From IMG/VR virus record IMGVR_UViG_3300030085_000705, positions 1 through 42,039 of that record: a DNA stretch of 42,039 bases, one strand, 5' to 3'. Every line of letters starts with the position of its first letter. Position 1 is the stretch's first letter. Both the position numbers and the translations under genes were made by a program. A model generated the notes under the pieces. That model worked only from the letters and a program-made list of their open reading frames with translations, made no database searches and was not told the DNA's origin. The DNA is from a virus. Positions 1 through 42,039 of the stretch are shown piece by piece.

Positions 1-61
1 CTCGATCCAGTTCACACTCGATAGCCACTCGATAGCCCTCGATCCCAGTTCACACTCGATA
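1..61. repeat. CTCGAT short direct repeats at left edge
   Basis: The hexamer CTCGAT occurs five times here, starting at 1, 17, 28, 38 and 55. Two longer near-identical units run over 1-23 and 38-61 (CTCGATCC, an optional extra C, AGTTCACA, then CTCGATA). The array begins at base 1, so it may continue beyond the window. A sixth copy lies at 296-301. No coding capacity is seen. It could be an iteron array for replication or a repeat at a genome or assembly end. Confidence 0.75.
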
Positions 62-261
62 TATGAATAACTGGTGCATAACTTTTGGTCCTTGACTATT
101 GTCGCTGTGAATAACTTTTGCCCTGGTGGGTCGTTCGCAGCTAAAAATAAATGGCTTATTTTAGCCGTTTTTTTCATGCGGTCCGCTATCGACTGATACA
201 TAACCGCAAATTGGTCATTTTTTAACCGCTAGTTATCCACAATCGCGCAAGCTGTGGACAA
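62..261. promoter_or_regulatory. DnaA-box cluster, candidate replication origin
   Basis: A perfect DnaA box TTATCCACA lies on the + strand at 233-241. Its near mirror TGTGGACAA (complement TTGTCCACA) is at 253-261, so the two face each other. Another consensus box lies on the minus strand at 106-114 (complement TTATTCACA). One-mismatch copies lie on the minus strand at 62-70 and 73-81. Three good boxes in about 160 bases of non-coding DNA, next to a GATC cluster, resemble a bacterial oriC or a plasmid or phage origin. The motif matches are seen directly; the origin function is inferred. Confidence 0.55.
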
Positions 262-284
262 TATGTTTATCAGTTAACCTTGCC

Positions 285-407
285 GATCCGTGCCCCTCGA
301 TCCATGCTCAAAAGCTACCGATCCGATCCGATCGGACCCGATCCCGTCGGAATTTTAGATCTAATCGCGGAAAAAGTGGCCCGATCCGTGATCCGCGATC
401 CGCGATC
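285..407. repeat. GATC cluster with 7-bp tandem repeat
   Basis: Eleven GATC sites fall in 123 bases, at 285, 299, 320, 325, 330, 340, 358, 383, 390, 397 and 404, with one more at 474. Sites 320-330 repeat every 5 bases (CCGAT units). Sites 383-404 form four copies of a 7-mer, GATCCGY with the last copy GATCCTC. GATC is the Dam methylation site, and such density is typical of origins controlled by hemimethylation, as in enterobacterial oriC. Whether the host has a Dam-like methylase is unknown. Confidence 0.6.
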
Positions 408-656
408 CTCGAGGCGCGGTCAACTGTCAACTCATTTGCAACACGTTTAGGGACCCCTGAAAGCATTCTTTACGATCCGTGATTAAATCCTTATAAATCA
501 ACGACTTACAGACCGCGCTATATGTCTCTGGCTGCGACGGTTATAACTCAGTTTTACGCAAACATTTCAGTGAAAAACGATATGACGTTAACTGACGTTA
601 TTTTTAGAGTCCCAAAGCTTGTTTTATGCGAAAAAAAATTTTAGAATTTTTTTCAA
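408..656. other. AT-rich leader ahead of the late genes
   Basis: There is no open frame of note. Two copies of TGACGTTA lie at 583-590 and 593-600, exactly 10 bases apart, about one helical turn. They could be a binding site for a regulator. From about 600 to 656 the DNA is very AT-rich with A and T runs, and could serve as an unwinding element for the neighbouring DnaA-box region. No convincing Shine-Dalgarno sequence precedes the first gene at 657. Confidence 0.4.
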
Positions 657-1241
657 ATGAGCAATAAGAAAGTTAAAAAGAACGGACGACCTGGGTTGTC
701 TGCAAAAACTAGATTGACACGTAAACAAGAACTATTCGTTCGTGAAATAGTTGCCAATGATGGTCACATTACCCTGAGAGAGGCTGCGATAAACGCGGGT
801 TACTCTGCAAGTTCCGCTCATACTCGAGCATACGAACTAACAAACCCTGATAGAAGTCCCCATGTTGTTGCTGCAATAAAAGAGTATCGCAGAGAATTAG
901 ACGCAAAATATGGTGTGACGTACGGAAGACACGTTCGCGAGTTACAAAGAATAAGAGACGAAGCTTTACAGAACGGTGCTTACTCGGCAGCCGTACAAGC
1001 AGAGTATCGTAGAGGACAAGCACAGGGAGACATCTACATAAGTAAAAGCGAGATCCGTCACGGCAGTATAGATCAAATGTCAAAAGAAGAAGTTTTAAAA
1101 GCAATACAGGAAATAAAAGGTTATGCCCCGCCCAGTGAAGAACAAACAGATACCGAGGACAGCGGTTCCGAAAGAATCCGGACTTTGGAAACAAGTTCGG
1201 GAAGCGTTGAAAAGAACTCGTCCGAAAATATTACCCACTAG
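657..1241 (+). CDS. terS: Terminase small subunit
   Basis: The 194-residue protein begins with a basic tail and then a helix-turn-helix-like DNA-recognition segment around residues 22-62 (LTRKQELFVREI, then EAAINAGYSA), the usual signature of small terminase subunits. This subunit binds the packaging site and guides the large subunit. The C-terminus is acidic and Ser-rich. The gene stands just upstream of the large terminase, as expected. The last 119 bases are shared with the next gene in another frame. No clear ribosome-binding site precedes the ATG, but no better start exists. Confidence 0.85.
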   Translation: MSNKKVKKNGRPGLSAKTRLTRKQELFVREIVANDGHITLREAAINAGYSASSAHTRAYELTNPDRSPHVVAAIKEYRRELDAKYGVTYGRHVRELQRIRDEALQNGAYSAAVQAEYRRGQAQGDIYISKSEIRHGSIDQMSKEEVLKAIQEIKGYAPPSEEQTDTEDSGSERIRTLETSSGSVEKNSSENITH

Positions 1242-1572
1242 ATTAGAATCGTGGGCCTTGCCCGGTGTTCCGGACGTCATGCTTTGTGATGAAAAAGGCA
1301 AACTTCATTTAGTAGAATTAAAATTTTGTAACGGCAATAAGGTTGGTTTACGTCCCCATCAAGTATCTTTTTTGACTAGACATCAACACGCAAGCGTTTG
1401 GGTTTTGGTCAAACACCAAAAAATAAATGAAAAAGATTTTCGTATAATTCTTTATAAAGGAGAAGAAGCTGTCAATTTAGTCATGGACGGAATAAAAGGG
1501 TCCCAAAAAACCGCTGAGTTCAAAGGACCTTTCATAGACTGGGAATCTGTTTTTAATACAATTTCGCCATGA
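1123..1572 (+). CDS. PD-(D/E)XK nuclease (VRR-NUC/resolvase-like)
   Basis: The 149-residue protein carries the core nuclease signature: GVPDV (Pro50, Asp51), then a short beta hairpin, then ELK (Glu65, Lys67). This matches the metal-binding Asp...Glu-x-Lys of PD-(D/E)XK enzymes. The preceding helix (SGLWKQVREAL, residues 19-29) also fits VRR-NUC domains, so most of the part overlapping the small terminase gene is genuine protein. It probably cuts branched or concatemeric DNA during packaging, judging only from its place between the two terminase genes. The stop overlaps the next start as ATGA. Confidence 0.75.
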   Translation: MPRPVKNKQIPRTAVPKESGLWKQVREALKRTRPKILPTRLESWALPGVPDVMLCDEKGKLHLVELKFCNGNKVGLRPHQVSFLTRHQHASVWVLVKHQKINEKDFRIILYKGEEAVNLVMDGIKGSQKTAEFKGPFIDWESVFNTISP

Positions 1573-3032
1573 ACCTCCTTGAAGACGAAACAAAATTATT
1601 ACGTTTAAAGCTACGGCTTGCTCAATTACAAAAAGTAGAGGACTGTCAAAATAGTTTTTTACATTTTGTGCAAGCAATGTGGCCTGAGTTTATTTCTGGA
1701 AATCACCACAGAATAGTTGCAGAAAAATTAGAACAAATAGCAAACGGTGAAATTAAACGTTTGATTATCAATATGCCACCTCGACACACAAAAAGTGAGT
1801 TTGCCAGCTTTTTGTTTCCAGCATGGATGATCGGTAGGAATCCTGCTATGAAAATTATTCAGGCAACACACACCACGGAACTTGCTGTTAACTTTGGCCG
1901 TAAAGTAAAAAATTTAATTGAAACAGAAGACTATTCCAACGTTTTTCCAAAAACGGAACTTGCTGCAGACAGTAAAGCGTCTGGTCGTTGGGACACAAAA
2001 AGCGGTGGTATGTATTATGCGGTGGGTGTAGGTTCAAACTTAGCCGGTCGTGGTGGTGATTTGATTATTATTGACGACCCGCACTCGGAACAAACGGCAT
2101 TATCTAACAGTGGTTTTGAACAAGCATGGGATTGGTACACTGGGGGACCCCGACAAAGGCTCCAACCGGGCGGCGCAATCGTTTTGGTGCAAACTCGTTG
2201 GTCAGAAAAAGACATGACAGGTCAACTTATACGTGCGCAAGCTAAAGATGAAAGAGCAGATCAGTGGGAAATTGTAGAATTACCCGCTTTAATGCCGTCC
2301 GGGAACCCTTGTTGGCCGGAGTTTTGGTCAAAAGACGAATTATTGAGCGTAAAAGCGTCCGTTCCGCCCTATAAATGGAACGCACAGTACCAGCAAGATC
2401 CAACTGCAGAAGAATTATCCATACTAAAACGCGAATGGTGGTTAAAATGGGAAAAACCAGAGGTTCCTAACCTACAATTTGTTATTCAAAGCTACGATAC
2501 GGCGTTTTCTAAGAAAGAAACGGCTGATTTTAGTGCAATTAGCACCTGGGGCGTGTTTTATCCACAAGAAATAGGCGGTTCACCGGCCATTATCTTGTTA
2601 GATGTCAAGAAAGGGCGGTGGGATTTTCCTGAACTAAAAACCGTTGCCAAAGAACTGTACGGTTTTTGGGAACCTGAGACGGTAATTATTGAGGCAAAGG
2701 CGTCCGGTATGCCACTAACACACGAATTGCGACAAATGGGTATACCCGTGGTCAATTTTACGCCAAGTAAGGGTAACGATAAACTTTCCAGAGTACATTC
2801 CATTTCACCTTTGTTTGAAGCTGGAATGGTTTGGGCCCCCGACGAACCGTGGGCGGAAGAAATGATAGAAGAATGTGCTGCTTTTCCCAATGGCAGACAC
2901 GACGACTTGGTGGATAGCATGACACAAGCACTTATGCGGTACCGTCAAGGTAATTTTGTGCAAACGCCGTCTGATGATTGGGATATTACAGATGCGTCTG
3001 AACGCTTGAAAGTTAATGCGTATTATGGTTAA
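1569..3032 (+). CDS. terL: Terminase large subunit
   Basis: This is the ATP-driven DNA packaging motor with a C-terminal headful nuclease, 487 residues long. The ATPase Walker A is MPPRHTKS (residues 69-76), Walker B is DLIIIDD (164-170), and a coupling motif QTRWSEKD follows (208-215). The RNase H-fold nuclease shows an Asp near 310 (SYDTAFS), Glu375 (VIIEAKASG) and Asp445/446 (GRHDDLVDS). The length is normal for the family and all catalytic residues appear present. The start overlaps the nuclease stop by four bases, suggesting coupled translation. Confidence 0.95.
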   Translation: MNLLEDETKLLRLKLRLAQLQKVEDCQNSFLHFVQAMWPEFISGNHHRIVAEKLEQIANGEIKRLIINMPPRHTKSEFASFLFPAWMIGRNPAMKIIQATHTTELAVNFGRKVKNLIETEDYSNVFPKTELAADSKASGRWDTKSGGMYYAVGVGSNLAGRGGDLIIIDDPHSEQTALSNSGFEQAWDWYTGGPRQRLQPGGAIVLVQTRWSEKDMTGQLIRAQAKDERADQWEIVELPALMPSGNPCWPEFWSKDELLSVKASVPPYKWNAQYQQDPTAEELSILKREWWLKWEKPEVPNLQFVIQSYDTAFSKKETADFSAISTWGVFYPQEIGGSPAIILLDVKKGRWDFPELKTVAKELYGFWEPETVIIEAKASGMPLTHELRQMGIPVVNFTPSKGNDKLSRVHSISPLFEAGMVWAPDEPWAEEMIEECAAFPNGRHDDLVDSMTQALMRYRQGNFVQTPSDDWDITDASERLKVNAYYG

Positions 3033-3073
3033 TTTATGCTAGACTAATATAAATTTTATAAAGAGATTTTATT

Positions 3074-4054
3074 ATGGGTATTACTAACGTTCCACGAAAC
3101 ACGAAACAAGGACCATTAAATGTTTCACGTGAAACAATCCCAAAGTTTCAACAAGGGGGTGGTCTATTTGCTACGACACCCGGTATGTCTATCGACAATA
3201 TCACCACACCCACCTTCAACCTTAACCTTGCTCCACAAGGTTTGTCAGACCCGAGACAACCGATAATGATACCTGCAGAACAAGACACCGTGTTCACTCC
3301 GCAAGTATCGTCAAGCCCTGGACTATCCCTTGTTGATCCCGCCACTATTTTACCAAGTCTCTTGCCTAGCGAAACTTTAGGTGACATGGAACCCATGCCG
3401 GTTGCAAGTCCAGATAGAATGTATGGCACACCTTCTCAAATAGGTTCTTCTCTTGATTTAATGGGTGCCGCTTTTGTACCAAATCCGGAAGCTTCTTTTT
3501 TAGGTGACGAAGCTATGTTAGCTAAAGCCAATCAAAGAGCCTTTGATAATGCAATGGACACCGCTATGGATAGAGCGAGTAAAGCCCAAGCACTAAATGT
3601 GTTATACGGTGGCGCGGGATCTTCGTTTGAATCAGGCAGAAACGAATATACAGAATCTGGACAATATGACAGAGACAGAGAAGCTAGGCAGGCGGCTTTT
3701 GATGCAATGCGTGCAGCAGAAAGAGGCAATAAGCCACCGCTAACACCAATTGAAACCGCAAGAGCATTAGCAGACTTACAATCAAGAATAGGATTTGGCG
3801 GTGCAATGGCACCGGCTAACAATCCTACAATTACCATACCAGAAAGAGTAGCACCTAATCCTAATATTCAATATAACTTGGTTTCAGGATATAACGTACC
3901 AACAGAAGAAATGGTGGCAGCAACAAACCCATTAGAATTTGTGAATGTTGGTCAACAAGGTATCGCGGGTCTTGGGTCTCGCGGTAGAGGCAGAGGCGGT
4001 GCAGCTAGAAAAGCAATGGGCGGTGGGATTATGAGTCTTACCCCTAACTATTAA
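3074..4054 (+). CDS. Unknown protein between terminase and portal
   Basis: I do not recognise the 326-residue product. The N-terminal half is rich in Pro, Gly, Ser and Thr with predicted low structure. A helical, charged stretch follows (about residues 140-215). The C-terminus ends in an Arg/Gly-rich segment and a GGGIM motif. A GGG motif also appears near residue 28, similar to short Gly-Gly motifs in several other proteins here. The gene lies between terL and portal with 12 bases to the portal. A virion-associated or assembly role is only a guess. Confidence 0.6.
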   Translation: MGITNVPRNTKQGPLNVSRETIPKFQQGGGLFATTPGMSIDNITTPTFNLNLAPQGLSDPRQPIMIPAEQDTVFTPQVSSSPGLSLVDPATILPSLLPSETLGDMEPMPVASPDRMYGTPSQIGSSLDLMGAAFVPNPEASFLGDEAMLAKANQRAFDNAMDTAMDRASKAQALNVLYGGAGSSFESGRNEYTESGQYDRDREARQAAFDAMRAAERGNKPPLTPIETARALADLQSRIGFGGAMAPANNPTITIPERVAPNPNIQYNLVSGYNVPTEEMVAATNPLEFVNVGQQGIAGLGSRGRGRGGAARKAMGGGIMSLTPNY

Positions 4055-4065
4055 AGGTATTTAAC

Positions 4066-6561
4066 ATGGCAGAAAAAAACGAACCAGTAGTTTCTTTAGT
4101 AGAAAGACAGGGCATGAGTCCCGACGAAGAAATAACAGAAGAATTAGAAATAGAATCTTTGGTCAGCGATATTCCTATGGATATGCCAGAGGATATTGAG
4201 ATCACCGAAGAAGAAGATGGTAGTGTAGTATTAGATTTCGACCCAATGTCCGCGCTTCGCGGATCAGGTGAGTTTTACGAAAACCTTGCTGAAGATATGG
4301 ACGACACCGAACTGGGTGTTATAGCCAGCGATCTTTTGTCTGAGTTTGAAGCTAACAAAGCGTCACGTTCAGATTGGGAAGAAGCCTACTCAAAAGGATT
4401 AGAGTTACTCGGTTTCAATTACGAAGATCGAGCAGAACCTTTCCGTGGTGCAACAGGCGTCACGCACCCTATTTTGGCAGAAGCTGCGGTGCAGTTTCAA
4501 GCGCAGGCATTTAATGAATTATTACCTTCAAGTGGACCTGTTAGGACTGTAGTTCTAGGTTCACCGACTCACGCCAAAGAAGAACAAGCAATGCGAGTCA
4601 GAGAGTTTATGAATTACTACATTACAGATGTAATGGAAGAATACACCCCTGAGTTCGATCAAATGTTATTTTACTTACCGTTAGCGGGATCTACCTTTAA
4701 GAAAGTTTATTACGACGAAGGTTTGGACCGGGCTGTCAGTAAGTTTGTGCCAGCAGAAAACTTGGTTGTGCCTTACGAAGCAAATGATTTAGAAACGTGT
4801 CCTAACATTACGCACGTTGTTCGTATGTCATTAAACGATTTACGTAAAAAACAAGTAGCTGGTTTTTACAGAGATATTCCGGTTATTCCTGCACAGGAAG
4901 AAGCCGATAGTGTTACAGACGGGATTGACACTATTACGGGAACTTCACCTTCTAACATTGATTACGATTGTACTTTGTTAGAGTGCCACGTTGATTTAGA
5001 TTTACCGGGTTATGAAGAAACAGACGAAGATGGAGAATCAACGGGAATCAAGGTTCCTTATGTAGTTACAATTAGCGAAGACAACGGACAAGTTCTCTCT
5101 ATCCGTAGAAACTATCGCAGCGAGGACGAAAACAAACGCAAAATACAATACTTTATACATTATAAGTTTCTCCCAGGCTTTGGTTTCTACGGACTTGGTT
5201 TAATACACACAATAGGTGGTTTGTCTCGTACTGCGACAGCAGCGTTAAGACAACTTATTGATGCAGGTACTTTATCTAACTTACCGGCTGGTTTTAAAGC
5301 ACGCGGACTGCGTATACGTGACGATAACGATCCGTTACAACCCGGAGAGTTTAGGGACGTTGACGCTCCCGGCGGAGCGATCCGTGATAGCTTAATGACG
5401 TTGCCGTTTAAGGGACCGGACAATACTTTATTTCAATTACTTGGTTTTGTTGTAGATGCCGCGCAGAGATTTGCTACGATTACTGATCTTAAAGTAGGTG
5501 ACGGTAATCAGCAGGCCGCAGTAGGTACAACCATTGCTATGCTAGAACAAGGCACGCGGGTAATGAGTGCTATACACAAACGCTTGCATTACGCAATGCG
5601 AGTAGAGTTTAAGTTACTGGCTAAAGTTATGTCGGATTACTTACCTGATAGCTACCCGTACAGTGTAGCGGGGGCAGATCAATCTGTTAAACGCATGGAC
5701 TTTGATGATCGCGTAGACATCATGCCGGTATCTAACCCGAATACATTTTCTCAAGCACAACGTATAGCGGTAGCTCAGACTGAGTTACAGTTAGCTATGC
5801 AAGCACCTGAAATACATAACATACCTGAAGTGTATAGAAGAATGTATGAATCGTTAGGGGTACGTGATGTAGATAAAATATTAGTCTCACATACTACCGA
5901 TAACGCCGAACCACGCGACCCGGCCCAAGAGAACATAGATGCTATGGAAAATGTGCCTTTGAAAGTGTTTAAAGGACAGGATCACCAAGCACACATAACA
6001 GCACACCTTATTTTTGGTAGTTCGCCTATGATTGCACAAATGCCAAAAGTTGCTATGGATTTACAAAAACACGTAATGGAACACGTGAGAGTGCAAGCCG
6101 AAGAAAAAGCAGAAGCAGCTATGCAACAACCTATGCCACAACAACAGCAGATGCCTTTAGGTGGTATAGAGCAAGCAGCACCAGAAAACATGATGCCACC
6201 AGAAACTATGGCAGAGGGTGGAGAAGTAGAACCGCCTAGAAGTTTAGAGTTTGAAGCACTGAAAGCACAGTTTATCGCGCAAGGTATGCAGGAAGTTAAG
6301 ATACTTAGTCAGCAGTTGTCTGGTGCAGGACAAGAAAAACCAGATCCTTTGATTGGACTTAAACAGCAAGAACTTGCCATTAAGCAACAGCAGGTTCAAG
6401 GTAATCTTGCACAAGATCAACAAGAGCTACAGTTTGATTACGAACGTTTGAACCAGCGATCGGCTGAACTACAAGAGCGTATAGCCAGTAATGAACGTCA
6501 AACTGCGGCTAGAATACAAGCAGCACAAGAACGTGAAATGATGAAACAGAGAGGTAAGTAA
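4066..6561 (+). CDS. Portal protein
   Basis: The 831-residue protein has the pattern of the large portals of short-tailed marine phages. It starts with an acidic region (residues 1-95) and then a core with motifs such as FRGATGVTHPILAEAAVQFQAQAFNELLP near residue 125. A long helical C-terminal region (about 600-831) is rich in Gln, Met and Glu and could form a barrel. Portal rings form the DNA entry vertex of the capsid. The C-terminal part contains MAEGGEV, one of the recurring Gly-Gly motifs of this genome. It follows the terminase genes as usual, and the next gene starts at its stop (TAATG). Confidence 0.88.
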   Translation: MAEKNEPVVSLVERQGMSPDEEITEELEIESLVSDIPMDMPEDIEITEEEDGSVVLDFDPMSALRGSGEFYENLAEDMDDTELGVIASDLLSEFEANKASRSDWEEAYSKGLELLGFNYEDRAEPFRGATGVTHPILAEAAVQFQAQAFNELLPSSGPVRTVVLGSPTHAKEEQAMRVREFMNYYITDVMEEYTPEFDQMLFYLPLAGSTFKKVYYDEGLDRAVSKFVPAENLVVPYEANDLETCPNITHVVRMSLNDLRKKQVAGFYRDIPVIPAQEEADSVTDGIDTITGTSPSNIDYDCTLLECHVDLDLPGYEETDEDGESTGIKVPYVVTISEDNGQVLSIRRNYRSEDENKRKIQYFIHYKFLPGFGFYGLGLIHTIGGLSRTATAALRQLIDAGTLSNLPAGFKARGLRIRDDNDPLQPGEFRDVDAPGGAIRDSLMTLPFKGPDNTLFQLLGFVVDAAQRFATITDLKVGDGNQQAAVGTTIAMLEQGTRVMSAIHKRLHYAMRVEFKLLAKVMSDYLPDSYPYSVAGADQSVKRMDFDDRVDIMPVSNPNTFSQAQRIAVAQTELQLAMQAPEIHNIPEVYRRMYESLGVRDVDKILVSHTTDNAEPRDPAQENIDAMENVPLKVFKGQDHQAHITAHLIFGSSPMIAQMPKVAMDLQKHVMEHVRVQAEEKAEAAMQQPMPQQQQMPLGGIEQAAPENMMPPETMAEGGEVEPPRSLEFEALKAQFIAQGMQEVKILSQQLSGAGQEKPDPLIGLKQQELAIKQQQVQGNLAQDQQELQFDYERLNQRSAELQERIASNERQTAARIQAAQEREMMKQRGK

Positions 6562-6941
6562 TGGTTTTAAAAACAACAGCAGATGCTTTAAGGTTTGTTG
6601 CAAAGAAAGCGAAAGAAGCTGAGAAAAACATAGCCAGAAAGAAAAAAGAAGGAACTTACGTTGCGCCTAAAACAAAAAGCAGAGATGTAGAATTAGCCGA
6701 AAATGAATTATATATGGCAAGAGGGGAATTAAAGTATGCCGAAAAATATGGTTTTACAAAAGCAAACCCAAAGACAAAGTTAAAAAACAGGGTAAAAACT
6801 GCTGAAGACAGACTTAGAAAAAAATTAAAGAAAGAAGGTGAAGATTTTGATCCGACGTCTTATTATAGTGAAGGAGGTTCGGTAACTTCAAAAAAATCTT
6901 GTGGTCTTGCGGTTAGGGGTCACGGAGCGGTTATAAAATAA
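6561..6941 (+). CDS. Small Lys-rich protein with GG-CG-RG tail
   Basis: The 126-residue protein is strongly basic and mostly helical, with many Lys-Ala-Glu segments. It ends in a distinct tail: EGGSV, then SCGLAVRGHG and a basic end. I associate this tail type with small proteins after the portal in marine phages, but its role is not known to me. The start overlaps the portal stop, so it is likely translated with it. It could bind DNA or the portal, or be a packaged accessory protein. Confidence 0.65.
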   Translation: MVLKTTADALRFVAKKAKEAEKNIARKKKEGTYVAPKTKSRDVELAENELYMARGELKYAEKYGFTKANPKTKLKNRVKTAEDRLRKKLKKEGEDFDPTSYYSEGGSVTSKKSCGLAVRGHGAVIK

Positions 6942-6953
6942 AGAGAGGTATAT

Positions 6954-7157
6954 ATGAGCAAAGTACACATTATTAGCGGTCCAGGAGAAGATGCACCTAA
7001 ACCTGTATCTAAACTCGTTATAGATGGACAGGGTTCTATTCCTTATTCAACATCAGTTGAAGAAGCTACTCCCAATATTGAAACTGGGAAGATGGTTTCT
7101 GGTAAGAAAAAAGGAATGAGAGCAGCTTTACGTGGCGGCAAATTTAAAAGTTGTTAA
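6954..7157 (+). CDS. Small unknown protein
   Basis: The product has 67 residues and a clear ribosome-binding site (AGAGAGG) before the ATG. It ends in GMRAALRGGKFKSC, which resembles the end of the preceding protein (Cys, Ala, Arg-Gly-Gly). I recognise no family. It is the second of six consecutive tiny basic genes. Confidence 0.6.
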   Translation: MSKVHIISGPGEDAPKPVSKLVIDGQGSIPYSTSVEEATPNIETGKMVSGKKKGMRAALRGGKFKSC

Positions 7158-7158
7158 C

Positions 7159-7338
7159 ATGGCTAAGAAGAAATCTACGGTAAATAAAGCAGGTAACTAC
7201 ACTAAACCTGCAATGAGAAAACGTCTTTTTAACAAAATTAAAGCTGGATCAAAAGGCGGTCGAGCAGGTCAATGGAGTGCTAGAAAAGCACAGATGTTGG
7301 CAAGACAATACAAAGCTGCTGGTGGGGGTTATAGATAG
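7159..7338 (+). CDS. Small basic protein with GQWSARKAQ motif
   Basis: The ATG at 7159 directly follows the previous stop and gives a 59-residue product. A start at 7132 would only add ten residues inside the upstream gene. The motif GRAGQWSARKAQMLARQYKA, followed by a Gly-rich end, is a small conserved family of phages and some large DNA viruses, with no known function. The protein is very basic. The next gene begins at its stop codon (TAGTG). Confidence 0.7.
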   Translation: MAKKKSTVNKAGNYTKPAMRKRLFNKIKAGSKGGRAGQWSARKAQMLARQYKAAGGGYR

Positions 7339-7595
7339 TGGCTTTAAAAAAGTCCCAGCGATCACTAAAAAAGTGGACTAGACAAAAATGGCGAACACCA
7401 AGCGGTAAGAAATCTTCTGAGACTGGTGAAGTTTATGCACCGGCCGCAAAAATTAAAAGACTGAAATCCACTCCTGCTGGCAGGCGTAAGTTAGCTGCGG
7501 CCAATAGGAAAAAACGTGCGGCTACTGCAAAAGGAAAGCAGCACGCTAAACATGGTTTGCATAAAAAGAAAACCACAAGAAGGAAACGTAAGTAA
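7338..7595 (+). CDS. Small Lys/Arg-rich conserved phage protein
   Basis: The 85-residue protein starts at a GTG that shares a base with the previous stop. The N-terminus (LKKSQRSLKKWTRQKWRT, then PSGKKSSETGEVYAPA) is a pattern I associate with a conserved small protein of marine phages. The C-terminal half is almost wholly Lys, Arg, Ala and Gly, with a KHGLHKKK end. The charge suggests nucleic-acid binding; no function is established. Confidence 0.7.
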   Translation: MALKKSQRSLKKWTRQKWRTPSGKKSSETGEVYAPAAKIKRLKSTPAGRRKLAAANRKKRAATAKGKQHAKHGLHKKKTTRRKRK

Positions 7596-7903
7596 TGGCA
7601 AAGAAAAAAGACCCAAGATTAGCTAGAGCGGGCGTTAGCGGTTATAACAAACCTAAAAGAACGCCCAATCACCCAACTAAGTCACACGTTGTTGTTGCAA
7701 AAGAAGGCGATAAGATAAAAACTATTCGCTTTGGACAACAAGGTAAAAGAGTGGGAACTTTGAAGGGAACAGCAGGTAAAGCCAAAAAAGGTGAGTCTGC
7801 CAGAATGAAAGCAAAGAGAAAATCTTTTAAGGCTCGGCACGCAAAAAACATAAGACGCGGAAAAATGTCTGCCGCTTGGTGGGCTGACAAGGTTAAATGG
7901 TAA
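7595..7903 (+). CDS. Small conserved basic phage protein
   Basis: The 102-residue product begins with DPRLARAGVSGYNKPKRTPN, then TKSHVVVAKEG, a short beta hairpin (KIKTIRFGQQG), and ends with KARHAKNIRRGKMSAAWWAD. This architecture recurs in tailed marine phages next to head genes, with no assigned role. It is very basic, with two adjacent Trp residues near the end. The start overlaps the preceding stop (TAATG). Confidence 0.7.
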   Translation: MAKKKDPRLARAGVSGYNKPKRTPNHPTKSHVVVAKEGDKIKTIRFGQQGKRVGTLKGTAGKAKKGESARMKAKRKSFKARHAKNIRRGKMSAAWWADKVKW

Positions 7904-7915
7904 TAGGAGATAAAT

Positions 7916-8050
7916 ATGGCCGGTAGAGGTCTTTATTACAATATAAATAAAAAACGCAAAGAAGGCAGAAAAATGCGTAAAAAGGGTGCTAAAGGCGCTC
8001 CCAAAAAAGGTGCCTTTAAAAGAGCAGCTAAAACGGCTAGAAAAAGGTAG
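7916..8050 (+). CDS. 44-residue basic protein (MAGRGLYYNI type)
   Basis: This very short gene has a strong ribosome-binding site (TAGGAG, 8 bases before the ATG). It begins MAGRGLYYNINKKRKEG and ends in an Ala/Lys/Arg-rich segment. The opening resembles tiny proteins I recall from many marine phages (MA-G-R-GLY-NI followed by basic residues). Function is unknown. It closes the run of basic proteins that starts at 6561. Confidence 0.75.
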   Translation: MAGRGLYYNINKKRKEGRKMRKKGAKGAPKKGAFKRAAKTARKR

Positions 8051-8055
8051 ATGGT

Positions 8056-8409
8056 ATGAATGAAAAACTCGCAGAGGCTAACGAAATGATAGACGAGCAA
8101 GAAACACTCAAAAAGAAAATAGAGATTGAATTAGAGGTTGGATCTACTCACGTAAACCGTGGCATAAACCCTTATCAAAAATGGATTCATTTAGCTAGAG
8201 CAGTAGATGCCTGGCGAATATTTCCTCGTATGTTTTTAAGTGTATATATATTTTTATTGTATTATTCTGTTATGTGGTTCATGGAGTTACCAGAGCCTAA
8301 CCTAGAACAGTCTGGCCTTATTTCTATAATTGTAGGTGCAGGGGCGGCATGGTTTGGACTATATGCAGGGAGTGCTAGTTCTAGTAAAAACTTCAAAGGT
8401 GAAGAATAA
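8056..8409 (+). CDS. Membrane protein, two helices (holin candidate)
   Basis: The 117-residue protein has a charged N-terminal coiled region (residues 1-40) and two hydrophobic helices, about 57-75 (FPRMFLSVYIFLLYYSVMWF) and 86-105 (GLISIIVGAGAAWFGLYAGS). A similar two-helix small protein with the WFGLY element is common in marine phage late regions. The position ahead of lysis genes makes a holin or pinholin role possible. No experimental family is recognised. Confidence 0.65.
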   Translation: MNEKLAEANEMIDEQETLKKKIEIELEVGSTHVNRGINPYQKWIHLARAVDAWRIFPRMFLSVYIFLLYYSVMWFMELPEPNLEQSGLISIIVGAGAAWFGLYAGSASSSKNFKGEE

Positions 8410-8616
8410 GTGCCTAAAAGAATCTTTTTGACTGAGTTTTATCACGAAGGTACGCCTTACGAGGGGCCACGTATCGTAGCCAGTGATTTTTTTGATGCAG
8501 AGCAAAAAGCAAAAGAATACGATTGTAGCGTCGTTGGCGTGTTAGACATAATTGTTGACGAAGACGATTTTTCTATGGACTTTAAAGTAGAACAATGGAA
8601 CAGGGTTTTACATTAA
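8410..8616 (+). CDS. Small soluble unknown protein
   Basis: A GTG start directly follows the previous stop. The 68-residue product reads as a small alpha/beta fold: FLTEFYHEGTPYEGPRIVAS, then an acidic helix and VVGVLDII. Similar small proteins occur next to membrane proteins in phages, but I know no function. Its 3' end overlaps the next gene by 22 bases. Confidence 0.6.
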   Translation: MPKRIFLTEFYHEGTPYEGPRIVASDFFDAEQKAKEYDCSVVGVLDIIVDEDDFSMDFKVEQWNRVLH

Positions 8617-8891
8617 TAGCTGAGTTAGGGCTGCCCGTGGCTGGCGGTCTTGTCATGGCTTACTTTATTTTTCTTGTAATGAAACAACTTATGGACGGTT
8701 TAGTAGGCGAAATACAAACAGTCCAAGCCATATCTAAAATGCTTATCACCAGAGCAGCAACAATGAATAACGATATGATACGCATAGACACTAGCGTATC
8801 TGCTGCTTTAAATTTATCGCCCGATCTTGATAGAATAGCTAGAGCAGAGAATTTTGTTGAGGACGGAAAGATAGATGCAAGACGAGATTAG
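8595..8891 (+). CDS. Small membrane protein (holin-like)
   Basis: The 98-residue protein has one hydrophobic helix at about residues 7-30 (IAELGLPVAGGLVMAYFIFLVMKQ) followed by a helical cytoplasmic or periplasmic tail. The layout (short N-terminus, one membrane helix, coiled tail) equals that of the gene at 9057, so the two may be paralogues. A holin or antiholin role is inferred from the neighbouring lysis genes. Confidence 0.6.
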   Translation: MEQGFTLIAELGLPVAGGLVMAYFIFLVMKQLMDGLVGEIQTVQAISKMLITRAATMNNDMIRIDTSVSAALNLSPDLDRIARAENFVEDGKIDARRD

Positions 8892-9057
8892 TTTACCCCC
8901 GGTAGGTGATGCAGAAGCAGTCGTTGATGGTTTATTTGGTTTAATTTACTTATATCCATCAGATTATTTGATTGTGTTCGGCAGTCTTACGTTATTTGCA
9001 ATATATGGTTTATCTATATATGCAGGTATCAAATACATACAAAAGAAGTTTAAATAA
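8875..9057 (+). CDS. Small single-pass membrane protein
   Basis: The 60-residue product has a membrane helix at about residues 31-54 (DYLIVFGSLTLFAIYGLSIY) and a basic C-terminus (KKFK). It overlaps the genes on both sides (17 bases before, 1 base after), so it belongs to the same translational chain of membrane proteins. No family is recognised. Confidence 0.6.
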   Translation: MQDEISLPPVGDAEAVVDGLFGLIYLYPSDYLIVFGSLTLFAIYGLSIYAGIKYIQKKFK

Positions 9058-9320
9058 TGGATATAGTTGCGCTTATATCCGAGTTTGGCTTTCCGGTAGT
9101 GATGGTAGTAGGTTTAGGTTACTTTGTTTATTTTGTATGGCAAACTATCACCAATAAAATAGATCCTGCCGTCCAAGAAATGAAAGTGACTATAATTAGG
9201 CTTACCGATCAATTACGACTGTTAGATCAAGATATGATACGATTACAACAGAAAGTCAATACTGTTTTAGAATTAAAAGAAGAAAATAGGTTAGTAGAAG
9301 ACAATGAAAAGAAAAAATAA
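9057..9320 (+). CDS. Holin-like membrane protein with coiled-coil tail
   Basis: This is an 87-residue protein with one N-terminal membrane helix (FGFPVVMVVGLGYFVYFVWQ, about residues 10-29). A coiled-coil follows in which Leu, Ile and Val recur every three to four residues (IRLTDQLRLLDQDMIRLQQK). Short proteins of this shape serve as holins or holin regulators in many phages. It overlaps csgF by 17 bases. Confidence 0.62.
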   Translation: MDIVALISEFGFPVVMVVGLGYFVYFVWQTITNKIDPAVQEMKVTIIRLTDQLRLLDQDMIRLQQKVNTVLELKEENRLVEDNEKKK

Positions 9321-9792
9321 ACTAGAGTTTATAACTAATATATTCTTTTATTTTTGTTTGTTTTTTGTGGCTATTTCTTTTGTTAATAAAATTAACGCAA
9401 AGGTAGATACTCTTTCTTTTAAGTTTAAAAACCCTAGCTTTTCAGGAATTAACACTTCTTCACATTACTTAACAGTTGACTCACAAGAAGCTAGTAGAAA
9501 ACAAGCGGTCAAAGATGAAATAGAAGCGTACAAAGATGAATTAGCTAGAGACGCTCAAAACACAACATTAGCGCGTTTTATAAGAAACCTAGAATCACGT
9601 ATATATGCGCAATTGTCTCGTCAAATGGTAGAACAACTATTTGGTGAACAAAAATCTACAGAGGGTAAACTTGAACTAGAGGGAAATACGATTGAGTATG
9701 TTGTTGAAGCAGAAACTATTACGCTCACAATTACTGACGAAAACGGGGGAAAAACTGAAATTTCTGTTCCTGTCGGTGATTTTACTTTCTAG
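9304..9792 (+). CDS. csgF: CsgF-like curli assembly protein
   Basis: The 162-residue protein starts with a signal peptide (hydrophobic residues 11-28, likely cleaved after Ala32). The mature N-terminus DTLSFKFKNPSFSG (residues 35-48) matches the CsgF segment F-x-F-x-N-P-x-F that plugs into the CsgG pore. The C-terminus (beta strands with LTITDENGGKTEISV, then DFTF) also follows CsgF. A central helix (about 60-115) is as in the family. In bacteria CsgF exits through CsgG and nucleates curli at the surface. The gene overlaps csgG by 95 bases, so the pair is tightly coupled. Confidence 0.85.
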   Translation: MKRKNKLEFITNIFFYFCLFFVAISFVNKINAKVDTLSFKFKNPSFSGINTSSHYLTVDSQEASRKQAVKDEIEAYKDELARDAQNTTLARFIRNLESRIYAQLSRQMVEQLFGEQKSTEGKLELEGNTIEYVVEAETITLTITDENGGKTEISVPVGDFTF

Positions 9793-10549
9793 TGGTTGCG
9801 CTTCTAAGAATTTATTAGAGGGTGGCGGTGTACCTAGCATTGTTATACAAAAATCCTCGATATTGGATTTACAGTCCGAAGAATTAAAAAACTTACCCGC
9901 GGCCAAAAGAAAACCTGTAATAGCTATTTATCCAAGTAGTTTTATGGATCACACAGGGCAACGCAAAAGTAATGGTCAGTTTGCTCTTTTCAGTACCGCT
10001 ATAACCCAAGCCCCAGAAGCCTATTTAATTCGCGCACTTAAACACGCTGCAAACGGAGAGTTTTTTAGAGTAACTGAGCGGGTAGGACTCGACTCTTTGA
10101 CCAAAGAGCGCCAAATTATTAGAAGTACACGTGAATCGTTTGAAGAAGAAACAGAAGTAAAACCTTTGCTTTTTGCTGGACTTTTGATTCAAGGTGGTGT
10201 ATTGAGTTATGATACAAGTACAAAAAGCGGCGGTGCTGGGGCTAGATGGTTAGGCATAGGTTCATCAAAACAGTTTGTCGAAAACTTAATCACAATCAGT
10301 CTAAGGCTTGTTTCAGTATCTACGGGGGAAATATTGATTGAGGTTCTTGTCTCAAAAACAATACTTTCAGTTAGTTTATCCCAAGACATTTTTAGATTTA
10401 TAGAGGAAGGCACGCAGTTAGTAGAAGTAGAGGGCGGTGTCACAGAAACAGAAAGTTCCTCAATTGCTTTACAAAAAGCCATAGAAGAAGGTGTTTTACA
10501 AATAATTGCCACAGGCATAGAAAGAGGATATTGGGAGTATGGAGAATAA
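9698..10549 (+). CDS. csgG: CsgG-like curli secretion channel lipoprotein
   Basis: This is the outer-membrane pore of the curli system. The lipobox region FLFLSVILLSSGC gives a lipidated Cys about 34 residues from this start. Diagnostic CsgG blocks follow: a GQ...FST stretch matching the constriction loop, then AYLIRALK, ERVGLDSLTKERQIIR, GGVLSYDTSTKSGGAGARWLGIG, LRLVSVSTGEIL, SKTIL, FRFIEEG and ATGIERGYWE. The length fits the family. The start is uncertain: TTG at 9692, ATG at 9698, or CTG at 9755 behind GGGGG, which would give a compact signal peptide. The overlap with the curlin-like gene is 11 bases. Confidence 0.9.
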   Translation: MLLKQKLLRSQLLTKTGEKLKFLFLSVILLSSGCASKNLLEGGGVPSIVIQKSSILDLQSEELKNLPAAKRKPVIAIYPSSFMDHTGQRKSNGQFALFSTAITQAPEAYLIRALKHAANGEFFRVTERVGLDSLTKERQIIRSTRESFEEETEVKPLLFAGLLIQGGVLSYDTSTKSGGAGARWLGIGSSKQFVENLITISLRLVSVSTGEILIEVLVSKTILSVSLSQDIFRFIEEGTQLVEVEGGVTETESSSIALQKAIEEGVLQIIATGIERGYWEYGE

Positions 10550-11270
10550 ATTTAATAAAATTACCGCAGTTGTTCTTTTAGCTTTGTTAGTTTTTGCCGT
10601 TGGAACAAATGCAGACGACAATGAAATCTTTGTTAACCAAGTAGGTGCGACAGCAAACATTGACTTAGAGCAGTTAGGTTCTGGCAACATTATAGGTGGT
10701 CTAAACTCAGCACATGGCTCTATGACTGAGTTTGATTTAGATGGTGCAACTATGACATTAGATGTCAACCAAATAGGTAATAATAACAAGATGTTAGGTG
10801 ATATTAATGCAGATAGCCTCACAGGTATATTTGATTTTGATGGAGATACTAACTCGTACACCATACAAGTTGATCCTGGTAACTCGAACTCGGCAGACAA
10901 CGCCAATATAAATGTGGACGTAGACGGCAGTACGAATACCATGACACTAGACTTAGCTACCAACAGTTTAGCGAGTGGTGCAGATATAGATACGATTGTG
11001 CAAGGTAGTAGTAACACTGTCCATATTGATTTAGATGTAGACTCAGGTACAAGTTATATTGACCTAGATGGTGACTCAAATACCGTTGACCACAATGCGG
11101 ACGGCTACGCTGGCGTTTACTTCAAACTAGAACATGATGGATCAACAAGGAGTTTTGACATTGACCAACAATCTACGCAAGACAATGATTGGCTTAGGGT
11201 CGTTAGTTCTGGTTCTGGCGGAAGCGTATGTATTAACCAATCAGACCAGGGTACTAGCACAAGCTGTTGA
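10539..11270 (+). CDS. Secreted curlin-like Asp-rich repeat protein
   Basis: The 243-residue protein has a signal peptide (residues 1-25, cleavage after TNA). The mature part has irregular beta-solenoid-like repeats of about 20-25 residues with the curlin pattern Q-x-G-x-x-N followed by alternating hydrophobic residues. Examples are NQVGATANIDLEQLG near 33, DVNQIGNNNKM near 75, VQGSSNTVHIDLD near 154 and DLDGDSNTVD near 175. Many Q positions are replaced by Asp, giving a very acidic protein. It ends with Cys231 and Cys243. It is the likely substrate of the adjacent CsgG/CsgF. It is more divergent than CsgA or CsgB, so no symbol is given. Confidence 0.75.
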   Translation: MENKFNKITAVVLLALLVFAVGTNADDNEIFVNQVGATANIDLEQLGSGNIIGGLNSAHGSMTEFDLDGATMTLDVNQIGNNNKMLGDINADSLTGIFDFDGDTNSYTIQVDPGNSNSADNANINVDVDGSTNTMTLDLATNSLASGADIDTIVQGSSNTVHIDLDVDSGTSYIDLDGDSNTVDHNADGYAGVYFKLEHDGSTRSFDIDQQSTQDNDWLRVVSSGSGGSVCINQSDQGTSTSC

Positions 11271-12291
11271 TATAGGAAGTATTACAGAACTAAAAGGTAA
11301 TACCAGAGTCGTAAGAGACAAGCCATACGAAAGTGTGATTGACTTCTCACTGAACGCTATGGATCGCCTAGAAACCAGTAACGGCAGAATGGGCGTTATG
11401 TTCCGTGACGATACTACAATCAGACTGACAGAACATTCAAATGTCGTTATAGATAAGTTTGTATTCGACCCCAACCCCAGCAAATCTAGTATGGCTTTGA
11501 ACTTCGTTAAAGGAACAGGCCGTTTTATTTCTAGTAAGAAACCACGCATACCCAAAGAAAATATCTCAATAAAGACAAACGCAGCTACAATTGGAATAAG
11601 GGGAACGGACTTCACAATCACTGTAAAAGAGTCTGGTGAGAGTTTAGTCATTCTTTTACCAGATGAAAATGGAGACAGTTCTGGTGAGATAGTTGTTACA
11701 ACGGCTTTCGGTAGTGTGGTTCTAAATAAACCATACCAAGCTACAACCGTTTATAACCTAGAAACACCACCCACTAATCCAGTCATACTCGATCTTACAT
11801 TAGATATGATTGATAACTACTTGATTGTAAATCCACCAAAAGAACGCGAACTTGATACAGATGACTCTAGGACTGCGAACAACAATACAATACTAGATGT
11901 TGATTTTTTGGAGTTTGACGAACTCGATACAGATGAACTAGAACAAGATGATTTAGAGTATACAGAACTAGATATAGATTACCTTGCTGCTAATTTTCTT
12001 GAAGATTTGTTAGATGTAATACAGGAAGTAGATGAATTGCAAAAAGCAGACGCACAATTGTCAGAGCAAGGATTGAGAGGAACAGCAGTTGGGTATGATA
12101 GCCAAACTCAAATATCTAGCTTTATAACTGATTCAGAAGTAAAACTTATAAGACAAGTAGAAGACAAGCTAGAAATTAAGGTATCTAAAGATGGCAGCTA
12201 CGATATTCGTATAGATCAGGAGGGAAAAGTCAATCAGGTTAGCGTAAACGGAGGAACGTCGTCAATTATCAATATTAGGCAAGGAAGCTAA
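11161..12291 (+). CDS. FecR-domain protein with curlin-like tail
   Basis: I choose the TTG at 11161 because AAGGAG ends 8 bases upstream. The product then starts MTNNLRKTMIGLGSLVLVL, a good signal peptide or anchor; an ATG at 11185 is the alternative. The FecR-type domain spans about residues 35-190, with RLTEHSNVVIDKFVFDP, the KGTGRFIS segment and the hallmark SIKTNAATIGIRGTDF. An acidic linker (about 230-290) precedes a tail with IDQEGKVNQVSVNGG and INIRQG, resembling a curlin repeat. It overlaps the curlin-like gene by 110 bases. It may anchor or nucleate the fibre; this is inferred. Confidence 0.75.
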   Translation: MTNNLRKTMIGLGSLVLVLAEAYVLTNQTRVLAQAVDIGSITELKGNTRVVRDKPYESVIDFSLNAMDRLETSNGRMGVMFRDDTTIRLTEHSNVVIDKFVFDPNPSKSSMALNFVKGTGRFISSKKPRIPKENISIKTNAATIGIRGTDFTITVKESGESLVILLPDENGDSSGEIVVTTAFGSVVLNKPYQATTVYNLETPPTNPVILDLTLDMIDNYLIVNPPKERELDTDDSRTANNNTILDVDFLEFDELDTDELEQDDLEYTELDIDYLAANFLEDLLDVIQEVDELQKADAQLSEQGLRGTAVGYDSQTQISSFITDSEVKLIRQVEDKLEIKVSKDGSYDIRIDQEGKVNQVSVNGGTSSIINIRQGS

Positions 12292-12331
12292 TTTTTTCTG
12301 ATAAAGTTGTATATTATCTTTAAAAATTGTG

Positions 12332-12344
12332 TATACTCTCAAAC
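12332..12344 (+). promoter_or_regulatory. Candidate promoter for the spanin genes
   Basis: The 53-base gap after the FecR gene is AT-rich and contains TATACT at 12332-12337, a good -10 hexamer. A weak TTGTAT lies at 12307-12312 with a long 19-base spacer. If real, transcription would start at or just before the ATG at 12345, giving a leaderless or nearly leaderless message. No Shine-Dalgarno sequence is visible. Confidence is low. Confidence 0.3.
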
Positions 12345-12788
12345 ATGAATTTAAAAATATCTGCAGTTTTAGGAACTTTATTATTAACTTCACTTGTTTC
12401 CTTTAAACTTTACTACGATCGTGCTGAAGCGCAAAAAGCTGTTTTGACAGCCCAACTACAGTTAGCAATGGACAACCAAGTTTTGTTAGAAAACTCAATA
12501 AAAAAGCAGAATGAAGAAATAGAAAAGTATTTAGAAAACGAAAAAGAAAGTAAATTAAAAATATCAGAACTTACTTTGGCAAATAGTGCCGCACAGGTTC
12601 AAGTAAATAATTTAAAACAAAAGTTTGCAAAACACGATTTAAACGTTTTATCTATGGCTAAACCAGGATTGATCGAGCGTTTAGTAAACAGAGCGACAGC
12701 TAGGGTAGGAAAAGATTTAGAAGAACTTACTGATCCAGACCAATTTAATGAAGATACTGAGACTACTGATACTGACAGCGCTTCTTAG
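12345..12788 (+). CDS. Inner-membrane spanin (Rz-like)
   Basis: The 147-residue product has an N-terminal membrane anchor (residues 5-20, ISAVLGTLLLTSLVSF). A long periplasmic coiled-coil rich in Gln, Lys and Glu follows (about 25-95), then an acidic C-terminus. This is the layout of the i-spanin, which with its lipoprotein partner fuses inner and outer membranes at the end of lysis. The partner gene starts inside its 3' end, as is usual for Rz/Rz1 pairs. A TTG at 12327 is possible but lacks support. Confidence 0.75.
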   Translation: MNLKISAVLGTLLLTSLVSFKLYYDRAEAQKAVLTAQLQLAMDNQVLLENSIKKQNEEIEKYLENEKESKLKISELTLANSAAQVQVNNLKQKFAKHDLNVLSMAKPGLIERLVNRATARVGKDLEELTDPDQFNEDTETTDTDSAS

Positions 12789-13119
12789 CGGTTGCACCGC
12801 ACTTGATGCTCGTTTTACTAAACCGGACGTAAAACCGGTTGAAATTGTCACTGTAGAAAAACCCGCTCCTATGTATCACCCACCCTTACCTAATCAAATT
12901 ACAGCCATGCCGGTCGAGTGGACCGTCCTAACGCCGGTAACAATGCAAGAATATCTAAACGATTTGGAAAATCAAGAGGCCCCAGCACAAGCCTACTATG
13001 GTTTGACAAATAAAGGTTATGAAAATTTGTCTAATAATATTGCGGAAGTTAAACGATACATAAGACAACTTTTATCTATAAATGAATATTACCGAAGTTT
13101 AGATAAACAAGAAGATTAA
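12748..13119 (+). CDS. Outer-membrane spanin lipoprotein (Rz1-like)
   Basis: The 123-residue product starts with a short signal and lipobox, MKILRLLILTALLSGC, so Cys16 should be lipidated. The Pro-rich segment after it (KPAPMYHPPLPNQ) is typical of o-spanins. The C-terminal part is helical (YENLSNNIAEVKRYIRQLL) and may pair with the i-spanin. It overlaps the i-spanin gene by 41 bases in another frame. It is longer than lambda Rz1 but within the range of o-spanins. Confidence 0.75.
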   Translation: MKILRLLILTALLSGCTALDARFTKPDVKPVEIVTVEKPAPMYHPPLPNQITAMPVEWTVLTPVTMQEYLNDLENQEAPAQAYYGLTNKGYENLSNNIAEVKRYIRQLLSINEYYRSLDKQED

Positions 13120-13139
13120 TCATAAATTAGGAGTTTAAC

Positions 13140-13349
13140 ATGAGTATTTTAAGTTGGTTTAAATCACTTTTTAAAGTTACAGAACAAGAAAAAGTTCGTG
13201 CAAAAGATTGTAAAGGACGTTTTGTAGCAGATGATCCTAGCACGCCAGATGTAAACGAAGCATGGACTGTTAAGAAAAAAGATACGAAAGTGTCGGCTAA
13301 AAAGAAAACTAAAAAGAAAAAGGCAAAAAAGAAAAAGGCAAAAAAATGA
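13140..13349 (+). CDS. Small protein with poly-Lys tail
   Basis: A strong AGGAG precedes the ATG. The 69-residue product begins with an amphipathic helix (SILSWFKSLFKV), has a central KGRFVADDPSTPDVNEAW element, and ends in a run of Lys with Ala and Thr. The stop overlaps the endolysin start (ATGA). The VADDPSTPDVNEAW element is, from memory, widespread in marine phages; the function is unknown. The amphipathic, highly cationic make-up could let it touch membranes or DNA. Confidence 0.65.
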   Translation: MSILSWFKSLFKVTEQEKVRAKDCKGRFVADDPSTPDVNEAWTVKKKDTKVSAKKKTKKKKAKKKKAKK

Positions 13350-13789
13350 ACATATCCCAAGAAGGTTTATCACTTATAAAAAAGTTTGAAGGTTGTGAAC
13401 TTAAAGCTTATAGATGCGCCGCAAATGTTTTAACAATTGGGTACGGCTCAACTAAAGGTGTGACCGAGGATATGGAAATTACTCAGGAAGAAGCAGAAAC
13501 GCTTCTACAAGAGGAAATGCACGAATATGAGGGCTACATTAACGATATGGTTAAAGTACCCTTAGAACAACACCAGTTTGATGCAATGGTGTCTTGGGTG
13601 TTCAACTTAGGTTCAGGTAATTTAAGTTCTTCCACTTTGCTTCGCGTTCTTAACGAAGGAAAATACGAAGAAGTTCCAGAACAAATCCTAAGATGGAACA
13701 AGGCAGGCGGCAAGGTTTTGGACGGTTTAGTAAGACGCAGAACAGCCGAGTCTTTGTTATTTGAAGGTAAAGATTGGAAACAAGTTTAA
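13346..13789 (+). CDS. Endolysin, GH24 lysozyme
   Basis: This 147-residue muramidase cleaves the glycan strand of peptidoglycan. It shows the T4/P22-type catalytic spacing: Glu15 (KKFEGCELKAY), Cys24 and Thr30 (TIGYG), that is Glu-8-Cys-5-Thr. Cys replaces the Asp of T4 lysozyme, as in P1 Lyz. Downstream blocks (FDAMVSWVFNLG, LRWNKAGGKVLDGLVRRR) complete the family pattern. No signal peptide or SAR domain is seen, so it needs a holin for export. It follows the spanins, forming a lysis cassette. Confidence 0.9.
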   Translation: MNISQEGLSLIKKFEGCELKAYRCAANVLTIGYGSTKGVTEDMEITQEEAETLLQEEMHEYEGYINDMVKVPLEQHQFDAMVSWVFNLGSGNLSSSTLLRVLNEGKYEEVPEQILRWNKAGGKVLDGLVRRRTAESLLFEGKDWKQV

Positions 13790-13814
13790 TCTACTGTAAG
13801 ATTAGGACCGAAGT

Positions 13815-14012
13815 ATGGACGAAATAGATGTTGTTCAATTTACTTTAAAAGTTATTAGAGAAAGACGAACTCAGATCAGAGAACTTTTAGAAAATAACGG
13901 AATAAAGAATATGGAACAGTATCGAGAACTTATGGGGGAGTTGAATGGTTTAGATTTAGTACGCCAGGAGCTCTCAAATATGCTAGAACAACAGGAGAAG
14001 CTAGATGGCTGA
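13815..14012 (+). CDS. Small helical protein
   Basis: The 65-residue product is almost entirely helical and charged, with a leucine-rich heptad-like pattern (IRELLENNGI, LMGELNGLDLVRQELSNML). AGGA precedes the ATG. Its end overlaps the co-chaperonin gene by 8 bases. Small coiled proteins of this shape precede head genes in many phages; no function is known to me. Confidence 0.6.
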   Translation: MDEIDVVQFTLKVIRERRTQIRELLENNGIKNMEQYRELMGELNGLDLVRQELSNMLEQQEKLDG

Positions 14013-14448
14013 AGCTGCAGTAAAGAAAAAAGACGATAAAAAAGATTTATTAAAATCTCTTTATGTCGAAGCAAAAGAAAAAACGTTAGATCCTTCCTTA
14101 ATAGACGAACCCGTATTAGAAAGACTACCTGCCCCTACTGGGTGGCGTATGCTTATACTTCCTTATCGACCTCCAAAAGCTACAAAAGGCGGAATATTAT
14201 TGGCTGATAACACTTTAGACGAAACTCAGATACAAACAGTAGCTGGGTATGTTTTAAAAATGGGTCCTTTGGCTTATAAAGATAAAGAAAAATTTCCTAC
14301 AGGACCGTGGTGCGAAGAAAAACAATGGGTTGTTTTTGCTCGTTACGCTGGTTCCAGATTTAAAATAGAGGGCGGAGAAGTTCGTATTCTCAATGACGAC
14401 GAAGTTCTAGCCACGATTAAAAACCCCGAAGATATACTACATAACTAA
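14005..14448 (+). CDS. GroES-like co-chaperonin
   Basis: The 147-residue protein has an extra 40-residue charged N-terminus and then a GroES fold: PTGWRMLILPYRPPKATKGGILLADN with mobile-loop motif GGILL (62-66), TVAGYVLKMGP, VVFARYAGSRFKIEGGEVRIL and DDEVLATI. GroES caps the host GroEL chamber, with the GGILL loop contacting GroEL. A phage copy, like T4 gp31, would help fold the capsid protein. It lies just ahead of scaffold and capsid genes, in line with that role. Confidence 0.85.
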   Translation: MAEAAVKKKDDKKDLLKSLYVEAKEKTLDPSLIDEPVLERLPAPTGWRMLILPYRPPKATKGGILLADNTLDETQIQTVAGYVLKMGPLAYKDKEKFPTGPWCEEKQWVVFARYAGSRFKIEGGEVRILNDDEVLATIKNPEDILHN

Positions 14449-14461
14449 AAGGAACTGATCT

Positions 14462-15361
14462 ATGTCTGCTACAGAAATGCAAGAAACAGAAGTAGAACAA
14501 ACAGAAATTCCTTTAGAAACTTCTGAAGAATCAGTAGAGGTCGAAATAAAAGATAACGCTACTGAAGTTGAAGAACCTAAAGAGGAATCTAAAGAAACTA
14601 CTTCTGAGCAAGAACAAGAACAGTATGGAAAAGCTGTTCAGAAAAGAATAAATAAATTAACAAGGCGTGTAAAAGATACTGAGCGAGAACGAGAAGAAGC
14701 TGTTCGTTACGCGCAGAGTATGAAAGAAGAAGCCGATAAAGTTAGGTCTAGGTTACAAACGTTAGATCAAAACTACATTTCAGAATACGGCAGTCGTATT
14801 TCTGCAGAGCAAGCTCAAGCAGAATCCGCTTTAAAAAATGCGGTTGAAACAGGCGACTCTCAAGCAACCGTAGAAGCACAGCGTAAATTAACACAATTAG
14901 CGGTTGCAGAAGATAGATACAACCAAGCTAAAGCTCAACAAGAACAGCAGCAAAAAGCAGCCAGCGAAGCTTTAACTCAAGCACCCCAACAGCCAGAGCA
15001 ACCAAAACAACCTGATCCGAAGGCAGAGGCATGGGCTTCTAAAAACGACTGGTTTGGTAGTGATTACACTATGACTTTTGCTGCTTTTGGTATACACAAA
15101 AAATTAGTTGAAGAAGAAGGATTTGATCCTAAGTCTGATTCATATTATGATGAATTAGATAGTCGAATAAAAAATGAGTTCGCTCATAAGTTTAAAGACA
15201 ATAACGAAACCAGTAACAAAACCGCCCAAACAGTTGCAGGAGTTTCGCGAGGAAGTAAAAAAACTGGGCGCAACAAGGTAAAACTCACACCAAGCCAAGT
15301 AGCTATTGCAAAAAAATTAGGTGTGCCACTAGAAGAATACGCCAAACACGTAAAAGGATAG
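14462..15361 (+). CDS. Capsid scaffolding protein
   Basis: The 299-residue protein has an acidic, Glu-rich N-terminus (residues 1-55), a long coiled-coil rich in Ala, Gln, Glu and Lys (about 60-170) and a Pro/Gln linker. The C-terminal domain is compact (WASKNDWFGSDYTMTFAAFGIH near 197) with a basic tail. This is the usual composition of scaffolds that guide procapsid assembly. The position two genes before the capsid-type proteins agrees. AAGGA precedes the ATG. Confidence 0.75.
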   Translation: MSATEMQETEVEQTEIPLETSEESVEVEIKDNATEVEEPKEESKETTSEQEQEQYGKAVQKRINKLTRRVKDTEREREEAVRYAQSMKEEADKVRSRLQTLDQNYISEYGSRISAEQAQAESALKNAVETGDSQATVEAQRKLTQLAVAEDRYNQAKAQQEQQQKAASEALTQAPQQPEQPKQPDPKAEAWASKNDWFGSDYTMTFAAFGIHKKLVEEEGFDPKSDSYYDELDSRIKNEFAHKFKDNNETSNKTAQTVAGVSRGSKKTGRNKVKLTPSQVAIAKKLGVPLEEYAKHVKG

Positions 15362-15368
15362 GTGAAAT

Positions 15369-15878
15369 ATGACTGAAAATACTAAAGAATTAAATAGTTC
15401 TACAGAAGGTTCAAAAGCAATTCCACGATCCTCCCGTGCAAAAGAAACTAGGAGTGCTACGACAAGGCGTAAGCCGTGGCGTCCACCGTCAATGCTAGAT
15501 GCACCACCTGCACCAGATGGGTATAAACACCGTTGGATTCGAGCAGAAGTTAGAGGACACGAAGATAGGTCTAATATTTCAGCAAAAATCCGAGAAGGTT
15601 ACGAACTTGTTCGTCAAGACGAATACCCAGATTTTGAAGCTCCCGTAGTGGAGTCAGGTAAATATGAAGGTGTCTTTGGAGTCGGCGGGCTACTTCTTGC
15701 TAGATTACCGTTAGAAACAGCAGATGAAAGAAACGAATACTTTAGACAAAGACATTCGGATCAACTTGAAGCAGTAGACCACGATATGATGCGAGAAAAT
15801 GCACACTCTACTATGGCGATCACTAAACCTGACCGTCAATCTAGAGTAACTTTTGGTGGCCCACGCAAAAAAACGTAG
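15369..15878 (+). CDS. Conserved head-region protein
   Basis: The 169-residue product opens with a disordered basic segment (about 1-40). The central part (APPAPDGYKHRWIRAEVRG, then a Glu/Arg helix and YELVRQDEYPDF) resembles a protein between scaffold and capsid in many marine phages. It has no domain name I can support. The end is basic and disordered (GGPRKKT). A head assembly role is inferred from location. Confidence 0.6.
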   Translation: MTENTKELNSSTEGSKAIPRSSRAKETRSATTRRKPWRPPSMLDAPPAPDGYKHRWIRAEVRGHEDRSNISAKIREGYELVRQDEYPDFEAPVVESGKYEGVFGVGGLLLARLPLETADERNEYFRQRHSDQLEAVDHDMMRENAHSTMAITKPDRQSRVTFGGPRKKT

Positions 15879-15910
15879 GGCTAATTTTTAATTAATTTGA
15901 GGACAATAAA

Positions 15911-16561
15911 ATGGCAAACCAAGAAACTGCCTATGGTCTTCGCCCTGTTGGACTTGTTGGGAGTGGCGCTAATTCTACCGGTGTAACCGAGTATGAAATT
16001 GCTTCCGATAACACTAACGCTATATATCAATACGCTATCGTAGTCCCTTTGGCTGCTGGCGTTATTGACCAAGCTGGTGCTACAAGTGGTGGCACTACAC
16101 AAGCTTTAGGTGTCCTAACAGGCGTTATGTACCATGACTCCGTTAAGAAAAAGCCAGTCTTTTTAAATTACTGGCCGGGTTCTAACAGCGTCAGCGTTGA
16201 TACAAATCATCCTGTAAAAGCGTTTGTAGCTGATAACCCAAATCAATTATTCCAAGTTGCGTCTGATGCTTCACTTACTAATAGAGCAACTGCTCTAGCA
16301 GGCGTGTTCGCAAACGCTACACTTGGTACTTCTGCCCGTACAGGTTCTGATGATACGGGGCGTTCTAACTCAGCATTAAGCGTATCTTCAATCGCTACAA
16401 CAGCAACACTACCGTTGCGTATTGTAGGTATTGTAGATGATGAAGCAAATAGTGACTTTTCTGCAGCGGGTATTCCGTTGTTAGTAAGACTAAATGCACA
16501 CTTTAATGCAGCAACTCGTCGATTTGATTCGCAGACTACTGCGGACTCAACCGGCATTTAA
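15911..16561 (+). CDS. Putative capsid decoration protein
   Basis: The 216-residue protein starts MANQETAYGLRPVGLVGSGA and is beta-rich with many Ala, Thr, Gly and Ser. A similar protein precedes the major capsid gene in related marine phages, where I believe it is a head structural component. GAGGA lies before the ATG. No enzymatic motif is seen. A decoration or cement role is likely but not proven. Confidence 0.6.
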   Translation: MANQETAYGLRPVGLVGSGANSTGVTEYEIASDNTNAIYQYAIVVPLAAGVIDQAGATSGGTTQALGVLTGVMYHDSVKKKPVFLNYWPGSNSVSVDTNHPVKAFVADNPNQLFQVASDASLTNRATALAGVFANATLGTSARTGSDDTGRSNSALSVSSIATTATLPLRIVGIVDDEANSDFSAAGIPLLVRLNAHFNAATRRFDSQTTADSTGI

Positions 16562-16578
16562 TCAAGAGGGCATAAAAA

Positions 16579-17484
16579 ATGGCTATTTCAAGAGCACAAC
16601 TAGCGAAAGAGCTCGAACCCGGATTAAATGCTTTATTCGGACTCGAGTATGATAGATATGAAAAAGAACACGAACAGATCTTTGAAACTGAGACTTCTGA
16701 TCGAGCGTTCGAGGAAGAAACAATGCTTTCAGGCTTTGGAACCGCACCGGTTAAAGCCGAAGGAGCAGCGATTTCTTTTGATGATGCGCAAGAAACATTT
16801 ACTGCACGTTACACGCATGAAACTATTGCGTTGGCTTTCAGTATTACAGAAGAAGCGATTGAAGATAACTTATATGACCGTTTAGCGGCTCGTTACACAC
16901 GCGCACTAGCACGATCTATGAGTCAATCCAAACAGATCAAAGCTGCTTCGATATTAAACAACGCCTTTTCTACTAGCAATCCAGTAGGAGACGGTGCTGC
17001 ACTTTGTTCTTCTTCTCACCCATCAATCAGCGGAAACCAAAGAAACCTTTTATCAACGGCTTCAGACCTAAATGAAACTTCTTTGGAACAAATGTTGATT
17101 GATATTGCAGGTTTAACAGACGAACGCGGTCTTAAAATTGCGGTTCGCGGAATGAAACTAATTATTCCTAAAGAGCTACAGTTTATTGCAGAGCGTGTTA
17201 TGAACTCAAACCTTAGATCAGGCACAGCAGATAATGATGCAAACGCTATGAACAACATGGGTATGATCCCTGAAGGAGCGGTAGTAAACCACTTCTTGAC
17301 AGATACTGATGCGTTTTTCATTAAAACTGACGCGCCAAATGGTTTTAAATTATTCCAAAGAACTCCTATTCGTACAGCAATGGAAGGGGACTTTGACACT
17401 GGAAACTCTCGTTTTAAAGCTAGAGAGCGTTACAGTTTCGGAGTATCTGACTGGCGTTGTGTGTTTGGAACTCCAGGAGCTTAA
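16579..17484 (+). CDS. Major capsid protein (Mu gpT-like)
   Basis: The 301-residue protein shows blocks of the Mu gpT-like capsid superfamily: FETETSDRAFEEETMLSGFG, then SITEEAIEDNLYDRLA. GDGAALCSSSHP at about 137-148 and an RGMKLIIPKELQFIAERV helix follow, then VVNHFLTDTDAFFIKTD, and a C-terminal end with RYSFGVSDWRCVFG. The length fits an HK97-fold shell protein without a fused scaffold. AGAGGG precedes the ATG. A strong terminator follows at once, as expected for a highly expressed gene. Confidence 0.88.
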   Translation: MAISRAQLAKELEPGLNALFGLEYDRYEKEHEQIFETETSDRAFEEETMLSGFGTAPVKAEGAAISFDDAQETFTARYTHETIALAFSITEEAIEDNLYDRLAARYTRALARSMSQSKQIKAASILNNAFSTSNPVGDGAALCSSSHPSISGNQRNLLSTASDLNETSLEQMLIDIAGLTDERGLKIAVRGMKLIIPKELQFIAERVMNSNLRSGTADNDANAMNNMGMIPEGAVVNHFLTDTDAFFIKTDAPNGFKLFQRTPIRTAMEGDFDTGNSRFKARERYSFGVSDWRCVFGTPGA

Positions 17485-17507
17485 TTTAAAATTAAGTAAC
17501 AAAAGAG

Positions 17508-17536
17508 GGGCAGCTTCTTGCTGCCCTTTTCTTTTT
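17508..17536 (+). terminator. Rho-independent terminator after capsid gene
   Basis: GGGCAGC (17508-17514), loop TTCTT and GCTGCCC (17520-17526) form a perfect 7-bp GC-rich stem. It is followed by TTTTCTTTTT. It lies 23 bases after the capsid stop. This is the clearest terminator in the window. Confidence 0.9.
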
Positions 17537-17546
17537 GCGGTAGACT
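17518..17546 (+). promoter_or_regulatory. Candidate promoter ahead of post-capsid genes
   Basis: TTGCTG at 17518-17523 and TAGACT at 17541-17546 are separated by 17 bases. The first box overlaps the terminator hairpin. Closely similar GGTAGA or GCTAGACT elements lie in two other intergenic gaps (3037-3045 and 29681-29686). The hexamers are weak matches to sigma70, so this is a candidate only. Confidence 0.35.
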
Positions 17547-17576
17547 TTAAAAGAAACATTTTCTAGGGTTAACTTT

Positions 17577-17616
17577 CTTTATCGACTGACCTAGCAGACA
17601 AGCCAAGACGATAAAG
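17577..17616 (+). ncRNA. Structured RNA candidate downstream of capsid gene
   Basis: CTTTATCG (17577-17584) and CGATAAAG (17609-17616) are perfectly complementary over 8 bases. They enclose 24 bases (17585-17608) that include CTAGCAGACAAGCCAAG. The element lies between the capsid terminator and the next gene. A bioinformatically described phage RNA motif called Mu-gpT-DE occurs downstream of Mu gpT-type capsid genes, which is exactly this setting. The assignment is from memory and context. Its function is not known. Confidence 0.55.
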
Positions 17617-17638
17617 TTTTTCTTAAAGGAAAGTAATT

Positions 17639-18187
17639 ATGGCAAATACAACTTTTAATGGACCAGTTCGGTCCGAAAACGGCTTTAAAGTCGTATCTAA
17701 AAACAGTAGTACCGGAGCGATTACTGATACCGCAGTTATTGCCTCAACGGGTATTGTTACAAATAAATATGTGAAACACGTTGGTTTTGCAACTGGTGTA
17801 ACAGTAAACACTACTGCTGGAGATAGTCCTTCTATAGGTGAATTTACACAACCAGCTAATACAATCATTACGGATATAAAAATATTTTGTGATACTTCTC
17901 CAGTAATAGGAACAGGAGATATTGGTTACGAAGTAGGTACAAGTAGTTCAGGTGCGCAAATTGTTGCAGCGGTAACCGATGAAATACTTGATGGTGGTAC
18001 GACTGTTGTTGAGCATAATGTAACTACTACGACTTTAGTCTTACAAACTCAAAGCGGTACTACAGCACCAGCTTCTGTTCAATACACAGACACTGAAAGA
18101 ACTATTTACTGCAACATTACTAACACAGTAGATGCTACAACTGCTGGTTCGTTTACATTTATAATAGAATACGTTCAAATTGCCTAA
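17639..18187 (+). CDS. Structural protein, beta-rich
   Basis: The 182-residue product begins MANTTFNGPVRSENGFKVVS, a start I associate with virion proteins located after the capsid gene in marine phages. The rest is Thr/Val/Ser-rich with alternating beta pattern. AAAGGA precedes the ATG. Likely a head fibre or decoration protein; no specific family is recognised. Confidence 0.6.
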   Translation: MANTTFNGPVRSENGFKVVSKNSSTGAITDTAVIASTGIVTNKYVKHVGFATGVTVNTTAGDSPSIGEFTQPANTIITDIKIFCDTSPVIGTGDIGYEVGTSSSGAQIVAAVTDEILDGGTTVVEHNVTTTTLVLQTQSGTTAPASVQYTDTERTIYCNITNTVDATTAGSFTFIIEYVQIA

Positions 18188-18199
18188 TAGGAGTAAATT

Positions 18200-18814
18200 A
18201 TGGCTGGTTCAGATGTAAAAGCAGTACACGTTACCGCCGATACTCAAGGTCTAGATGCTGATGGAATTTCTACAGCAGCCTCAGTCGGAAATAACGCGGC
18301 ACTTACTATAGGTGGTGCGTTAGCTGATAGCGGTTCTTGTACTTTTAGTGCAGGTAGAGTAGTAACCATTTTATCTGCTGGAGACGATTCCGGTATATCA
18401 TTTACTGTAACAGGTACTGATGTTAACGGTGATTCTCAAACAGAATCTATAACAGGTGCAAATGCTGGTACAGCTACCGGTAGTAAGTATTTTAAAACAG
18501 TGACCGGTATATCTGCAGTAGGTAATCCAGCAGGAAATGTTTCAGCAGGTGTTAACGCGGCGGCAGCCGACGTAATTTTTGCTGGTAGAGCTAGATTTCA
18601 AGGTATTAATTTAGTTTGTACCGCTACCGCAGGTGTGTTAGATTTTTTAACAACCTCACCTACAGGAACTTCCCTTTACAAAGTAGGTACAGTGGCTAGT
18701 GCAACATCAACTAGAGACTTAACTATTCCTGACGAAGGGGTTCTTTTTCCTAGCGGAATTTATGTGCAATACACAGCGTCTACGTTTAACACATTGACGG
18801 TATTTCATGCTTAA
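18200..18814 (+). CDS. Structural protein, beta-rich
   Basis: The 204-residue product is rich in Ala, Gly, Thr and Ser with beta strands (ISFTVTGTDVNGDSQTESIT) and no membrane helix. Strong AGGAG precedes the ATG. Composition and place next to another beta-rich gene suggest a second virion surface or decoration protein. No domain is recognised. Confidence 0.6.
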   Translation: MAGSDVKAVHVTADTQGLDADGISTAASVGNNAALTIGGALADSGSCTFSAGRVVTILSAGDDSGISFTVTGTDVNGDSQTESITGANAGTATGSKYFKTVTGISAVGNPAGNVSAGVNAAAADVIFAGRARFQGINLVCTATAGVLDFLTTSPTGTSLYKVGTVASATSTRDLTIPDEGVLFPSGIYVQYTASTFNTLTVFHA

Positions 18815-18829
18815 AAAATAAGGTAAGTT

Positions 18830-19408
18830 ATGCGCCACGTTTCTTACACGGGTTTAGAAAGAAAAATTTGCGACGAAATTAGACAATGGTCGCAATATGC
18901 TTTAGAGACTCCGAACGAAGAATGTGGCAACTTACCTGTTTGCGCTTACGCAAATAAAGCGTGGGGTCAGGAAACCGTTGGTATTTCTTTTAAATATGAT
19001 CCCGGTTATCAATCTCTATATTCTTTGATTTCTACTTTTGAAGATAAATACGAGGTTATTATTTTAGTAGATTTAGCGTATGAAGAAGATCCAGAAAAGT
19101 TTCACGATTATTTAGTTGATCTAAATGAAGCTATATCTGAAAAAATGTTTATAGATGAAGATATATGGGTAATGGGTTTTCATCCAGCCGACGAAACAAA
19201 TGAAACAATAGACGACGGTAGTTTCGAGCCCATTGTTCAACAAGAATATGCTATGATATTTGTTCAGAGATTAAAAAAGTTACAAGAATCTGCTAACAAA
19301 TTACAAAAATTAGGTTACTATAAATATTACTTTGGGGACAATAATGCACCCCATGTTTTTAAACTAAGACAACATTTTTACGACAAACTTACGAAGGAAA
19401 AGACATGA
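18830..19408 (+). CDS. Unknown conserved phage protein
   Basis: The 192-residue protein is acidic and mixed alpha/beta. It has Cys residues in the first third (YALETPNEECGNLPVCAYAN), a hydrophobic strand EVIILVDLAY, and a long helical C-terminus (FVQRLKKLQESANKLQKLG). I do not recognise the family. It overlaps the next gene by 4 bases (ATGA). A role in virion assembly is possible from location. Confidence 0.6.
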   Translation: MRHVSYTGLERKICDEIRQWSQYALETPNEECGNLPVCAYANKAWGQETVGISFKYDPGYQSLYSLISTFEDKYEVIILVDLAYEEDPEKFHDYLVDLNEAISEKMFIDEDIWVMGFHPADETNETIDDGSFEPIVQQEYAMIFVQRLKKLQESANKLQKLGYYKYYFGDNNAPHVFKLRQHFYDKLTKEKT

Positions 19409-19893
19409 AAAGAAGTGTAGTTAATTTAGGAAACGGTGCCGTTAAAAAAACAGGCGTAAAGAAAATGCGTGGCGGCGGTATGGTTAAGAAAAGAATGAGA
19501 GCCGGCGGTATGGTTAAGAAAATGCGTGGCGGCGGTATGGTCAAAAAAGTCGGCGTTAAGAAAAGAATGAGAGCCGGCGGTATGGTTAAGAAGGAGAATG
19601 GCCTAAAAAAGCCAAGTAAAGGTCAGGCAGGCCTTAAAAAGTTACCAAAAGCGGTTCGTAACAAAATGGGTTACATGGCAGCCGGTGGCGCAGTAGCCGC
19701 AGGCGTGAAAGCAGCTAAAGAAGTCGGTAAAGCCGGTAAAAAGTTATTTGATAAACAAAAACGTAAAGGTAGGCCACCTAAAAGTAAAATAGCAAAAGCT
19801 AAAAGCCGAGTTAATCTAGGTGCAGCAGACCCTGCTTCAGCCGTTGGTTACGTAGCGGCAGGGGCGGCAATTGGTGATTTTGGTGAAGAATAA
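19405..19893 (+). CDS. Basic protein with GGMVKK repeats
   Basis: The 162-residue protein has four copies of M-R-G/A-GGMVKK within residues 20-63, alternating with basic spacers, and a later MAAGGAV. The middle is Lys-rich with a GRPPK AT-hook-like element near residue 118. The C-terminus is Ala/Gly-rich (YVAAGAAIGDF). It could bind DNA inside the head or attach to another virion protein. The repeats share the Gly-Gly motif seen across this genome. It overlaps the previous gene by 4 bases. Confidence 0.65.
   Translation: MKRSVVNLGNGAVKKTGVKKMRGGGMVKKRMRAGGMVKKMRGGGMVKKVGVKKRMRAGGMVKKENGLKKPSKGQAGLKKLPKAVRNKMGYMAAGGAVAAGVKAAKEVGKAGKKLFDKQKRKGRPPKSKIAKAKSRVNLGAADPASAVGYVAAGAAIGDFGEE
19465..19590 (+). 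repeat. Tandem repeats encoding GGMVKK
   Basis: Four copies of a unit with the shared core GGCGGTATGGTTAAGAA lie in this stretch, three close together and the last after a short insert. Bases differ mostly at third codon positions, so the repetition is kept at protein level. Confidence 0.75.
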
Positions 19894-19896
19894 ATA

Positions 19897-20781
19897 ATGG
19901 CTACTTCCTCATCAGTAAACTTTGAACTAGACGTAGCAAGCTATGTAGAAGAAGCTTTTGAGCGTTGTGGTTTAGAAGTACGTACTGGTTACGATTTAAA
20001 AACCGCGAAACGTTCTTTGAACTTGCTTTTAGCAGATTGGGCGAATCGTGGTTTAAATCAATGGACCATAGAGCAAACTTCTATTACGTTGGCTTCTGAT
20101 ATAGGTAATTATCCAGGTGGTAATTTAACCATGACGGTTGCTGCAAGCGGCAGTTTTACTGTCGGTGAAACTATAACAGGTGGCACCAGTTCAGCGACCG
20201 CTTCTATAACAAGTTTGCCTTCGTCTACTTCCATAGCTATTACAATTCCTTCTGGGACTTTCAGTAACGGTGAAACTCTAACAGGCGGTACAAGTGCCGC
20301 TACAACCACACTATCTGCGGCGGTGGACTTAACTACCGTGCAAAAAACAATTGATGTTTTATCTGTTGTAGTTACTAGAGACGGGACTGATTTTGGCTTG
20401 ACTAGATTAAGTCGAAGTGAGTATTTAAATTTACCAAATAAAACACAGACCGGAAGACCTTCTCAGTTCTTTTTGGATCGTCAAATAAGCCCAACTTTAA
20501 AACTTTGGCCCGTTCCAGATAGCAATTCTGATATTGTTAAGTTTGATCGTTTAGTTCGCATGGACGACGCAGACGACTACACAAATACTTTACAAATACC
20601 ATTTCGTTTTTACCCTTGTCTAGCGGCTGGTTTGGCTTATTACTTAGCAATAAAACGAGCACCACAAAGAATTGAAATACTGAAAGCCATTTACGAAGAA
20701 GAATTTAACAGAGCTATGTTAGAGGACCGAGATCGAGCTTCTTTGCAGATAACACCTAGTTTTAGTTATTACGGTAGTTAA
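19897..20781 (+). CDS. P22 gp4-like head-tail connector
   Basis: The 294-residue protein has the opening of the gp4-like connector family: VASYVEEAFERCGLEVRTGYDLKTAKRSLNLLLADWANRGLNQWTIEQ (about 13-60). The end has PFRFYPCLAAGLAYYLAIKRAP and a helical tail. This protein extends the portal and closes the packaged head in P22-type phages. Residues about 80-137 hold a two-copy Gly/Thr-rich insert not expected in the core fold. A short-tailed virion is suggested. No strong ribosome-binding site is visible. Confidence 0.75.
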   Translation: MATSSSVNFELDVASYVEEAFERCGLEVRTGYDLKTAKRSLNLLLADWANRGLNQWTIEQTSITLASDIGNYPGGNLTMTVAASGSFTVGETITGGTSSATASITSLPSSTSIAITIPSGTFSNGETLTGGTSAATTTLSAAVDLTTVQKTIDVLSVVVTRDGTDFGLTRLSRSEYLNLPNKTQTGRPSQFFLDRQISPTLKLWPVPDSNSDIVKFDRLVRMDDADDYTNTLQIPFRFYPCLAAGLAYYLAIKRAPQRIEILKAIYEEEFNRAMLEDRDRASLQITPSFSYYGS

Positions 20782-20783
20782 TC

Positions 20784-21089
20784 ATGGCTAAATATGCAAC
20801 TGGAAAAAAAGCTTACGGAATATCAGATAGGTCTGGTTTTCGTTACCCGTTAAATAAAATGAGAAAAGAGTGGACGGGTATGTTAGTTGGGTTTGATGAA
20901 TTTGAACCAAAACACCCTCAACTAAAACCAATACGTAAGTTTTCTGATCCCCAGGCATTAAAAGATCCCAGACCAGATAGGATAGAACCCGTTATTACTT
21001 ATGTCGGAACGCCTATTTTATCCGAAAAAACATTTAAGCCTATAAGAGCTTTTGGAATTATAGGACAAGTTACGGTGACAACAACATGA
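20784..21089 (+). CDS. Conserved connector-region protein
   Basis: The 101-residue product contains AYGISDRSGFRYPLNKMRKEWTG, then VGFDEFEPKHPQL and SDPQALKDPRPDR, a conserved small protein next to connectors in marine phages. The function is unknown; it may be a head completion or adaptor protein. The next ATG overlaps its stop (ATGA). Confidence 0.6.
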   Translation: MAKYATGKKAYGISDRSGFRYPLNKMRKEWTGMLVGFDEFEPKHPQLKPIRKFSDPQALKDPRPDRIEPVITYVGTPILSEKTFKPIRAFGIIGQVTVTTT

Positions 21090-21733
21090 GTTTTACATTA
21101 GCAACGCTTAAAACAGCAATACAAAATTATACTGAGAATGACGAAACTACGTTCACGTCAACTTTAGATACTTTTATAAAAAACACAGAAGAACGTATTT
21201 TAAAAAATACACATTTAGATATTTTTAGAAAAAATGCAACTGGGACAATGACAGCCTCTAATCAGTTTTTAGCTATGCCTACTGATTTTTTATCGCCTTT
21301 TTCTCTTTCGATTACGTCTAGTAGCGTAAAAACTTTTTTAGATTTTAAAGACGTCAATTTTATACAAACATTTAATCCGAACAGTAGCACTACCGGGACG
21401 CCCCGTTACTATGCTAGTTTTGATGTAAACACTTTTATTATCGGACCTACACCAGATAGTAACTATTCTTCAGAACTGCATTACTATTATCGACCAGCAA
21501 GTTTAACAGCAGGTTCTGATAGCGGCACTACTTGGTTAAGTGAAAACGCTACTCAAGCTATGCTTTATGGGTCTTTAGTGGAGGCTTACACTTTTATGAA
21601 AGGTGAACCGGACGTTTTACAAGAATATGAAAAACGTTTTGCAGAAGCTATGGTTTCTATTAAAATGCTTGGAGAATCCAGAGAAAGCACAGATGAATAC
21701 AGAACGGGACAAGTGATACGAGATAAACAGTAA
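21086..21733 (+). CDS. Phage adaptor/head-completion protein
   Basis: The 215-residue protein opens LATLKTAIQNYTENDETTFTSTLDTFIKNTEERILKN. It later contains YYYRPASLT and a C-terminal helix (AMLYGSLVEAYTFMKGEPDVLQEYEKRFAEAM). This is the pattern of phage adaptor or head-to-tail joining proteins. It follows the gp4-like gene as part of the connector block. Confidence 0.65.
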   Translation: MSFTLATLKTAIQNYTENDETTFTSTLDTFIKNTEERILKNTHLDIFRKNATGTMTASNQFLAMPTDFLSPFSLSITSSSVKTFLDFKDVNFIQTFNPNSSTTGTPRYYASFDVNTFIIGPTPDSNYSSELHYYYRPASLTAGSDSGTTWLSENATQAMLYGSLVEAYTFMKGEPDVLQEYEKRFAEAMVSIKMLGESRESTDEYRTGQVIRDKQ

Positions 21734-21742
21734 GGAGTTATC

Positions 21743-21859
21743 GTGGCAGAATTAACTGTAGCACAAAAAAGAAAATTAGTAAGAGAGCTTAAAAAAGCTT
21801 CTAAATTGCACGCTAGACAAGCTTTGCAAATAGAAAAATCAATGAAAAAGAAAAAATAA
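21743..21859 (+). CDS. 38-residue basic protein
   Basis: A GTG at 21743 stands 5 bases after AAGGAG and opens a frame of 38 codons plus stop. The product starts MAELTVAQKRKLVRELKKAS and ends in KKKK. It is helical and cationic. Tiny proteins starting with a similar L-T-x-A-Q-K-x-K-L pattern recur in phage tail regions. The strong ribosome-binding site supports expression. Confidence 0.6.
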   Translation: MAELTVAQKRKLVRELKKASKLHARQALQIEKSMKKKK

Positions 21860-21863
21860 ATTT

Positions 21864-22154
21864 ATGTTTAATGTAGAAGTAAAAGCAGACATAACTGGTG
21901 TAAACGTACACACCACTAAAAATAGGGGATTTTCCCCAGAAGAAATAGCGGCAAGGGCCGTTGAAAAAGTAGTTTCTGTCGCAGAGGGATCTAGTCCCGA
22001 AGTAAAAGCACAGGCAGAGGCATTTAAAAGTAGGGTTTATCATGTTATTGTATTAGCTTGTAAAGATGCAATAAATAGTGATAGGACTACAATGCACAAT
22101 CTTTTAACAAAACAAGGTCATAAAGATATGGCTGATATTTTAAGGAGACTATAA
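21864..22154 (+). CDS. Small helical conserved phage protein
   Basis: The 96-residue product contains GFSPEEIAARAVEKVVSVAEGSSPEVKAQAEAFK and ends DRTTMHNLLTKQGHKDMADILRRL. I recall this layout as a conserved small protein in marine phage structural regions. It has no known role. The stop shares a base with the next ATG (TAATG). Confidence 0.62.
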   Translation: MFNVEVKADITGVNVHTTKNRGFSPEEIAARAVEKVVSVAEGSSPEVKAQAEAFKSRVYHVIVLACKDAINSDRTTMHNLLTKQGHKDMADILRRL

Positions 22155-22585
22155 TGGCTATATCGCAAGCTATGTGTACCTCGTTCAAGAAAGAACTTCT
22201 TGAGGGGGTCCATAATTTCAAAAATTCAGGCGGTAGCACTTTTAATTTAGCGTTATATACAAGTTCGGCTTCATTAGGGGCTGCAACAACTGCATATACA
22301 ACTTCTAACGAAGTTAGCGGAACTAATTATACTGCTAAAGGTGGCTCACTAACTAGAGTAGATCCATCTACTTCTGGAACAACAGCATTGACAGATTTTG
22401 CAGATTTGACTTTTAGTTCTGCAACAATTACTGCAAATGGTGCAATGATATTTAATGATTCAGCTTCTGGAGATCCAGCAGTTTGTATTTTAGCATTTGG
22501 AGGAGATAAAACTTCTACTAATGGGGATTTTACAATACAGTTTCCAACAGCGGATGCTAGTAACGCTATAATTAGAATAGCTTAA
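22154..22585 (+). CDS. Putative tail/virion structural protein
   Basis: The 143-residue product starts with a helix (MCTSFKKELLEGVHNF) and continues with beta strands rich in Ser, Thr and Ala (FNLALYTSSASL, DFADLTFSSATIT, FTIQFP). Phages with S74 fibres often carry such a protein just upstream. It may be a fibre adaptor or decoration protein; no name can be supported. It is start-stop overlapped on both sides. Confidence 0.6.
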   Translation: MAISQAMCTSFKKELLEGVHNFKNSGGSTFNLALYTSSASLGAATTAYTTSNEVSGTNYTAKGGSLTRVDPSTSGTTALTDFADLTFSSATITANGAMIFNDSASGDPAVCILAFGGDKTSTNGDFTIQFPTADASNAIIRIA

Positions 22586-23280
22586 TGGCTAATATAGCAG
22601 GTTGGGGTAGAGGAACTTGGAGTTCTGGAAGTTGGGGAAACCCCTCACCTGTAGAAGTTACTGGTAATGTTGGTACTACTGCACTAGGTTCAGAAACAGT
22701 AGTTGCAAAATCATTAGTTGTAGTTTCAGGAAATGTAGGAACAACAGCACTTGGAAACTCTGTTGTTATAGGTGAAGCAGTTCAGGGATTATCTGCTGTA
22801 ACCTCGACATCAGGTCTCGGAGATGAGAGTATTGTATGTACTGCAAATATATCTGTAACAGGTAATGCAGGTACAACAGCATTAGGCTCTGAAACTGTAA
22901 TAGCAAAAGCCTTAACAGAAGTTAGTGGTAATGCTGGGACAACACAACAAGGAACGGTTGTAGTACAGGCCGTAGCTGTAGTTGGTGTAACTGCTGTAGC
23001 GTCAACAAGTGGACTTGGTGATGAAAGTTTAATAACAAACAATAATTTAGCGGTTACAGGTTTTACAGGCACTACTACTATTGGAAATGTAACCAGTATA
23101 AGTAAAGCTTTAGTAGAACCAACAGGAGTAGAAGGAAACGGACAAACAACAATAGTTAATATTTGGGGTTTAATAGATGATTCTCAAACACCTAATTGGA
23201 GTCAAGTAGATGATTCTCAAACACCTAATTGGAGTCAAGTAGATGATTCTCAAACACCAACTTGGAAAGAAGTAGCATAG
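22585..23280 (+). CDS. Repeat-rich structural protein
   Basis: The 231-residue protein starts with a Trp/Gly motif (AGWGRGTWSSGSWG). It continues with repeats of about 20 residues of the form V-(T/S)-G-N-x-GTTALGSETVVAK-x-L. It ends in three copies of DDSQTPNWSQV. No charged catalytic residues are seen. It resembles a fibre shaft or spike cap and precedes the main tail fibre. Copy number may vary between relatives. Confidence 0.65.
   Translation: MANIAGWGRGTWSSGSWGNPSPVEVTGNVGTTALGSETVVAKSLVVVSGNVGTTALGNSVVIGEAVQGLSAVTSTSGLGDESIVCTANISVTGNAGTTALGSETVIAKALTEVSGNAGTTQQGTVVVQAVAVVGVTAVASTSGLGDESLITNNNLAVTGFTGTTTIGNVTSISKALVEPTGVEGNGQTTIVNIWGLIDDSQTPNWSQVDDSQTPNWSQVDDSQTPTWKEVA
23176..23274 (+). 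repeat. 33-bp tandem repeat, three copies
   Basis: Units at 23176-23208, 23209-23241 and 23242-23274 each encode DDSQTPNWSQV or a variant. The first two are identical; the third differs at its 3' half. Identical neighbouring units point to recent duplication by slippage. Confidence 0.9.
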
Positions 23281-23290
23281 AGGAAATATT

Positions 23291-25717
23291 ATGGCAAGCA
23301 CATACGTAAACGATTTAAGATTAGAGGAGATTGGTACGGGGGAGCAATCTGGCACCTGGGGCGACACCACTAATACAAACTTAGAGCTTATTGCAGAAGG
23401 TTTAAGTTTTGGCACAGAAGCAATAACAACAAATGCAGACACGCACACTTCAACTGTAGCTGATGGTGCAACAGATCCCGCTCGATCAATATACATAAAA
23501 TACACTGGAACACTTGATTCAGCTTGTACTATTACAATAGCACCAAACACACTTAGTCGTTTGCACTTTATCGAAAATGGCACAAGTGGTTCGCAAAACA
23601 TTATAATTTCACAAGGTAGTGGCGCAAATGTAACCATACCTGCTGGTGATACCAAAGCAGTTTACCTAGATGGTGCTGGTTCAGGAGCAGCGGTTGTTGA
23701 TGCTTTTGCCAGTTTAAACGTAGTAGATTTAAAAGTAGAAGATGATCTAACAGTTACAGATGATGTTTCTATTGGAGGTGCTTTAACACTTACAGGTAAT
23801 GGCGACTTTAATGGTGATCTTGATGTTGACGGCACTACAAACCTAGATGTCGTAGATGTTGATGGTGCTGCAAACTTTGCTGCTGATGTAACTTTTGCAG
23901 ATGGTGCAGACATCATTACGGCTTCAGCAGGAACATCAAACTTCAGAGCAGGTGTCAACGCAGGTAACTCAATCGTATCAGGCGGTAACTACAATGTCTG
24001 CGTAGGTGATGAAGCGGGTACTGCGATTACGACTGGTGATTCAAATACGCTTATCGGTTATCTAGCGGGTGATGCTATAACAGATGTAAGTTTTATAACT
24101 GCGGTAGGTGAAAAAGCATTAAGTGCGAATACTTCTGGTCAAAAAAATACAGCAGTAGGTAGAGCAGCTTTACAATCAATTACTTCACAAGATAACAATA
24201 CAGCAGTAGGTTATAACGCTTTGTCAAGTGGTAGTAATACTGGAAGTGATAATACTGCAATAGGTATGGATGCTTTGACAGGAAACACAACAGGAAGTCG
24301 TAACACCGCAGTTGGTACAAGTGCTGGAGAAGCAGTAACAACTGCCGAAGATTGTACTTTTATTGGTAGACAAGCTGGGAAAGCTACTACAACTGGTTCT
24401 AGCAATACAGCAGTTGGTAAAGATGCTTTACTTACAAATACTACTGGAGATACTAATACAGCAATTGGTAAAGCATCTATGGAGTTAAATACCACAGGAA
24501 CAAACAACACTGCGTGTGGTGCTAGAACACTTGATGCAAATACAACTGGTAGTAATAATGTTGCGGTTGGAGATATGGCACTAGGAGCTAATACAACAGC
24601 TTCTAACGGTACAGCACTTGGTACAAGTGCTTTAAATTCAAACACCACAGGTGATTCTAATACAGCAGTAGGTTTTAATGTTTTAGGAGCAAACACCACA
24701 GGGACAGCAAACACAGCCGTAGGACATAATACTTTAGATGCTAACACCACAGCACATAACAACTCAGGTTTTGGTTATAATGCGTTAACTGCAAACACTA
24801 CAGGGACTTTAAATGTAGCGGTTGGTTCAGAATGTATGGCAGATAATACCACAGGTAGCAATAACACAGCGGTTGGTCAAAATGCTTTACACGCAAACAC
24901 AACAGGCGGTACTAATACAGCAGTTGGACAAAATGCCTTGCTTGCAAACACCACAGCTTCGTTTAACTCAGGATTTGGACACAGCGCATTAGAAGCTAAC
25001 ACTACAGGACATTCTAATTCAGCATTTGGTAAAAATTGTTTAGCAGCAAACACTACAGGAGCTTATAATACAGCCGTAGGTCGTAACACCGCATCAAGTA
25101 TTACTACTGCCGAGGATAATGTGATGATCGGTTATGCTGCTGGAGATAGTGCTACAACTAATGGTGCTAATACTATTATTGGTACAGCAGCAGATACAAA
25201 AACAGATAATACTACAGACACTCATCAAATAGTTTTGGGTGCTTATACTGAATCAGTCGGTGCAAATTTTGTTACTATTGGAAAAAGTAATGGTAATGAC
25301 AGAGTTTATAACGGATTTACAAGTAACGCATCTTGGACAAGGGTGTCAGACGAAAGATACAAAAAAGACATACAAGATAATACAGATTGTGGTTTAGCTT
25401 TTATAAATGATTTAAGACCAGTTACTTTTAAATGGAAAGCAAAATCAGAACTTGATCCTAATTTTCCAGATTACGATGCTGAAAAAACTACTGTTGATCA
25501 TCCAGAAAAACTATATGGATTAATTGCTCAAGAAGTAAAAGCAGCCATGGACAAACACAACATTCCAGATTTTGGTGGTTGGAACTGTATAACTACTGGA
25601 GATCACACACAACAAGGTGTATCTCAAGAAATGTTTATACATCCATTAATTAAAGCAGTTCAAGAACTTTCGGCAAAAGTCGAAGAATTAGAAAAGAAAC
25701 TTAGTGAGGAAAATTAA
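23291..25717 (+). CDS. Tail fibre with S74 self-cleaving chaperone
   Basis: The 808-residue protein has an N-terminal virion-binding part starting STYVNDLRLEEIGTGEQSG. About 24 repeats of 17 residues follow (residues 233-640, consensus NTAVGxNALxANTTGxx), resembling trimeric adhesin head repeats. A C-terminal intramolecular chaperone (Peptidase S74) starts at SDERYKKDI; Ser686 is the expected autocleavage residue. It continues with FINDLRPVTFKW, YGLIAQEVKAAMD and a terminal coiled-coil. The fibre should recognise the host. GAGGAAA precedes the ATG. Confidence 0.88.
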   Translation: MASTYVNDLRLEEIGTGEQSGTWGDTTNTNLELIAEGLSFGTEAITTNADTHTSTVADGATDPARSIYIKYTGTLDSACTITIAPNTLSRLHFIENGTSGSQNIIISQGSGANVTIPAGDTKAVYLDGAGSGAAVVDAFASLNVVDLKVEDDLTVTDDVSIGGALTLTGNGDFNGDLDVDGTTNLDVVDVDGAANFAADVTFADGADIITASAGTSNFRAGVNAGNSIVSGGNYNVCVGDEAGTAITTGDSNTLIGYLAGDAITDVSFITAVGEKALSANTSGQKNTAVGRAALQSITSQDNNTAVGYNALSSGSNTGSDNTAIGMDALTGNTTGSRNTAVGTSAGEAVTTAEDCTFIGRQAGKATTTGSSNTAVGKDALLTNTTGDTNTAIGKASMELNTTGTNNTACGARTLDANTTGSNNVAVGDMALGANTTASNGTALGTSALNSNTTGDSNTAVGFNVLGANTTGTANTAVGHNTLDANTTAHNNSGFGYNALTANTTGTLNVAVGSECMADNTTGSNNTAVGQNALHANTTGGTNTAVGQNALLANTTASFNSGFGHSALEANTTGHSNSAFGKNCLAANTTGAYNTAVGRNTASSITTAEDNVMIGYAAGDSATTNGANTIIGTAADTKTDNTTDTHQIVLGAYTESVGANFVTIGKSNGNDRVYNGFTSNASWTRVSDERYKKDIQDNTDCGLAFINDLRPVTFKWKAKSELDPNFPDYDAEKTTVDHPEKLYGLIAQEVKAAMDKHNIPDFGGWNCITTGDHTQQGVSQEMFIHPLIKAVQELSAKVEELEKKLSEEN
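23987..25205 (+). repeat. Degenerate 51-bp coding repeats in fibre gene
   Basis: About 24 units of 51 bases encode the NTAVGxNALxANTTG repeat. Units such as those around 24840-24960 are close in sequence, while outer units are more diverged. A few units are 18 or 19 residues long. Such arrays can change length by recombination. Confidence 0.85.
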
Positions 25718-26035
25718 ATGGCAGTAACAAAAACAATGACTAAAGCTACACCTTATGAAACATCTGGCAAAGCGCAAGAATGGCACTTAGAGATGAAGTA
25801 CGAGAACGATAGCGAAGGTGATGCAACCTACTATACTAATACTTTTAGCCACAGGTCAGTAGCAGCCAATGGTGATTTTACCGCAGCAGCAAAAGGAACT
25901 TTTAGTAAAGCTGATTTGACAGCACTTTGTCCTGTTTCACAATGGGATGTAGTCTTTGCTAGTATGGTAGATTCAGTTATTACTAATCCAAAAGTAGATC
26001 CTACGCCAGACGAATCATTTTCAGTACCTAGTTAA
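25718..26035 (+). CDS. Unknown protein after tail fibre
   Basis: The 105-residue product directly follows the fibre stop (TAAATG) with GAGGA in the fibre end. It contains EWHLEMKYENDSEGDATYYTNT and SQWDVVFASMVDSV. It may be a fibre accessory or assembly factor because of its position. The family is not recognised. Confidence 0.55.
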   Translation: MAVTKTMTKATPYETSGKAQEWHLEMKYENDSEGDATYYTNTFSHRSVAANGDFTAAAKGTFSKADLTALCPVSQWDVVFASMVDSVITNPKVDPTPDESFSVPS

Positions 26036-26724
26036 TGCAACAGCCAACAATACATACCATGCCTAGTGTTTTTGTACTAGAGCATGATGTACCAGAAGAA
26101 ATGGTAAAAAATTTAAATAAGTATTTAGATTCTTATTTGAAGAAAAAGAAACGAAAATCACTTGCCAGTACACTTGTTGGTCAGATACAGCATGGACAAC
26201 AACTATTAATGGATCACGAAGATAAAAAAATTGTTGATTTTACTAATATGTTGTGTGCTTTAGGTGCTGAATACATAAACCATTATTCAAGAGCTACTGG
26301 CGCACAATACAAAACGAATAAGCGTGTAGAAATGGATGAACTATGGTCAGTGCATAGTTTTGAAAGGGATTACAATCCGATACACAGTCATGGCACAAAA
26401 ACATTAATGGGTATATCTGCTACTATGTGGACAAAAGTGCCACAACAAATATTAGATCAACCTACTGCTGGAACACCAGAATACAATTTATATAACTCTA
26501 GTGGTCATTGTGATGGGTATTTAGCTTTTCAATATGGAAGAAATCATGTTACAGATGTGGATATTTTAAAACCACCACAAAGTTTTGTAGTGCAACCACA
26601 AGTAGGAAAGCTATATATGTTTCCAAGCTGGTTACAACACATGGTTTACCCATTTCAAGGTAAAGGCGAAAGAAGAACAGTTGCTGCTAATCTTAACTGT
26701 TGGGACATACAGGTGGCTACATGA
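26035..26724 (+). CDS. 2OG-Fe(II) oxygenase
   Basis: The 229-residue protein has the jelly-roll signature of 2-oxoglutarate and Fe(II)-dependent oxygenases. It shows DYNPIHSHG (His117, His119) and then GKLYMFPSWLQHMVYPF (His202) with an Arg pair at 213/214 for 2-oxoglutarate. The second ligand is His in an H-x-H motif where most families have H-x-D. I recall this in phage members, so it is not necessarily dead. The substrate is unknown; fibre or other virion proteins are plausible given the location. The start shares a base with the previous stop. Confidence 0.75.
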   Translation: MQQPTIHTMPSVFVLEHDVPEEMVKNLNKYLDSYLKKKKRKSLASTLVGQIQHGQQLLMDHEDKKIVDFTNMLCALGAEYINHYSRATGAQYKTNKRVEMDELWSVHSFERDYNPIHSHGTKTLMGISATMWTKVPQQILDQPTAGTPEYNLYNSSGHCDGYLAFQYGRNHVTDVDILKPPQSFVVQPQVGKLYMFPSWLQHMVYPFQGKGERRTVAANLNCWDIQVAT

Positions 26725-27101
26725 GTAAATCTCCAGACGCTTTTGTATACAGAGCAACGCTAGATCGCGTTGTAGATGGAGATACATTTGATTGTATACT
26801 TGACTTAGGGTTTGATGTAAAACTCCACAAACAGCGCGTTAGACTGCATGGAATCGACACGCCTGAATCCAGGACTAGAGACTTAGCAGAGAAAAAACTA
26901 GGGTTAGCAGCAAAAGAGCGATTAAAAGAACTTTGTAAAGGGTCTTTTAAGGTCCGATCATTAGGAAAAGGGAAATATGGCCGTATACTCGGTATTCCAT
27001 ATACAGAAGATGGTGAGGATATTTGTAAAATGTTGATAAACGAAGGTCATGCGGTAGAGTATCACGGGGGTAAAAAAACAAAAAAATGGGGAAATTACTA
27101 G
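26721..27101 (+). CDS. Staphylococcal-nuclease-like (SNase) protein
   Basis: The ATG at 26721 overlaps the preceding stop (ATGA) and gives 126 residues. Core SNase motifs are RVVDGDTFDC (metal-binding Asp), RVRLHGIDTPES (Arg and Asp), AKERLKELC, then KYGRILGIPY and a NEGHAVEYHGG end. The enzyme would be a calcium-dependent nuclease. No signal peptide is evident, so it probably acts in the cytoplasm, perhaps on host DNA. Confidence 0.82.
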   Translation: MSKSPDAFVYRATLDRVVDGDTFDCILDLGFDVKLHKQRVRLHGIDTPESRTRDLAEKKLGLAAKERLKELCKGSFKVRSLGKGKYGRILGIPYTEDGEDICKMLINEGHAVEYHGGKKTKKWGNY

Positions 27102-27111
27102 AGGAAAAATT

Positions 27112-27276
27112 ATGGATATGATAATAAATTTGATAACTTGGGTAACCGGTATAGTAACAGTAGCTTCATTAATAGCTGCTTCAACACCCACACCCAAAGA
27201 TGATGTTTGGATAGGTAAACTTTATAAAGTCGTGGATCTTCTTGCTTTAAACGTTGGAAAAGCAAAGGATAAATAA
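27112..27276 (+). CDS. 54-residue membrane protein (holin-like)
   Basis: GAGGAAA lies before the ATG, and the frame ends where the next gene starts (TAATG). The N-terminal half is one membrane helix (INLITWVTGIVTVASLIAAS). After PTPKDD comes an amphipathic part WIGKLYKVVDLLALNVGKA. This pattern recalls short holin-like proteins of phages. It forms a pair with the following one-helix gene. Confidence 0.65.
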   Translation: MDMIINLITWVTGIVTVASLIAASTPTPKDDVWIGKLYKVVDLLALNVGKAKDK

Positions 27277-27458
27277 TGTCTACGGCAAAAGAGTCTTTAT
27301 CTAAAATTGAAGCGCACGAAAGAGAGTGCGCTATTCGGTATGAGTACATAGAAAAAAGACTAGACGAGGGTTCTGCAAAGTTCAAAAGACTAGAAACTTT
27401 AATATGGGGTGTTTATCCTTTTATAGTGGGAACCGTTATTTTAGCTAAATACATTTAA
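27276..27458 (+). CDS. Small membrane protein (XhlA-like layout)
   Basis: The 60-residue product has a coiled-coil N-terminus (SKIEAHERECAIRYEYIEKR) and a C-terminal membrane helix (LIWGVYPFIVGTVILAKYI). This is the layout of XhlA-type hemolysin/holin-partner proteins. It is next to the 54-residue membrane protein, so the two may act together. No functional evidence beyond this. Confidence 0.6.
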   Translation: MSTAKESLSKIEAHERECAIRYEYIEKRLDEGSAKFKRLETLIWGVYPFIVGTVILAKYI

Positions 27459-27469
27459 AAGGTGCTTAA

Positions 27470-29365
27470 ATGCCTTTACAAAAGTTACAATTTAAACCAG
27501 GAATCAACAGAGAAACCACCTCTTATACTAACGAAGGTGGTTGGTTCGATTGTGAAAAAATAAGATTTAGATCGGGTGTTCCCGAAAAAATAGGTGGTTG
27601 GACTAAAGCTAGTACGAATACTTTTTTAGGAACTTGTCGTGCTTTACACAGTTGGGTTGGTTTAAACGGAACTTTACGCACTGGTTTAGGAACTCATTTA
27701 AAATATTACATAAAAGAGGGTCAAACTTATCACGACGTAACTCCGTTAAGAACCACTACATCTGCTGGTGATGTTACTTTTTCCGCTACTAATGGTTCTT
27801 CTACTATAACTGCAACGGATAGCAGTCATGGTGCGGTTGAAGGCGATTTCGTAACTTTTTCGGGGGCCGCTACTTTAGGTGGTCTTATAACTGCTAATGT
27901 ATTAAATCAAGAATATCAAATAGTTAGTGTTCCTACAGCCAACACATTTACGTTTACTGCTAAAGATACATCTGGTTCTACTGTTACGGCAAACAGCAGC
28001 GATAGCGGCAACGGTGGTAGTTCTGTAGTAGGTGCGTATCAAATCAACGTAGGTTTGGACAGCACGGTTCTCGGAACAGGTTGGGGCGCTGGAACTTGGG
28101 GTAGAGGAACTTGGAACTCTGCAACTTCTTTGACGGATATATCTAGTATATTGAGGTTGTGGACACACGATAACTTTGGGGAAGATTTAATAATTAATGT
28201 TAGGGACGGTAACATCTTCTATTGGGACACCAGTGCTTACTCTAGTTCTTACAATAGAGCTATTCCTTTGTCTACCGTATCAAATGCTGTATCTGCTCCT
28301 ACGGTAGCTAAACAGGTTTTAGTTTCTGATCGTGATCGTCACGTTATTGCTTTTGGTTGTGACCCAGAAGACGACACTGGAACTCAAGACCCGCTATTAA
28401 TAAGGTTTAGTGATCAAGAAACAGCTATTACTTGGAACTCTACTGCTACGAATACTGCGGGTAGTTTAAGGTTAGGTTCCGGCTCTGAGATTATGACCGC
28501 TGTTGAAACAAGGCAGCAAATTGTTGTTTTTACAGACGTTTCTTTACACGCTATGCAATTTTTGGGACCGCCGTTTACTTACGGAATTAATTTAATTTCT
28601 GAGAACATTACAATAATGTCTCCGTTATCTGCAAAAGCAGTAGATGATTATGTTTTTTGGATGGGACTTGAAGACTTTTATTTCTATGATGGTCGTGTTC
28701 AAAAATTACCTTGTTCTGTAAAAGCATACGTTTTTAACAACTTTAATTTGTTTCAAAAAGAAAAAGTTTTCGCTGCCTTAAATTCTGCTTTTGACGAAAT
28801 TTGGTGGTTTTACCCGTCCTCAGATTCAGAAACAATTGATCGTTACGTTGTTTACAACTATGTGCAAAAAATTTGGTATTACGGAACAATGGCTAGGACT
28901 GCTTGGCTAGATAGGGGTATCACCAACAACCCTGTAGCCGCAGGAACAGATAACTTTTTATACGACCACGAAAACGGTTTAGATGATGGTAGCACTTCAC
29001 CAGCTTCAGCAATAACTTCTTATATAGAGTCTAGTCAATTGGATATAAGTGACGGAGACGGATATGTTTTTATTAGACGTTTAATTCCAGACGTTACTTT
29101 TGACGGCTCAATAACAGATGCCCCAAGTGCTTCTTTTACCCTTAAAACACGTAACTTTCCTGGTGGATCTTACGGCAACTCAGACGCAAGCACTGTAACT
29201 CAAACGGCGAAGGCCAGCACTACTACGGTAGAGCAGTTTACAAACCAAGTTCATGTTCGTTTGCGCGGACGTTCTTTTGCTTTAAGGGTAGGTAGTGATG
29301 GTGCCGAAGTTAAATGGCGGTTAGGTTCTCCTCGCGTAGACATACGCCAAGACGGTAGAAGATAA
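27470..29365 (+). CDS. P22 gp10-like head-closure/tail protein
   Basis: The 631-residue protein starts LQKLQFKPGINRETTSYTNEGGWFDCEKIRFRSG, an opening shared with gp10-like packaged-DNA stabilisation proteins of short-tailed phages. The middle has beta blades with LLIRFSDQETAITW and QQIVVFTDVSLHAMQFLGPP. Residues about 95-190 form a Ser/Thr/Gly-rich insert followed by GWGAGTWGRGTW, like the gene at 22585. It likely plugs the portal channel and carries the tail needle or fibres. The next gene overlaps its stop (TAATG). Confidence 0.7.
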   Translation: MPLQKLQFKPGINRETTSYTNEGGWFDCEKIRFRSGVPEKIGGWTKASTNTFLGTCRALHSWVGLNGTLRTGLGTHLKYYIKEGQTYHDVTPLRTTTSAGDVTFSATNGSSTITATDSSHGAVEGDFVTFSGAATLGGLITANVLNQEYQIVSVPTANTFTFTAKDTSGSTVTANSSDSGNGGSSVVGAYQINVGLDSTVLGTGWGAGTWGRGTWNSATSLTDISSILRLWTHDNFGEDLIINVRDGNIFYWDTSAYSSSYNRAIPLSTVSNAVSAPTVAKQVLVSDRDRHVIAFGCDPEDDTGTQDPLLIRFSDQETAITWNSTATNTAGSLRLGSGSEIMTAVETRQQIVVFTDVSLHAMQFLGPPFTYGINLISENITIMSPLSAKAVDDYVFWMGLEDFYFYDGRVQKLPCSVKAYVFNNFNLFQKEKVFAALNSAFDEIWWFYPSSDSETIDRYVVYNYVQKIWYYGTMARTAWLDRGITNNPVAAGTDNFLYDHENGLDDGSTSPASAITSYIESSQLDISDGDGYVFIRRLIPDVTFDGSITDAPSASFTLKTRNFPGGSYGNSDASTVTQTAKASTTTVEQFTNQVHVRLRGRSFALRVGSDGAEVKWRLGSPRVDIRQDGRR

Positions 29366-29664
29366 TGTCGAGTAGAAATTTAACGCAACCTACTTTCCCT
29401 ACGCCGCCAGAGGAGTACGATAGCAACTATATGGCAGAAATAGTGAGAGCTTTTGCTGTTTTTCAACAACAGGTAATTAATCCAGGAGAAGGTCGGGCAA
29501 CTAATTTTACACTAACAAATTTAGCAGATAATGATTCAGGACTTGAAACTGGCGCTCTTTTTGCGCAAAATGGGGTTGTAAAAATTGTACGTTTAAATGC
29601 GCCCCACCCCGCGGGAATAGAAGCCACTTCGGCACTAGGTAGTGTAACAGTGAGTATTTCTTAA
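29365..29664 (+). CDS. Small tail-region protein
   Basis: The 99-residue product contains FPTPPEEYDSNYMAEIVRAFAVFQQQV, a short helix, and then beta strands (ALFAQNGVVKIVRL). Proteins of this size and opening follow head-closure proteins in many marine phages. The role is unknown. It overlaps the previous stop. Confidence 0.6.
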   Translation: MSSRNLTQPTFPTPPEEYDSNYMAEIVRAFAVFQQQVINPGEGRATNFTLTNLADNDSGLETGALFAQNGVVKIVRLNAPHPAGIEATSALGSVTVSIS

Positions 29665-29710
29665 TTTAGCGTGTTATTATGGTAGATAAGATTCAGATAA
29701 AGGATTTTTA

Positions 29711-31462
29711 ATGTCAGCAGCCTTACAAACATACAATGAGAACCAAGATACTTTATTCGTTCCAGACGGCGGCATTGCCGCTTTTTTGTATGCTACTGAG
29801 GGCGATTGGGCTACCGAAGACGATATTCCAGAAACAGGCATTGCTCAAGTAAAAAGTGTCGCGGACAAACTAGCAGAATACGGTCGTTACGAAGACGAGT
29901 ACATGGTCCACGCAGCAGAGGGCGAAACAGTTGTTCCTTTAGAAGTATTAGAGGCAAATCCTCGTCTTAAAAGTAATTTGTTTAATCAAATGGAAAAAAT
30001 GGGTTTAGAGCCAGAACGTTATGTTGTGGGTAGTGAACTTAACTCGTTAAACCCTGTTACCGGACAACCAGAGTTTTTTCTTAAAAAACTTTTTAAAGGC
30101 GTTAAGAAGTTAGTTAAGAACGTAGTAAAAGTTGTTAAGAAAGCACTTCCCGTTGTATTGCCTATCGCTTTAGCAATGACGCCCCTCGGACCAATATTCG
30201 GAGCGGCGGCAGGTTCTGGTATAAGTACACTGGCAGCAGGTGGTGACTTGAAGGACGCTCTAAAAGCGGGAATTACGGCAGGTGCGTTAGGTGGATTTGC
30301 TTCAGGTGTATCTGGCGGTATTTCATCATTACGTGCTGGCAACACCTTTATGGAAGGATTTAAGAGTAGTGTGGGATCAGCGGCAGGCGGTGTAGGCGAA
30401 AGATTTAAACAGTTTGCTAGTCCAGCAAGAGCAAGAGCGGCAGGCGGAACTTACTTTGGCGACCCGACAAGGACTATACGAACGCCAATGGAACAGCAAG
30501 GTATTGCTAATACTCGAGCAATGCAAAATCAAATTTCCGCAAACGTAGACGCTAGAATGGCTCCGCAAGTAACTGATCAAACTACAACAGCGGTAAATCA
30601 ACAACTAGCCGGTGGTCAAGGTACAGGAACAACTACCGTTACTGATTTACCTCCATCTACGATAGATCAAACTGGTCAAGATTTCTTAGCTAGTATAGAC
30701 CCACGCACTACTACTCCAACTACAACTACAATGACAGTGCCTTTTACTCCGACTGACATTTCTGGAGTAACCGTTCCAACAGGCGTAGATGTTAATGTTA
30801 ACGACGCAATTGCAGCACTGAATCGAGTGCCAGCAGAACCACGTACTTTCTTAGAAAGAACTGGAGACTTTATGTTTAGGGGTGGTAAGACTCAGGATCA
30901 AATAAAAGCCGCGCAAGAACTTGCAGCAAAACAAGCGGGTGATCTTTACCTAGCTAACACACCAACAAATCTTCAATCTTCTGCTGCTTTTGAAGCAGCA
31001 AGAACCGCAGCAAAAGCCGCGGCAGGTCCCGGAACATTAACTAGGTTTGGACCTTCGGCATTGTTAGCTTCTGGCATAGCGGCAGGTACTGGATTCTTTG
31101 ATGCACCAGAAGAAGAAGAAGAAACAGAAGCCTTTGTAACAGGCGCAGAATTATTAGAACAAGATCCGGATAGATACATGATCCGTTATCCGGTAGCTTC
31201 TCCCACATACACACTATCAGACATAAGGGTTCCGGGTAGCACGTTAGGTTTTGCTGATGGCGGTGCTGCACAATTTCCTAGACGCGACGGAGCGATCTCG
31301 GGCCCCGGAACAGAAACTTCTGACGACGTTCCTGCAATGTTATCTGACGGCGAGTTTGTTATGACTGCAAAAGCAGTAAGAGGCGCAGGGGCAGGAGATA
31401 GAAGCAACGGCATGAAAACAATGTATAGTTTAATGAGAAAATTTGAAAGAGCGGCAGTATAA
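29711..31462 (+). CDS. Large virion-associated protein with DGEFVMTAKAV motif
   Basis: The 583-residue protein starts with a globular part (residues 1-110). A Lys-rich helix and a hydrophobic, Ala/Gly-rich segment follow (KVVKKALPVVLPIALAMTPLG, about 136-200) that could cross a membrane. Then comes a Thr/Gln-rich disordered middle and a C-terminal motif DDVPAMLSDGEFVMTAKAVRG at about 540-560. This motif recurs in phage virion proteins of unknown role. A DGG motif (residues 506-510) belongs to the Gly-Gly group seen here. An ejection role is inferred. Confidence 0.65.
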   Translation: MSAALQTYNENQDTLFVPDGGIAAFLYATEGDWATEDDIPETGIAQVKSVADKLAEYGRYEDEYMVHAAEGETVVPLEVLEANPRLKSNLFNQMEKMGLEPERYVVGSELNSLNPVTGQPEFFLKKLFKGVKKLVKNVVKVVKKALPVVLPIALAMTPLGPIFGAAAGSGISTLAAGGDLKDALKAGITAGALGGFASGVSGGISSLRAGNTFMEGFKSSVGSAAGGVGERFKQFASPARARAAGGTYFGDPTRTIRTPMEQQGIANTRAMQNQISANVDARMAPQVTDQTTTAVNQQLAGGQGTGTTTVTDLPPSTIDQTGQDFLASIDPRTTTPTTTTMTVPFTPTDISGVTVPTGVDVNVNDAIAALNRVPAEPRTFLERTGDFMFRGGKTQDQIKAAQELAAKQAGDLYLANTPTNLQSSAAFEAARTAAKAAAGPGTLTRFGPSALLASGIAAGTGFFDAPEEEEETEAFVTGAELLEQDPDRYMIRYPVASPTYTLSDIRVPGSTLGFADGGAAQFPRRDGAISGPGTETSDDVPAMLSDGEFVMTAKAVRGAGAGDRSNGMKTMYSLMRKFERAAV

Positions 31463-32649
31463 TGGCAACAGAAACAACCACACAGATTGTAAGAGAAGCA
31501 CCTGAAATAGAAGCTCAAAAACTGGCTTTATTAGAAAGTGCTAGAAATTTAGTTCAAGATCGTTCTGGTGAAACACCGCCAGTTTATAGGGTAGCGGATT
31601 TAAGTGCATTAGAAAGAGGCGCTGGTGACGTATTACGTGCGGGTATAGGCGGGTATGAACCTTATTTAGACGCCGGTTTTGGTGCAACTCAGGCAGGTGT
31701 AGGCGCTATAGCCGATACTGCAATGCCACTATTACAACAAGGTTTTGGTGCAACACAAGCCGGGTTAGGTGCGATAGATCAGGCACAGGCACTAGCCGCG
31801 GCAAACAGAGCTACCCCGTATGGATTTAGAGACGAAGGCATTGCTGGATTAAGAGAAGCAACGGGACGATTTGACCCGTCTTCTATATCAGAGTTTTTTG
31901 ATCCGTTTACAGAACAAGTTATTGCGGCTCAACAGCAAGACGTAGATCGTCTAGGACAACAGCAACTAAATCAAGCTAGAGCTAGAGCAGCGGCGGCAGG
32001 AGCCTTTGGTGGTTCTAGGGGCGCACTACAAGAAACAGAAATAGGACGTAACGTATTAGGTGAGCAATCACGCATTGGTGCTCAATTACGTTCGCAAGGT
32101 TTTCAACAAGCACGGCAAGCGGCCCAACAAGCGTTTGAACAGCAACAAGCAAGACGCATGGCGGCGGCTCAAGGCATAGGTCAACTTGGACTACAGTTTG
32201 GTCAACTAGGGCAAGCTGATGTTCAACAACTAGCCGGGTTAGGTCAAGCCAGGGGTGCGTTAGGTCAAGGTCTTGGATCACTTGGAGAACAAGCTGGAAT
32301 ACTGGGCGGCAGACTAGGTAGCTTGGGACAACAGCAAGCACAAATGGGCGGACTTGAACAACAAATGAATTTAGCTGATGTAAACGCCATGATGCAACTA
32401 GGCGGAGCTTATCGAAGTAATTTACAGAATCAATTAGAAGCACAACGTATGTCAGAACAACAAGCACAAATGATGCCTTACCAGCAGTTAGGGTTCTTGT
32501 CAGACATATATAAAGGTGCTCCAAGTAGTCAATACTCAATACTTAGCAGTCCTTCAGCACCTGCTGCTTCACCTTTCCAACAAGTAGCAGGATTAGGTGT
32601 AGCCGGACTAAGTGCTTTATCAGGAGCTAGATACGCGGGGTTATTTTAA
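31462..32649 (+). CDS. Gln/Ala-rich helical virion protein
   Basis: The 395-residue protein is very rich in Gln, Ala, Gly and Leu with repeated ALG-x-GLG and QAR elements (GQARGALGQGLGSLGEQAG). Long helices are likely. Its place between two large virion proteins fits an ejection or internal protein. No domain is recognised. It shares a base with the previous stop and the next start. Confidence 0.62.
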   Translation: MATETTTQIVREAPEIEAQKLALLESARNLVQDRSGETPPVYRVADLSALERGAGDVLRAGIGGYEPYLDAGFGATQAGVGAIADTAMPLLQQGFGATQAGLGAIDQAQALAAANRATPYGFRDEGIAGLREATGRFDPSSISEFFDPFTEQVIAAQQQDVDRLGQQQLNQARARAAAAGAFGGSRGALQETEIGRNVLGEQSRIGAQLRSQGFQQARQAAQQAFEQQQARRMAAAQGIGQLGLQFGQLGQADVQQLAGLGQARGALGQGLGSLGEQAGILGGRLGSLGQQQAQMGGLEQQMNLADVNAMMQLGGAYRSNLQNQLEAQRMSEQQAQMMPYQQLGFLSDIYKGAPSSQYSILSSPSAPAASPFQQVAGLGVAGLSALSGARYAGLF

Positions 32650-35222
32650 TGAATACCTTACAAAGACCTTTGTTTAGACAAGCTGGTGGACCTGCAGAAA
32701 TGATGCCTGCGGGCGTCGCTGCTTTACCTCAAGCCGATCCAGCAGCAATGGTCGCTGCGGTAGAGCAAACTACAGCACGGGACATGGAAAAAGTAGGGCA
32801 AGAATACGTACAAGGTGTCTCACAAGGATTAGACGACGCAGAGAACTTTAAAGAGGTTATTGATTCTTTACGCGGCAACACCATGCCTTTAGAAGAACGT
32901 TACCTAGAGTTATCTGAATACGTTGGTGAAGACGACGCTGAGAAAACACCTGAGTCTGTATTGGCTATGGTACAGCCCGTTATAATGATGACAGAAGAAG
33001 GTAACGTCGATTCTGGTATAGGTCAGCTTATGCAGAAACTAGCCGGTGAGATTGACATGGTAACTGAAGCAGGTGAGCCGACACAGATGGGTCAAGGTCT
33101 TGGTGGTCTAATGGCGGCTAATCAAGAGGTGCCTGTTCAAAAATTTGCTAACGGCGGTATTGTGCAACACTTTAACCCTGGTGGCGCGGTAACCCCTATT
33201 ATGTCACCTTTCGGTATAGGCAGTATAAATTTACCGGGTTTTAATCCAATATTTAATATTGGTCCTGAAGAATTACAAGCAAGCAGGGACAAACGTTTGC
33301 CTATGTATCGAGAGGCTTTAGGTGTAGACGATCAAAAAGACATGACTAAATCTCAAATTATGTTTGACATTGCACAGGCCGGTTTGAATTTTGCTGGTGG
33401 TGTAGATCCACGCACCGGGCAAGCTATGACAAATAGAGCGTTGGGGTCGCAACTAGCTGCAGCCGCTTCTGGTTTACCACAACAGATCGGAGAACGGGTC
33501 GCAGCAGGAAGACAGTTAGAACAACAAGCTAATGTTGCCGCACTACAAGCAGCCGAAGCAGAAGAAGCCGCTAAACGCGCTAATGCTGCAAAAATGTCTG
33601 AAAGAGCGTTAAGTGGAGTTTTTGACTTGACCGGTACAAGTATGACCATTGAAGGAGCAATGGATAGATTAGATAAGACTTTAGTTGCAGATAGAGAAAA
33701 TTTGGAAACGCGATTAGCTAGTACAGAGAGTATGTTCGATAAAGAACAAGCCCAAGAACTTAAAATCTTCAGAGAAGATGCTAAAAATAACTTTAAAGAA
33801 ATAGATGTTAGGTTTAAAAATGCAGTAGAAATGACCCGCATAGATCAAGCTAACCGGGAGAAGATTTTAGAGATTCAAAATGAGTTTACTAGAGAAATGA
33901 CTGCTAGTAATCAAGCTCACGAAAAGTATTTACAGAATAATAGGCAAGGTTGGCAATCCGGTGAAAATGCTTTAGATAGGGGACAAAAACAACAAATTAT
34001 TGATTTAAACAGAGAAAAGTACGAGGACTATAAATTACGTCAACCCGATACCGCTCCGGTAGGTCTTTTAGATGCGTTGTTTGATGAAAACATAAGCTTT
34101 GGGGATTACATGAGAGGTAAGTCAAAACAAGAAATACTTAACGACTTAGCTTTTAGTAATGAATTTCTAAAATCAAACTTAGCTCAAACATCTTTTAACA
34201 ACAGCGAGAATCAAAGGGCCATTGATAACTACATGAACAACGTTAGACTTGGCCTTGATGCTTATCAAGTACAATCCAGAGAAACATTAGCGTATCTTGG
34301 AATGTTTGCCGATCAACAAGCACAGGCATTAGCTAACGACGCAAACAGACGAGGAATGTTTGGTAGCGCAAGACATCAAATGGCTACAATAAGTGATCCG
34401 ATAATTTTGCAAGCGTACGCTGAAGGCGCAAGCCTACCTTACGTAGATAACATTTTTTCTCAAATGTTTTCTCCAAGACAAAATGCACAAGGAGAGTACG
34501 TAGTGCCTAACATTCCTTCATATCTTTTAGATGTTGGTCAACAACGTAGAGATAAAGGTATGGTTTCTTTCTTAGACGGTTTACAAGGTTATGCGAAAGG
34601 TGGTGAAATAAAACACATGGCAAACGGTGGTGATCCACAAGGTTTGTTTAACCCTTTAACTCAAACTTATTTTACCCCTAAACAAAAAGAACAACCAATC
34701 ACGTTCGACGAACCAATCATATCTGGTTTAGAGGGAGTAGATATTACCAAAGGAACGGGTTCTGATGCTTTTTTAAAACAAGCCGCAAATAAAATTTTAA
34801 CAGCAACTCTTATGGAAAACGCACCTTTTGAAGAAACAGAAGAAGCTGTTAGAACTTTAGACAGTTTCACTCAAATTGCACTTACTCGGGCATTGGAGTC
34901 ATTAGCAGGTAGAGAAAACAGAGAACTGCAAGAACGTTTGGCTAGACTGCAAGTACCTGCGGCTGAGTTCTTTTATAACGACAGCGAAGCACTAGCACAG
35001 TTTAGAGCGTCAAGTCGCGTTATGGACTTTGCTATTCGTGAGCAAGAGTCTGTAATGCAAGGTCCTGGGTTAACACGTACCGAAAGAAACAAAGCTAAAA
35101 AAGATTTGGCTTCGTTAAAGAGTATACGAAGCGAATACGATAACTTAGCTGCTGCTTATTCAAGAAAACTAGAGGGAGACACAGAAGCTGTCTCTAAGCA
35201 ATTAGATCAGTTTTTTAATTAA
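32649..35222 (+). CDS. Large virion protein, probable ejection protein
   Basis: The 857-residue protein has an acidic N-terminal third, then FANGGIVQHFNPGGAV (about 176-191), a long helical middle (about 270-560) and YAKGGEIKHMANGG (about 651-664). A C-terminal helical part follows. The Gly-Gly motifs match the genome-wide pattern. Its location among the last late genes and its length fit DNA-ejection proteins, but no enzymatic domain is seen. The start overlaps the previous stop. Confidence 0.65.
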   Translation: MNTLQRPLFRQAGGPAEMMPAGVAALPQADPAAMVAAVEQTTARDMEKVGQEYVQGVSQGLDDAENFKEVIDSLRGNTMPLEERYLELSEYVGEDDAEKTPESVLAMVQPVIMMTEEGNVDSGIGQLMQKLAGEIDMVTEAGEPTQMGQGLGGLMAANQEVPVQKFANGGIVQHFNPGGAVTPIMSPFGIGSINLPGFNPIFNIGPEELQASRDKRLPMYREALGVDDQKDMTKSQIMFDIAQAGLNFAGGVDPRTGQAMTNRALGSQLAAAASGLPQQIGERVAAGRQLEQQANVAALQAAEAEEAAKRANAAKMSERALSGVFDLTGTSMTIEGAMDRLDKTLVADRENLETRLASTESMFDKEQAQELKIFREDAKNNFKEIDVRFKNAVEMTRIDQANREKILEIQNEFTREMTASNQAHEKYLQNNRQGWQSGENALDRGQKQQIIDLNREKYEDYKLRQPDTAPVGLLDALFDENISFGDYMRGKSKQEILNDLAFSNEFLKSNLAQTSFNNSENQRAIDNYMNNVRLGLDAYQVQSRETLAYLGMFADQQAQALANDANRRGMFGSARHQMATISDPIILQAYAEGASLPYVDNIFSQMFSPRQNAQGEYVVPNIPSYLLDVGQQRRDKGMVSFLDGLQGYAKGGEIKHMANGGDPQGLFNPLTQTYFTPKQKEQPITFDEPIISGLEGVDITKGTGSDAFLKQAANKILTATLMENAPFEETEEAVRTLDSFTQIALTRALESLAGRENRELQERLARLQVPAAEFFYNDSEALAQFRASSRVMDFAIREQESVMQGPGLTRTERNKAKKDLASLKSIRSEYDNLAAAYSRKLEGDTEAVSKQLDQFFN

Positions 35223-38200
35223 ATGGTTAGAAAAGTAGACAATTTTGATTTACGCGGAGCGTTTAATTACCTTGTAGAAGATCAAGACGAAGGTGGTATG
35301 GGTTTAACACGACCGCAAGCTGAGAGTCAAATAGCCCAGCGTTTAGCCAAAGAAGTTGATTTTGATTACACAGCGGCTACCGAAGCGGGATTCAATAACC
35401 AACAAATTATATCAAAACTAACCGGCATTGAAGATCGTGGCGCTTTGTCTGTACTTGGAGAGGCCACGGCTCGCGGAGCAATAGGTGCTATACCAGAAGC
35501 ACTTACTTTTGTTCCTGGAGTTAAAGCAGGTGCTGCATTGGGTGTGTCAGGGGGTCCAGCGGGTATACTTGGTGGTGCTATTCTCGGTGGTATTGGATTA
35601 CCTTTACTTACATCTATTGTCGATCAGCAAGTCGGGCTTACTAAATCTGTTAGTGATTTTTTATTAGGCGAAGAAGAACCGGTATTGCCGTCAGATCAAC
35701 CGTTTAGAGAAGCTGGAAAAGTAACGGGTGGTGTTCTTAGTTTCAGTGGGGCTTTGCGTCGTGGCTTGGCTAAATCTGCATTAGGGGATATGCCTACAGG
35801 ACAGGCAGGTGCCGCTTTAGTTGACACGGGTGCAGACTTTGGATCTAAAAAAATATTAGCCAATTTACGTAAATACGACCCTGATGCAAAAACTCCGTTG
35901 AGTTTACGAGCATTACAGGCTACAGAAGATGTAGCTACTCGCATGGCAACCAGAGCACGGGCCCCGGGTCGAGATTACTATTTAAGACAAGAGGTACCGA
36001 TTGCAACCGCGTTTGGTGTAGGTGCTGGCGTAGCCGAGCAGATAGACCCCGGAGACGCAGTAACGTCATTTTTAACGTCTTTGGGTGCTGGTTTAGTTGT
36101 GCCTACTTCGGTTTTAAGCAGAATTACTGGCGGTGCTGCAGCAAAATCAGCACAAGCTGGACAAGCGTTAAGGCACCCGAGCGAAACTTTTCAGAATATA
36201 TTAACCAAGCTAAGAGACAAGAAAGAAAGTAAAGCAAGAAATGATTTAATAAAACTTTACGAAGGTATAGTAAAAAATGCCGAGTCCCCCGGTAGGGCTA
36301 AAGCGGCGGCCGAGGGTGTCCCTTATGATCCAAAAATACACAGTCCTAACGTTGATTTTACAAGATTAAATCCAGGAGGCGCGGCAGAAACTATGAGAGT
36401 CGCAGAAGAATTAATAGCCGAGATAATTCCTGGAATAGAAAAATATCTTTCACCTGGAATAATACCCGTTGACCCTAAAGCTCCTGGGTATGATGCTTAT
36501 TTTGGTGTGCTTCGTCTACAAGGAGAAGCAATGAATAAAAACGCTAAATTAAAAAAACAAGTGAGTGATGCAACACAAAAGGCGTTTGTTTTATCGGCTA
36601 AAACTTTAGGGGACGCTATAAAAGTTGGAGAGCCTGACTTAATAGCCGTTCACGCAAAAAGATTTATAGAAAGGCAAGAAAATTTTATTGGCGAATTGTT
36701 GCATAACGAGTTAAGCACAGTCACAGAAACATTAGATAAAATGAAAGCTAAAGGCATACTTAAAGATGGTCAAGCCAGCGAAATAATTGTTAGAACAATT
36801 AATAAATTAGAAAGTTACGCAAGAGACATAGAAAAACGTTTATACGATTCAGAATTAATAGATTACCTTGCGAGCGTAAAACCCAATTTTCTTATAAAAG
36901 GTCTTAACGAAGATGAAGCTAAAGCTGCCCTACAAGGGCGTTTTATGGCTAGTGACATAAAAAGTGCAGATGGCAAGAAAGCTCTTGAGTTAATCGAAGA
37001 AATTAAAGCTAGGATTCCTAAAGCAGATCCCACGCTTCAGAGGCCACCTAAGTTAAAGGGTAAGGCTTTAATGGATGAAAACATTAGGAATCAAAGGGAA
37101 GGAATCGAAGAATTAATTAAAACTCGAAACGAACCCGATACAATAAAATTTTTAATAGATCAAAACATTGCATTTGGTGGGAGGTTATCTGAAGAACAAC
37201 TGAAAAAAATGAGCGACGGTGAATTTAAGATACTTTTATCTAAATTACAAAATGGTTCTTCCATAACAAAAAGAAAAAGCCAAGCCATTCCTTCTATTTT
37301 GAAGCCGGGTATAGAGCCAAAAGTGCCAAGAATAAGAGATATTGTTAGAAACATTGATCCGGACTTTGATGAAATGAGCGAACTTGTTTCTTCTATGGGT
37401 CGCGACGCAAAAATCTCACGGAAAAAAAATCCTCGTACGGGTCTGCCACTTGGTATAGAAATATTGCCGTCACATAGAATGAAAAGAGGCGGCGAAAGTA
37501 GCATTGATGGCCTTATGGAAAGAGCCATAGATGAGGGTTATTTTCCGGGATATGGAATAAATGAGTTTACGGCTGGTCCGGGAGGAAAGGTATTAAGTCG
37601 TGATGAATTTTATGATGCTTTAGAAAACAATATAGCCAAGTCGGACGACCAAGTTAGGTTAGATGAATATCAAAATAAAGTTGAGATAGCCGCTGATCTT
37701 CAAGAATCTTTAGACAAAGCGGGTATAAAAAATAAAGATATTCGTGGCATGACTGATGATGAGCTATTTGAATTAGTTGCTGATATAGATTCCGGTATAT
37801 TACCGCCAAGAAGAATTAGAGAACAAGTCGGTGGATTCCCTAAAGATATGCCGGCTAAAGAGCGTAGGCGTTTAGATAAAGAATTAGAAGCACAAGCGCA
37901 AGCGCAAGCTGGTCAGATACAATACGATCCAGATATTCCGGCACAGATTATGACGGTTGGTGATGCAATTAGGATTCGTTCTTTGATAGGAGATGCGCTT
38001 AGAGATACCGTTACAAAACCAAGCGAACGAAGGTATCTTACTCGCATACGAAAAAATGTACTCAAAGATTTATTAGAAAACACAGATTTAGATGAAACGC
38101 GAGAAGCTTTAATTTTGGCAAACACTTTTACAAAAGCAAAAAATGACGTGTTTTCCCGCACAAAAGGCGGTGAAATGGCTAAAGACCTAAAATATTCAGA

Positions 38201-39728
38201 CGATAATGTTTTTGCAGAAAACCTTCTTGCTGCAGGCAGGCCTAACGAATTAGGCAATAGGGTTACTGGATTACAAAAGTTTGGACAGTTTTTTGAAGAT
38301 CAAGCTACAGAATTGTTAAAAGTAGGCGATCCAGAACTTACAGCACTTGTAGAAAACATAATACCGATTTCTCAAAACTCTGCTTTAACTATAGAAAACA
38401 GTATAGTTAAAGTTATTAGAGGTATGCTGCTTAACGGCGTTCTTGAAACTAAACCACAAAGCAAGCTTATTCCAAGAGATATAAAAAAAGCATTACCCGG
38501 TCAATTTGATGCAGATCAAGTTGTAGTAAATGAAGCAAAACTTAAAACTTTTATGAATAGGTATAAAGCTGCTGCCGATCAAAATCCTAGCATAAGAGAA
38601 TTGTTTGAAGACATGAGCGATCCAGTTAAAGCTCAACAAGTTATCCAGGGCCTTAGAGAAGGTAAGGGTATGCCTGAAAGAGGTATACTCCCAATGCAAG
38701 AAAGAATAGATCAGAAAAATGCTTTGAGCGATATTCTTAACGTAGACAGCCCTGTTTTTAGGATCCTTCAAATTTTAGAAAGCAAAGATCCACAAACTAG
38801 ATTAGACAACCTTATAAAACAGGTTAATTTAATAAGGACTTCAAACATACCAGTAACGTATAAAGGCAAAAAGGTTCCAGCAAAAGAGGTGTTTGAACCT
38901 GCCGTCAATAGTTTAGTAAGTTCTTTTATACAGGTTGCTCGAGACGCAAGTTACATAAAAGGTAAAGATATTTTTGAATCAGGGGATCTCACACCAATAG
39001 GTAAATATGACGCAAAGATATTCCGTCAAGTGTTTTTTGAAACAGGAGAAGTTTTTCCTCAAATGAAAGACTTACCTTCCGTTGCAGATACTTTGTTAAA
39101 ACAAGGAATTATTGATAAAGCTAAATATAATCAAATAGATAACGTTACGTTAGCTATGGAACGTATGCAAAATCAACTAGCGTACATGGATCTTTTGCCA
39201 GATATGTCAACAAAATCAAAACAACTTTTTCAAACTTTTGTTGCTAGGTATATCGGTGCGAGAGGGGGTTCGGCTTTAGGTACTGATACTATACAGGTTC
39301 CGGGAGCGGCTGCCGGACTCGCTGAAGATATTCTTTTGAGATCGCCTAATACGGCTTTTATATCTTTTTTGAGTGAGTTGTTTGAACCAGGCGGCTACGA
39401 AAACTTTTTGAAAATGCTTGAAAATACTGCAGAACAAGTAGGAAAAAGACAACGTAGTCAAGCGTTCGAGACTCCATTGTTAGTGCCACCATTAAAAGAT
39501 TCTCCGTTAGCCGTCGCTGCTCCGGTAGAAGCAATCACTCGAGACAGGGAAGAAGAAAGAACGATCACGCCTCCACCACCACAGCTATCTCAGGCGTCAC
39601 CGTCAGTAAATCCTATGCAGACCGCTAACCAGAGAGCACGCTACGCGGCTATGTTCCCACTTGATCCGGCTTCTTCACTTATCAGAGAACGTCAAGCACA
39701 GGGCATAGGAAGTCTTCCTAGACCTTAA
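35223..39728 (+). CDS. 1501-residue virion protein, probable ejection protein
   Basis: The largest gene here. An N-terminal helical part is followed by a hydrophobic, Gly/Ala-rich segment (about residues 83-135: GAIGAIPEALTFVPGVKAG, then GGAILGGIGLPLLTSIV), and another near 265-300. Most of the remainder is charged helix, ending in a Pro-rich disordered region (about 1445-1475). The hydrophobic segments could insert into the host membrane. No lytic transglycosylase or protease motif is visible. Its stop overlaps the stop of the opposing helicase gene by three bases. Confidence 0.65.
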   Translation: MVRKVDNFDLRGAFNYLVEDQDEGGMGLTRPQAESQIAQRLAKEVDFDYTAATEAGFNNQQIISKLTGIEDRGALSVLGEATARGAIGAIPEALTFVPGVKAGAALGVSGGPAGILGGAILGGIGLPLLTSIVDQQVGLTKSVSDFLLGEEEPVLPSDQPFREAGKVTGGVLSFSGALRRGLAKSALGDMPTGQAGAALVDTGADFGSKKILANLRKYDPDAKTPLSLRALQATEDVATRMATRARAPGRDYYLRQEVPIATAFGVGAGVAEQIDPGDAVTSFLTSLGAGLVVPTSVLSRITGGAAAKSAQAGQALRHPSETFQNILTKLRDKKESKARNDLIKLYEGIVKNAESPGRAKAAAEGVPYDPKIHSPNVDFTRLNPGGAAETMRVAEELIAEIIPGIEKYLSPGIIPVDPKAPGYDAYFGVLRLQGEAMNKNAKLKKQVSDATQKAFVLSAKTLGDAIKVGEPDLIAVHAKRFIERQENFIGELLHNELSTVTETLDKMKAKGILKDGQASEIIVRTINKLESYARDIEKRLYDSELIDYLASVKPNFLIKGLNEDEAKAALQGRFMASDIKSADGKKALELIEEIKARIPKADPTLQRPPKLKGKALMDENIRNQREGIEELIKTRNEPDTIKFLIDQNIAFGGRLSEEQLKKMSDGEFKILLSKLQNGSSITKRKSQAIPSILKPGIEPKVPRIRDIVRNIDPDFDEMSELVSSMGRDAKISRKKNPRTGLPLGIEILPSHRMKRGGESSIDGLMERAIDEGYFPGYGINEFTAGPGGKVLSRDEFYDALENNIAKSDDQVRLDEYQNKVEIAADLQESLDKAGIKNKDIRGMTDDELFELVADIDSGILPPRRIREQVGGFPKDMPAKERRRLDKELEAQAQAQAGQIQYDPDIPAQIMTVGDAIRIRSLIGDALRDTVTKPSERRYLTRIRKNVLKDLLENTDLDETREALILANTFTKAKNDVFSRTKGGEMAKDLKYSDDNVFAENLLAAGRPNELGNRVTGLQKFGQFFEDQATELLKVGDPELTALVENIIPISQNSALTIENSIVKVIRGMLLNGVLETKPQSKLIPRDIKKALPGQFDADQVVVNEAKLKTFMNRYKAAADQNPSIRELFEDMSDPVKAQQVIQGLREGKGMPERGILPMQERIDQKNALSDILNVDSPVFRILQILESKDPQTRLDNLIKQVNLIRTSNIPVTYKGKKVPAKEVFEPAVNSLVSSFIQVARDASYIKGKDIFESGDLTPIGKYDAKIFRQVFFETGEVFPQMKDLPSVADTLLKQGIIDKAKYNQIDNVTLAMERMQNQLAYMDLLPDMSTKSKQLFQTFVARYIGARGGSALGTDTIQVPGAAAGLAEDILLRSPNTAFISFLSELFEPGGYENFLKMLENTAEQVGKRQRSQAFETPLLVPPLKDSPLAVAAPVEAITRDREEERTITPPPPQLSQASPSVNPMQTANQRARYAAMFPLDPASSLIRERQAQGIGSLPRP

Positions 39729-41167
39729 ATTAGCCACTCCCGGCTTTGTTCTCCCAATACTTCTTGAGCAATATCAATTTTACCCTTTAAAGCAGCGAGT
39801 ATTTTTTCATCAACCGTGTCCGGGCTTACTAAGTCTACGTAGGTTACGTGATTTTTTTGTCCTATGCGGTGGGCCCTGTCTTCTGATTGTATGCGTGTTT
39901 CTAAATCATAGCCGTTATTCCAATAGATTACGTTAGTTGCCGCAGTTAACGTCAAACCGTAACCACCTGTCTTGGGATTACCAACAAAGAAACGTAAAGG
40001 ATTTTCTTTGTCTTGGAAGTTTTTGACTATCTCTTGGCGTTTGTCTTGTGGCGTAGCTCCATAAAAAGCTTCCGCACTGTCCTCACCATATCGTTCTTTT
40101 AACTTATTGACTATCCGTTCTAAATCATACACCCACGTAGCCCATATAATTACTTTGCCTGACATTTCATCAATGGTGCTCAGTAGTTCGTCTAAACGTT
40201 TATTCGGTATCTCTTGTATCTCACCATCATCTGTCTTTAAATGCCCGCAGCATATTTCTTGTAATCGCATTATTTGAGTCAATACGCTAGTGGTTGTGGA
40301 TAACTCTCCTTTTTCTAAACGTGCGATAGCTAGTTTTTTCATCTGCACGTATGCGGATAACTGTTCTTTACTCAACGGCACCCGCCTTGATGTGTATATC
40401 TTTTCAGGTAAATCTAAACAATCTTCTTTTAAAACCCTGGAACTAAACGAGTCTAACTTACCGTGCAGTTCATCTAAACGTTGGTAGCCAGTAATTTCTT
40501 GGAAACTACGCATACCCATAGCTCTTTTCCTAACAATTGCATAACGTGCTTGATATGCGAAGAAACTTTTAAATCCAAGCAGTTGCGGACTTAAAAAATC
40601 ACATTGACTGAATAAATCCATAGGATTCTTTGTAATTGGAGATCCTGTCAGTATGCGTTTGTATTTAGCCAGACTGGCGGCTTTCAACGCATTTTTTGTG
40701 CGTAATGCTTTGCGATTCTTTATGGCCGTACTCTCGTCCATAATAAATAGGTTGTTGGGATTCATCTTTAAAAACTTAAATGCACTGGACGCGCCTTTGA
40801 CAGTAGATAAAGCTTCTACGTTCATAGCCAATATATGCAGATCAGTGTGTCCCGGATCAGCTAACTCGGTTAACGCTTCACGGTACTTTTTAGTTATGTT
40901 AGGTTGCCACTGGACCATTTTAGAATTTATGCGGTCGGGCAAATGTTGTGGTATTTCTTTTTCGACCCAGTTTGCGAACACACCTTTTGGCGCAACGATA
41001 AGAACCGTATTGATAGCATTGGCTTCGTACAATGCTCCGAGAGTATCTATTGCAATCTTTGTTTTACCCGTCCCCATTTCAAGAAAAAGCGCGTGCTGCT
41101 TGGCTTTCCACGTTTTTTCAAATATCTTTCTTTGATGCTCATACGGCTTCGTTTTATATTTATACAT
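39725..41167 (-). CDS. SNF2-family DNA helicase/ATPase
   Basis: The 480-residue protein shows the SNF2 motifs in order: HQRKIFEKTW then EMGTGKT (Walker A, 31-36), VLIVAPKGV (Ia) and DESTAIKN (II, 144-151). LTGSPIT (III), GGYGLTLTAATNVIYWN (V) and RIQSEDRAHRIGQ (VI) follow. It is short and compact, as in phage members, lacking insertions of the eukaryotic proteins. It translocates along dsDNA and probably serves replication or recombination. It is the only clear minus-strand gene. GGAG lies ahead of the ATG. Confidence 0.9.
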   Translation of the reverse strand: MYKYKTKPYEHQRKIFEKTWKAKQHALFLEMGTGKTKIAIDTLGALYEANAINTVLIVAPKGVFANWVEKEIPQHLPDRINSKMVQWQPNITKKYREALTELADPGHTDLHILAMNVEALSTVKGASSAFKFLKMNPNNLFIMDESTAIKNRKALRTKNALKAASLAKYKRILTGSPITKNPMDLFSQCDFLSPQLLGFKSFFAYQARYAIVRKRAMGMRSFQEITGYQRLDELHGKLDSFSSRVLKEDCLDLPEKIYTSRRVPLSKEQLSAYVQMKKLAIARLEKGELSTTTSVLTQIMRLQEICCGHLKTDDGEIQEIPNKRLDELLSTIDEMSGKVIIWATWVYDLERIVNKLKERYGEDSAEAFYGATPQDKRQEIVKNFQDKENPLRFFVGNPKTGGYGLTLTAATNVIYWNNGYDLETRIQSEDRAHRIGQKNHVTYVDLVSPDTVDEKILAALKGKIDIAQEVLGEQSREWLI

Positions 41168-41184
41168 TTATTTTGCTCCAGGTG

Positions 41185-41213
41185 TTGACGTATATAATGA
41201 TATGCGATATAAA
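41185..41213 (+). promoter_or_regulatory. Sigma70-like promoter, + strand operon
   Basis: TTGACG (41185-41190) and TATAAA (41208-41213) are separated by exactly 17 bases. Transcription would start near 41220 and read the genes from 41270. This is the best promoter match in the window. It interleaves with the minus-strand promoter. Confidence 0.7.
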
Positions 41214-41225
41214 TATGTTTGTCTA
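41197..41225 (-). promoter_or_regulatory. Sigma70-like promoter for the helicase
   Basis: On the minus strand TAGACA (41220-41225) and TATCAT (41197-41202) are spaced by 17 bases; each box is one base from consensus. It would start transcription near 41190 and serve the helicase gene. Its -10 box sits in the spacer of the opposing promoter and the reverse, so both cannot be occupied at once. Confidence 0.55.
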
Positions 41226-41243
41226 GGAATGTAAAACATTCCT
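41225..41243. promoter_or_regulatory. Palindrome, candidate operator
   Basis: AGGAATGT, AAA, ACATTCCT forms a perfect 8-bp inverted repeat with a 3-base centre. It touches the minus-strand -35 box and lies just downstream of the + strand start site. It could bind a dimeric repressor or form a hairpin in the leader of the + strand transcript. Confidence 0.6.
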
Positions 41244-41269
41244 CAATTCACGAACCACGGAGATTAAAG

Positions 41270-41836
41270 ATGGAAAACGACTTTCTTTCACAATTAGAAT
41301 CAGACGCAATCGCAACAGATTCTACCCCAAAAGATCAGGATTTGAACAGTGTCGCAAACATTGCCAAAGCTATTCAAGATAAAGAGGATCTTTTAGCCGA
41401 CTTAGAGAAACAAGTTAAGACGGTAAAGAAAGAACTTTTAAAACTCACTGATGAAGATTTACCGTCAATCCTACAAGAACTTGGAATGACTGGGTTTACA
41501 TTAGATGATGGTTCTTCAATTTCAATCAAACCCACGTATGGCGCACATATAAAAGTCTCGGATAAAGAAGAAGCTTTTGCATGGTTGCGTAAAAACGATT
41601 ATGGGGACTTGATTAAAAATGTAGTGAGTTGTACTTTTGGACGCGGCGAAGACGAAACTGCTGTAGATTTCATGGCTTTTGCCGAGAAAAGTGGTTACAC
41701 ACCGCAACAAAAGACAGATGTTCATTCACAGACACTCAAGGCGTGGGTCAGAGAGCGCGTGGAAAACGGCGATAGTTTTCCTTCCGAGCTATTTGGCGCA
41801 TACGTAGGACAACGTGCAATAATCAAGAGGAAATAG
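41270..41836 (+). CDS. Conserved phage protein, early-type
   Basis: The start at 41270 is chosen because GGAG lies 8 bases upstream and the sequence before it has no such site. The 188-residue product has a helical N-terminal half with a coiled-coil (IAKAIQDKEDLLADLEKQVK) and a beta-rich segment FTLDDGSSISIKPTYGAHI. It ends DLIKNVVSCTFGRGEDET and a helical tail. Similar proteins precede replication genes in marine phages. The function is not known. Confidence 0.7.
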   Translation: MENDFLSQLESDAIATDSTPKDQDLNSVANIAKAIQDKEDLLADLEKQVKTVKKELLKLTDEDLPSILQELGMTGFTLDDGSSISIKPTYGAHIKVSDKEEAFAWLRKNDYGDLIKNVVSCTFGRGEDETAVDFMAFAEKSGYTPQQKTDVHSQTLKAWVRERVENGDSFPSELFGAYVGQRAIIKRK

Positions 41837-41838
41837 CA

Positions 41839-42039
41839 ATGGCTAGTAAAGAAGTATCAAAGAAGAAAGACAGCAATGTCATACAGTTGGACGCTTCTAT
41901 TTTTGAAGCAGACGCGGGTAAAGGCTTAGAAAATGTAGGTCAAGAAGACCTGGCTTTACCTTTTATTAAAATATTGAGTGGACTTGATCCTGTGTTAGAT
42001 GATTTGGAAGAAGCAAGAAAAGGCGATATTTACAATACC
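41839..42039 (+). CDS. Conserved phage protein, 5' part only
   Basis: The gene starts at 41839 after the previous stop, with AGAGGAAA before it, and runs off the end of the window (67 codons visible). The visible part has a Lys-rich start, then FEADAGKGLENVGQEDLALPFIKILSGLDPVL. The LENVGQEDLALPF pattern is, from memory, a common phage protein near single-strand-binding or replication genes. No firm function. Confidence 0.65.
   Translation, partial: MASKEVSKKKDSNVIQLDASIFEADAGKGLENVGQEDLALPFIKILSGLDPVLDDLEEARKGDIYNT

What the first reader, a model, noticed from the sequence alone, without database searches (positions are those of the whole stretch)
9304..12291. A compact curli (amyloid secretion) module in a phage genome
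csgF, csgG, a signal-peptide-bearing curlin-like protein and a FecR-domain protein follow each other with overlaps of 95, 11 and about 110 bases, all inside a phage late region. CsgG and CsgF keep family-defining blocks. No CsgE, CsgC or CsgD is present, so the phage may borrow host factors or make a reduced secretion system. Possible roles are surface fibres on infected cells that trap virions or neighbours, exclusion of other phages, an outer-membrane pore aiding lysis, or decoration of released particles. Lone csgG genes have, to my memory, been noted in marine phages; a full locus with its own substrate and a FecR partner is the less known part.
Basis: partly seen in the sequence, partly recalled or inferred. 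Interest (0 to 1): 0.92.

Follow-up and report, generated by a model that had tools for sequence, protein, structure and literature searches.

The report
Curli secretion module in marine phage
This ocean phage carries a small, complete-looking set of genes for exporting an amyloid-like (curli-type) protein through the outer membrane of the cell it infects; such sets were already reported in phages of SAR11 and OM43 bacteria in 2020-2022, so it is a real but known kind of module, with two published gene annotations that now look doubtful.

Summary
The genes are csgF (9304-9792, Pfam CsgF E=3.7e-19), csgG (9692/9698-10549, CsgG E=1.1e-42, lipobox Cys), a signal-peptide curlin-like protein (10539-11270, predicted beta-solenoid, pLDDT 84) and a FecR-domain protein (11134/11185-12291, E=5.7e-12). 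They form one strictly conserved unit: of 107 pooled marine viral FecR loci with enough upstream DNA, 106 carry small-membrane-protein(s)-csgF-csgG-curlin-FecR in that order. All four genes are under purifying selection. The window is a relative of the HTVC023P-type pelagiphages.

The module is not new.

What I add: (1) the gene(s) preceding csgF, at the place of Wittmers' "histidine kinase", encode short single-TM, coiled-coil proteins; no HATPase domain exists anywhere in this record, HTVC008M or Melnitz. (2) "FecR" lacks the regulator architecture, carries a signal peptide and ends in a curlin-like strand, so a secreted anchor/nucleator is more likely than an iron regulator. (3) CsgE and adenylate cyclase are absent from this record.

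Function (surface fibres versus lysis pore) stays untested; the conserved substrate favours secretion.

The parts
8056..8409 (+). two-TM small membrane protein, holin candidate (phrog_10198, unknown function); flanking gene, not part of the core module
   Evidence: sequence shows two C-terminal hydrophobic segments; found in only 10 of the related loci
8595..8891 (+). small single-TM coiled-coil protein, copy 1 (phrog_18771); sits where Wittmers 2022 place a 'histidine kinase'; weak holin-profile similarity for the family; no kinase domain
8875..9057 (+). 60-aa membrane peptide between the two copies; present in 14 of the related loci
9057..9320 (+). small single-TM coiled-coil protein, copy 2 (phrog_18771 paralogue)
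9304..9792 (+). CsgF: coupler/cap of the CsgG pore, with signal peptide; FKFKNPSFSG block kept
   Evidence: PF10614 E=3.7e-19; phrog_35372; dN/dS about 0.05-0.24
9692..10549 (+). CsgG: outer-membrane lipoprotein pore; likely start ATG 9698; lipobox LSSGC
   Evidence: PF03783 E=1.1e-42; PDB CsgG E=1.7e-40; lipobox-like Cys in 143 of 145 relatives
10539..11270 (+). curlin-like secreted beta-solenoid protein, putative fibre subunit; conserved C-terminal cysteine pair
   Evidence: pLDDT 83.9 all-beta solenoid; BFVD 'Curlin associated'; PF07012 sub-threshold 14.3 bits; invariant Cys231/Cys243 in 51 aligned sequences
11134..12291 (+). exported FecR-domain protein; likely start ATG 11185; signal peptide + FecR domain + acidic 5-residue-periodic segment + curlin-like C-terminal strand; putative anchor/nucleator
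   Evidence: PF04773 E=5.7e-12; alignment; tail tests; no DUF4880
12327..13119 (+). Rz/Rz1-like spanin pair (12327-12788, 12748-13119); flank, not core module
   Evidence: phrog_739 E=1.2e-6, phrog_812 E=2.1e-12
13346..13789 (+). phage lysozyme (endolysin); flank
   Evidence: PF00959 E=1.6e-49

Best explanation
A phage-encoded, reduced curli (type VIII) secretion module of the pelagiphage kind, carried as cargo between the portal and GroES/capsid genes of an HTVC023P-type-related podophage. Late in infection, host Sec would export CsgG, which as a nine-fold lipoprotein pore sits in the outer membrane with CsgF at its extracellular mouth. The curlin-like beta-solenoid protein would pass through this pore and assemble on the cell surface. 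The FecR-domain protein, exported too and ending in a curlin-like strand, would be the surface anchor or nucleator (the CsgB role) rather than an iron regulator. The resulting fibres would alter the surface of the infected cell, most plausibly holding cells or virions together or hindering rival phages. Shown: gene identities, order, purifying selection, beta-solenoid prediction, absence of CsgE, histidine-kinase ATPase and cyclase domains from this record. Inferred: secretion, fibre formation, the FecR role, the benefit to the phage.
For: CsgF/CsgG/FecR profiles; CsgG alignment to solved CsgG through the pore domain; beta-solenoid model of the substrate with curlin-annotated viral matches; 106 of 107 FecR loci keep sTM-csgF-csgG-curlin-FecR; the substrate and FecR are as constrained as the pore, dN/dS mostly 0.03-0.13, which argues for an exported cargo rather than a pore alone; the C-terminal motif [IVA]x[IV]xQx0-4 is in 9 of 10 curlins tested against 2 of 943 background ORFs, and a related strict pattern is in 128 of 139 FecR tails; same module in HTVC008M and Melnitz and in the literature.
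Against: Curlin repeats score below the Pfam cut-off in this protein. FecR-tail similarity to curlins is weak by HMM (best E 0.19; 2 of 150 column-shuffled controls as good) and not seen against bacterial curlins alone; the C-terminal pattern was chosen after looking. The FecR model is low confidence, pLDDT 48. No CsgE was found, so specificity of export is unclear. Buchholz et al. saw no cell clumping in Melnitz infections (PMC9004378). The module often lies beside lysis genes, here between a holin candidate and spanins/lysozyme, which fits a lysis role too.
Confidence: 0.62

Rival explanations
1. CsgG/CsgF are repurposed as an outer-membrane pore that times or assists lysis (pinholin/secretin idea of Buchholz 2022); the curlin-like and FecR proteins are secondary.
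For: Here the module sits between a holin candidate and spanins/lysozyme. A lysozyme lies near the module in 26 of 50 loci with enough flank. The small TM proteins match holin PHROGs weakly. Proposed in PMC9004378.
Against: The secreted substrate and FecR are retained with the pore in 106 of 107 loci and are equally constrained. About half of the loci have no lysozyme nearby. The window already has a full spanin pair and lysozyme.
Confidence: 0.18
2. FecR acts as an iron-responsive regulator of the module, with an upstream histidine kinase and a cyclase (Wittmers 2022).
For: FecR domain present, E=5.7e-12; published proposal.
Against: No DUF4880 anti-sigma domain and no sigma-70 region 2 in this record. 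No histidine-kinase ATPase domain in the window, HTVC008M or Melnitz records, with 14 of 14 control genomes positive. No cyclase in this record. The protein begins with a signal peptide and ends in a curlin-like strand.
Confidence: 0.07
3. The pore serves nutrient or macromolecule uptake by the infected SAR11-type cell (Zaragoza-Solas 2020; Wittmers 2022).
For: No CsgE gate found, so the pore could stay open.
Against: Does not explain CsgF, the conserved exported beta-solenoid protein or FecR.
Confidence: 0.06

Closest known systems
Pelagiphage T8SS/curli module (Wittmers et al. 2022, PMC9599517; HTVC023P-type podophages and pelagimyophages)
   Same: Same gene order csgF-csgG-curlin-FecR, preceded by one or two small genes; the window's TerL is 63-65% identical to HTVC027P and 023Pt_psg01 and the module lies in a portal-to-GroES slot that in these two relatives holds no csg genes.
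   Different: This copy has no second curlin after FecR and no adenylate cyclase, and is followed directly by spanins and lysozyme. The preceding genes are not histidine kinases.
HTVC008M and Melnitz csg clusters (KC465899, MZ577096; PMC7029224, PMC9004378)
   Same: csgF, csgG, curlin-like, FecR homologues in the same order; CsgG 37-44% identical.
   Different: Those carry a second curlin, some repeats above the Curlin_rpt cut-off, and a cyclase; they are myophages of about 141-147 kb.
Alphaproteobacterial cellular curli loci
   Same: csgF next to csgG, with curlin genes close by; the phage CsgG constriction-loop length matches these rather than E. coli by inspection.
   Different: Two QxGxxN-rich curlins each; no FecR-motif protein within the 16 kb examined in three loci.
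E. coli csgBAC-csgDEFG
   Same: CsgG and CsgF homologues.
   Different: No CsgE found; no recognisable classical CsgA/CsgB; CsgC and CsgD not seen in the locus.

Membership tests
Curli / type VIII secretion system | CsgG outer-membrane lipoprotein pore | tested here: met
   PF03783 E=1.1e-42; PDB CsgG E=1.7e-40; lipobox Cys
Curli / type VIII secretion system | CsgF partner encoded beside csgG | tested here: met
   PF10614 E=3.7e-19; adjacent in 106 of 107 loci
Curli / type VIII secretion system | Exported subunit with curlin repeats (PF07012) | tested here: inconclusive
   14.3 bits against cut-off 20.7 in the window; 20 of 51 relatives match weakly; beta-solenoid predicted; the Melnitz curlin in the same position passes the cut-off
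Curli / type VIII secretion system | CsgE gate | tested here: not met
   No PF10627 match in the window record, HTVC008M or Melnitz; E. coli control positive. CsgE is reported as non-essential in PMC7029224, so this marks a reduced system
Curli / type VIII secretion system | Secretion of amyloid fibres | not testable with these tools
   needs expression and microscopy
FecR-type transmembrane anti-sigma regulator | FecR domain | tested here: met
   PF04773 E=5.7e-12
FecR-type transmembrane anti-sigma regulator | N-terminal cytoplasmic DUF4880 anti-sigma domain and partner sigma factor | tested here: not met
   No PF16220 and no PF04542 in the window record
Histidine kinase (published label for the gene before csgF) | HATPase_c catalytic domain | tested here: not met
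   No PF02518 match in the window, HTVC008M or Melnitz records; 14 of 14 controls positive. That these genes are the published 'HK' is inferred from position and copy number
Holin (small TM proteins before csgF) | match to holin families | tested here: inconclusive
   11 of 21 members match holin phrog_4898 weakly, best E=3.6e-4; best family phrog_18771 has unknown function

The most novel reading that the evidence does not exclude
The FecR-domain protein is a new, virus-specific kind of curli nucleator/anchor: an exported FecR domain joined through an acidic five-residue-periodic segment to a curlin-type C-terminal strand, replacing CsgB and possibly tying the fibre to the cell surface or the virion. 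The small TM proteins before csgF would then be dedicated inner-membrane partners of the module rather than histidine kinases.
Probability: 0.3. Interest if true: 0.55.

Novelty: new member of a known kind. Interest (0 to 1): 0.36.

Why it matters
If the module works, phages of some of the most abundant ocean bacteria give their hosts a new function, extracellular amyloid-type fibres, during infection. That could change aggregation, superinfection and gene exchange in the open ocean. The present copy adds a lysis-cassette setting and a minimal form without second curlin or cyclase. It also shows that two published labels, 'histidine kinase' and 'iron regulator FecR', should be revisited before regulation models are built on them.

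Tried and rejected
DNA-level search of phage records with the locus: no match. FecR structure prediction was too weak to use (pLDDT 48), so no fold search was run on it. Foldseek against PDB gave no match below E 0.001 for the curlin-like model; VIA-align gave generic beta-helices at the top, so fold alone does not prove curlin membership. FecR-tail HMM against bacterial curlins only: best score 1.1 against a shuffled mean of 1.7, so no support; only the comparison that includes phage curlins, and the C-terminal pattern, gave modest support. The genome-collection search with FecR returned five loci in MAG or single-cell contigs; four of them carry the same phage-type module genes, so they look like phage contigs and gave no cellular FecR-curli link. 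The 'histidine kinase' reading was rejected by the HATPase search. The 1.5-kb 'Salmonella phage S.Kent' csgG hit was set aside as a probable host-derived fragment.

Full report
What is there. The window is one 42,039-base virus record. Its terminase large subunit is 63-65% identical to those of Pelagibacter phage HTVC027P and phage 023Pt_psg01, and its portal protein 49-57%. The gene order from portal through a GroES co-chaperonin to the capsid is shared with both. It is therefore a relative of the HTVC023P-type pelagiphages; a SAR11 host is likely but inferred.

The four genes are real. CsgF has E=3.7e-19, CsgG 1.1e-42 and FecR 5.7e-12 against Pfam. CsgG aligns with the solved E. coli pore protein from residue 24 to 282, E=1.7e-40, and has a lipobox (LSSGC). 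CsgF keeps the FKFKNPSFSG block; its match to solved CsgF by single-sequence search is weak (E=0.43), so the CsgF call rests on the profile. The curlin-like protein has a signal peptide, nine GxxN motifs (shuffled mean 2.65, P=0.0002) and two QxGxxN motifs (P=0.004). It is predicted as a beta-solenoid with pLDDT 83.9 and pTM 0.81. The best viral structural matches are proteins named 'Curlin associated', E=5.9e-5. In solved structures the top matches are general beta-helices; the CsgA fibril appears at Z 11.7 but with rmsd 8.5. By profile it stays below the Curlin_rpt cut-off (14.3 against 20.7 bits), whereas the Melnitz protein in the same position passes.

Conservation. A CsgG scan of viral contigs gave 197 relatives, of which the best 80 were kept. 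In the pooled set, among 107 FecR genes with enough upstream DNA, 106 have small-TM protein(s), csgF, csgG and curlin upstream in that order; the small TM gene is single in 77 and double in 27 of the clean patterns. Part of this pool was found through CsgG, so the linkage count is not fully unconditioned. Pairwise dN/dS outside the overlaps is mostly 0.03-0.13 for all four genes, with some saturated dS values. The exported protein is as constrained as the pore.

Published state. The cluster was first reported in pelagimyophages by Zaragoza-Solas et al. 2020 (PMC7029224), then in the OM43 phage Melnitz by Buchholz et al. 2022 (PMC9004378), who proposed a lysis pore and saw no clumping. Wittmers et al. 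2022 (PMC9599517) described the complete csgF-csgG-csgA/B-FecR module in nine HTVC023P-type podophages and in myophages, found it at all 65 ocean virome stations and in metatranscriptomes, and argued for an alphaproteobacterial origin. The finding is thus a further member of a described kind.

Two published labels look doubtful. Wittmers et al. state that one or two histidine kinases always precede the module. At that position, in 106 of 107 loci, I find short proteins (mostly 85-117 residues) with one N-terminal membrane segment and a coiled-coil tail. They belong to phrog_18771 (unknown function), with weak secondary matches to holin families. No HATPase_c domain occurs anywhere in the window, HTVC008M or Melnitz records, while all 14 control genomes are positive. 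That these are the same genes as the published 'HK' is inferred from position and copy number. Second, FecR is called an iron-dependent regulator. The protein has no DUF4880 anti-sigma domain, the window encodes no sigma-70 region 2, and the protein starts with a signal peptide. Its middle shows eight leucines at five-residue spacing. Its C-terminus ends in S-x-I-x-I-x-Q-x-x in 128 of 139 cases. Curlin C-termini share [IVA]x[IV]xQx0-4 in 9 of 10 proteins tested, against 2 of 943 other ORFs. Profile support is modest: the best non-FecR hits of the tail HMM are phage curlins, E=0.19, with 2 of 150 shuffled controls as good, and there is no signal against bacterial curlins alone. I therefore read it as a probable secreted partner of the fibre, an anchor or nucleator, with moderate confidence only.

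Neighbourhood. In three alphaproteobacterial cellular loci, csgF-csgG is accompanied by two QxGxxN-rich curlins and no FecR-motif protein within 16 kb; the sample is small. In this window the module lies between a two-TM holin candidate (8056-8409) and a spanin pair plus lysozyme (12327-13789). Across loci with enough flank, a lysozyme is near in 26 of 50. CsgE and the adenylate cyclase are absent from this record and no second curlin follows FecR. The record is classed as linear and may be incomplete, so absence outside the locus is not proof.

Mechanism. Most likely: Sec export, a CsgG9-CsgF pore, secretion of the curlin-like protein, surface assembly with FecR as anchor or nucleator, late in infection. 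Export, assembly and benefit are inferred. The lysis-pore rival is possible but does not explain why the substrate and FecR are almost never lost.

Noticed in passing
window 8595-9320: Two paralogous small single-TM coiled-coil proteins (phrog_18771) with a 60-aa membrane peptide between them; one or two copies precede csgF in nearly every relative.
   Followed up: partly
window 11860-12060 (FecR product, middle): Acidic segment with eight leucines at exact five-residue spacing (ILDVDFLEFDELDTDELEQDDLEYTELDIDYLAANFL), like a pentapeptide-repeat coil, conserved across relatives.
   Followed up: partly
OR851715.1 (phages collection): A 1,499-base record named Salmonella phage S.Kent 1-2-1 matches CsgG; probably a bacterial csgG fragment deposited as phage.
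   Followed up: no
L086, L088, L087/L089 (genome contigs): MAG contigs assigned to Maricaulis and Neomarinimicrobiota carry the phage-type csg module, one of them split over the two ends of a 60.8-kb contig; they look like phage contigs binned into bacterial genomes.
   Followed up: partly
window 39725-41167 (-): SNF2-type helicase on the opposite strand right after a 1501-aa ORF (35223-39728).
   Followed up: no
window 7132-7903: Run of small, very basic Lys/Arg/Gly-rich ORFs between portal and module; similar basic genes fill the same slot in HTVC027P and 023Pt_psg01.
   Followed up: partly
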